From positions 1-35,575 of IMG/VR virus record IMGVR_UViG_3300005253_000481: 35,575 nt of DNA; one strand, 5' to 3'. Positions within the stretch are counted from its first letter, which is position 1; every line of letters starts with the position of its first letter. Position numbers and translations under genes: made by a program. This DNA is from a virus. This document shows, piece after piece, positions 1-35,575 of the stretch. The notes under the pieces were generated by a model, which saw nothing but the letters and a program-made list of their open reading frames with translations, made no database searches and had not been told where the DNA came from.

Positions 1-526
1 GCTTTCGGCCCTTCTTATAGGTGTCCGTATCGTTGTTGTAGGACTTCGCGCTCTGTGTGTACTTCCCCTTCTTATCTTTCGCCCGATTCGGGTAACCCTT
101 CCCCCACGCCCTGTGGTCGGAACGGAGAACCACCTGAAAACTCCGACCGAATCTCAGAGCCTCGCTAACCGTCAGACCATACGTATCCTCACGCGCTTCC
201 CTTTCGGCCTGTTTCACAACGGCGTTAAGGAATTTCTCTCCCCTCTCCGTCAATCGCTGCGCCGGGATCCCCGCGCCCATCGGGATCAACGAGTATACCG
301 GATATTCATCAAATAGACCCTCAATGAGGTTCATCGAGGCCGGTATCCGGCCCATCCTTAGCACTTCCGGCTCCACACCCAATACCGGCGATTCTACGAC
401 TTCAACCGCATGCTCGTTAAAGTATAGCTCGTCGAGTTCCTTGTCCAATGCTATGCGCTTGATCGAAGCCTTTTTGAGCTGATCGTAAAGGTTCTCCAAC
501 GCCTCCAGAGTAATGTGATCAGCCAT
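1..526 (-). CDS. Portal protein, N-terminal part (cut by window edge)
   Basis: Reading leftward from the ATG at 526, the frame is open to the window edge (175 residues, no stop). The ATG overlaps the stop codon of the large terminase gene (TAATG), so translation is probably coupled. Order small terminase, large terminase, portal is typical of tailed phages. The N-terminus resembles long portal proteins: a helical start, then a segment with RMGRIPASMNLIEGLF and MGAGIPAQRLTERGEKFLN, the kind of sequence seen where portals begin the clip/stem region. Portals form the dodecameric channel through which DNA is packaged. The assignment rests on position plus general resemblance; another head protein is possible. 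Confidence 0.6.
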   Translation of the reverse strand, partial: MADHITLEALENLYDQLKKASIKRIALDKELDELYFNEHAVEVVESPVLGVEPEVLRMGRIPASMNLIEGLFDEYPVYSLIPMGAGIPAQRLTERGEKFLNAVVKQAEREAREDTYGLTVSEALRFGRSFQVVLRSDHRAWGKGYPNRAKDKKGKYTQSAKSYNNDTDTYKKGRK

Positions 527-2043
527 TAGAACCCGCCCTCATCCTTGACCGGCACACCAGATCTCCTCTGGCTCATCGGAACCCGATCCACACCTACGGG
601 GGTGCCCTCCTCAAAGTACCGCATGGTTATGATAGTAGTCTCCACAAAGTCGTCGTTTTGAGCCAAGGGGTGAAGTTTATGTTCATGCAACCATTCTCCC
701 AACCAAAATGGCCCGTCTTCCGGAATCCTTGCTCTGGCGCTTTCAAATTCCGGGCTTATCAGCCTCGCCAGATCGGCCTTGGCCTTGTCTCCGCCGGGAA
801 TCTTTACTTCCTTGGTTACGTTCACACCAATTCGCTTCAGGTGCTGGGCCGCGATCCTGTCGATGGCTACCGATTTCCGAATGATCACCCTCACCGGCAC
901 CCGTGGATGGTCTTTCTTTGTCTTCTCCACGAACATAGCCATCTTCTTTTCGGCTTCGGGCATTTCCTCCCTGGTCCTACCGGCCTCTATTAGATACTTG
1001 AACGGCTTCCGTTTATCGTCATATCCCCATGACGCCCAAGCTGAATAGTCCGACATCTCCGTGTCAGTGTAAGCCGCGTCCAACGCCACAAGGATGCCAG
1101 TCAATTTCGGCAGTTCCTTGTATCGCCTGAACCACTTGAAGATGTGGCCCTCTGCCGGTGCCGGTTGTCCCTGGTATTGACAGGCGAACACGCTTGCCCC
1201 CACCTCCCGCGCCGTCCTTTTCAGCTTCTTTAGCGACCACTCTTCGGGCCAATAGCTTTTCTCGTTCCCCTCTTCATCTTGCACCAGGGCCTGGGTCAAC
1301 ACTAGATGCCATTCCTCTGGCTCTTCGCCGTTGGCCCCGCATTTCCCGTTACATTCGTAGTCGTGATGGAAACCGTGCTCGGCCATCAATTTCCCCGGAA
1401 CGTCGTCCTCCGCCCATCGGAACCCCGTCACTACCATCCGCGCATCGGGCCTCAATCTCGGCAGCAACACCGACTGGACCCTCTTCCAGGTCCTCACCCG
1501 TTGCAGCTTCGATATTACATCCTCCGGGTCATGGGGGTCGTCCAGCACAATTTCGTCATAGTGATAGGCCAACACACCGCCGAACACGCTCGCGGCCCTC
1601 AATGATGGGTCCGGATCTCCGGCGTTGGGCCTCCGCAGATACCAGGCCCCCTCTCCCCATCCCGCTTTCTTGTTCGGTTTCACGGTGGGGAACACATATT
1701 GAAATTCCGGACTCATCATTGTGTCCCTGATCGCGACACTTCTCGATTCCGCGACCTCCTGCCCATAGCTCAGATAGGCCATGTGCTTCGTCGGGTCCTC
1801 CCCCAATTGCCGCGCCGTGTAAATCACCCCAGGCCACGTCGTCTTGGCACTTGAGGGAGGACCCAGGATAATGACTCTCTTTATCGTTGAGTCGTCCAGC
1901 GTGTCACACCATCTCCGGTGATGCGGCATGCAAGGCCACCCAAATACAAATTCACCGAAGTCCGAGAGGTTCTTCCTCGCCCCAGCGATCCTCGCGTAGA
2001 CCTCGGCAGGCTTTTGCGCTCCTTCGGGTAAAGCTACTGTCAC
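526..2043 (-). CDS. terL: Large terminase subunit (packaging ATPase and nuclease)
   Basis: A 505-residue protein that powers DNA packaging into the capsid and cuts the concatemer. Walker A is GPPSSAKTT (residues 61-69), Walker B is IVLDDPHD (165-172), and a TGFRW segment (206-210) follows the ATPase core. The RNase H-like nuclease domain begins near LVALDAAYTD (Asp322) and has a later acidic pair in QNDDFVETT (Asp464/465). Length and domain order are normal. The start is GTG at 2043, overlapping the stop of the previous small gene (GTGA). It is the sixth gene of the packaging operon and is followed directly by the presumed portal gene. Confidence 0.93.
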   Translation of the reverse strand: MTVALPEGAQKPAEVYARIAGARKNLSDFGEFVFGWPCMPHHRRWCDTLDDSTIKRVIILGPPSSAKTTWPGVIYTARQLGEDPTKHMAYLSYGQEVAESRSVAIRDTMMSPEFQYVFPTVKPNKKAGWGEGAWYLRRPNAGDPDPSLRAASVFGGVLAYHYDEIVLDDPHDPEDVISKLQRVRTWKRVQSVLLPRLRPDARMVVTGFRWAEDDVPGKLMAEHGFHHDYECNGKCGANGEEPEEWHLVLTQALVQDEEGNEKSYWPEEWSLKKLKRTAREVGASVFACQYQGQPAPAEGHIFKWFRRYKELPKLTGILVALDAAYTDTEMSDYSAWASWGYDDKRKPFKYLIEAGRTREEMPEAEKKMAMFVEKTKKDHPRVPVRVIIRKSVAIDRIAAQHLKRIGVNVTKEVKIPGGDKAKADLARLISPEFESARARIPEDGPFWLGEWLHEHKLHPLAQNDDFVETTIITMRYFEEGTPVGVDRVPMSQRRSGVPVKDEGGF

Positions 2044-2243
2044 ACCATCACTCCGTGTCGCCTCCGTGCTGCAAGCCGCCGCTGAGCCCTATTCATCGCT
2101 ACCCGCCCCACATCCACCATATCCTTTACGGACTCCGACACGGGCACCTCGTTAGTCTTCTGAAGATGCGCCATTAGTTGAGCGCGGTCTAGCGCCCTCT
2201 CTGCCGGGGTCAGGTCTCGCGTCTCACCTGTGTCTTGGTTCAT
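2040..2243 (-). CDS. Small basic protein between terminase genes
   Basis: Encodes 67 residues. The chosen start (ATG at 2243) has GGAGG five bases upstream and overlaps the stop of the preceding mini-gene (ATGA). An in-frame ATG four codons upstream lacks a good ribosome site. The protein is helical, acidic at the N-terminus and ends in a strongly basic tail (RRLAARRRHG). The stop overlaps the GTG of the large terminase. The product is unknown; the basic tail could contact DNA during packaging, but that is only a guess from charge and position. Confidence 0.65.
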   Translation of the reverse strand: MNQDTGETRDLTPAERALDRAQLMAHLQKTNEVPVSESVKDMVDVGRVAMNRAQRRLAARRRHGVMV

Positions 2244-2380
2244 CGTCGCCTCCATACAACTATCACTCCATCAAAACCGAGCGCCAGGATACCTTTGCCT
2301 CCCACAGAGTCCCGCAACCCTGTGTTCGGCTTTGACCATCGGGGGTACGACGACCCTGACGCCCGGATTTGATCAATCAT
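2240..2380 (-). CDS. Mini-gene in the packaging operon (46 residues)
   Basis: A 46-codon frame that begins with an ATG overlapping the stop of the upstream gene and ends with a TGA overlapping the next start. It fills exactly the gap between two better supported genes, which is the main argument that it is translated. The sequence contains GILALGFDGVIVVWRRR near its end, a hydrophobic strand followed by arginines. I do not recognise a family. Confidence 0.5.
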   Translation of the reverse strand: MIDQIRASGSSYPRWSKPNTGLRDSVGGKGILALGFDGVIVVWRRR

Positions 2381-2595
2381 ACTGGCTCCTCAATTGCTGC
2401 CAGAACCCAATCATCGCGACCGTACTTCTCGCCAAGCCACTCCAGCAGTATTTGCATCTGATAATTATTTAGCCTAGGCCGATCCACAGGGACCGCGATG
2501 GTTACTCCAAAGGCGTATTCTCCCCCTATCCACTCATATACCTCAACGATCTTTATACCTTCAAAGGGGCACCTGCCCAAGGGTAGTTTCGTCAC
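2377..2595 (-). CDS. Hypothetical protein of packaging operon (72 residues)
   Basis: Starts at GTG 2595, overlapping the stop of the preceding gene as GTGA, and ends overlapping the ATG of the next gene. The product has a strand-rich middle (EYAFGVTIAVPVDRP) and a C-terminal helix (QMQILLEWLGEKYG), so it looks like a folded alpha/beta domain rather than a chance frame. No family recognised. Its place between the terminase genes suggests a role in, or simple transcriptional linkage to, packaging. Confidence 0.6.
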   Translation of the reverse strand: MTKLPLGRCPFEGIKIVEVYEWIGGEYAFGVTIAVPVDRPRLNNYQMQILLEWLGEKYGRDDWVLAAIEEPV

Positions 2596-2753
2596 GGGTA
2601 ATTCCGCTCCACCGACTCGCCCCAGTTGCTGCAGCCGTGACAGAACACCTCATCCACTCCAATTACGAAGACGGCAAAGAGCGCCAGGATAGCCACCATT
2701 GCTAATAGGACCAACAGGGCGGTCCACAAACGTTCAATCCTCCACCTAAGCAC
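2592..2753 (-). CDS. Small single-span membrane protein
   Basis: Encodes 53 residues from a GTG at 2753 that lies inside the last codons of the small terminase gene. The stop overlaps the next GTG start. Residues 1-8 are basic, residues 10-33 are a continuous hydrophobic segment (LWTALLVLLAMVAILALF and on), and the tail carries CHGC. The layout suggests an N-in, single-pass membrane protein with a small exposed cysteine-containing tail. A membrane peptide in a packaging operon is unusual; a holin-like role cannot be excluded. Support is the tight overlap on both sides and the clear membrane segment. Confidence 0.6.
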   Translation of the reverse strand: MLRWRIERLWTALLVLLAMVAILALFAVFVIGVDEVFCHGCSNWGESVERNYP

Positions 2754-3273
2754 TTGCAGGTGCCTCTATCGCTTTGAACTCGCCCTCGATGGGTTTACCC
2801 CGTTCCGCGAGTCTCTCAAGCTCTTCCTCCGACAACCCTGCGATGGCCCGGATCACGCCATCTCCGGCGATGGCAAGATTGAGGACCCCACCAAGGTTGA
2901 CCCCCTCAAACTTATCTCGATACCTGTCCGGCATGTTGGCCTTGGCAAGGAAGATGAGAAGAGTGCTATCATATTTGTGGATCACGCCGACCTGCTTGCC
3001 GCCTTGATAGACCGGTTCGTCCCAACCTAGAACAGCGCGGCGATAGATTTCTTTCTCGATTTTGTCGTTGACTTCCTCACGAGCCGCAATATAGCGTTCC
3101 CTGAACTCCGGGTCGTCTCTAGCCCATTCACCGGGCCGGTTACGGTTAAGAGCCTTGCCTCCGACTGTGACAGCAAGGCAGGCATCGCGGATAATACCAC
3201 ATTCTAGATAGGCTTCGATGAACTGGTCTTGTCTTTCGGTCCGTTCTGCAGTCTGAATCGGGGGCTCTGCCAT
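2746..3273 (-). CDS. terS: Small terminase subunit
   Basis: A 175-residue protein that recognises phage DNA and recruits the large terminase. The N-terminal part (TERQDQFIEAYLECGIIRDACLAV) looks like the helix-turn-helix DNA-binding region common in small terminases; the middle is a long helical segment, and the C-terminus ends in an acidic helix. I chose ATG 3273 rather than the longer frame to 3312, because the upstream residues overlap a near-perfect promoter (TTGACA, 18 bp, TATGAT). With that start the mRNA would be almost leaderless. First gene of the leftward packaging operon. Identity rests on position before terL and fold resemblance. Confidence 0.8.
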   Translation of the reverse strand: MAEPPIQTAERTERQDQFIEAYLECGIIRDACLAVTVGGKALNRNRPGEWARDDPEFRERYIAAREEVNDKIEKEIYRRAVLGWDEPVYQGGKQVGVIHKYDSTLLIFLAKANMPDRYRDKFEGVNLGGVLNLAIAGDGVIRAIAGLSEEELERLAERGKPIEGEFKAIEAPASA

Positions 3274-3282
3274 GGTAGTACC

Positions 3283-3312
3283 ATCATACACCATACGGGA
3301 GGCTGCTGTCAA
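3283..3312 (-). promoter_or_regulatory. Sigma-70-type promoter for the packaging operon
   Basis: Minus strand: TTGACA at 3312-3307, an 18-bp spacer, TATGAT at 3288-3283, then GG. It matches the spacing and the trailing GG of the early promoters on the plus strand. The expected transcription start lies within about three bases of the terS ATG at 3273. Confidence 0.7.
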
Positions 3313-3352
3313 TACCCCCTGCTAAAGTGGACTTTTCGAGGCCACAGCTACC

Positions 3353-3395
3353 CTCTAACACCACTACCCCCTACGGGGTAGGGGTGGTGTTAGAG
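3353..3395. repeat. Long palindrome built on the CTCTAAC iteron
   Basis: Left arm 3353-3370 and right arm 3375-3395 pair over 18 bp, with a 4-base loop (CTAC) and a GGG bulge on the right side. The outer 12 bp are CTCTAACACCAC and its complement, so each arm starts with the same CTCTAAC core that is repeated downstream. It lies between the divergent packaging and early operons. It may be an initiator-binding site or an extruded cruciform; neither strand shows a T-run expected of a terminator. Confidence 0.75.
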
Positions 3396-3425
3396 AGGTC
3401 TGTTCTGGATGGCGGGCTATATTGG

Positions 3426-3602
3426 CTCTAACGGTGCTCTAACGGGGCTCTAACGGTGCTCTAACACCCTGTGGTTATCTGGATAGAACGGGCGTTTTAT
3501 GCTCTCTACGGGGCTCTAACAGCCGGGGTTGCCCCGCTCTCCGACCGTGCTCTAACGGCCCTCTAACGGTGCTCTTACGGGCTTCTAACGGCTCTCTAAC
3601 AC
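3426..3602 (+). repeat. 11-bp iteron array, candidate replication origin
   Basis: The core CTCTAACGG (variants CTCTAACAC, CTCTAACAG, CTCTTACGG, TTCTAACGG) starts at 3426, 3437, 3448 and 3459, again at 3514, then at 3550, 3561, 3572, 3583 and 3594. Within each block the period is exactly 11 bp, close to one helical turn, so bound proteins would line up on one face. Inverted copies of the core occur at 3389-3395 and 3643-3649. Phased iterons in a divergent intergenic region are typical of origins or of clustered operators. No initiator protein binding this motif can be named. Confidence 0.7.
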
Positions 3603-4056
3603 CCAGGCCCGATTAAAACACCTGTTCGGTTCTTACATACTTGTTAGAGCCTACTTCGCTCCCGGAGTGAAACGCCCGTTCTAATATTGGGAATCTCCTA
3701 AACTCTACGCGCGGTTTCGGGGTGTGCTTCCAGGGGACCCGTTCGCGCCAACCGAGGACACCGCCGTCGTCCCCTCGCGCGTCGCGCCCACGTCCCGCGC
3801 TCCCGCGACACGCGCGAACGCGAGCCGGAGGCTCCGGGTCGCCCCGTCGGGTCGCTCTCGCGGGTCGCGCGCGCTTTGCAGGCTTGCTCGCGCCCACCAC
3901 GCAAGCGCCGTGACACGGGCGGCGTGCGCCTCACGCGGCGGGGCCGCGCACGACGGAGGGGTTGCGCCCCAGCCCCGGCTGTGGTAACCTGGGGACGGAC
4001 CAGCAGAGCGAGGTCGGTCACCCGTCCGGCCCGCCAGCAGCGAAAGGAGGCCAGTA
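3603..4056. other. Long intergenic region, AT-richer start then very GC-rich
   Basis: No convincing gene. Bases 3603-3720 are moderately AT-rich and carry one inverted CTCTAAC core. Bases 3720-3960 are extremely GC-rich with many CGCG runs and short palindromes, for example CCGGAGGCTCCGG at 3825-3837. Open frames on both strands here have no plausible ribosome site and read as low-complexity Arg/Ala/Pro. A weak promoter lies at 3962-3990 and the 5' leader of the first early gene follows. Confidence 0.6.
3962..3990 (+). promoter_or_regulatory. Probable promoter of the first early operon
   Basis: TTGCGC, a 17-bp spacer, then TAACCT followed by GGGG. It is weaker than the other early promoters but has the same trailing GG and lies about 60 bases upstream of the first rightward gene. 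Confidence 0.35.
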
Positions 4057-4422
4057 GTGGCCAGCAAGCTCACGACCCGCACAAGCACGAAGCGCGACCG
4101 CAAGGCCGGTCCCGTCCGGCAGGTCGCCCCGCCCACGAACGGCCACCAGCCAGCGAGCGACCTTGCGCACACCTGCTCCTGCTCCTGTGGCCGGACCTGG
4201 GCACCACGCGCCGCGAAGCCAGCCCACGCCTGCGGTTGCGAGCCTGGTTGTCAGGCCACGACCAAGCGCACCTACGCTCAGGGGCACGACGCGAAGGCGC
4301 TCGCGTTCGTTCGCAAGCTCCGCGCCGCCGGTGGCAAGCCAGAGAGCAAGGCAGACAAGGCCAGGGTCGCCCACCTGAGCAAGGCTGGGCTGCTCACGGG
4401 CCTGGTCGCCCACCTGAGCTAG
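4057..4422 (+). CDS. Zinc-finger-like early protein (CxCxCG...GHDAK family)
   Basis: Encodes 121 residues from GTG 4057 with AAAGGAGG seven bases upstream. The middle carries cysteine clusters (CSCSCG, then CGCEPGC) and a conserved-looking TTKRTYAQGHDAKALAFVRK stretch. The same pattern, cysteines then F/Y, GHDA and R-K, occurs in the C-terminal part of the protein ending at 13382, so the two are probable paralogues. Such small cysteine-rich proteins are common in phage early regions; the function is unknown. Zinc binding and DNA or protein contact are inferred from the cysteine spacing. First gene of the rightward early region; unusually GC-rich coding sequence. Confidence 0.75.
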   Translation: MASKLTTRTSTKRDRKAGPVRQVAPPTNGHQPASDLAHTCSCSCGRTWAPRAAKPAHACGCEPGCQATTKRTYAQGHDAKALAFVRKLRAAGGKPESKADKARVAHLSKAGLLTGLVAHLS

Positions 4423-4522
4423 CGCAGGCGAAACCTGAGCCCGCGCAAGCGGGCCAGGTCGTGCGGGGGCGCAAACACCCGCACCTGACGAGCCAGTCGC
4501 TCGTAGCGGGAAGGGGAACCAA

Positions 4523-4747
4523 ATGACTGACGAACGAGCGCGGAAACAGAACGTGCTTGCGTCCCTAGCAGCAGCACGGGAACGAGGCGACAACATCTTC
4601 GTTGTGTGCGCGTTCTGCGGGAGCGACCTGCGGACGTGTGCTTGCGCAGACGCAAAGGCGCACGACGAAGCCGCAGCCACGAAGATCCGGAACCCACGTG
4701 TGCGAGCCTGCGCGGACCGGCTCACTGCTCGCAGGTACGCAAGCTAG
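4523..4747 (+). CDS. Small cysteine-rich early protein
   Basis: Encodes 74 residues with GGAAGGGGA upstream of ATG 4523. An N-terminal basic helix is followed by CAFCGSDLRTCAC, a pair of close cysteine motifs that could hold one zinc ion. No family recognised. It lies between two structured GC-rich spacers (for example GTGCGGG...CCCGCAC just upstream at 4470-4493). Confidence 0.65.
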   Translation: MTDERARKQNVLASLAAARERGDNIFVVCAFCGSDLRTCACADAKAHDEAAATKIRNPRVRACADRLTARRYAS

Positions 4748-4828
4748 CGGACCCACCCGCACGGGGGCACGAGCACCCTCCCGTTCGTGCCTCCCGCCGG
4801 TTGGTTCGTAGCAGGAAGGGAGACCGAA

Positions 4829-5044
4829 GTGGAACACTGTCCCGACCACCCAGGGACGCGAGTAGACGAGGTTCCGTGTGTGGGCTGCGCCCGCACGGTT
4901 GCGGGGCTTGCGCACTGGCTCAGGCGCGAAGTGCGGGAGTTTGCGTACGAGTTCGCACCTGAGGGTGTGAACCCGGACGACTACGAGCGCGAGGTTTGGG
5001 TCGACTGGACCGAGGGAAGGCTCACGCTTGCGTTCACACGCTAG
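4829..5044 (+). CDS. Small early protein with CPDH/CVGC cysteine pairs
   Basis: I place the start at GTG 4829 because AAGGGAGACCGAA, the usual leader of this gene series, lies directly upstream; a start 14 codons earlier has none. The 71-residue product begins EHCPDHPGTRVDEVPCVGC, giving two cysteine/histidine pairs near the N-terminus, followed by an acidic alpha/beta part ending DWTEGRLTLAF. Function unknown. Confidence 0.65.
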   Translation: MEHCPDHPGTRVDEVPCVGCARTVAGLAHWLRREVREFAYEFAPEGVNPDDYEREVWVDWTEGRLTLAFTR

Positions 5045-5054
5045 CCACACGAAC

Positions 5055-5075
5055 GGGGGCGCACGAAGCGCCCCC
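5055..5075 (+). other. GC-rich hairpin between small early genes
   Basis: GGGGGCGC (5055-5062) and GCGCCCCC (5068-5075) form a perfect 8-bp stem with a 5-base loop. No T-run follows, so it is more likely an mRNA stabiliser or partial attenuator than a classic terminator. Confidence 0.5.
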
Positions 5076-5096
5076 ACGAGCGAGAGGAGACCGAAC

Positions 5097-5228
5097 ATGA
5101 GGCACTTTACGCTGGTTTGCGGCGGCTGCGAGGCGCGCGGTCGTTTGTGGGGCTGGTTGCTTGCGGACGCGATCGCCCGCTGGCACGAACGCACGACCGG
5201 ACACCACGTTGCGCGTTACCTGAGCTAA
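5097..5228 (+). CDS. Small early protein, 43 residues
   Basis: ATG 5097 follows GAGAGGAGACCGAAC. The product (start MRHFTLVCGGCEARGRLWGW) has one CxxC pair and a later WHERTTGHH histidine group, a possible short zinc finger. The longer in-frame extension upstream overlaps a hairpin and lacks a ribosome site. Function unknown. Confidence 0.6.
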   Translation: MRHFTLVCGGCEARGRLWGWLLADAIARWHERTTGHHVARYLS

Positions 5229-5241
5229 GGAGAGGTGAACC

Positions 5242-5493
5242 ATGGGAACAGCAAGAGAGCGATGCGTGCGCTGTGGACACGCAGACAACGAGCACATGCG
5301 CAACGGTAGGTGCGTGAGCCACCGATGCACGTGCCGTGGGTTTGTAGCCACAGGTAAGCTAGAGCGCGCGTACGACGCGAAGCTGCGGGCGTACGAACAG
5401 GCACAGACCCGTGCGCTGGACCTGCGTGACGAGGCGGACCAAGCCTACGACGCGTGGCAAGCGGCAGCGGCAGAGAGCGGGGAAATGACCTGA
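5242..5493 (+). CDS. Zinc-ribbon-like protein with helical tail
   Basis: Encodes 83 residues; ATG 5242 is preceded by AAGGAGAGGTGAACC. Residues 8-33 hold CVRCGHADNEH and CVSHRCTC, a four-cysteine cluster with histidines, typical of a small zinc-binding domain. Residues 40-80 form one long charged helix (KLRAYEQAQTRALDLRDEAD), likely a coiled coil. Function unknown; probably a small oligomeric adaptor. Confidence 0.68.
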   Translation: MGTARERCVRCGHADNEHMRNGRCVSHRCTCRGFVATGKLERAYDAKLRAYEQAQTRALDLRDEADQAYDAWQAAAAESGEMT

Positions 5494-5503
5494 TTCACGG
5501 GGA

Positions 5504-5533
5504 TTGACAACGACCCAGCGACTGTTTTACCGT
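5504..5533 (+). promoter_or_regulatory. Early promoter, poor -10
   Basis: TTGACA at 5504-5509 with an 18-bp spacer to TACCGT at 5528-5533, then GG and a GACG start region that resembles the other early promoters. The -10 is weak, so activity is uncertain. It would serve the gene at 5570. Confidence 0.4.
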
Positions 5534-5569
5534 GGACGTAGCGACACGGACCAGCGAAAGGAGACCGGC

Positions 5570-5794
5570 ATGACTGACTACGGCGCGCCTTACGGCGAAC
5601 GACCGGAGCCGGACGTAGGCAAGAGCCTGGGCTGCTACGATTGCGAGGGCGAATTCGCGAGCGTGGACGAGCTTGAGGCACACGAACGTGAGAGCGGACA
5701 CGGATGTGAGACGTGTGGAGGCAAGGGCGGATGCGACGAGCTTGGCTGTGACCTCCCCTGCCACGAATGTAACCGACCAAAGAAAGGGGACTGA
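5570..5794 (+). CDS. C2H2 zinc-finger early protein
   Basis: Encodes 74 residues; the start is ATG 5570 behind AAAGGAGACCGGC. Residues 24-47 read CYDC, 12 residues, then H and H (EAHERESGH), the classic C2H2 finger spacing. Further CETCGG and CDLPCHEC motifs follow, so two metal sites are possible. Function unknown; DNA or protein binding is inferred from the finger. Confidence 0.7.
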   Translation: MTDYGAPYGERPEPDVGKSLGCYDCEGEFASVDELEAHERESGHGCETCGGKGGCDELGCDLPCHECNRPKKGD

Positions 5795-5795
5795 A

Positions 5796-5984
5796 ATGGC
5801 GAAACCACTACCCGAAGGTCCTGAATCCCCGTGGGAACGCCCGTTCGCAAGCAGACCCAGCTCACGTTACCAGCGCCTTTGCGCTCTGGTGTGCGTTGCC
5901 GCAGACGACGCAGGCGTGAGCATGAACACAGTTTGGGATTGGTACGACGAGGGCAAGCTAAAGCTAACGAGCAGAGAGAATTGA
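5796..5984 (+). CDS. Small early protein, 62 residues
   Basis: Starts one base after the previous stop, with AAAGGGGACTGAA before ATG 5796. The second half (VAADDAGVSMNTVWDWYDEGKL) looks like a short helix-turn-helix of the MerR/excisionase type, where a W-x-W or W-Y follows the recognition helix. It could be a small DNA-binding regulator; that is inference from pattern only. Confidence 0.6.
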   Translation: MAKPLPEGPESPWERPFASRPSSRYQRLCALVCVAADDAGVSMNTVWDWYDEGKLKLTSREN

Positions 5985-6010
5985 CAGCGAACGGACGCCC
6001 ATGTTCCAAT
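5981..6010 (+). promoter_or_regulatory. Early promoter
   Basis: TTGACA at 5981-5986, 18-bp spacer, TCCAAT at 6005-6010, then GG. The -35 overlaps the stop of the preceding gene. Serves the gene at 6047. Confidence 0.6.
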
Positions 6011-6046
6011 GGTCGCGACAACGGGCAGTAGCGAAGGGAGACTGAA

Positions 6047-6259
6047 ATGTTCCGGTACACGTTGCTCCTAGAGCGAGGGAGCGAAGAAGAATTCGCGCAG
6101 GGACAGCAGGTGGTTGTGTTGGCGGCTGCGCTAGCACGTCACCTCGTGACCCCACACGACGACGCCCAGCGCGAGCCTGACGAGAACGCGCTCCACACGT
6201 ACAGGGAAGACTTGGCAATAGAAATCTTCGGCGAGCTGACCGAAGGAGATGTGAGGTAG
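6047..6259 (+). CDS. Hypothetical early protein, 70 residues
   Basis: ATG 6047 follows GAAGGGAGACTGAA. The product starts with a strand (MFRYTLLLERGSEEEF) and continues with a helical, acidic part. No cysteines and no recognised family. It is the first gene after the 5981 promoter; a GGCAAGC/GCTTGCC hairpin follows at 6286-6301. Confidence 0.62.
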   Translation: MFRYTLLLERGSEEEFAQGQQVVVLAAALARHLVTPHDDAQREPDENALHTYREDLAIEIFGELTEGDVR

Positions 6260-6344
6260 CCTCGCGTTCCCACGCTAGTTGGGCAGGCAAGCCCGCTTGC
6301 CCGACCTGCGCGGGCACATGAAGCATCAGGAAAGGAGGTGAAAC

Positions 6345-6527
6345 ATGGACTACGGCAAGTGCACCGGCCTGATCAGCTGCGCCTGTCACGACCACTACGC
6401 CCGCACGGTCCGGAAGCTGCGCGAGGCCGACAGCGTGAGCAGGCAACTACGCGAGACAGCCATTCGGCTCATCGCGCAGAAATACGGCGTGCCGGAGCGT
6501 GAGGTCATTCACTCGCTCCAGCGTTAG
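6345..6527 (+). CDS. Hypothetical early protein, 60 residues
   Basis: ATG 6345 has an excellent AAAGGAGGTGAAAC leader. The N-terminus has CTGLISCACHDHY, possibly a metal site, and the C-terminal half is a helix pair ending KYGVPEREVIHSLQR, which resembles a short DNA-binding or dimerisation helix. Function unknown. Confidence 0.65.
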   Translation: MDYGKCTGLISCACHDHYARTVRKLREADSVSRQLRETAIRLIAQKYGVPEREVIHSLQR

Positions 6528-6540
6528 AAGGGAGACGAAA

Positions 6541-6804
6541 ATGCAAGTCATACCTAAGGACCTAAAGAAGCTAGCCGCAGCAGCGCGGTTTAGGGTACTA
6601 GCGATGGACCGCCTGTGGGACAACGAGTATTTCCCCGACAACGCGTACGGCATCACGACTGAGGTGATGGGCCGCGAGTATCCGGAGGGGGACTGGGGTA
6701 AGGAACACGAAGCGTATGAGAAGGAACAGGAGGAGGTACTGGATGAACTTTGGCGCATGTTCATCTCACGTGAGTACGCCTGCAGCATGAGGAGGACTAG
6801 ATGA
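6541..6804 (+). CDS. Hypothetical acidic early protein
   Basis: Encodes 87 residues from ATG 6541 behind GAAGGGAGACGAAA. Mostly helical and acidic (KEHEAYEKEQEEVLDELW). The stop overlaps the next start (ATGA), so the two genes are probably translationally coupled. No family recognised. Confidence 0.65.
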   Translation: MQVIPKDLKKLAAAARFRVLAMDRLWDNEYFPDNAYGITTEVMGREYPEGDWGKEHEAYEKEQEEVLDELWRMFISREYACSMRRTR

Positions 6805-7103
6805 ACTCAAAACGCATCGAACTTCGCCACCTAAAGTCCCCGGACGGGAACGAAGGAGAGATCACGTACGTCATACTTGACCACAAGGCCGATGGCACGT
6901 GGCGCACCGGCTTGGAGCTTTGCCTAGAACACTACTGGCACACGCGAGGCGCGAAGCGACGCCACACTAACACCATCGACCTCAAAGTGGAGGACCTAGA
7001 GCGCATATTGAAGGAACTTGAAATGGGTCCTCCATGTTGCCACCAGCATCCGGACAACGGCCACGGATTAGCTATCCGCTTGCCAGAGGAGGAACTCAAA
7101 TGA
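6801..7103 (+). CDS. Hypothetical early protein, 100 residues
   Basis: Overlaps its neighbours by ATGA at both ends. The N-terminal 40 residues read as beta strands (RIELRHLKSPDG, EITYVILDHKADG), the rest is helical with a CCHQHPDNGH cluster near the end. No known domain seen. Part of a run of coupled genes from 6541 to 7440. Confidence 0.65.
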   Translation: MNSKRIELRHLKSPDGNEGEITYVILDHKADGTWRTGLELCLEHYWHTRGAKRRHTNTIDLKVEDLERILKELEMGPPCCHQHPDNGHGLAIRLPEEELK

Positions 7104-7276
7104 ACGATGGTTGGAGCATGGAGATGAAGTTCGCTCCCAGTCGCAACGCATACCACCTTGTGGTGAGGAAGAGTGACGTACATTGTTCGATTATGGTGGA
7201 TCGGGATCAGTCGCCTGAGGACTTCCGTAAGTCTACCGTCAAAGCAGTCGAGATAGCTATGGAGGAACTCACATGA
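7100..7276 (+). CDS. Hypothetical early protein, 58 residues
   Basis: Start at ATG 7100 overlapping the previous stop, with GAGGAACTC just upstream. A compact alpha/beta protein: two strands (YHLVVRK, VHCSIMVDRD) and a C-terminal helix (KSTVKAVEIAMEEL). Function unknown. Confidence 0.62.
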   Translation: MNDGWSMEMKFAPSRNAYHLVVRKSDVHCSIMVDRDQSPEDFRKSTVKAVEIAMEELT

Positions 7277-7440
7277 AGACACTTGTTGCGCCTAACCTCG
7301 CGCACCTGACCAATCCACTCGTCACTTGCCCCCGCTGTGGCGTCACGAAACGCAAGGTCAGTCCAAAGGGCAAGGTTTGGCTGGAGGACGGAGCCAACCA
7401 TTGCAAGACCTGTGTAGCTCGGATGCGACACGGAGGATAG
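7273..7440 (+). CDS. Small zinc-ribbon protein, 55 residues
   Basis: Start ATG 7273 overlaps the previous stop and has GGAGGAACTC upstream; stop TAG at 7438-7440. Two CxxC pairs, CPRC and CKTC, are 27 residues apart with basic residues between, the usual layout of a zinc ribbon. Likely a small nucleic-acid or protein binding module. Last gene before the promoter at 7444. Confidence 0.65.
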   Translation: MKTLVAPNLAHLTNPLVTCPRCGVTKRKVSPKGKVWLEDGANHCKTCVARMRHGG

Positions 7441-7443
7441 CTA

Positions 7444-7473
7444 TTGACAGCCAATCGAGGACCGTGTTCTAAT
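7444..7473 (+). promoter_or_regulatory. Early promoter
   Basis: TTGACA at 7444-7449, 18-bp spacer, TCTAAT at 7468-7473, then GG. The first ten bases after it closely resemble those after the 9167 promoter (ATGGACRC). Confidence 0.65.
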
Positions 7474-7513
7474 GGACGCATGGACGCAGCAGACAGGAAG
7501 GAGGTGAAATGAG

Positions 7514-7675
7514 ATGATCAAGATTATGACGCACACGAAGCTGGGCCGCATCCTAAGAAGGAACGGGTGCGCGGACCACAGGGCGCACACGCGAGCGCTC
7601 AAGTCCGACGTGCGCACAAAGGCGCTTACGCCTGAGCAGGCGCTCGATTGCGCGTGTCACAACGGGAAGGAATAG
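7514..7675 (+). CDS. Small basic early protein, 53 residues
   Basis: AAGGAGGTGAAATGAG precedes ATG 7514; stop at 7673-7675. The product is basic, with KLGRILRRNGCADHRAHTR and a final LDCACHNGKE. Histidines and cysteines could bind a metal. No family recognised. First gene after the 7444 promoter. Confidence 0.6.
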   Translation: MIKIMTHTKLGRILRRNGCADHRAHTRALKSDVRTKALTPEQALDCACHNGKE

Positions 7676-7679
7676 AACA

Positions 7680-7952
7680 ATGGCACTGTTTGACGAGAAC
7701 GATGTAGTCTCCCTGCCCACTAGGGACTTCTTTTCGGGAGGCGTAGGAGGTTTGGGTGTACCGGAAGCGGTAGCGATGGGAGTCAGATTCGGAATAGCTC
7801 TCGCGTTGAGGTATCCGGAGTACGCTCAAGCGTACGTGCAAATGACTGTCATGATGGAGTCGAACGGCATGCCGGTTGGAGGGGAGGAGGACACCTTTAA
7901 CTCCTTTATACGTGCCGTCCCCGTCACGGCAGTAACCGAGAAGGAGGACTAA
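7680..7952 (+). CDS. Hypothetical early protein, 90 residues
   Basis: Starts five bases after the preceding stop. A glycine-rich stretch (FFSGGVGGLG) leads into a moderately hydrophobic helix (AVAMGVRFGIALALRYPEY), then an acidic end. Not clearly a membrane segment. Function unknown. Confidence 0.6.
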   Translation: MALFDENDVVSLPTRDFFSGGVGGLGVPEAVAMGVRFGIALALRYPEYAQAYVQMTVMMESNGMPVGGEEDTFNSFIRAVPVTAVTEKED

Positions 7953-7954
7953 CG

Positions 7955-8194
7955 ATGCCATTCGACCGAGGACGCATGGATGACCCGAACCCCAGCGCGT
8001 TCGAGCAGTTCGACGCGGCTGTGGCGAGAAGGGGGATAACGGTTTTCCCTAATGAAGAGTTCGGCTTCCAGCTTCTTGCCCTCATCAACGAAACCGGGGG
8101 TCTGATTGTGGAGAAGTTCGCCGACTGGTGCTACGACCAGGGGCTCGCCGAGGGCATGAACGAGGCTGCGATGCAGCGCGAGCAAGGAAGGTAG
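7955..8194 (+). CDS. Hypothetical early protein, 79 residues
   Basis: GAAGGAGGACTAACG precedes ATG 7955, and only two bases separate it from the previous stop. Mostly helical, with LIVEKFADWCYDQGLAEG in the centre. No recognised family. Confidence 0.62.
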   Translation: MPFDRGRMDDPNPSAFEQFDAAVARRGITVFPNEEFGFQLLALINETGGLIVEKFADWCYDQGLAEGMNEAAMQREQGR

Positions 8195-8201
8195 GTGAAG
8201 C

Positions 8202-8462
8202 ATGATGCAGTTCGCGGTCCAGACACCAGCAGATGTCGAAGCCAAGAACGGCAAGGCCCGTTGGGTCATAGCTGTTGATGCTGTGGGAGAGCGATTCTTG
8301 GTGGTAGACGAAACGAGGCAGTTCAGTTGGGTGCCGATAGACGAGTGCCGGTTTATCAAGATGGTCGACCCCGAAGGGCCGACACCGGTTGTCGCGGTCG
8401 CACCCAAAGGGTCGGGCCTCATACGAGGGGACGCGGGTCAGATGCCACGGGGGAGCAACTGA
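8202..8462 (+). CDS. Hypothetical early protein, 86 residues
   Basis: Begins at one of two adjacent ATG codons after GGAAGGTAGGTGAAGC. The product looks like a small beta barrel: ARWVIAVDAVGERFLVVDE, FSWVPIDECRFIKMV, then a Pro/Val-rich loop. Resembles many small phage proteins that modify host enzymes, but no specific family can be named. The stop overlaps the next ATG (TGATG). Confidence 0.62.
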   Translation: MMQFAVQTPADVEAKNGKARWVIAVDAVGERFLVVDETRQFSWVPIDECRFIKMVDPEGPTPVVAVAPKGSGLIRGDAGQMPRGSN

Positions 8463-8767
8463 TGAGTATCTATATGGAGCAGCACTACGAGGACGTGGCG
8501 AAGATACTTTCAAAGGACGCCCGAACCGTAGAGATTGTTACAGAGGACATAGCGAGAGACTTCGCTGACCTCTTCGCCGCCGACGATCCGCTTACCTGCC
8601 TCCACTGTGGGCAAGAAGCGATAGAACTAGGTGATACTTGTCCAGTCGGAGGCGGCATTGGGGCTCCTCATGCGCATACTCAGGGCTTCAACCGTGAGCA
8701 ATTCCTAGAAGCCTGCGGGCTGGACCCGAAACAAGAAAAACCCCGGAACCTGGGGTTCCACCAATGA
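8462..8767 (+). CDS. Hypothetical protein with a zinc-binding motif
   Basis: Start ATG 8462 overlaps the stop of the previous gene; 101 residues. The first 45 residues are helical; the second half has CLHCGQEAIELGDTC plus GAPHAHTQ, a plausible Cys/His metal site. A hairpin AACCCC/GGGGTT (8739-8757) lies near its 3' end. Function unknown. Confidence 0.62.
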   Translation: MSIYMEQHYEDVAKILSKDARTVEIVTEDIARDFADLFAADDPLTCLHCGQEAIELGDTCPVGGGIGAPHAHTQGFNREQFLEACGLDPKQEKPRNLGFHQ

Positions 8768-8898
8768 ACGCCTCCTCCTGGTTAACCGTCCTTATGGTGC
8801 TCCTAGTCCTGCTGGTGATGTTTGTCCTTGTGGGCCTCGCGCAGGAAGCGATGGGCGGAATCAACGAATCCGGCATAATCGAAAGGGGAACGAGATGA
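8764..8898 (+). CDS. Single-span membrane peptide, 44 residues
   Basis: ATG 8764 overlaps the stop of the preceding gene and the stop overlaps the next start (ATGA). Residues 5-28 form one continuous hydrophobic segment (WLTVLMVLLVLLVMFVLVG), followed by a short polar tail. Strong as a gene because it exactly bridges two genes and has a clear membrane helix. Could be a small host-membrane modifier. Confidence 0.62.
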   Translation: MNASSWLTVLMVLLVLLVMFVLVGLAQEAMGGINESGIIERGTR

Positions 8899-9170
8899 AG
8901 AAGCTAATCGTTCACATTGAGTATGATGGGGCTGAGGAAAAGACTGTGAGAGATTCCTTAGATTCTTATTTCTCTGCGGTGTCGGTAAAAAATCCTGCCC
9001 CGTTTGAGATCGGATGGCGCTTCTTTGAGTCCCTGGACGAGGCGATGAATTGGCAAGAGGGACAGGTTGACCCTAATAGTCCCGAAGTGACATCTGATGA
9101 TATAGAAATCGCACTCCAACTGGTCGGGCGTCTACGGCGGCAGATTGTAGAATTGGCCCACAGGGATTGA
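8895..9170 (+). CDS. Hypothetical early protein, 91 residues
   Basis: Coupled to the membrane peptide by ATGA, with AAAGGGGAACG upstream. Strand-helix-strand opening (KKLIVHIEYDGAEEKTVRDS) suggests a ferredoxin-like fold; acidic C-terminal helix. No known family. The promoter at 9167 begins in its last codons. Confidence 0.63.
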   Translation: MKKLIVHIEYDGAEEKTVRDSLDSYFSAVSVKNPAPFEIGWRFFESLDEAMNWQEGQVDPNSPEVTSDDIEIALQLVGRLRRQIVELAHRD

Positions 9171-9196
9171 CAGCCAATAGCTAGCCGTTTTAGAAT
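9167..9196 (+). promoter_or_regulatory. Early promoter
   Basis: TTGACA at 9167-9172, 18-bp spacer, TAGAAT at 9191-9196, then GG. Almost identical to the 7444 promoter in the first 14 bases. Its transcript begins with the structured leader at 9203-9302. Confidence 0.7.
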
Positions 9197-9202
9197 GGCG
9201 CT

Positions 9203-9302
9203 ATGGACACAGTGAGACCACTTGTGAGGGGACCGGCACTAGTCAAGGTAGTTGGCTTTCCTGATGCTGTGTCCGATGCCCAAGGATGTCGCCGGTTCCC
9301 TC
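9203..9302 (+). ncRNA. Structured leader with a possible pseudoknot
   Basis: Two long pairings interlock. GGACACAG (9205-9212) pairs perfectly with CTGTGTCC (9267-9274), and GAGGGGACCGGC (9226-9237) pairs with GCCGGTTCCCTC (9291-9302), one G-U. Their order means they form a pseudoknot or are mutually exclusive. The element lies between a strong promoter and the gene at 9331, ending about 12 bases before its ribosome site, so it could control translation. A 43-codon frame also crosses it but looks non-coding. Confidence 0.45.
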
Positions 9303-9330
9303 CCTCCACACCCAAGAAAGGACCACAGGG

Positions 9331-9618
9331 ATGAGCTATAAACTATCGATACGTATTACCAGTGAGGAGGACAGCCACCACTACGGCGATTGGACCCTCC
9401 TTTCACTCACTGATGAGGAGGCGCGGATCGTCAAAGATAGCGCCCTTACTCGCGACGTCACCCGCTCCCTGTGGCGTAAGCAGATCGACGGGGCGAAGGA
9501 GCACGGGCACGTGATGAATGCAGGCGATCATGTGGACGCCATCCAGAACGCCTTTGAGGAGGCGCTTGATCTGTCGCAGTATCTCATGAAGGAATTGCAG
9601 GAGCGAGATAGTGGATAA
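9331..9618 (+). CDS. Hypothetical early protein, 95 residues
   Basis: I chose ATG 9331; the region before it is the structured leader. The product starts with strands (YKLSIRITSEEDSHHYGDWT) and continues as helices ending LSQYLMKELQERD. No family recognised. It overlaps the next GTG start by eight bases. Confidence 0.62.
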   Translation: MSYKLSIRITSEEDSHHYGDWTLLSLTDEEARIVKDSALTRDVTRSLWRKQIDGAKEHGHVMNAGDHVDAIQNAFEEALDLSQYLMKELQERDSG

Positions 9619-9973
9619 GTTTGACCCCCAAGCGGTCAGGGAGCGATGCGAGGCGGTGAAAGGCATACGGATGTGTGGTCTGAGCGTTGAAGGCGGAGGC
9701 GATGAATTGGAACGGCTTGAGACGTTCATTAAACACGCCCGCACCGACCTGCCCACCGCTCTGGAGGCGCTGGAGGAGGCGCAGGAAGAGAACAGGCTAT
9801 TGAGGGAGAAGGTGGGCCACTGGGTTGCAGCCTACAGCCCTGACATCGTTACCTATCCTTCTACGGAAGCTGTCAGGGCCGTCAACGAGACGCCGGAGTT
9901 CATCGTAGGGCGTAATGCGGTGATGCAGGCCGTCCACGATGGGCTGCTGGCCATTCTAGGAGAGAGCGAATGA
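9611..9973 (+). CDS. Hypothetical helical protein (Ead/Ea22-like layout)
   Basis: GTG 9611 lies inside the end of the previous gene, with GCAGGAGCGAGATA upstream. The 120-residue product has a coiled-coil centre (ALEALEEAQEENRLLREKVG) and a small C-terminal domain. Early proteins of this layout (short head, coiled coil, small tail domain) are common in phages and of unknown role. Confidence 0.63.
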   Translation: MDKFDPQAVRERCEAVKGIRMCGLSVEGGGDELERLETFIKHARTDLPTALEALEEAQEENRLLREKVGHWVAAYSPDIVTYPSTEAVRAVNETPEFIVGRNAVMQAVHDGLLAILGESE

Positions 9974-10353
9974 GCAGAAACGATAACATGGCTTTCCGCC
10001 ACGCCCAAGCAGACAACGACTCTCTGCGAAATCGCATCGCCGCCCTAGAGCGCCAGTTGGCGGAGGCGCAGGCCGAGAACGCCCGCCTACAGGAGCAGGT
10101 GAAGGAGGCCGAGCGTGAGCGGAAGACCTATTGGGAATGTTACCAGCGAGCCTTTGCTGTTTATCGCTGTATGAAGGAGCGTGCTGACCGCCTACAGGAG
10201 CAGGTGAAGGAGCGTGAACAAAGCCTAGCAGAGGCACAAGAAGAAGTGCAGCGGCTACAGATGTGCGAAGGCATGGCCCGTGATATGGACGCCGACCTCG
10301 CTCGCTACAAGGCGCTGGCAGAGCTGCGCGAGAAAGAGGGGGAGAAGTCATGA
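9970..10353 (+). CDS. Coiled-coil early protein
   Basis: Encodes 127 residues, coupled to both neighbours by ATGA overlaps. Nearly the whole protein is heptad-rich coiled coil; the segment LQEQVKEAERE and LQEQVKEREQS is an internal repeat about 40 residues apart. Codon-level repeat (CTACAGGAGCAGGTGAAGGA twice) suggests a past internal duplication. Function unknown; likely oligomeric. Confidence 0.63.
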   Translation: MSRNDNMAFRHAQADNDSLRNRIAALERQLAEAQAENARLQEQVKEAERERKTYWECYQRAFAVYRCMKERADRLQEQVKEREQSLAEAQEEVQRLQMCEGMARDMDADLARYKALAELREKEGEKS

Positions 10354-10877
10354 GTAGTAATAAATCTGAAAGAGACTTGAAATCGATAAGCGAGTACACC
10401 AAGGGAGACTTTGTAGCCGTCGGCATAACGGTCTTGGTTGTAGCAGCGGTGGTTGCCTTTCTCGTGCTCGCACTTGTTGGAGTGATCCCAGGAGCAACGG
10501 CGACTGGTGATTCGGAGCCCGCCCCAACGGTAACAGCGTCGCCGACTCCTGTGCCGCCCCCTGAGCCGTTGCTCCTGGGTGGAGAGAATCGCAGAGCTTG
10601 CGGATTGTATTGGGAGTCGTATGAGTGGGTCGTAGTGGATAGACGGGGAACTCCGGCTTACGCGTGGCTTGGTGTCGGCGATGACATCGTGTACTACTTT
10701 ACAGACAACCTTGCAGGAGATGAAGAGTTTGTGACACTGAAGGATGGTTGTGTTCTATATGAGTCGAGTAGTTTTCTCAGACGGGACGCCCACAAAGATT
10801 TTGATGTTGAGCAGTTTCGGGTAGGGGAGCACGACCTGTTCCACTGGGGTGTTATGGTTGAAAAGGAGCCCCGATGA
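10350..10877 (+). CDS. Membrane-anchored extracytoplasmic protein
   Basis: Encodes 175 residues. Residues 1-20 are polar and charged, 23-47 form one strong membrane helix (VAVGITVLVVAAVVAFLVLA), 52-76 are a Pro/Thr-rich linker, and 80-175 form a beta-rich domain with two cysteines that could be disulphide-bonded outside. Topology N-in, C-out. Such proteins expressed early often act in superinfection exclusion, but there is no direct evidence. Coupled to both neighbours by ATGA. Confidence 0.66.
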   Translation: MSSNKSERDLKSISEYTKGDFVAVGITVLVVAAVVAFLVLALVGVIPGATATGDSEPAPTVTASPTPVPPPEPLLLGGENRRACGLYWESYEWVVVDRRGTPAYAWLGVGDDIVYYFTDNLAGDEEFVTLKDGCVLYESSSFLRRDAHKDFDVEQFRVGEHDLFHWGVMVEKEPR

Positions 10878-11341
10878 GCGAGGCACGAAGGCTGCTAGAG
10901 GAGATGTGTCGAGGGCATAACGCCAGAGGTAGCGACGGCCCGTGTGACTGCGACGCCTGCCGGTTCCTGGCCCAGCCCATGACGAAATGCGAGGAGCATG
11001 AGGCGGTGTTGGCGAAGGCGTTACGAAGGATGATGGACTACAGCCCTGCTTTGGTTCCAGGCTGTGACACGCCACCAAAGCGCGTATTCGTAGTTTCTGC
11101 GCAGGAACAGGCTGACGCCTATGGTGAAGCATTCCACGCTCTTGCTGACACTTCACAAGCTGCGAAAGAACTACTAGCCCGTGAGGGGGAACTGGTGGCG
11201 GCGCTGGGGCTGTTCAGGCTGGGCGAATCTGACCACTTCTTCGGATGCGGCGTCTTTCACAAACTCGACAAGGAGTGTAGTCCTGCGTGTGTCGCTGCCC
11301 GTGCCGCCATCAAAGAGGAGGTTGACCAATCCGATGGTTAG
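10874..11341 (+). CDS. Hypothetical cysteine-rich protein, 155 residues
   Basis: Starts with an ATGA overlap. The N-terminal third has CRGHNARGSDGPCDCDAC, a likely zinc cluster; the central part is helical; the end has FFGCGVFHKLDKECSPACVA, a second cluster. The layout suggests one metal site at each end of a helical protein. No family recognised. Confidence 0.62.
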   Translation: MSEARRLLEEMCRGHNARGSDGPCDCDACRFLAQPMTKCEEHEAVLAKALRRMMDYSPALVPGCDTPPKRVFVVSAQEQADAYGEAFHALADTSQAAKELLAREGELVAALGLFRLGESDHFFGCGVFHKLDKECSPACVAARAAIKEEVDQSDG

Positions 11342-11901
11342 TGATAGCAGTCGTAGGGCTGCTGTTGACCACAGGAGGAAACGATGAGCGTGGCAGAAGC
11401 CCTGATAATCTGGCAGTTGAGCGTAGTAACTATACTGCTAGTATACCTCATTTGCAGGAAACCTTAGATGTTCGACTTCATACACAGGCTCACCTGCAAG
11501 CACAGGGAGGTACACCTGCTCCTACCTCCCAGGTCACTGATAGTGATGGAGAGGAAGGGCTTGGGGCCTTGGACGGAGTCCTCGATACAGTACAAACGGT
11601 ACTGGAACCTCAGTATGGAGGCGCACGACGAGAGGAAAGCGTTATTAGCACCATCTGTGCCTACCCCTGGCCCCAAGGATGCGACTACTGGATAGGCGTA
11701 GCATGGTGCGAGTCAACACTAGGTCAAGACCCGTGGGCCTACGATGATAGGAACCCCTACATCGGACTGTTCCAAGTGGATGAGGCACATGGGTACGGAA
11801 GGGAATGGTTGAAGGATGATGCCAACAATACCCTCGCAGCCTGGGAGTTGAGCCGTGAAGGAACAAGGACAAGCCCTTGGCCATATTGCCAATGGCAATG
11901 A
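11341..11901 (+). CDS. Lysozyme-like (transglycosylase-fold) protein, start uncertain
   Basis: The C-terminal ~85 residues form a convincing lysozyme-like domain: GCDYWIGVAWCESTLGQDP (catalytic Glu124 in this numbering), NPYIGLFQVDEAHG, then WELSREGTRTSPWPYC. It would cleave peptidoglycan glycan strands. The first ~100 residues are low-complexity, and the GTG at 11341 has no well-spaced ribosome site. Two other small frames with better start signals (11384, 11468) overlap this part, so the true N-terminus may be shorter, possibly a TTG near 11569, or reached by frameshifting. A wall-degrading enzyme in the early region, apart from the M23 lysin in the late operon, is unusual. Confidence 0.6.
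   Translation: MIAVVGLLLTTGGNDERGRSPDNLAVERSNYTASIPHLQETLDVRLHTQAHLQAQGGTPAPTSQVTDSDGEEGLGALDGVLDTVQTVLEPQYGGARREESVISTICAYPWPQGCDYWIGVAWCESTLGQDPWAYDDRNPYIGLFQVDEAHGYGREWLKDDANNTLAAWELSREGTRTSPWPYCQWQ
11384..11467 (+). CDS. 27-residue membrane peptide
   Basis: ATG 11384 has a perfect AGGAGG with five-base spacing (AGGAGGAAACG). The peptide starts MSVAEALIIWQLSVVTILL and continues as one membrane helix with a basic end (CRKP). It overlaps the N-terminal half of the lysozyme frame. A tiny membrane peptide beside a lysozyme could be a holin-like or anchor peptide. Support is the start signal plus the membrane helix. Confidence 0.5.
   Translation: MSVAEALIIWQLSVVTILLVYLICRKP
11468..11695 (+). 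CDS. Small hypothetical protein overlapping the lysozyme gene
   Basis: ATG 11468 follows directly after the membrane peptide's stop, in the same frame, with AGGAAACC upstream. The 75-residue product has LTCKHREVHLLLPPRS and WTESSIQYKRYWNLSMEAH, which looks more protein-like than the lysozyme frame in the same interval. The two frames overlap by more than 200 bases, so one of them may be untranslated upstream of about 11600. Confidence 0.4.
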   Translation: MFDFIHRLTCKHREVHLLLPPRSLIVMERKGLGPWTESSIQYKRYWNLSMEAHDERKALLAPSVPTPGPKDATTG

Positions 11902-12082
11902 ACCATGCAAACATTGGTGGATGATCGACACGCCCGCTGGCCCCGTCTCTGGAGCTAGGTGCAAATTCTGCGGGAAAGAGAGGACGTTTGATACCCCCTA
12001 TGGATACGCTGAGGGGTTCGAAAAGATAGTCATACAACCCTCGGACGCCCTTACGCAACTTCCATTTGAGGTGATGAGATGA
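11855..12082 (+). CDS. Zinc-ribbon-like protein, 75 residues
   Basis: Starts at GTG 11855 inside the end of the lysozyme frame and overlaps the next gene by ATGA. Motif pattern CKHWWMIDTPAGPVSGARCKFCG resembles a frequent phage and prophage family with C-x-H-W, a Gly-Pro turn and a CxxCG knuckle, probably zinc-binding. Function not known. Confidence 0.62.
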   Translation: MKEQGQALGHIANGNEPCKHWWMIDTPAGPVSGARCKFCGKERTFDTPYGYAEGFEKIVIQPSDALTQLPFEVMR

Positions 12083-12468
12083 CCCGTGCACGAGCACTCA
12101 AACGATCGCGTGAAGCCGAGCGTCGGTTAGCTAAGATCGTAGGCGGAAAGCGGAATCCCTCCACAGGGATAGAAGGGACACCAGACGTTGAAACGGAAGA
12201 AAAGGCGTTCGAACTCAAATCTTGGGCGTCTTTACCCGACTGGCTCCATGCCGCCTGGGAGCAGGCGGAGCGATGCGCAGCCCATGTGGGCAAAGGCCCC
12301 GTCCTTGTTCTGGAAGCGAGGCGTCCGGGCGGTCAAAACATTCGTTTCTACATTCAGGAGGAGAGCGAGTGGCTAAAAGGGAATAGAAAAGAGGCGGAGT
12401 CCTCGACCACTAGGACTCCGCCTGACCAGGGAGACCGTTCTAATCGTCAGTCTCTATTTCTATTATAA
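12079..12468 (+). CDS. PD-(D/E)XK-like nuclease, possible Holliday junction resolvase
   Basis: Encodes 129 residues. An N-terminal basic helix with Glu14 is followed by GTPDVETEEKAFELKSW, giving Asp36 and the Glu45-x-Lys47 pair of the PD-(D/E)XK fold. The central helix and the strand VLVLEARRP complete the small resolvase-like core. It would resolve branched DNA before packaging, or repair DNA. The last ~28 residues (after EWLKGN) look unstructured and overlap, on the other strand, the candidate small RNA. Family assignment is from motif spacing only. Confidence 0.55.
   Translation: MTRARALKRSREAERRLAKIVGGKRNPSTGIEGTPDVETEEKAFELKSWASLPDWLHAAWEQAERCAAHVGKGPVLVLEARRPGGQNIRFYIQEESEWLKGNRKEAESSTTRTPPDQGDRSNRQSLFLL
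12383..12455 (-). ncRNA. Candidate small RNA of about 70 nt
   Basis: A consensus minus-strand promoter at 12490-12462 predicts a start near 12455. About 32 bases later lies a perfect 12-bp terminator stem, then CTTTTCTATT. Within the RNA a GAGAC/GTCTC stem could form a first hairpin before the terminator. There is no open frame of useful length. It is antisense to the last codons of the resolvase-like gene and diverges from the promoter of the DNA metabolism operon. Confidence 0.6.
12392..12423 (-). terminator. Rho-independent terminator of the small RNA
   Basis: AGGCGGAGTCCT and its exact complement, with an 8-base loop, followed on the minus strand by CTTTTCTATT. On the plus strand no T-run follows, so it works leftward. 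Confidence 0.75.
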
Positions 12469-12490
12469 ACTATAGTGGGTAGGCTGTCAA
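12462..12490 (-). promoter_or_regulatory. Consensus promoter of the small RNA
   Basis: Minus strand: TTGACA at 12490-12485, 17-bp spacer, TATAAT at 12467-12462. Both hexamers are perfect. Unlike the other promoters here, the spacer is 17 bp and the -10 is not followed by GG. Confidence 0.75.
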
Positions 12491-12525
12491 GTAGAGATAA
12501 ACTAAGACGAATGAAGTGGATATGG

Positions 12526-12555
12526 TTGACAGCGACCTAGAGGCCGTGTTATAAT
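12526..12555 (+). promoter_or_regulatory. Promoter of the DNA metabolism operon
   Basis: TTGACA at 12526-12531, 18-bp spacer, TATAAT at 12550-12555, then GGGG. Both hexamers are perfect. Expected start near 12562, 17 bases before the ATG at 12579, with AAGGAG between. It diverges from the small RNA promoter 35 bp away. Confidence 0.8.
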
Positions 12556-12578
12556 GGGGTTCAAGGAGATCGGGGAGT

Positions 12579-13382
12579 ATGGCACATATCATCGCACAAG
12601 AGACAGGACAGGGACAGTTCTACGTCACCGCTCTTAGCCGTCGGAGCGAATTGGTGCTAGGGTCCACGGAGCGTAAAGAGGCCAAAAGATTTGAGTCCGA
12701 GAAGGACGCGCAGGATGCGCTCGACCGGACACCCTCCCCCACAGAAAGCGCCCGGATTGTCGAACTCATGGGGCCTGACGGCCCATACCGGCCTACCTCT
12801 CCCCTTGGGCACGTTCTCCAAGCGTGTGAGAACAAGCGCATAGAGAGCTTGGGCCAGTTACGATCCGCTCTCCCAAAGGACGTGTCCCAAAGCCTGAACG
12901 ATGACGACTTGTGGGCACTCGTAAAACGCCAAACCGAGCTACTACTTGAATGGCCATGGACTATAGACCTCCTGCTCATGGTACGGCACATAGAAACGGA
13001 GCATCGCAAGAGTGGACAGTCGCGGAATCGGCATGCCCATGCCGCTGAGCGGGATCCCGAAACGCGCGAAGTCATTCGACCCCGTAAGGTAGACAAACAC
13101 AGTCATGACGACGATCTAGACCGATTAAGAAAGGAGGTGAGAGAGATGGCAACCGCTACCAAGAAGCCTAAGGCCAAGGCGCGGGAGAAGAAGGAGAAGG
13201 TACTGCACGACTGCCACTGTGGTTGTGGAGGCACAACCTTCGCTAACTTCCAGCCCGGACACGACGCGCGGATCTACGGAATACTCCGCAAGATCAGCAA
13301 GGGCGACAAGGACGCGAAGCTTCCTAAGGTCCTCACGGACAACAAGGAGCTATGCGCGGCCATGAAGGAAAAGGCCCACTAA
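12579..13382 (+). CDS. Two-part hypothetical protein with CxCxCG...GHDAR tail
   Basis: Encodes 267 residues. Residues 1-175 are helical with no recognised motif; 175-215 are a charged, lysine-rich linker; the last 60 have HDCHCGCGG and FQPGHDARIYGILRKISKG. That tail matches the pattern of the protein at 4057, so the two are likely paralogous metal-binding modules. First gene of the operon. A strong ribosome site in the linker suggests a second product from ATG 13146. Function unknown. Confidence 0.7.
   Translation: MAHIIAQETGQGQFYVTALSRRSELVLGSTERKEAKRFESEKDAQDALDRTPSPTESARIVELMGPDGPYRPTSPLGHVLQACENKRIESLGQLRSALPKDVSQSLNDDDLWALVKRQTELLLEWPWTIDLLLMVRHIETEHRKSGQSRNRHAHAAERDPETREVIRPRKVDKHSHDDDLDRLRKEVREMATATKKPKAKAREKKEKVLHDCHCGCGGTTFANFQPGHDARIYGILRKISKGDKDAKLPKVLTDNKELCAAMKEKAH
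13146..13382 (+). CDS. Probable internal start: free zinc-finger-like module
   Basis: In-frame ATG 13146 is preceded by AAGGAGGT at ideal spacing (13131-13138), better than the site for the full gene. It would give a 78-residue protein made of the lysine-rich linker and the CHCGCGG...GHDAR module alone. Either two products are made from one gene, or the upstream part is a separate gene fused to it. Confidence 0.45.
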   Translation: MATATKKPKAKAREKKEKVLHDCHCGCGGTTFANFQPGHDARIYGILRKISKGDKDAKLPKVLTDNKELCAAMKEKAH

Positions 13383-13529
13383 CCCGGCGCATGGGGGAGC
13401 GGGACCTGCCGACTATAGCAGGCCAGCGGGTCCTGTTCCCCCTCCCATGGGGGAGTGGGGACTGCCTCAGGCTTCATGGCGGATCCTCCAGGTCGTCTCC
13501 ACCCCCCTCCTCACCAGGGAGAATTGAAT
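13383..13529 (+). other. Structured spacer with a direct repeat
   Basis: A 147-base gap in a tight operon. CATGGGGGAGCGGGACCTGCC at 13390 recurs imperfectly at 13446, and the CATGGG / CCCATG arms also allow a long hairpin around the inner stem CCTGC/GCAGG (13405-13422). The end holds the ribosome site for the nuclease gene. No coding frame with a ribosome site is seen. Possibly an mRNA processing or attenuation element. Confidence 0.4.
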
Positions 13530-14594
13530 ATGCTGAAAGTCAGGACCACAGAGCGACGGACATTCAAAAGGTGCCGCCGAAAGTGGCAGTATAGCTACGT
13601 CGAGGGGCTAGAGCCAATCCGCCGCAGTTCACCCCTGTGGGTCGGCACCGCCGTCCACAATGGATTGGAAGCCTATTACCTGCAGCACCCTCCAGACCCC
13701 GCCCGTGCCATGGAAGCCATAAACCGCTTTTTCTTCATGGAACGCCAGCGTCTTGGCTACAACCAGATGGACGGGGCGGACCGCGACGCGTTCAACGAAG
13801 ACGCGGAGTTGGCCTTGGGGATGCTCAACCACTATCTCAAATGGGCTCCCAAGTACGATGATTTCGAGGTTGTCGAGACGGAGTTCTATGCCGAGGTGCC
13901 CCTAGCCAAGGGAATCCGCCTTACACTCCGCGCCGACGGCCTGTTGATTGATAAGAGCAACGATGCGTGGCTATTCGAACACAAGACCACAGCGCAGATT
14001 GACCAGGAGGCTGCATGGTTGGAGCTTGACGATCAAGCCAGTACCTATACCTGGATGTTCGGCCAGCTGGCCGAGGGCAAGGGCTGGGTATTGCGTGATG
14101 GCAAGCTTGTGCCGATCGCCCAAGTCGGTCCGCCGCCCCAAATCCGGGGTATGCTCTACAACTTCCTCCTCAAGCAGGTCCCACACGAACCGATCGTAAA
14201 CAAGGACGGCACCCTATCTGTAGCCTCCAAGAATCTCACCTGCACAGCGGAGGACTATGAGGCCGCGTTCAAGGGTTCGCCTGGACAGGGGGACGCCAAG
14301 TACGAGGACTTCATCCAGAAACTCCGGGCCAAGAAGTGGTTCCACAGGCTAAAGGTCTACCGGAGCAGCGCGGAGATGGATAGGTTTATGCCCGCTGTGG
14401 AGGCCGAGATTTCCGAAATGGAAGAAGCTCGTGCTCGCCCAATCCTCGCCTACCGCAACCCCACAAAGGACTGTCAGTGGGATTGCGCATTTATGGTGAT
14501 GTGCAAAGGCGAACTAGAGGGCCTGGATATGGAGGCCGAGCGAGAGGAGAAGTTTATCGTAGAGAAGCAACTAGAGTTGCTGGAGGTCGAATGA
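13530..14594 (+). CDS. RecB/Cas4-like nuclease with probable Fe-S cluster
   Basis: Encodes 354 residues; I start at ATG 13530 because AGGGAGAA lies just upstream. The PD-(D/E)XK core has GTAVHNGLEAYY (His43), LTLRADGLL (Asp136) and WLFEHKTT (Glu150, Lys152). Cys15 plus C-terminal Cys315, Cys319 and Cys325 (CQWDCAFMVMC) match the four-cysteine [4Fe-4S] staple of Cas4/AddB nucleases. It likely makes single-stranded ends for recombination with the Sak4-like ATPase and the DUF669-type protein that follow, a usual phage trio. Confidence 0.85.
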   Translation: MLKVRTTERRTFKRCRRKWQYSYVEGLEPIRRSSPLWVGTAVHNGLEAYYLQHPPDPARAMEAINRFFFMERQRLGYNQMDGADRDAFNEDAELALGMLNHYLKWAPKYDDFEVVETEFYAEVPLAKGIRLTLRADGLLIDKSNDAWLFEHKTTAQIDQEAAWLELDDQASTYTWMFGQLAEGKGWVLRDGKLVPIAQVGPPPQIRGMLYNFLLKQVPHEPIVNKDGTLSVASKNLTCTAEDYEAAFKGSPGQGDAKYEDFIQKLRAKKWFHRLKVYRSSAEMDRFMPAVEAEISEMEEARARPILAYRNPTKDCQWDCAFMVMCKGELEGLDMEAEREEKFIVEKQLELLEVE

Positions 14595-14788
14595 CCTGCG
14601 GCATAGTCGGCGCACACCGACACCAGCGGACGAAGCGACTACTTCGGAAGCTGTTCAATAAATACACACCTAAGGAGAAAACGGATGGCTCATCCGAAAA
14701 TCCATGTTGCCGGAGACGTACTGCCCCCGCTAAACATGCTCCTGTACGGTCCAAACGGAGCAGGCAAGACCCACTTCGCGGGGACTAG
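14591..14788 (+). CDS. Doubtful small basic ORF
   Basis: ATG 14591 overlaps the nuclease stop (ATGA), giving 65 residues, strongly basic at the start (HRHQRTKRLLRKLFNKY). But its second half lies in another frame over the first 100 bases of the next gene, and it shows no fold. It could be a short coupled peptide or an untranslated frame. Confidence 0.25.
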   Translation: MTCGIVGAHRHQRTKRLLRKLFNKYTPKEKTDGSSENPCCRRRTAPAKHAPVRSKRSRQDPLRGD

Positions 14789-15467
14789 CGGCGGACTCTT
14801 TATCAACGTAGAGCAGGGTGAGACAACCCTCGTCTCCGCCCATATAAAGGTCCCTGTTTGGGACATAACGGAGTTCGATGAGTGGGAGGAGGTCTATGAT
14901 CATCTAGTCGCGCACCCTAAAGAGTACCCCTGCGTGACCATAGACTCCTATACAGACCTCGCGGCCAAGTGCTTAGAATCGGTAATCGACGAGGCTGAGA
15001 CACGGGATGGAAACCGGCTCACCGACGCTGCCGAGTTGCGGGACCATGGGCGTGTGACGCTTAAGCTGGGCAAGGTACTGCGCCGCTTCCGGGACCTGCC
15101 TATACCGGTCATTCTCATCTGTGGGGTGCGGGATCCCGACGACCAGGATCGGCGCTACCGTCCTAGCCTCCCCGCCAGCATCAGCCGTCAGGCTCGCGAC
15201 TACATGGATATGATCGGCTATATGAGCGTGGTCGAGGAAGAGGACGACAAAGAGAACATTACGCAGTACCGAAAGCTCCGTTTCTATTCTCCATCCGGAG
15301 TTATCGTCTGCAAGGACCGAAACGGCGTATTCACGATGGAGACAGGCAGACAGGGGGTGACCGATACTGACTTTCCAGGACTGATACAGTTCCTCAAAGA
15401 CAATGCGCCAAAGGAAGAAAAGAAAACGCCAGCCAAGTCTAAGCGATCCGTACGCAAACCCAAGTGA
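14685..15467 (+). CDS. Sak4-like RecA-fold ATPase, recombinase/annealing protein
   Basis: Encodes 260 residues. Walker A is GPNGAGKT (22-29) and Walker B is CVTIDS (83-88), the AAA_24/Sak4 layout. ATG 14685 has AAGGAGAAAACGG upstream. Sak4 proteins are small RecA-like ATPases that help strand annealing together with an SSB-like partner, which would be the next gene. The C-terminus is lysine-rich (KRSVRKPK). Acts in recombination-dependent replication and repair. Confidence 0.82.
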   Translation: MAHPKIHVAGDVLPPLNMLLYGPNGAGKTHFAGTSGGLFINVEQGETTLVSAHIKVPVWDITEFDEWEEVYDHLVAHPKEYPCVTIDSYTDLAAKCLESVIDEAETRDGNRLTDAAELRDHGRVTLKLGKVLRRFRDLPIPVILICGVRDPDDQDRRYRPSLPASISRQARDYMDMIGYMSVVEEEDDKENITQYRKLRFYSPSGVIVCKDRNGVFTMETGRQGVTDTDFPGLIQFLKDNAPKEEKKTPAKSKRSVRKPK

Positions 15468-15528
15468 CTGGTGGAAGCGTACGCAAAGTGGTCGTTACCG
15501 TGACGAGGCCATAGCAAGGAGAAGAACG

Positions 15529-16086
15529 TTGTCTTATACACCACCTGGACACGACAGAGACGCGCCCGACGAGTTCGAAGCCATACCGCCTGGGATTTAC
15601 GGCTGTGTGGTCGAAGCGTTGGAACTAAAATACTCACAAGAACACGGCAACGCCTACATCAACTGGACCTTCGTGGTCGCTGAGGGCGAGCAGAAGAACC
15701 GCCGTTTATGGAATGTTGCCAGTCTCTTGCCAAAGAGCGTCAATATGCCCGGAGGTTGGTACAAGTCGATCAAAGCGGCGATGAACGACGGTGGCGATTA
15801 CGCCGAGGAAGTTTCCAAAACAAGCTATGACACCGAAGAGGATATGGCGGAGATCGTGGCCGAGGTCGTCTGTGGGAGAATGGTCACGCTGGCCGTCGCC
15901 CAGCGCATCTTCGAAGGCAGGAAACAGGCCAACGTAACCGCCATCAAGGCGTACGAGGGTGACCTGCCACAATTAAGCATGGACGAGATGGAAGAGACGA
16001 AAGGCTCCAATAAGAGGCCGAAGACCGGAAAGAAGGCCGGAAAGCCGGCCAAGAAGGCCAAAAAGACTTCCAAAGACGACTTCTAG
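15529..16086 (+). CDS. DUF669-type SSB-like protein
   Basis: Encodes 185 residues. I place the start at TTG 15529, which has AAGGAGAAG at good spacing; the longer frame overlaps the ATPase end and is Arg-rich. The core (IPPGIYGCVVEALELKYSQE, INWTFVVAEGEQKNRRLW) matches the DUF669 pattern of phage proteins that accompany Sak4 and Cas4-like nucleases. Residues 150-185 are a Lys/Gly tail (KKAGKPAKKAKKTSKDDF), suited to DNA or partner binding. Probable single-strand DNA-binding role. Confidence 0.72.
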   Translation: MSYTPPGHDRDAPDEFEAIPPGIYGCVVEALELKYSQEHGNAYINWTFVVAEGEQKNRRLWNVASLLPKSVNMPGGWYKSIKAAMNDGGDYAEEVSKTSYDTEEDMAEIVAEVVCGRMVTLAVAQRIFEGRKQANVTAIKAYEGDLPQLSMDEMEETKGSNKRPKTGKKAGKPAKKAKKTSKDDF

Positions 16087-16098
16087 CCCGCTCTGATA

Positions 16099-17976
16099 AT
16101 GGCGCACCCCGAAGAGCGCCGGTTTTTTGACTGGCTGCGTGAGCACAGCCCGCAAGCTGGGTTACTTTACATCCTCGCCAAGGATCGGGAGGGTAAAGTA
16201 ACCCAGTATTGGTATACAGGGGGTACGGAACCGGAGATAGATGCATTACGAGAGGACCACCATGTGTGGGTGGGACTCACCCGATATGGAAAGCGGAAAG
16301 CCACCAAAACGAACGTCCTGCCTACACGAATGGTGTGGATCGATCACGATGGACCTGACGCTAATCCGTACGATTGGGACCCACGGCCTCATGTAGTGAT
16401 TCAAACCTCGGAGGGCCGGTTCCAGGCTGTGTGGCTCTTAGCCGAAGCTGTATCCAAAGAGGAAACCGAGCAGCTATGCGCAGGACTAGCACAGAGATTC
16501 GGGGCCGATCCTTCCGATAAGGATATCACACAGGTCCACAGGGTGCCAGGGACGTTCAACCTCAAGCATGACCCACCTTACCCCGTCAAGCTCCTGTGGC
16601 TTGAGGAGGAGGACAAGACCGCCCCCTACCAGCCGGAGGACCTACGGATTGCCGTACCGGTCACCCCCGTAACTCCCGTCGAAACTCCCGGCCTACCCGA
16701 TGGGGGTACGAGAGAACACGCCCTATACCTACTGGGCCAGCTTCAAGTGCCGACTGACACTGTGGCCGAGGGATTCATCAAGGAACAGGAAGACCGGTCA
16801 GCTGCTCTGTACAGTCTGGTGGCCTCCGTCCTAGAAAAAGGCGGATCCCCCAAGGACGCTTATAACATCGCTTCCCACAGCGCCAATCAGAAGTTCGATA
16901 CACCGGAGCGCCTGTGGGAGGACATTCTACGGACCATACCCAAGATTCACGCCACAGGAGGGCAAAGATGGACGACACACCACATATCAAACCTGGAAGG
17001 GGTGGACGATGAGGTGTTGTGGATCGTAAGTCCATACTTGTACTCGGACGCGGTGGGGACGGTGGTAGGTGAACCTTCCTCTCGCAAAAGCTGGGCTATC
17101 CTTCAACTCTTAACGGCGATTGCCTGTCCGGAGGCAACTCAGTTTTGGGGTCAGCCGGTTTTGATACATGGCCCCGTTCTTTACTTCAACTTAGACGACC
17201 GCAGGGCACGGCGATTGAAACTCCGACTAGGTAACATCCTTGCGTACTACAGGGACGGAAACCGGTCCCTAGATATCCCGTTTGAATGGGCGGATTCCGG
17301 GCTAAATTACAACGTGAGGGAGTGGAAACGCTGGCTGGCGGAGGACCTAGACCGAATGGAACAGACCTATGGGCAACCGGTCGTGCTAACGGTTGTGGAC
17401 ACCATGCACAAAGCCGGATTTGATCCGAAAGATTGGGGCGCGGGTAGTCAGGTGTTCTTGGATGGCCTAACGGATCTAGCCATCAGTCGCAAGACTGCTT
17501 TCATGATTGTCCACCATACAGCCAAGTCAGCCGCATCAAGACCGGACAACATCCGCATATCGCCCTGGGGTTCCGTGTTCACAGGGGCATCGCTGGATCC
17601 CGCATGGCGATTGACACGTCAAACCTCCGCGGATAAAGAGGACCGAGAACACCACCACATAGAGTTGGAGTATGCCAGCAAAGAGGGTCCAGAATCGCTA
17701 GACCCATTAGCTCTAATCTATGGTAAGGACACCAGCAAATTCGAAATCCAGGTGGAAGCGGCCAGCCTGGAGAGGAAGATACTGCATCAGCTAAAGATCG
17801 CGGAAGAGACTATCAGCCAAGCAGAGTTGGCCCGCCGGGTAGAGACAACTGACATACAGGTTCACCGTGTGGTCTCGAACCTGGAGAAGAAAGGGCAGGT
17901 GGTTACGAAGAAGATGGGCGCAGCAAAGATGGTCATGCTTCCCGGAACCAAGGAAGATCAACAGAGTGAGTTCTAA
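16099..17976 (+). CDS. Primase-polymerase fused to RepA-type helicase
   Basis: Encodes 625 residues. The N-terminal PrimPol-like domain has WIDHDG (80-85, metal-binding acids), VVIQTSEGRFQAVWLL and TQVHRVPGTFNLK. A helical linker (about 200-290) leads to a RecA-fold ATPase: GEPSSRKS (324-331) as a divergent Walker A, VVDT (432-435) as Walker B, and VHHTAK (471-476). Residues 565-620 form a winged helix. This is the replicative primase-helicase of the phage. The start has no clear ribosome site, so it may depend on translation of the gene 12 bases upstream. Confidence 0.85.
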   Translation: MAHPEERRFFDWLREHSPQAGLLYILAKDREGKVTQYWYTGGTEPEIDALREDHHVWVGLTRYGKRKATKTNVLPTRMVWIDHDGPDANPYDWDPRPHVVIQTSEGRFQAVWLLAEAVSKEETEQLCAGLAQRFGADPSDKDITQVHRVPGTFNLKHDPPYPVKLLWLEEEDKTAPYQPEDLRIAVPVTPVTPVETPGLPDGGTREHALYLLGQLQVPTDTVAEGFIKEQEDRSAALYSLVASVLEKGGSPKDAYNIASHSANQKFDTPERLWEDILRTIPKIHATGGQRWTTHHISNLEGVDDEVLWIVSPYLYSDAVGTVVGEPSSRKSWAILQLLTAIACPEATQFWGQPVLIHGPVLYFNLDDRRARRLKLRLGNILAYYRDGNRSLDIPFEWADSGLNYNVREWKRWLAEDLDRMEQTYGQPVVLTVVDTMHKAGFDPKDWGAGSQVFLDGLTDLAISRKTAFMIVHHTAKSAASRPDNIRISPWGSVFTGASLDPAWRLTRQTSADKEDREHHHIELEYASKEGPESLDPLALIYGKDTSKFEIQVEAASLERKILHQLKIAEETISQAELARRVETTDIQVHRVVSNLEKKGQVVTKKMGAAKMVMLPGTKEDQQSEF

Positions 17977-18013
17977 ATGGAGTCTGCCCTCACGCGGAGA
18001 AAGTAAAAGCCCT

Positions 18014-18313
18014 ATGATAAGTATCCCTAATGACTACACCCCCGACAGGGCTTATGCTGTCTATAGTCGTGACGAGTACACACGGTGGATGGTGCAAAAA
18101 CGACTCCTCAACAGCGGATTGGAGCCCTTTTACTACATTGACGTGGTAGCCATACGAGGGACATACATCCTCTTCACTCATGGCTACGAGGATCAAGAGA
18201 TTCACAGGCTAGCGTTCGCTCCCATCGACACAGACTTTAGATGGTGGTGGAAGTCCATGCTAAGCACTATACGATTCTTCTACGAGGAGTCAAAGTTCTA
18301 TGGACCTCAATAA
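18014..18313 (+). CDS. Hypothetical protein, 99 residues
   Basis: ATG 18014 is the first sensible start after the helicase gene; GCGGAGAAAG is about 13 bases upstream. Aromatic-rich (YTPDRAYAVYSRDEYTRWMV, FRWWWKSMLSTIRFFYEE) with a strand-rich middle. No family recognised. Overlaps the next ATG by 14 bases. Confidence 0.6.
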   Translation: MISIPNDYTPDRAYAVYSRDEYTRWMVQKRLLNSGLEPFYYIDVVAIRGTYILFTHGYEDQEIHRLAFAPIDTDFRWWWKSMLSTIRFFYEESKFYGPQ

Positions 18314-18518
18314 GTGGCACAATCCATACAAAACGGTTCTACCGAACGGATGCTGGTTCTTATACTGGACTAGCGCTCACCTGATTGGATTTTGGGCACA
18401 ACACGGTGCCAACCGTGAGGCACGTCGTTTCTTCCCTGGTAACGTACCTAGCGGTGACATAGTGCAATGGGTACTAGCCTGCCATAAACGCGCCCCGTGT
18501 GAGATGCCGAATTGCTAA
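18300..18518 (+). CDS. Hypothetical protein, 72 residues
   Basis: Begins inside the previous gene and ends seven bases into the polymerase gene. Tryptophan-rich (NGCWFLYWTSAHLIGFW) and ends with CHKRAPCEMPNC, a possible metal site. No known family; its tight fit between neighbours supports it. Confidence 0.58.
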   Translation: MDLNKWHNPYKTVLPNGCWFLYWTSAHLIGFWAQHGANREARRFFPGNVPSGDIVQWVLACHKRAPCEMPNC

Positions 18519-20359
18519 TAACCTCCCCTGACCAGCTTCGGGACGTGGTGGCTTCTCTGGCCCGCCACCCCGCTGTGGCGTTTGACTTGGAGACAGACGG
18601 CCTTTACCCGGCTGAGGGCAACCGGATGTGTATGGCTTCTATGTACCACCCCGCCGAAGGTGCCTTCTCAGTTGCGTGGCGAATGCATGGTGCGGTGCCG
18701 AATCTGCCAGAGAAATCCATCAAGCTGCTACAGCCCCTACTGGACACCGAATTGGTGGGGCATAACATTGGTTCCTTCGACCTTCTCTTTCTCCTGGCTG
18801 AGGGCCTGGATCTTACCAATGCCCGTGTGTGGGACACGCTCAATGGCGCTCTTCTTTTCAACGACAGTCTCGCGGGGTACAAGCTTAGCGTCTTATGCAC
18901 CTTACTCCTCAACGACGATGGGATGGAACGATCTGCCCGTAAATGGGAGAAGTGGCGTGAGGGCTTCAAGGGCAAGGATGGCTTCGCACCCCACACGCCA
19001 TTAGAGATTATCCAACCTAAAGCCGAAGACGATGTAGCCTTTGCATGGCGACTGCGAGAGTTTTTGGAGCCTAGAATCCTAGCGCGAGGTGACCCCTACC
19101 CTCGCCTTCTCAAACAAGAGATGGAATGGGCTATCTTCCTAGGGGAGCTACAATGGGAGGGGATAGGATTTGATATTGAGTTGGCAGAGAAGCTCTTAGA
19201 TTGGGCACGCCACCGGCAGGTGGAAATCCAAAAGAGCTTTTGGGACGAGTGGCGACCTGGGTTACTACTTACCTCTCCGACCCAGTTGATGCGCTACTTC
19301 ACTGAGTTCCATAAGATGGACATCCCTAATACAGAGGACTGGATACTTCGGATGTTCTCCAAGGGGAATCCTGACGCCGCTGCCGCTGTGGAACGGGTCT
19401 TGGAGCACCGCCTGTGGAGCAAGACCTCAGACACGTTCCTGGAATCCCGGAGTAAGAGAGGCTGGTTGCAGTCGGCGCGACGGGGAAACGGACGAGTACG
19501 GGCCAGTTGGGGTACAGACGCCTCCACGGGGAGGAAGCGAGGATCGGGATTCACCCGAACCTTACGGCTCCGATGTTCGCAGCCAAATCTGCAACAGGTT
19601 CCGACAGACGACGAGCGCTACCACTTGCGCTCTCTATTTATGGCGGGAGGGGACAATGAGCTTGCTGGATACGATATTTCTCAAGCTGAGGTTCGACTCG
19701 TAGCGCACTATGCTAACGAAACCCGCATGCTCGATGAACTACGCAGCCGTGAGGGTGACATTCATGCGATGGTCTGTCGCAGTCTTGGTTGGGATCCCAA
19801 TAACCCCAAGGAAAAATATCGAGCTAAACGGATCGATTTAGGTACGATCTATAGCATTGGACGTTCGCATCTGGCGCAGGTCCTCACGGAAGAACTCCTA
19901 GAATGGGTTGATGAGGCCGATACAGACAAGTGGCTTAAAGACTATCGACGGAAGTATCCTAAGATCCAATGGATAAGCCGGAAGGCCGAACGAACGATCG
20001 TAGAACGGGGTCACCTTGTCTTGTGGAACGGACGACGAATCTATTTCAACCCTGATCGAGACGAAGCTCATAAGGCGCTTAATCTTCTCATTCAAACGGG
20101 CGTGGCTGAGATCATCAAAGAGGGCATCCTCAAGACGAGAGCCATATTCAAAAAAGAGGGGATGAAGACCCGCATTGTTCACCAGTTGCATGACGAGATC
20201 ATGACTGAGGGGCCTAAAGATGAATTAGAGTACATGCCAGAAATCCAGAAGATGCTAGAGGCTATAGGGCCGGAAGGAGGCTGGCGATGTCCGCTGTTTG
20301 TTAATTCCTGGCACCGGAAACGATGGGGTAAGGAACTACCACAGGAGGTGACTATATGA
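18512..20359 (+). CDS. dpoZ: Family A DNA polymerase with 3'-5' exonuclease (DpoZ type by context)
   Basis: Encodes 615 residues from a TTG start at 18512. Exonuclease motifs: FDLETDG (Asp25, Glu27), HNIGSFD (Asn85, Asp90) and AEDDVAFAW (Asp173/174). Polymerase motif A is GYDISQAEVR (Asp388), motif B is YRAKRIDLGTIYSIGR (Lys439, Tyr447), and motif C is QLHDEI (560-562). No 5'-nuclease domain. In motif B, Leu443 stands where E. coli Pol I has Phe762, and Ser448 replaces the following Gly. Next to purZ, this is most likely the DpoZ clade polymerase that copies and proofreads Z-containing DNA; the clade assignment is inferred from context. Confidence 0.88.
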   Translation: MLITSPDQLRDVVASLARHPAVAFDLETDGLYPAEGNRMCMASMYHPAEGAFSVAWRMHGAVPNLPEKSIKLLQPLLDTELVGHNIGSFDLLFLLAEGLDLTNARVWDTLNGALLFNDSLAGYKLSVLCTLLLNDDGMERSARKWEKWREGFKGKDGFAPHTPLEIIQPKAEDDVAFAWRLREFLEPRILARGDPYPRLLKQEMEWAIFLGELQWEGIGFDIELAEKLLDWARHRQVEIQKSFWDEWRPGLLLTSPTQLMRYFTEFHKMDIPNTEDWILRMFSKGNPDAAAAVERVLEHRLWSKTSDTFLESRSKRGWLQSARRGNGRVRASWGTDASTGRKRGSGFTRTLRLRCSQPNLQQVPTDDERYHLRSLFMAGGDNELAGYDISQAEVRLVAHYANETRMLDELRSREGDIHAMVCRSLGWDPNNPKEKYRAKRIDLGTIYSIGRSHLAQVLTEELLEWVDEADTDKWLKDYRRKYPKIQWISRKAERTIVERGHLVLWNGRRIYFNPDRDEAHKALNLLIQTGVAEIIKEGILKTRAIFKKEGMKTRIVHQLHDEIMTEGPKDELEYMPEIQKMLEAIGPEGGWRCPLFVNSWHRKRWGKELPQEVTI

Positions 20360-20586
20360 ATAGAGGTGAGGCCCTGGAACGGGTAGTAGCTGATTTAAAC
20401 GATGCGCAGGCTCAGTTCCCTACGATGCGCAGTATGCATCAAGCTTATGCAATACTCCTAGAGGAGGTAGACGAGCTTTGGACTGAAATTAAGAAGAAAC
20501 CGGACCAGCGACACTATCTCCGAGTACGCCAGGAAGCGTCTCAGATCGCAGCGACGGCACTTCGACTTATGATCGATCTAACATAG
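20356..20586 (+). CDS. Short MazG-like nucleotide pyrophosphohydrolase, possible MazZ
   Basis: Encodes 76 residues, coupled to the polymerase gene by ATGA. Helical, with LLEEVDELWTEI (Glu37, Glu40) and RQEASQIAATALRLMIDL (Glu60, Gln63, Asp74), the all-alpha NTP pyrophosphatase pattern. Usual MazG enzymes have ExxD in the second motif; here it reads ExxQ. Position between the polymerase and purZ suggests the MazZ role, converting dGTP to dGMP, the substrate of PurZ. It is short for a MazG enzyme and could be specific to another nucleotide. Confidence 0.65.
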   Translation: MNRGEALERVVADLNDAQAQFPTMRSMHQAYAILLEEVDELWTEIKKKPDQRHYLRVRQEASQIAATALRLMIDLT

Positions 20587-20596
20587 GAGGACACAA

Positions 20597-21631
20597 ATGA
20601 TAACGATTGTGATAGGTGGTCAGACAGGAAGCGAAGGAAAGGGTTCTTTCGTAGCATGGTTAACCGATCCTCGACGACAAGAAGGCAAGCTGTTGGTGAT
20701 TCGCACAGGAGGGGCCAATGCTGGTCATTCTATGAAACTCCCGGACGGGACGGTGTTCAAGGCCCGCCATGTTCCTTGCGCGATCAATAACAGACGTGCG
20801 ATTTTGGCGCTCGGTCCTGGCGCTGTGGTCGATCCGGACTACCTGCTCAATGAAGAACTTCCATGGCTGAGGAGCGTCGGATACGACGTGAAAGGTCGAT
20901 TCTATATTGACCCGATGTGCGCTATCATAGAGCAGAAGCACCGCGACTTAGTGCGGCCCGACTTCGGGACAACCAAAAAGGGCGTGGCCGGGGCCACCGC
21001 CGATAGGGTCCTGCGTACGGGAAAGATTGCCCGCGACATATCTGCACTCTATCCTTACCTCGCGGACGTAGCCGATCTTGCCAACGGCTTAGATAGTCGT
21101 GGAGACGACATTCTCATAGAGACGGCACAGGGGTTCGGGCTCAGTCTCACCCGGTCGGGGCACTATCCTTATTGTACCAGTCGGGATGTGACGCCAGGAG
21201 CCGCCCTGAACGATGCAGGCGTTCCGCTAGCCGGACCGATACAGACTATCCTGGTCTTGCGCACCCATCCCATCCGTGTGGCCGGTAATTCTGGACCCCT
21301 TCGATTTGAGGTCACATGGGATAAGCTAAAGGAAGAGAGCGGAGGATATATCCAGCCCGAATACACCACGGTGACCAATAGGCTCCGCCGTGTGGGGCGA
21401 TGGGATCCGGAGTTGGCCAGGGCTGCTGTGGCAGCATGCCGACCCGATCACATCGTCCTAACGTTCTTCGATTACTGGCGTCCCGACTTAGCCAATAAAA
21501 CTGTCCTCGATCCCGATGCCTTCCGTAGAATCCATGAAGTAGAGGAAGAACTAGGAGTTCCCGTTACTTGGGTTTCCACTGGTTTCGGTTCGATCATCCA
21601 CATGGAAGAGAATGAGTACGGAGGAAGCTAG
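20597..21631 (+). CDS. purZ: PurZ, 2-aminodeoxyadenylosuccinate synthase
   Basis: Encodes 344 residues behind AGGAGGACACAA. PurZ joins dGMP and aspartate, using a nucleotide triphosphate, to start synthesis of dZTP (2-aminoadenine). The PurA fold is clear: GGQTGSEGKGS (6-17), GGANAGHSM with His44, FGTTKKGV (123-130), ETAQGFG (175-181), TSRDVTPG (194-201) and NRLRRVGRWD (261-270). The residue equal to the catalytic Asp13 of PurA is Ser12 (GSEGKG, not GDEGKG). That change is the known mark of PurZ, because it makes room for the guanine 2-amino group. It is also shorter than bacterial PurA (about 430). Order polymerase, MazG-like, purZ supports a Z genome. Confidence 0.92.
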   Translation: MITIVIGGQTGSEGKGSFVAWLTDPRRQEGKLLVIRTGGANAGHSMKLPDGTVFKARHVPCAINNRRAILALGPGAVVDPDYLLNEELPWLRSVGYDVKGRFYIDPMCAIIEQKHRDLVRPDFGTTKKGVAGATADRVLRTGKIARDISALYPYLADVADLANGLDSRGDDILIETAQGFGLSLTRSGHYPYCTSRDVTPGAALNDAGVPLAGPIQTILVLRTHPIRVAGNSGPLRFEVTWDKLKEESGGYIQPEYTTVTNRLRRVGRWDPELARAAVAACRPDHIVLTFFDYWRPDLANKTVLDPDAFRRIHEVEEELGVPVTWVSTGFGSIIHMEENEYGGS

Positions 21632-22062
21632 TGTTCGTGTACCTCGCCGGTCCCATCAAAAAGGACGTGCAGGAGAACAAGGTCTATCGCGCCCGCGCCA
21701 CCAAATATCTTCAAGACCTGGGAATCGACGTATACGATCCTGCCGCAGCCTGGGCAGGAGGTACCAAAGCTTACGCCTCTTCCCACTCGGTGGCTCTCAT
21801 TAACTTACTAGCTGTAAAGCAGTCTGCCGCAGTACTGGCCCACTACTATGCCGATTCTACTGGGACTAACATGGAAGTAGGATATACGCTAGCGTTTGAT
21901 AAGCCTGTGGTTATGTGGGGAAACGGGCTGATAGAGGCCACAAGTGCCATGCTCAGGCACCCACAGATTCACAGGTACGATAGGCTGGAAGAGGCGCTGG
22001 CTAGCGTGGCCATGCTGCTACTAGGCCCCGGCTCTAGATCACCACGGGAGTCACAGGAGTAA
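21631..22062 (+). CDS. Nucleoside 2-deoxyribosyltransferase-like enzyme
   Basis: Encodes 143 residues from GTG 21631, overlapping the purZ stop. The fold is shown by FVYLAGPI (2-9), YDPAAAW, and ADSTGTNMEVGYTLAFDKPV with the catalytic Glu82. Family members swap or hydrolyse the base of deoxynucleosides or deoxynucleotides (for example DNPH1 removes 5-hydroxymethyluracil from dUMP forms). Here it could destroy dAMP or recycle bases to favour Z; that is inference. It is the last gene of the operon, before the convergent terminator. Confidence 0.75.
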   Translation: MFVYLAGPIKKDVQENKVYRARATKYLQDLGIDVYDPAAAWAGGTKAYASSHSVALINLLAVKQSAAVLAHYYADSTGTNMEVGYTLAFDKPVVMWGNGLIEATSAMLRHPQIHRYDRLEEALASVAMLLLGPGSRSPRESQE

Positions 22063-22074
22063 ATGGGAGATAAA

Positions 22075-22104
22075 CCCCACCTCTCCGGAGCAGGGGAGAG
22101 GGGC
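22075..22104. terminator. Convergent terminator between early and late operons
   Basis: CCTCTCC (22080-22086) pairs with GGAGAGG (22095-22101), with CCCC before and GG after adding pairs around a one-base bulge. Lies 12 bases after the plus-strand operon end and about 30 bases from the minus-strand operon end. The minus strand continues GTTTAT; the plus strand is only moderately T-rich. Probably stops transcription both ways. Confidence 0.6.
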
Positions 22105-22133
22105 TGGGACCATTCTCATTTACACTCGTCTTT

Positions 22134-22787
22134 CTAGCCCGTTCCCCGCCTAGTCGCTTCCTGATTCGCCTCGATAGTCTCCTCGGTAGTCAAGCCCGCG
22201 CCACCGGAGCCGCCGACTACAAGGCCCCGCTCGTCGAGCTTCTCTTCCATCTTCGGCAGGAGGTAGTCGTCGATGCGTTGCTTGACCTGGCGCTCCACAA
22301 TCCTATTGATGGCATCCAAGTCTTCTTGGTTTAATGGCATATCGTCCTCTTCTTCCTTTCCTAGATACAATTCTGGATCGTGTGCCCACCAGCCGCTCTT
22401 GCTAAAGGCTGTGTCGTCTTTTCTCTCCTTATGCCAGAGGTCGAGGTGCAGGTGTGGGCCTGTGGACCATCCCGTGGAGCCCACGTTACCGATAACCTCA
22501 CCCTGTGCTATGTGCTGGCCTACAACCGGAGGCGCATCTGCCACTAGGTGGCGATAGGTGCTGCGCCATCCATCTTTATGCGCCAGGATAATGTGATGAC
22601 CACTGATTGTGTCAAAGCCATCCCCTACAACAACACCATCCGCCACAACCCGGACCTCTCTCCCTGCCGTGTCGCCTTGTAGTCTCACCAAATCAACGGC
22701 GGCGTGTTGGCCTCCGATGTAGATGGAAGCCTTATAATAGAAGTCGCGGGTGATGTAGTGGTCGTCGAGCGGCCAGATAAATCTCAT
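22134..22787 (-). CDS. M23 (LytM-type) endopeptidase endolysin
   Basis: Encodes 217 residues. The M23 metallopeptidase core has GGQHAAVDL (His28, Asp32), YRHLV (His79) and GPHLHLDLW (His111, His113) for zinc binding. It cuts peptide cross-links of peptidoglycan at lysis. The C-terminal 70 residues are an acidic helix and a Gly/Thr-rich tail, possibly for oligomerisation or wall binding. No signal peptide, so release depends on the holin just upstream. Last gene of the late operon. Confidence 0.9.
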   Translation of the reverse strand: MRFIWPLDDHYITRDFYYKASIYIGGQHAAVDLVRLQGDTAGREVRVVADGVVVGDGFDTISGHHIILAHKDGWRSTYRHLVADAPPVVGQHIAQGEVIGNVGSTGWSTGPHLHLDLWHKERKDDTAFSKSGWWAHDPELYLGKEEEDDMPLNQEDLDAINRIVERQVKQRIDDYLLPKMEEKLDERGLVVGGSGGAGLTTEETIEANQEATRRGTG

Positions 22788-22788
22788 A

Positions 22789-23043
22789 TTAGCTCCCTAT
22801 GAGGTAGCCCAATATCATTAGCTCAATGCCCACAATGATAGGCATAATGTACCTCAGAAGGAATAGCACACGCTCATCGGTGACGGCCTGCCTCTTGTCT
22901 AGGTGTAGCAGGAACTTCCACAACGAGGAGTGCATCCCCACAAAGGGGTCATCACCCTCCAATGGAGGGGGCTCAGTGCCTTGAGGACCAGGGTTGTCCT
23001 TATGGCTCTTGAACGACTGGAACACTCTAACCATCCACCACAT
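22789..23043 (-). CDS. Small membrane protein of the lysis cassette
   Basis: Encodes 84 residues from ATG 23043 (a TTG six codons upstream is less likely). The N-terminal half is polar with a basic start; residues 60-84 form one membrane helix (YIMPIIVGIELMILGYLIG). A C-terminal anchor next to holin and endolysin genes suggests a second holin, an antiholin or a spanin-like part. Overlaps the holin gene by 17 bases. Confidence 0.6.
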   Translation of the reverse strand: MWWMVRVFQSFKSHKDNPGPQGTEPPPLEGDDPFVGMHSSLWKFLLHLDKRQAVTDERVLFLLRYIMPIIVGIELMILGYLIGS

Positions 23044-23284
23044 TCTTCTTGCCGCTTTCAAAACCTGTAGCAGCTAGACCACCCAGCACACCAAAAATGA
23101 TTGCGACGCCCCAGGTAGCGTCCGAGACTTCGGCTCCCTTGAGGCCCACATTCCAGGCTATACCGGTCGCCAGAGCCAGGAGAGGTGTAAACCGATCTGA
23201 TATAGCAAACGTCCTTCTAAGGACACCCACCAGCGACCAGACTATGCCTGCACCGGCTAGTCCTATAAGCGCTTCATTCTCCAT
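23027..23284 (-). CDS. Holin
   Basis: Encodes 85 residues, with AGGAGGTAGTC before ATG 23284. Two or three hydrophobic segments (LIGLAGAGIVWSLVGVL, FTPLLALATGIAWNVGL, TWGVAIIFGVLGGLAATGF) and a charged C-terminus, the usual phage holin layout. It would open the membrane to let the M23 endolysin out. Confidence 0.78.
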   Translation of the reverse strand: MENEALIGLAGAGIVWSLVGVLRRTFAISDRFTPLLALATGIAWNVGLKGAEVSDATWGVAIIFGVLGGLAATGFESGKKNVVDG

Positions 23285-23310
23285 GACTACCTCCTTCTGG
23301 CTACTAACCC

Positions 23311-25281
23311 TTAAACGGCGATGAGCTTCCCTGCCTTGAACTCACCGTTGGCAACAGACTCCGTGCCAAACTGCACTAGGTATATCTTGCCATCCGTGAG
23401 GGACAAGGCGCTGGACCGTAGGCGTGTATATGAAGTTGCCGCAGTACTAAGCCCTGAGTCAGCGACAACGGTTGCGTCAGTGTCATTGTAAAGCCGTGCC
23501 CGAACCGTACCCGCTATTGCCTTGAGGTAGACCTCCAGGAAAAACTCTACTGCGGCGTTCCAGTTTGCTGCTGTGTAGAGGAACGGACCTCCATAAGAAG
23601 TGTACGCGATGACCCCGCCGACCGTAACTGTTGGTGCAAACTCGGTGAGGAGTAGAGCCAACGTTGTCGGGGTAACCAATCGCGGTGCAGCAACAGTGGG
23701 AGCGAATGTGGAAAGATTCAGGGCGAGCGTTGTTGGAACAATGACGACCCCTATCTCAATGGTAGGGGCAAACTTGGTCAATACTAGGGCCAGCGTTGGT
23801 GGTATAACAAGCCGTGGCGTGGCAACGGTGGGCGCGAACGCGGCCAGGGTTAGGGCCAGTGTTGAGGGGGTAACGACTACATTACCAGTCGCCGTGACGG
23901 TTGGCGCGAACTCGGAAAGAATCAGCGCAAGGACTGGGGGCGTAACAAGCTGATTCTCGGTAGCCGTTGCTGTCGGCGCGAAGGTGGCTAACGTCAGGGC
24001 CAGGGTCGGGGGCGTGACAAGCCGGTTAGCAGTGGCGGTTACAGTTGGCGCGAACTCAGAAAGGATTAGAGCTAAGGTTGACGGTGTGACAAGTCGGGGT
24101 GTCGTAACCGTTGGGGCGAACTCAGAAAGGATTAGAGCTAGAGTCGTTGGGGTGACGGTGATTCCCCCGCCCGCCGTGTAGGTGCAGTAGATGGAAAATC
24201 TGGGGGTGCTCCAAGCTGTTTGGGCATAGGGGTCAGGCCAACCATCGTAAGCCTGGTCATCATAGTAAGTGGTTCCACCACTTGCGTCGTACCACAGCTC
24301 GTCCTCGCCGCTAGGCCAGAACGCTAAGTCATAATCCGTTGCAGTGATGGCCCCCCCTGAAATAATGTCCAGTGTCTTCCAATCGTCGTAGGCACTTGTT
24401 ACAGTCCACTCTTCTGTATCGCCTACCAGTGACTTGTCAGAGTTCTTGTAAAGTGCGTACTTGATGTTTCCGCTTGTAACCTTGGCGAAAACTGCTGCCG
24501 TCATGCTGGTCACTGTCCCCGCCTCAGAAGCCGCGAATTTGCCGGCCTGGATGTAGTTAGCGGTGCCGATAGTCCCTGAACTTCCTTTGGTCGTATAACC
24601 GAAGGTTGGGTCAATGCTGACAGGATAGGACGCAGCGTCTAGCCAACCCTGGTCAATAGTGATTGCCAGAGTGCCCGCTTGTTCGTCTATGCTCAATGCC
24701 GCCCAGGTCTCCTTACCTACGGCGTCCGTCACCCTTGGTCGGTAGATGTGGAACGCCTTTCCAACCTTGTATTTGGCGGCCTCGGCTTCGCTGGGGTGCA
24801 TGTTCCCCCTGGTGGCATGGTAGACGGCATAGGAGCCAACTACCTTCTCAGGGCGACTGACACCTGCATCCACTTCTTGTTGAGTCAGCGGTGGTTGGTA
24901 GAGGAACTTGAGCAGCTTGCTCTGGATGGAGAAGGATATGACGTTGCTGGTGGGCTTGGAGAGCAGTACGACCTCAAGCTCGAACGCACCGTTGTCCACG
25001 CCGAAGCCCTGTGCGTAGAAATGGGCCTCACGGTCGCCCTTGGCCCAGACGACCTTCTCCTTGTCTACGGCCAGAGTCGCCTGACCGGGAGCCGCGTCCA
25101 AGAGCCGGATGGAGAAGTTGGCCTCGTTGCCCCAGCGTTTGATCTTGACCTGGGGCTCGAAGTTGGCCAGCTTGATGTCGCCGACCTCCACCTCCGGCTC
25201 CTTGTCCTTCGAGATGAAGGTATTGGATAGGAAGTCGAAGTCGGCCCGTATCTCAGGCGACAGGACTATCTTCTTGGGCAC
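23311..25281 (-). CDS. Virion/tail protein with eight TLAL...FAPTV repeats
   Basis: Encodes 656 residues. Residues 1-220 form a beta-rich domain; 220-375 look like a carbohydrate-binding-type jelly roll (KYALYKNSDKSLVGDTEEW region); residues about 378-555 hold eight repeats of 20-24 residues with consensus TPTTLALILSEFAPTV; the last 100 form another beta domain. The product is probably a tail-tip or fibre adhesin that binds the host surface. Repeats may act as a spacer stalk. No chaperone or enzyme motif seen. Confidence 0.65.
   Translation of the reverse strand: MPKKIVLSPEIRADFDFLSNTFISKDKEPEVEVGDIKLANFEPQVKIKRWGNEANFSIRLLDAAPGQATLAVDKEKVVWAKGDREAHFYAQGFGVDNGAFELEVVLLSKPTSNVISFSIQSKLLKFLYQPPLTQQEVDAGVSRPEKVVGSYAVYHATRGNMHPSEAEAAKYKVGKAFHIYRPRVTDAVGKETWAALSIDEQAGTLAITIDQGWLDAASYPVSIDPTFGYTTKGSSGTIGTANYIQAGKFAASEAGTVTSMTAAVFAKVTSGNIKYALYKNSDKSLVGDTEEWTVTSAYDDWKTLDIISGGAITATDYDLAFWPSGEDELWYDASGGTTYYDDQAYDGWPDPYAQTAWSTPRFSIYCTYTAGGGITVTPTTLALILSEFAPTVTTPRLVTPSTLALILSEFAPTVTATANRLVTPPTLALTLATFAPTATATENQLVTPPVLALILSEFAPTVTATGNVVVTPSTLALTLAAFAPTVATPRLVIPPTLALVLTKFAPTIEIGVVIVPTTLALNLSTFAPTVAAPRLVTPTTLALLLTEFAPTVTVGGVIAYTSYGGPFLYTAANWNAAVEFFLEVYLKAIAGTVRARLYNDTDATVVADSGLSTAATSYTRLRSSALSLTDGKIYLVQFGTESVANGEFKAGKLIAV
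23620..24180 (-). repeat. Tandem coding repeats, about 66 bp each
   Basis: Eight degenerate direct repeats within the adhesin-like gene. Two neighbouring copies share an identical 25-bp block (24050-24074 and 24116-24140), exactly 66 bp apart, so at least one duplication is recent. Repeat number may vary between relatives. Confidence 0.75.
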
Positions 25282-25334
25282 TTAGTCCCCTTGGCGCGGG
25301 CCTCTGCTGCTGGGTTGGCCACTAGCTGTTCTCT

Positions 25335-25877
25335 CTACGCTAGGGTGAAGACTCCGCTTGCGTGGGCTGCCACGGTGAGCGTGTTTCCGTCCGTCGCGGT
25401 GACATCAGCGGGGGTGTCATCGAGCAGGCAGTAGCACAATACGTTTCCGGCGACCTCGTAGATCACCGCGAAGCGAGCCACGATGTCCCCGCCGGCAGCC
25501 GTCCACACGGGGTCGGTAGTGATGTCTACCTTCACGGTCGTCGTGCCAGATAGCGTCAGCGCGATGGATTCGCCGCCGGCCGTGTAGCCGTTGGCGGCCG
25601 CGTGCTCGTTCGTCACGCCCGCGTAGGTCGTCGAAGCCGGCCCGATGTTCGATGTGCTGAGGAACAGCGCCATCTTCCACGTGTCGGTGTCGATGTCGAA
25701 CAGGCCGTCTAGCAGGCTGGTTCGTCCTCCGTTCGTGAACACCCAAGCCCCCGCCGCACCGCCACCCATAGGGCGTAGGCCCAACTCGCCAAGCATCGCA
25801 TCCAGGCGGGCCGCCATTAGCTCAAGTTGAACGGCCTCGTTGAAGGGCCGCCTTATGACTACATCGTTCCTCTTCAT
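25335..25877 (-). CDS. Tail-associated virion protein, 180 residues
   Basis: A helical start (NEAVQLELMAARLDAMLGELG) leads to a beta-rich domain with NGGRTSLLDGLFDIDTDTWK and TTYAGVTNEHAAANGYTAGG. This beta domain is a common phage structural module near tail-fibre genes. Well spaced ribosome site (AAGGAGGGAAAGCA). Role is probably in the tail tip or fibre attachment; no enzyme motif. Confidence 0.62.
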   Translation of the reverse strand: MKRNDVVIRRPFNEAVQLELMAARLDAMLGELGLRPMGGGAAGAWVFTNGGRTSLLDGLFDIDTDTWKMALFLSTSNIGPASTTYAGVTNEHAAANGYTAGGESIALTLSGTTTVKVDITTDPVWTAAGGDIVARFAVIYEVAGNVLCYCLLDDTPADVTATDGNTLTVAAHASGVFTLA

Positions 25878-25889
25878 TGCTTTCCCTCC

Positions 25890-26912
25890 TTAACTGGAAA
25901 AGGCTACTCCTGATATTGAATGAGCAAGCGTAATGTGTGTCTCACGTTTTGCAGCCGCACGGGCCTCGGCGTCCGTGTACCCCACAAGGGGGCCGTAAAC
26001 TGTTCCGTCACTGGCTCGGTAGTAGAGTTTGGTGACACCACCATCGTCTAGAGCTACCAGCCTGATCGTATTGGCCGATGGGCTCGGCGCTCCCGCATCC
26101 TCAGCAAGCTGTAGGTAGCCGGTAAGCCGTGGGTTGGCCATAATGCCACCGGTAGTCGCGGATGCGTGGGTGTGTGCCGCTGTACCAGGGTTGGAGACGA
26201 GCCACTTAGAGAGCGTCCCGTCGTAGACCAGCCAAGCTACCTCTTCTGTATTCGAGAGCCGTATATCTGTTTCGCCCTGAATCTCGATGTTTCCCGTCCC
26301 GTGCTTGAGGTCAATGAGGTGGGTATCAAGATCGGGGCGTAGGATCAGAACCATCCCATCCGAGCCGCCATTGATGGTATCTATTTCATCGCTGGTGCCC
26401 GACTCTGGGATGATGGAGTGGAAAGTGCCGGTGGCAGTAATCACGCCTGCGCTAACGGTCAGCGCCCCCGCATCGGGGAACTCGATACCCCCAGTGGCAA
26501 GCGACTTACCCGCAGGTATAGTGACATCGCCTGTCAGGTTGAGCGTGGCCTCCCCCTCTACAGCAGCGATGGCCTCAGCACCGGTGTACTTGGTGTGATG
26601 CGGGGAACCGGAGTGAGTCGCATTCACAGTAGGATTGGGATAAGTGCCGCCTAGCTCGCCGCCTGCCGTACCGCTAGGAGGTCCGCCGATGGCAGGTATG
26701 TCCTGCGGTTCAAATCGTTCCAGGATGGCGTTCCACAGGAGGCTCTGCCCATCTGTGGGGTCTCCTCCCACAATGCGACGCCCCCCCAACAACATCCCAC
26801 TCTCTGGAATGGCAAAAGGACCTCCTTGAAGAAACTTAGAAAAAACCGGATGGGTAGTAAGCATACCCATCTGTTTTTCTAGTTTCTTAAGTCGTTCTTC
26901 CGGAATAGCCAT
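25890..26912 (-). CDS. Tail fibre-like protein
   Basis: Encodes 340 residues. After a helical N-terminus there is GTAGGELGGTYPNPTV, the G-x-L-x-G-x-YPNP motif found in many phage fibres, then beta-helix-like sequence with repeated short strands, and a C-terminal AHTHASATTGG block followed by a small head domain. Likely a trimeric fibre for host recognition. Overlaps nothing; one base separates it from the upstream gene's stop. Confidence 0.72.
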   Translation of the reverse strand: MAIPEERLKKLEKQMGMLTTHPVFSKFLQGGPFAIPESGMLLGGRRIVGGDPTDGQSLLWNAILERFEPQDIPAIGGPPSGTAGGELGGTYPNPTVNATHSGSPHHTKYTGAEAIAAVEGEATLNLTGDVTIPAGKSLATGGIEFPDAGALTVSAGVITATGTFHSIIPESGTSDEIDTINGGSDGMVLILRPDLDTHLIDLKHGTGNIEIQGETDIRLSNTEEVAWLVYDGTLSKWLVSNPGTAAHTHASATTGGIMANPRLTGYLQLAEDAGAPSPSANTIRLVALDDGGVTKLYYRASDGTVYGPLVGYTDAEARAAAKRETHITLAHSISGVAFSS

Positions 26913-26913
26913 A

Positions 26914-27519
26914 TTAAGCTGCCGGGATCAACTCCAGCAAGGCCATCTCTTTGCGGAAGGACAGATTGGCACTAGCAACTGACCAATTGACAGTGACCTC
27001 CAAAACGAGAGCACCCAATGTGTCCTCAGTAGCAGAACTGAGACCTCTACCGACCATCATCCCGACCTGATTACTTCGTATGACAGCAAAGTTAGCCGTA
27101 CCCTCCACTATCGCCATCTCAGCCCAGCACTTCTGAACGGCAACAGCACTATTGAGGATAACAACTTCCATTGTCCACTTCTGTAGTTGGTTGCTATTAT
27201 CCGGGTCTGCAAGACCGGTAGCGAGTATCTCAGTCGCTCCAAAGTTGACTATAAACCGTATCGTACCAGCGACATTGCATAGCATATCCCCCGCTAGCTT
27301 CAACCTCACTCCTCCATCCGCTCCCATAACGCCCGCTGGAACGCTAAAGCTATATATAGAAGTTTCAGCGGCGTTATTGGCCACATCTACTTGAGTAAGA
27401 TCGCGGTCCAAGATCTCCACAGCGCCCGTATGGGCGGCATTCCAGTTAGAGGGCCGAACCTGTGTGGCATCCCCGCCGTCCGCCTTTCCGCTAGTAAACG
27501 CGTGTTTTACATTTCCCAT
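26914..27519 (-). CDS. Virion protein, 201 residues, fibre region
   Basis: AGGAGGACAAT precedes ATG 27519. The N-terminus (KHAFTSGKADGGDATQVRPS, NWNAAH) matches the start of many phage fibre or tail-tip proteins; the rest is a beta sandwich with long strands (TSIYSFSVPAGVM, LGALVLEVTVNWS). Likely part of the tail fibre complex together with the genes at 25890 and 25335. Confidence 0.65.
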   Translation of the reverse strand: MGNVKHAFTSGKADGGDATQVRPSNWNAAHTGAVEILDRDLTQVDVANNAAETSIYSFSVPAGVMGADGGVRLKLAGDMLCNVAGTIRFIVNFGATEILATGLADPDNSNQLQKWTMEVVILNSAVAVQKCWAEMAIVEGTANFAVIRSNQVGMMVGRGLSSATEDTLGALVLEVTVNWSVASANLSFRKEMALLELIPAA

Positions 27520-27528
27520 ATTGTCCTC

Positions 27529-29532
27529 CTAAGACAACTCATGTACCACGAAAGCCAAATGTACCATCTCGCGCCCTTCAAGTCCTGCTACATTCCCCCC
27601 TTCGCGAGCATCTATTTCCTCTATTATGACTTGAACTGCGCTAGAACCGTGAATATCCACTAAGGCATAGTTATTCGTAAGCACCAACGCGGCCAATTCA
27701 TCACGAACTTTCTTAGGAGACACTCCTCTTCGTTGGGCCGTTTTTAGAACGTCCACAGAGACAGCTATATGATCTGCCACCTCTGGTAACCAATGGCCCC
27801 GATAGATAATCCTACGAACACGCGAGACGTTCCCGGACGCGGTATACGACCCACCAGTGGCCCAAATTAGACTGGGGCGTATCCTACGAGCTTTTTTCTG
27901 GGACGTAAAAAATTCGGTATTTGATCCGGTCGCGGTAAATCCAGAACCTATCGATTCAAGTAAACCTCCATCCAGATAAACCGTATGTTGCCAGCTAATA
28001 TTGGCGTCGTCCCCTCCATCAAGAATAGCCTCCACCTCACGCAGGGATTTTAACGTCCCCGGAGCATCCAAGTCAAATTCTTTCCCAAACCAAGTACCTA
28101 TTTTATTAACATCCCCAAACGACCCCCCTGGCTTATAGGGTCCTCCATCTAAGCCGAGGTCTATATATTCGAAATCAATAGTTCCGCCTGTAAGCCGCCC
28201 CCACCATAGGCGGGGGGCACCCGTTCCATTTCTCTCCGGATGCAGAACTAAGGCTCTTCCCGTGAACCGGTACACAATGGGCTGCAACACCAACGGTTCT
28301 ACACCCCCATCAACGGGGGTTCTCTTACGTCCCGCCAATATATAAAACCCATCCCCACCTGGCATTTCATAGATTTTGTACAGCCACGCTCCGACGCTGG
28401 CCACCCCTCTATGGCGACCAAATCGTATCTGATCTGTCAAGTTGGGTTCGATACCATCATTGTGAGAAAAAGAGTCTGGGCCTATCCGGTCATAAACCGA
28501 CACATCGTGTCGATACAGCGCAAATGGAGTTGGGACAATAAGAGAGGCATCCCACACCCGCGATCCTAAACCGGTAACAGGAGCACCATCGATCTGTTCG
28601 TCTGTAAAGTCGGTATCCGGAAGCATTTCAGAGAAACTAACCGCGCCTCCAATGCCCGCCGCGCTAAAGTCCTCTGTTACCCCAAAAATATTTGATTGGG
28701 TCACGGCAAAGATGAAACGATGTAACGCCATCAGTGCTGTTGCCGCTGCTCCCTGTTCCCCAAAGGGGAATTTATCGCCCCAACTATTGTCGAGAATTGG
28801 AGCATTGAGAACGTCACAAGCACTAATCTTCGTGCCCCGGCCATTAGCTATTGCTCGCCAGAAATTCCGTCCAGCAATAACAAAATGACTAGCCCCGTCC
28901 TTTACATCAGTGCGCACGTTCCACGTGTCTGCCGTGGGCTCTGCCTGGACCCTGGTTAGCTCTATGATACGATCTCCGCTATCAGGAGGAAGCAGCCACT
29001 GTCCAGATGAAAAAGTAACGAAAGCATCCTCTTGAAATGCGTCGGCTTGAAAGGCTTGCTCCAGGTCAGCAATTCGAATGGCTCGACCAAATTTGTCAGT
29101 GCTTTCAAAACTAGCCGTTTCCACACCAACTAATGCAGGTGTAGCTGTCAATTTTATCTTTGTTACTTCCCCCACCCCACAAGCGTAAAGATAGTATTGG
29201 TCGTCGTCCGCTTTCTCCTCAAAGAAATCACGGATATTTTTGGTCGCCGCACCGGACAACACATTAACTTTAGGTCCAGGACCGATAGACCTAGGAAGAA
29301 TGGTCATGCAGTTTTGAGAGTAATAAAAACCCAGATCCGGAATATCCGGCCCCTCTGCCGCATATCCCATCCCCGCATTGCCACCCCTAAATGCAACATG
29401 TTCCCACAGGCCCAAACCACGTTCCACAGGGCCGCTACGGTGGTTGTACTGCAAATCCCCCTTCTCGTCACGAGCGACATCATACAGCACATTATTCAGT
29501 TTGATTGTACCCGCTGCGTGAGCTTGTATCAT
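27529..29532 (-). CDS. Large structural protein, beta-propeller-like, probable tail tube/nozzle
   Basis: Encodes 667 residues, coupled to the upstream gene by ATGA. The sequence is beta-rich, with repeated strand-turn blocks (YYLYACGVGEVTKIKL, HRFIFAVTQSNIFGVTEDF, DGFYILAGRKRTP) of the sort seen in propeller-shaped nozzle proteins of short-tailed phages. No enzyme motif. Placed right after the connector-like gene, it probably forms the tail tube or nozzle; this is inferred from size and order. Confidence 0.55.
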   Translation of the reverse strand: MIQAHAAGTIKLNNVLYDVARDEKGDLQYNHRSGPVERGLGLWEHVAFRGGNAGMGYAAEGPDIPDLGFYYSQNCMTILPRSIGPGPKVNVLSGAATKNIRDFFEEKADDDQYYLYACGVGEVTKIKLTATPALVGVETASFESTDKFGRAIRIADLEQAFQADAFQEDAFVTFSSGQWLLPPDSGDRIIELTRVQAEPTADTWNVRTDVKDGASHFVIAGRNFWRAIANGRGTKISACDVLNAPILDNSWGDKFPFGEQGAAATALMALHRFIFAVTQSNIFGVTEDFSAAGIGGAVSFSEMLPDTDFTDEQIDGAPVTGLGSRVWDASLIVPTPFALYRHDVSVYDRIGPDSFSHNDGIEPNLTDQIRFGRHRGVASVGAWLYKIYEMPGGDGFYILAGRKRTPVDGGVEPLVLQPIVYRFTGRALVLHPERNGTGAPRLWWGRLTGGTIDFEYIDLGLDGGPYKPGGSFGDVNKIGTWFGKEFDLDAPGTLKSLREVEAILDGGDDANISWQHTVYLDGGLLESIGSGFTATGSNTEFFTSQKKARRIRPSLIWATGGSYTASGNVSRVRRIIYRGHWLPEVADHIAVSVDVLKTAQRRGVSPKKVRDELAALVLTNNYALVDIHGSSAVQVIIEEIDAREGGNVAGLEGREMVHLAFVVHELS

Positions 29533-31049
29533 CGTTTACTATACTTACGCAAGCCCCGCATCCGGGACACGGGGGCACCACCTGTCCGATCCATGGCCTT
29601 ATTCCAAGCTTTCTCGTCCTCAGCCTGTGTTGCCAGAAGACCCGCCAGAATTACCGGATCGGGGTTAAGCACGGCCCCCTCCGCTAGTTGTTTTCGAAGA
29701 TAAACCCTCGCACCAGCCAGCACCGCCGTTTCATCGGCCACAGTGGTGTCTGCATCGCCGGTGAGGGCGGGGAATCGCCTCCAAGCTATCACGTACAACC
29801 GCTCCATGGGAGCGGGATCGAGATGGATGTGAAAAGGAGTGGCCGCTCTTGGATCCCGTCGTTCCGGTTTCCAATAGGGCCATTCTCTCCAGTCCGTTTC
29901 CTCCAGTTTGTAAGTATAATCATCCGGTCCACCCGACCCTGACGGGAAGGATCCCACTGCCACTATATCCTCCGGGACTTCAATCCATATAGGAAGAGGA
30001 AGGCGTTTGCGGTTAGCCCCCAATAGGATCACATCGTCCCAATAAGTGTCCGCGTCAGCTTCCACTCCTTGCAAGCGAACCTCGACTTCTTCGCAACCGG
30101 ATGGAATAGTGTACTCGTATCGAAGTTCCATATACCGCTTTTCGTCAGCGGTGGGCGACGGGGATATCGCTGCCGCATTATCCACATCGTACAGGATCAA
30201 CTTAGCCGTAGAGGTCCCCAACGCCTGTGCCAATGCTGACAGGAACATCAATTCCCCCTCATCCACCGGCACCGCAGCCGCACTCTTAGCGTACCCGTTT
30301 GCACCGCTATTGTCTACAAACAGCGCCCGCAGTCCGCCCCACACGCGGGCCGCTGCGGTTACCTTAGACAGGTTAGCATTTGATCCTGTCCAGGAATCCG
30401 TATCATCGTCCTCCATATCGGGATCAGCTAAGAGGGAAAGCGGACCGATAGCCAAATAGCGCATCTGATTCAATGCCCAATTCAGGGCCTCTGTCAGAAG
30501 CTTGAAGTGGAGTAGTCCCAAGCTATAGTCACTCTGGCTATCAATGATGGCCGACATTGCTGGCGAAAACGTTAGTGTTCCAGCCGCCAACCCCGCAGCG
30601 TCCACACGGGCGGTCCGTTTTAGGTCTACATTGTCCGGATAGAGTTCATACTCAGTGGTTGCATCCGGCTGAGTGTCCCAATTGGCCGACACCGTAACAA
30701 CTGAGTTATCGCCAGTCGTGTTTGAAGCGACCGTACGTATTTGGCCGCTCCCTGTGCCCCCCACCGTCTTGATAATCCAATTCGCCAGGGCATTCAAGCC
30801 GAAGTTTTTATCTGTGGTTAGAGTCGCCGCCCCACCTGCTGTAGCTGTTCCCCGTGTTCGGTGCAAATAGAGGTATACGCCGTCTAACAGGTTGGCATCA
30901 AAACTGCCGTAGGCAAGATCGCGAGTATCAATTAGGGTTAGAGTTGTACCCTCCGCCGTTGTGGACCCGTTCGCCACAGGGAGCCGCCCCGTACCAGCGA
31001 ATAGCCGGTGGGCCAATTTGCGCAGAAACGTATACCCGCTGGTAGCCAC
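29529..31049 (-). CDS. Head-tail connector-region protein with carbohydrate-binding-like domain
   Basis: Encodes 506 residues from GTG 31049 behind AAAGGAGGATAG. Residues 1-170 are beta-rich; 205-350 look like a jelly-roll module (DPDMEDDDTDSWTGSNANLS, YWDDVILLGANRKRLPLP), the pattern of CBM-like domains; 400-506 are helical and end in a basic tail. Position between head and tail genes suggests a connector or adaptor with an attached decoration domain. Confidence 0.55.
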   Translation of the reverse strand: MATSGYTFLRKLAHRLFAGTGRLPVANGSTTAEGTTLTLIDTRDLAYGSFDANLLDGVYLYLHRTRGTATAGGAATLTTDKNFGLNALANWIIKTVGGTGSGQIRTVASNTTGDNSVVTVSANWDTQPDATTEYELYPDNVDLKRTARVDAAGLAAGTLTFSPAMSAIIDSQSDYSLGLLHFKLLTEALNWALNQMRYLAIGPLSLLADPDMEDDDTDSWTGSNANLSKVTAAARVWGGLRALFVDNSGANGYAKSAAAVPVDEGELMFLSALAQALGTSTAKLILYDVDNAAAISPSPTADEKRYMELRYEYTIPSGCEEVEVRLQGVEADADTYWDDVILLGANRKRLPLPIWIEVPEDIVAVGSFPSGSGGPDDYTYKLEETDWREWPYWKPERRDPRAATPFHIHLDPAPMERLYVIAWRRFPALTGDADTTVADETAVLAGARVYLRKQLAEGAVLNPDPVILAGLLATQAEDEKAWNKAMDRTGGAPVSRMRGLRKYSKR

Positions 31050-31083
31050 CGGCTATCCTCCTTTCTTGCGAGCGCCTGCCGCC

Positions 31084-31320
31084 CTAGCTCTCTGACTCGC
31101 CTGGGCCTTCGCCTTGGTCGAGTGGTGGCTCTTCACTTTCCCCTTCGGCCCCTTGTGCTTCACCACGTACTTCGATCCCCGCTTCCGGATTTCTGTCGGC
31201 ATCGGGTTCCTCCTCTGGCGGAGCTACCTCTTGTACCCTGAAATCGGGCTCCATTCCGGGTTCGGGCTTCGGATCCCTTGCGTTGTAATCGAAACCCTTG
31301 TAGCGTCGTTTGTTCGTCAT
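31084..31320 (-). CDS. Small acidic disordered protein
   Basis: Encodes 78 residues; AGGAGGGACAT precedes ATG 31320. The first 15 residues are basic, the rest is Pro/Glu/Asp-rich with no predicted structure. A very acidic, disordered phage structural-region protein could be a scaffold helper or chaperone. Function unknown. Confidence 0.55.
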   Translation of the reverse strand: MTNKRRYKGFDYNARDPKPEPGMEPDFRVQEVAPPEEEPDADRNPEAGIEVRGEAQGAEGESEEPPLDQGEGPGESES

Positions 31321-31329
31321 ATGTCCCTC

Positions 31330-31773
31330 CTATACAGCTTGTACGTCTCCGTCGCGGCTCAACGGGGTCCACAGAGCGTAAAAGTCGATGTCGCCCGCTG
31401 TGAGATCCACCGCGCTAATAGTGAATATCACATCCTGACCATTCGCCACGATCCAGGTCCGAGGGACAGCAGCCGGGTCAAGAATTTCCTTCGTTAGGGT
31501 CGGGGTGGCACCTATCCAGACCTCATCGGCAATCAATAGCGTTGCGGTTGCCTGGGCGATGAACGCTGCCGTATCGCCGGAGACACCTAATTCGATTTTC
31601 GCAACACCACCGGACTCGCAGGCGATGTCGCAGATGCCAAAGGTCTGAATCAGAACATCCCCTGTAACGGTGAAAATGGTGTAAGCTGCTTGCGCCCCCG
31701 TATCATCGGTGAAGTTGTAGTTTCCGATAGCAACGAAGGGTGCGTGATTGTAATAGCGCGACGGTCTTACCAT
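31330..31773 (-). CDS. Virion protein, 147 residues, beta-rich
   Basis: Strands alternate with short turns (AYTIFTVTGDVLIQTFGICD, GGVAKIELGVSGDTAAFI, DVIFTISAVDLTAGDIDFYA). This is typical of head decoration or tail-completion proteins located shortly after coat genes. Starts one base after the preceding stop. No specific family recognised. Confidence 0.6.
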   Translation of the reverse strand: MVRPSRYYNHAPFVAIGNYNFTDDTGAQAAYTIFTVTGDVLIQTFGICDIACESGGVAKIELGVSGDTAAFIAQATATLLIADEVWIGATPTLTKEILDPAAVPRTWIVANGQDVIFTISAVDLTAGDIDFYALWTPLSRDGDVQAV

Positions 31774-31774
31774 C

Positions 31775-32245
31775 TTACGCCGCCGTTATCACGAATGTTC
31801 CAGCGCTCAGTGACTCCAACTGCCCCTCCATCAACGCCGCCGGAATAACAACGGTGATAGTCTCATCGGCAGTAACGGCATAAGCGGCCTGCGCCGTTAG
31901 AGTGATCGTGACGACAGTATCGCTCGTGCGGACTATGGCCCCCACGACCTCTTTAGCCTTGACCTCCACATCCCAGCCAGCCGCCTCAGCTTGGGCTGAG
32001 TCCATACCGTCAATCATCGCTTGACGGGCCGCGTCGAAAGCTACGGTATTTTTGTTGAACACCCCGTTGACAAGCGTGAGGATGATCGTCTCGCCACCCG
32101 CAACAATCTCTGCCTCTGTTACACCACCAGCGATGGCCGTGCCCGTCATTGCCACAGTGGGTTTGACGTAAGGATACAGACCCACAGGAGCGAAGCGGCC
32201 TTTGCCGTAAGTCCTGACAGGATGCACCCAATCTTTGTAGCCCAT
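31775..32245 (-). CDS. Head decoration-type protein with Ig-like domain
   Basis: Encodes 156 residues behind AGGAGGTAAT. After a short start (MGYKDWVHPVRTYGKGRFAP) there is a long beta region (GGETIILTLVNGVFNKNTVA, TVVTITLTAQAAYAVTADET) resembling Ig-like or fibronectin-like modules seen on phage capsids. Probably displayed on the head surface. Family assignment is by pattern. Confidence 0.58.
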   Translation of the reverse strand: MGYKDWVHPVRTYGKGRFAPVGLYPYVKPTVAMTGTAIAGGVTEAEIVAGGETIILTLVNGVFNKNTVAFDAARQAMIDGMDSAQAEAAGWDVEVKAKEVVGAIVRTSDTVVTITLTAQAAYAVTADETITVVIPAALMEGQLESLSAGTFVITAA

Positions 32246-32296
32246 ATTACCTCCTTCCTGGCCACGTTTTCCTGTGACGTGGCCTCCAAGGTTCTT

Positions 32297-32380
32297 TGGG
32301 CGGAGCGGGAGATTCGGACTCCCGCCCCACCCTCTTGCGCGACCTCGGCTTTCGAGGCCGCTTGGACTTCCGCTCCGACA
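32297..32380 (-). pseudogene. tRNA-Ser(CGA)-like relic
   Basis: Minus strand, starting at the base after the stop codon of the next gene upstream. In order: TG then GGAGCGG (as in the tRNA-Ser D-loop), CTCGAAA between CGGC and GCCG (an anticodon loop reading CGA), GCGCAAG as in the long variable arm, GGGAG-TCCGAAT-CTCCC as the T-arm, and GCTCCGCCCA at the 3' end. The 5' acceptor strand is missing: GCAGTAG, the end of the coding gene, sits there and does not pair. The D-stem and variable arm are imperfect. So it is probably a decayed tRNA, or recombination next to one, rather than a working tRNA. CGGAGCGG/CCGCTCCG at the ends also form an 8-bp stem. Confidence 0.35.
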
Positions 32381-32758
32381 CTACTGCACCTTGGGAATCG
32401 TGAGAGCGAACAGCTTTGTCCCAGCGTCGACACAGGTGATGATAATTGTCCCATCATCCTGCAAGAATCGTGACTTGTCGACGATAAGATACTTCACATC
32501 CAGCGCAGCCAAGGCGAACGACGCCAGAGGTAACCCCGACCGATGAGACGGGGGCCGATCCCCGACCAACACCGTCACGGTAGCGTCACCACCGGCATCC
32601 CCCAAGAACACCAAAAGTACGTCGGTATCCGGACTCACCGGAGCCGCGACAACCCAGCCATCAGCCGGAGTGTCAGCGACCACGCCAGAGGAAGCCGGAA
32701 GGTCGCCCGAAACAGTATCAACAACTAGTGGTGTAGGTGTAACTGCCGTTGTAGCCAT
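32381..32758 (-). CDS. Virion protein next to coat gene, 125 residues
   Basis: Beta-rich small protein (GWVVAAPVSPDTDVLLVFLG, ATVTVLVGDRPP, TIIITCVDAGTKLFALTIPK). Genes of this size directly after the coat gene often encode head decoration proteins that stabilise the capsid. The stop is followed without a gap by the tRNA-like element. Confidence 0.6.
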   Translation of the reverse strand: MATTAVTPTPLVVDTVSGDLPASSGVVADTPADGWVVAAPVSPDTDVLLVFLGDAGGDATVTVLVGDRPPSHRSGLPLASFALAALDVKYLIVDKSRFLQDDGTIIITCVDAGTKLFALTIPKVQ

Positions 32759-32791
32759 GCTATCTTTTCCTTTCTACTACTTTTCCCTTGA

Positions 32792-33646
32792 TTACGCCGC
32801 CGTAGCGACTACGGAAGTCAACGCGTACGGTCGCAACACTTTTGAGCCGTAGAGATGCAGGCCCTTCATCGCGTCGGAGAACGAACCCTCAGGCTGGAAG
32901 CCTTGTGGATCGTTAATCTGCTCGGCGAAAGAGGCTGCGATCTTGTGGCCCGCGATTACGGTGTACGCCGAACCATTAATCGGTACGTTATTTGACACGG
33001 CGATCAGGAAACCTGCTGCCTCACCGATCTGTCCGTTCTTGAGGTTCTCTCGGTTCTTGTCCGTACCGAAGGACACAAATCGCGGATCCTTGAGGAGCAT
33101 TCCACGATACCAGGGCGGAATCACTACCCACCGGCCATCCTCCGGGCAGTTGCTCTCATCCAGCTTCACGCCCAAGTCAACCAGGAGTTCGTAGGCGTCC
33201 GAGTCGGATGCACCTGTTCCTACCGTTGCCGCCGTAAGGGTGTTATCCGGAGCCGCCGTAGCAACACCGGCTTCAAGCAGGTCCGCAACGAAGGAGTCCG
33301 CCACATCGGACAGGCCCCAACCGGCCTCTTTCATGGCGTCACCCATGAGCTTCGGCTGCTGTTGCTTCTTGTCGATGTTGTCGATCTCAAAGTTGTAGTA
33401 GTTCGCCTCGGTGATGGCGAGCATCAACTGAGAGTCGTCCAATGTCTCCGGTGCGTTGATAGCACCATTCTTCGTATAGGCAGCGATCGTCACCCGACCG
33501 ATGGAGTTGATCTTGACCGTATCGCCCACGTTCTTGATCTGGCCCTCGTAGTCTCGGTTGAGCAGATCAACATAAACGTGCTTGTCGTTTAAGTTTTCCA
33601 AGAGCTCTATCGCCCAGAGCGTTGGAATAAAATTGTTTAGGCTCAT
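32792..33646 (-). CDS. Major capsid protein, P22 coat-like
   Basis: Encodes 284 residues. The N-terminus (NNFIPTLWAIELLENLNDKH, NRDYEGQIKNVGDTVKINSI) and the following strands (GRVTIAAYTKNGAI, NYYNFEIDNIDKKQQQ) match the P22-type coat family, which has the HK97 fold. It forms the capsid shell around the scaffold. Order scaffold, coat, small head genes is normal. AAAGGAAGG lies before ATG 33646. Confidence 0.85.
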   Translation of the reverse strand: MSLNNFIPTLWAIELLENLNDKHVYVDLLNRDYEGQIKNVGDTVKINSIGRVTIAAYTKNGAINAPETLDDSQLMLAITEANYYNFEIDNIDKKQQQPKLMGDAMKEAGWGLSDVADSFVADLLEAGVATAAPDNTLTAATVGTGASDSDAYELLVDLGVKLDESNCPEDGRWVVIPPWYRGMLLKDPRFVSFGTDKNRENLKNGQIGEAAGFLIAVSNNVPINGSAYTVIAGHKIAASFAEQINDPQGFQPEGSFSDAMKGLHLYGSKVLRPYALTSVVATAA

Positions 33647-33662
33647 CTAATTGCCTTCCTTT

Positions 33663-34535
33663 CTATTTACTGGCCATTGCCTTGTGCCGCTTCTCTTTGG
33701 GAACCTTGGCCAGTTGCTCCCTCGACATTTTCTTGAGTTGATCCATGGTGTAATCCCCGTCACCTCCGGGAATCTCACCATCCGGACCTTCCGGACCGCC
33801 ATCCTCCTTGCGACGCTCGATCCCACGCTTTTTGAGTTCCGCATCCACCTCTTCCGAAATCTCCTTCTTGCGTTCCTCCTCAGTCTGCGTGGACATCGAC
33901 GCTTTCCCTTTCTCTAGAAGCTTGTTGGTGGCGTGAGACACATATTCCTCGACCGTAATGTAACTACGGCCCTGCTTACTGGCTTCTGCCGCAGCAGCGG
34001 CGTAGATGTCATTCCACTCCGCCTGCGTGATTTCCTGAAATGGAGGCTTCGCCGAAAGGGCGGTGAGGATATCTTGAGCCCCCTTGCGGCGACCCCGTTC
34101 CTCAGCAGCAGTTTCAGCCTCAGACACTTGCTGGCTACTCTCCAACAATGCCAGAGCCTGCTCGTACTCGCCGTCGTCCTTTAATTTTTGGTACTTTGCT
34201 CGGATTGGATCGTTAGCCTTCGTGGCCACCGCCAGTTTCCGCTCCATCTCTTCCATCTGTTGTTTCATTGGAAGAGTCTGTTGGTGTACCTGCGTGTCCC
34301 GTTCGTGCTGGATCAAGCTTTGCACACCCTCAGATGCCACAACAGATTTCATGAACTCTGGATCTTTGAGGAGTCCTTCCTTGACCTTCTCTTCCAGTTT
34401 CGCCTGCTCCTGTGCCTTTACCTTGTCGGCCTCGGAACCCTGTGGATCCTGTACCTTCCCCTTAGGGTCGGCCTCGGAATCCGGCGCGTCCTGTTTCGAC
34501 TCGGTAGCGGTCTCGGAAGCTTTCTTTTCTGCCAT
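33663..34535 (-). CDS. Scaffold / capsid assembly protein
   Basis: Encodes 290 residues, almost wholly charged helices (KVKAQEQAKLEEKVKEGLLK, ESSQQVSEAETAAEERGR), rich in Glu, Lys and Gln, ending in a basic segment (KMSREQLAKVPKEKRHKAM). This is the usual composition of scaffolds, which guide coat assembly and then leave or are cleaved. The basic end may bind coat. The ATG at 34535 overlaps the stop of the HNH gene, whose last codons hold its ribosome site. Confidence 0.78.
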   Translation of the reverse strand: MAEKKASETATESKQDAPDSEADPKGKVQDPQGSEADKVKAQEQAKLEEKVKEGLLKDPEFMKSVVASEGVQSLIQHERDTQVHQQTLPMKQQMEEMERKLAVATKANDPIRAKYQKLKDDGEYEQALALLESSQQVSEAETAAEERGRRKGAQDILTALSAKPPFQEITQAEWNDIYAAAAAEASKQGRSYITVEEYVSHATNKLLEKGKASMSTQTEEERKKEISEEVDAELKKRGIERRKEDGGPEGPDGEIPGGDGDYTMDQLKKMSREQLAKVPKEKRHKAMASK

Positions 34536-34945
34536 TACCTAACTACCTCCTTGTGTGGGCAAACACCGTTATTAATCGCTCGTCCTGAATTACAATTAAA
34601 ACATAAGACTTGCAACGGTGGATCAGTTGGGTATCCCTGCTGACGAAGGATACGATAAAAACGAACACCTGTTATGCCCTTTAATTCCCTCCTTTTATTT
34701 CCATCTCCGTTCACATGGTCTAACGTCAGGAAAGCAATCTCTGTCTCCCCACAGCAAGCACAAACAGCACCGCCGTAGGCTTCGAAAGCCAGCAACTTAT
34801 TCCGAAAACCTCGATCTCGGACAAGCTGGCTGTTATGATCCGCACAAGACTGACACATAACAGCATCTCGATCTAATGCCCTACTACATGCCACACAAAG
34901 TCCCCGTTCCACCCGATCCCGATACTCAGTCTGATTATTTATCAT
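34535..34945 (-). CDS. HNH homing endonuclease
   Basis: Encodes 136 residues. N-terminal CVACSRALDRDAVMCQSC is a zinc knuckle; the HNH core is CACCGETEIAFLTLDHVNGD, with N-x-RR and a helix, followed by LQVLCFNCNSGRAINNG and CPH. Two metal-binding Cys pairs frame the active-site His. Free-standing HNH genes of this type are mobile and cut DNA lacking them. It sits between two structural genes with no extra spacer, sharing start and stop bases with both neighbours. Confidence 0.85.
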   Translation of the reverse strand: MINNQTEYRDRVERGLCVACSRALDRDAVMCQSCADHNSQLVRDRGFRNKLLAFEAYGGAVCACCGETEIAFLTLDHVNGDGNKRRELKGITGVRFYRILRQQGYPTDPPLQVLCFNCNSGRAINNGVCPHKEVVR

Positions 34946-34946
34946 A

Positions 34947-35575
34947 TTAACGACCCCCCACCGGGGCCGGGGCTACAGGAGCTACCGGGGCTACGGGCTG
35001 TGGTCCTAATGATGGCTCTCCTTCTATTAAGCCAATGCGCTCAAGAGACGCTTGACTGTAAAGCTCCGGATAAAATAAACGTAGTCCCGCAACGTTTTCG
35101 GCTAAGAACAACCCGTATTCGACACTTCTTCGTCTATCTCGTTCTGTGGAGCTTTGCAATCCAATAAACCATTCGGCTAGGCCAGGTTGCCCCTGCTGCT
35201 CAGCCAGGAATCGAGCCACATCGGCTTCTGTCACCCGCCTACCAAGCTGCGCCGCGATTTGCGGAGCCCTCTTTCGGACTTCAAGGGAAAACTGGTCAAG
35301 CTGCCTGGATTGCTCCGGCGTGAGTCCCTCCCACTTCGACATCGCGTAAAGATCACGTCGTAGATTACGCGCCACAGTGTAAGTCGTGGCCCACTGAGCC
35401 ACTTCCGGATCAGGAGCGCCTATCTGGAGAAACGCCTCCTGAATCGCCGGATCCAGCCTCTTAAAAGCCGCATCCTTATCACGTCGATAGGCCCCGTAGT
35501 CAATCTCAAATGTCACAGGGTCCTTATACTTAGGATCGTTCCGATCTATTTCGATATAAGCTTGGAAGGTTTTAT
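34947..35575 (-). CDS. C-terminal part of a large structural-region protein (cut by window edge)
   Basis: The frame remains open from the stop at 34947 to the right edge (at least 208 residues); the GTG at 35516 is not the true start. The sequence is helical (AIQEAFLQIGAPDPEVAQWA, LTPEQSRQLDQFSLEVRKRA) and ends with a Pro/Val repeat (PVAPVAPVAPAPVGG). It lies upstream of the scaffold, where portals are followed by MuF-like or internal head proteins. No specific domain recognised in the visible part. Confidence 0.6.
   Translation of the reverse strand, partial: KTFQAYIEIDRNDPKYKDPVTFEIDYGAYRRDKDAAFKRLDPAIQEAFLQIGAPDPEVAQWATTYTVARNLRRDLYAMSKWEGLTPEQSRQLDQFSLEVRKRAPQIAAQLGRRVTEADVARFLAEQQGQPGLAEWFIGLQSSTERDRRRSVEYGLFLAENVAGLRLFYPELYSQASLERIGLIEGEPSLGPQPVAPVAPVAPAPVGGR

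Follow-up and report, generated by a model that had tools for sequence, protein, structure and literature searches.

A PurZ-type synthetase gene outside the named PurZ groups in a probable 2-aminoadenine nucleotide operon of an uncultured phage

A purZ-like gene in the DNA of an uncultured phage raises the question of whether this virus makes nucleotides of 2-aminoadenine (Z) and, if so, how much of the adenine in its genome they replace. The gene is carried by IMG/VR record IMGVR_UViG_3300005253_000481, the whole of which (35,575 bases, hereafter the window) was analysed. From the evidence set out below, it is probable that the gene encodes a PurZ-type synthetase placed beside PurZ0, that it belongs to a Z-nucleotide operon, and that Z takes the place of much or all of the A.

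Because neither a portal gene nor end repeats were found on the 35,575-base contig, it is probably a fragment. No match was obtained when phage records were searched with the window at the DNA level, and a scan of viral contigs with its PolA and terminase peptides returned nothing. The plus strand encodes a PD-(D/E)XK exonuclease (13455–14594; PHROG 1218, E = 1.2e-55), a Sak4-like recombination ATPase (14685–15467; PHROG 124, E = 2.3e-33) and, as part of a replication module upstream of the purZ operon, a RepB-type primase domain and AAA_25 helicase-like protein (16099–17976). The terminase, capsid, holin, and endolysin genes are on the opposite strand. Beside the last two, at 23311–25281 on the minus strand, is the gene for a protein of 656 aa in which a 24-residue repeat occurs about six times (a 72-base period in the DNA), and for which PHROG gave no match. 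An 11-base tandem unit of the CTCTAACGGTG type forms two clusters at positions 3404–3604, where the small terminase gene, pointing left, gives way to the genes that point right; they are near a GC-skew switch and iteron-like, and are possibly a candidate replication origin.

The purZ-like gene (20597–21631, plus strand) is an ORF of 344 codons with no internal stop. It begins with ATG, and an AGGAGG ribosome-binding site can be read a few bases 5′ of it (20585–20590, plus strand). Its product, a predicted 2-amino-2′-deoxyadenylosuccinate synthetase acting on dGMP, aspartate and an NTP, matched the Pfam family Adenylsucc_synt (E = 4.7e-37) and PHROG 1211, the phage PurZ family annotated as “2-aminooxy adenylosuccinate synthetase” (E = 4.9e-61); its best match by sequence in the PDB (E = 1e-52) was PurA of the archaeon Pyrococcus, an IMP enzyme. 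PADLOC did not match the protein. The AlphaFold2 model, for which 40 relatives were aligned, had a mean pLDDT of 94, and its best structural match was again Pyrococcus PurA (Z = 45.2, rmsd 1.7, 325 residues), PurZ0 (7VF6) giving Z = 43.8 and rmsd 2.0 over 330 residues. Since the Pfam, PHROG, and PDB matches agree with a full-length fit of the model, the resemblance is not one of chance. The modelled fold can be considered sure, yet the fold alone cannot tell PurA from PurZ. With Pyrococcus PurA as the top match by both sequence and structure, the protein could also be an adenylosuccinate synthetase of archaeal type, one that has kept IMP as its substrate and increases the adenine supply, its serine having arisen independently, and here the residues are decisive.

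An earlier note on this DNA had reported GSEGKGS where adenylosuccinate synthetases carry GDEGKGK, and had described the other motifs of the fold as intact. Both readings hold, the synthetase motif being GDEGKG(K/S), as the 344-aa ORF contains Ser12 within GQTGSEGKGS as well as His44, GTT (124–126), AQG (177–179), and RR (264–265). In PurA, the aspartate replaced by this serine (Asp13) is essential (PMC12884076). Of the archaeal PurA rows in the tree set, 39 have a residue at that position, and in every one it is Asp. Further residues were compared in an alignment of 150 proteins. The window protein has the PurZ-type loop insertion (PIRVAGNSGPLRFEVTW / AGNSGPLRFEVTW; pattern PIRVAGNSGPL..E.TW), where the archaeal PurA rows read TRVG.GPF.TE, and in the aspartate loop it has Thr257 (S-2L position 273), where archaeal PurA has Gly. 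The insertion and Thr257, together with the loss of Asp13, argue against an IMP-using archaeal-type enzyme, which we regard as very improbable. The residues that surround dGMP in the PurZ of phage S-2L are conserved except at two positions: Thr125 replaces a Ser, and Thr10 takes the place of an aromatic residue (S-2L position 21). The energy donor is recognised by its base, and at the residue responsible the window protein has Asp292, as do PurZ0 and GTP-using PurA, whereas the S-2L and phiVC8 enzymes, which are ATP users (PMC8342488), have Gln or Asn. Because of Asp292, GTP is the predicted donor, and an assay limited to ATP or dATP, such as the earlier note had proposed, may miss the activity. 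It should be mentioned that PMC12884076 in one place gives the ATP and GTP preferences of PurZ0 and PurZ in the reverse of its own introduction.

An alignment-based PurZ scan yielded 80 loci; a scan with a single PurZ sequence yielded nothing. In an IQ-TREE phylogeny of 73 proteins, the window protein grouped with that of locus L008 (support 100/94), those of L009 and L016 joined them loosely (94/75), and this set was sister to PurZ0 (96/91). The window protein fell outside the PurZ0 clade (100/99), outside the PurZ clade of S-2L and phiVC8 (100/99), and outside archaeal PurA (100/100). The comparison with the PurZ and PurA families that the earlier note had suggested is thus favourable in the tree itself, which sets archaeal PurA apart and the window protein beside PurZ0, but AU tests leave a grouping with archaeal PurA allowed (p = 0.081); a grouping with the PurZ side was likewise not formally rejected (p = 0.058). 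Of the NCBIfam models, that for archaeal PurA gave 231.4 of the 368 bits required and that for PurZ (NF038379) gave 196.8 of 300, both below cut-off, the latter cut-off being a naming threshold and not a biochemical one. The higher PurA score and the AU value are what the archaeal-type reading can draw on, besides the Pyrococcus matches. The residues tip the balance towards a PurZ in the broad sense, its exact branch being less sure; most likely, as judged from sequence, it is a PurZ-type enzyme of a lineage outside the two named groups, PurZ0 and PurZ.

The earlier note had also treated the change from Asp to Ser as the known mark of PurZ, and in this it went too far. A scan of genome contigs detected about 27 chromosomal PurZ relatives of bacteria and archaea that carry GSEGKGK, three of them with Gly instead, so that the Ser motif is not diagnostic alone and Z genomes cannot be called from it. 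No organism with such a chromosomal relative is known to have a Z genome. The AGNSG-type insertion is present in most of these proteins, and a dCTP-deaminase-like gene was near the PurZ-like gene at 24 of the 33 loci examined, mostly within 50 bases. The operon order is conserved among these chromosomal loci (L092, L094, L098, L105, L106, L116, L122, L131, L145, L149, L158, and others), with RNase_H_2 and a kinase-like gene upstream, the deaminase-like gene adjoining and, in nine, a deoxynucleoside kinase. Neither the PurZ-like nor the deaminase-like proteins were matched by PADLOC; the operon is possibly a cellular 2-aminoadenine nucleotide system or a defence system. Having the serine and the insertion in common with this family, the window protein might be one of its members, producing its nucleotide for some purpose other than a Z genome, as the conserved operon with the deaminase-like protein would suggest. 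Such membership is most unlikely, even more so than the archaeal-type reading, as the window protein falls outside that group in the tree, has NAGH like phage PurZ where the chromosomal proteins mostly have NSGH, differs from them in its donor-site residues, and is encoded in a phage replication operon.

That operon has the order polA, a 76-aa ORF, purZ, and a nucleoside deoxyribosyltransferase (NDT) family gene, all tightly packed. The polA stop overlaps the start of the 76-aa gene, 10 bases separate the latter from purZ, and the NDT gene has a GTG start that overlaps the stop codon of purZ. AGGAGG sites precede the 76-aa gene and purZ, and GGAGG precedes the NDT gene. A GC-rich, terminator-like inverted repeat can be read at 22075–22103, between this operon and the convergent one with the lysis genes. 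The overlapping ORFs, the AGGAGG-type sites and the terminator-like hairpin together indicate that the four genes form one operon.

The NDT family protein (21631–22062, plus strand; 143 aa; PF05014, E = 6.4e-12) retains the equivalents of Tyr6, Asn77, and Glu103 and the Pro. At the position of DmtZ Asp12, the loss of which abolishes DmtZ activity (PMC12884076), it has Lys10, whereas nearly all of its relatives have Asp. In an NDT tree it grouped, weakly (91/29), with the NDT of the 7-deazaguanine cluster of Aminobacter phage Erebus and not with DmtZ. PADLOC gave no match for it. Its position is DmtZ-like, and it is not clearly a DmtZ. Lys also occupies the Asp12 position in the NDT of locus L057. 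NDT genes were present at 37 of the 52 loci on the PurZ0 side for which 2.5 kb or more downstream of purZ was available.

Upstream of purZ, the earlier note had placed a family A polymerase and a MazG-like gene. The former is indeed there: a family A DNA polymerase with a 3′-5′ exonuclease domain and a TTG start (18512–20359, plus strand; PF00476, E = 3.4e-42; PF01612, E = 3.9e-9). The MazG-like description is less secure, as the 76-aa ORF (20356–20586, plus strand) was matched by no Pfam family above cut-off, the contig gave no hit when searched for MazG families, and profile searches of the PDB detected no sequence relatives. Its family is widespread among phages, and invariant in it are His28, Glu36, Glu37, Glu40, Glu60, Gln63, and Arg70. 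Of the metal motif ExxE...ExxD, the first half is present as EEVDE, while across the family (alignment of 40) the second half is ExxQ, within EASQ. The AlphaFold2 model consists of three helices (pLDDT 97.9), and its fold matches comprised both MazG and HisE proteins (for MazG, a Z of up to 6.9) and helical hairpins unrelated to them. The modelled fold is compatible with MazG/HisE enzymes, no proof of that function, and the protein is best described as a candidate minimal dNTP pyrophosphohydrolase. Its PHROG matches differ from those of S-2L MazZ. Among the PurZ loci with PolA that we examined, only the window has the 76-aa gene directly after polA, and no purZ was near the family's relatives at the loci examined.

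From the family, residues, tree, and gene order, we infer the following pathway. The PurZ-type synthetase would join dGMP to aspartate, probably at the expense of GTP, yielding N6-succino-2-amino-dAMP, which the host PurB and kinases would convert to dZTP. The 76-aa MazG-like protein may, as a guess, free dGMP from dGTP and perhaps lower dATP, and the NDT family protein, equally as a guess, might remove dAMP or salvage the Z base. Z would then replace much or all of the A in virion DNA, as in known Z phages, with a different set of helpers. We consider synthesis of the Z nucleotide by this phage to be likely, with good confidence; that A is fully replaced is plausible, being somewhat more likely than not.

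The doubt about full replacement comes from the partner genes. Known Z phages have, in addition to PurZ, either a means of removing dATP (DatZ, DutZ or DUF5664) or the polymerase DpoZ. No dUTPase (DutZ), DUF5664, DatZ-type HD domain, or DatZ/MazZ match was found on the 35.6-kb contig, which is probably a fragment. A dUTPase homologue was present at 50 of the 52 PurZ0-side loci mentioned above and in 11 of the 12 nearest record-level relatives, the exception being L057, which has DUF5664 and an NDT and no dUTPase near purZ; in the literature, dutZ is reported in 98 of 98 PurZ0 genomes (PMC12884076). The polymerase scored 108.5 of 500 bits with the DpoZ_1 model of NCBIfam and 28.2 of 350 with DpoZ_2, both below cut-off, and higher with plain Pol I than with DpoZ_1. 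Its helix O retains a Tyr that is Phe in both described DpoZ groups (F459 in phiVC8; PMC8599892). The earlier claim that the phage replaces all A therefore requires more than PurZ, as none of the named dATP-removing genes was found on the contig and the polymerase fails both DpoZ models.

These same observations would favour a phage that makes the Z nucleotide and yet replaces A only in part, for want of DatZ or DutZ and of a Z-selective polymerase. We think this unlikely, though less so than either of the alternatives above. The 76-aa MazG-like protein or the NDT could clear dATP or dAMP, a missing gene may be located outside the fragmentary contig, and the helix-O Tyr is also found in many phages with a clear PurZ. 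As a marker of Z use, the Tyr/Phe difference was rejected, because only about one-third of the polymerases that were aligned from PurZ-type loci have Phe, and the rest mostly Tyr; with so many of them retaining Tyr, Phe is not general to purZ-linked polymerases. PolA proteins that keep the Tyr were seen beside purZ at L002, L018, L028, L031, L034, L037, L047, L069, L070, L072, L078, and others. The 76-aa protein may act in place of DutZ. It is even possible, though we offer it tentatively, that the window represents a third route to a Z genome, in which the synthetase comes from a lineage distinct from both PurZ and PurZ0, the dNTP pools are controlled by the 76-aa MazG-like protein and an NDT other than DmtZ instead of DutZ or DatZ, and a polymerase belonging to neither DpoZ group copies the DNA.

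That DNA can contain Z is not a new finding; in such DNA one of the basic letters of the genome is exchanged, and many restriction enzymes are unable to cut it. What is new here is most likely a purZ branch outside the two described groups, accompanied by unusual helper genes. Two enzyme sets have been described so far, and a deep lineage with compact, different helpers would show how few parts suffice, as well as how the pathway originated between archaeal PurA and phage PurZ.

The chemistry of PurZ, DutZ, and DmtZ has been described (PMC8342488; PMC12884076), and the window can be set against these systems. The nearest named phage proteins are PurZ0s, with about 34–36% identity. With the PurZ0 of Arthrobacter phages and of the Gordonia phages Archimedes and Ghobes (about 30–36% identity; PDB 7VF6; PMC12884076), the window protein has in common the Ser for Asp13, the AGNSG insertion, the TTVT loop, the donor-base Asp, a PolA upstream, and an NDT family gene nearby. 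Unlike them, it is outside the PurZ0 clade, its contig has no dutZ, and its operon includes the 76-aa MazG-like gene and an NDT lacking the Asp12 of DmtZ. The PurZ of S-2L, phiVC8, and SH-Ab 15497 (PDB 7ODX and 6FM1; PMC8342488) is alike in predicted reaction, in the Ser23 equivalent and in the dGMP pocket; it stands apart in the tree, and the window differs in having Asp292 in place of Gln or Asn, no DatZ, and a MazG-like gene that is not recognisably MazZ. PurA of Pyrococcus horikoshii (PDB 5K7X and 2D7U) has the same compact fold and 37–39% identity, but is an IMP enzyme that retains Asp13 and the loop Gly and has no AGNSG insertion. Finally, DmtZ of Ghobes and Wayne (PMC12884076) resembles the window NDT in family, in the Tyr/Asn/Glu triad, in the Pro57 equivalent and in adjoining purZ, and differs in having Asp12 where the window NDT has Lys10, the Erebus NDT being nearer to the latter in the tree, albeit weakly.
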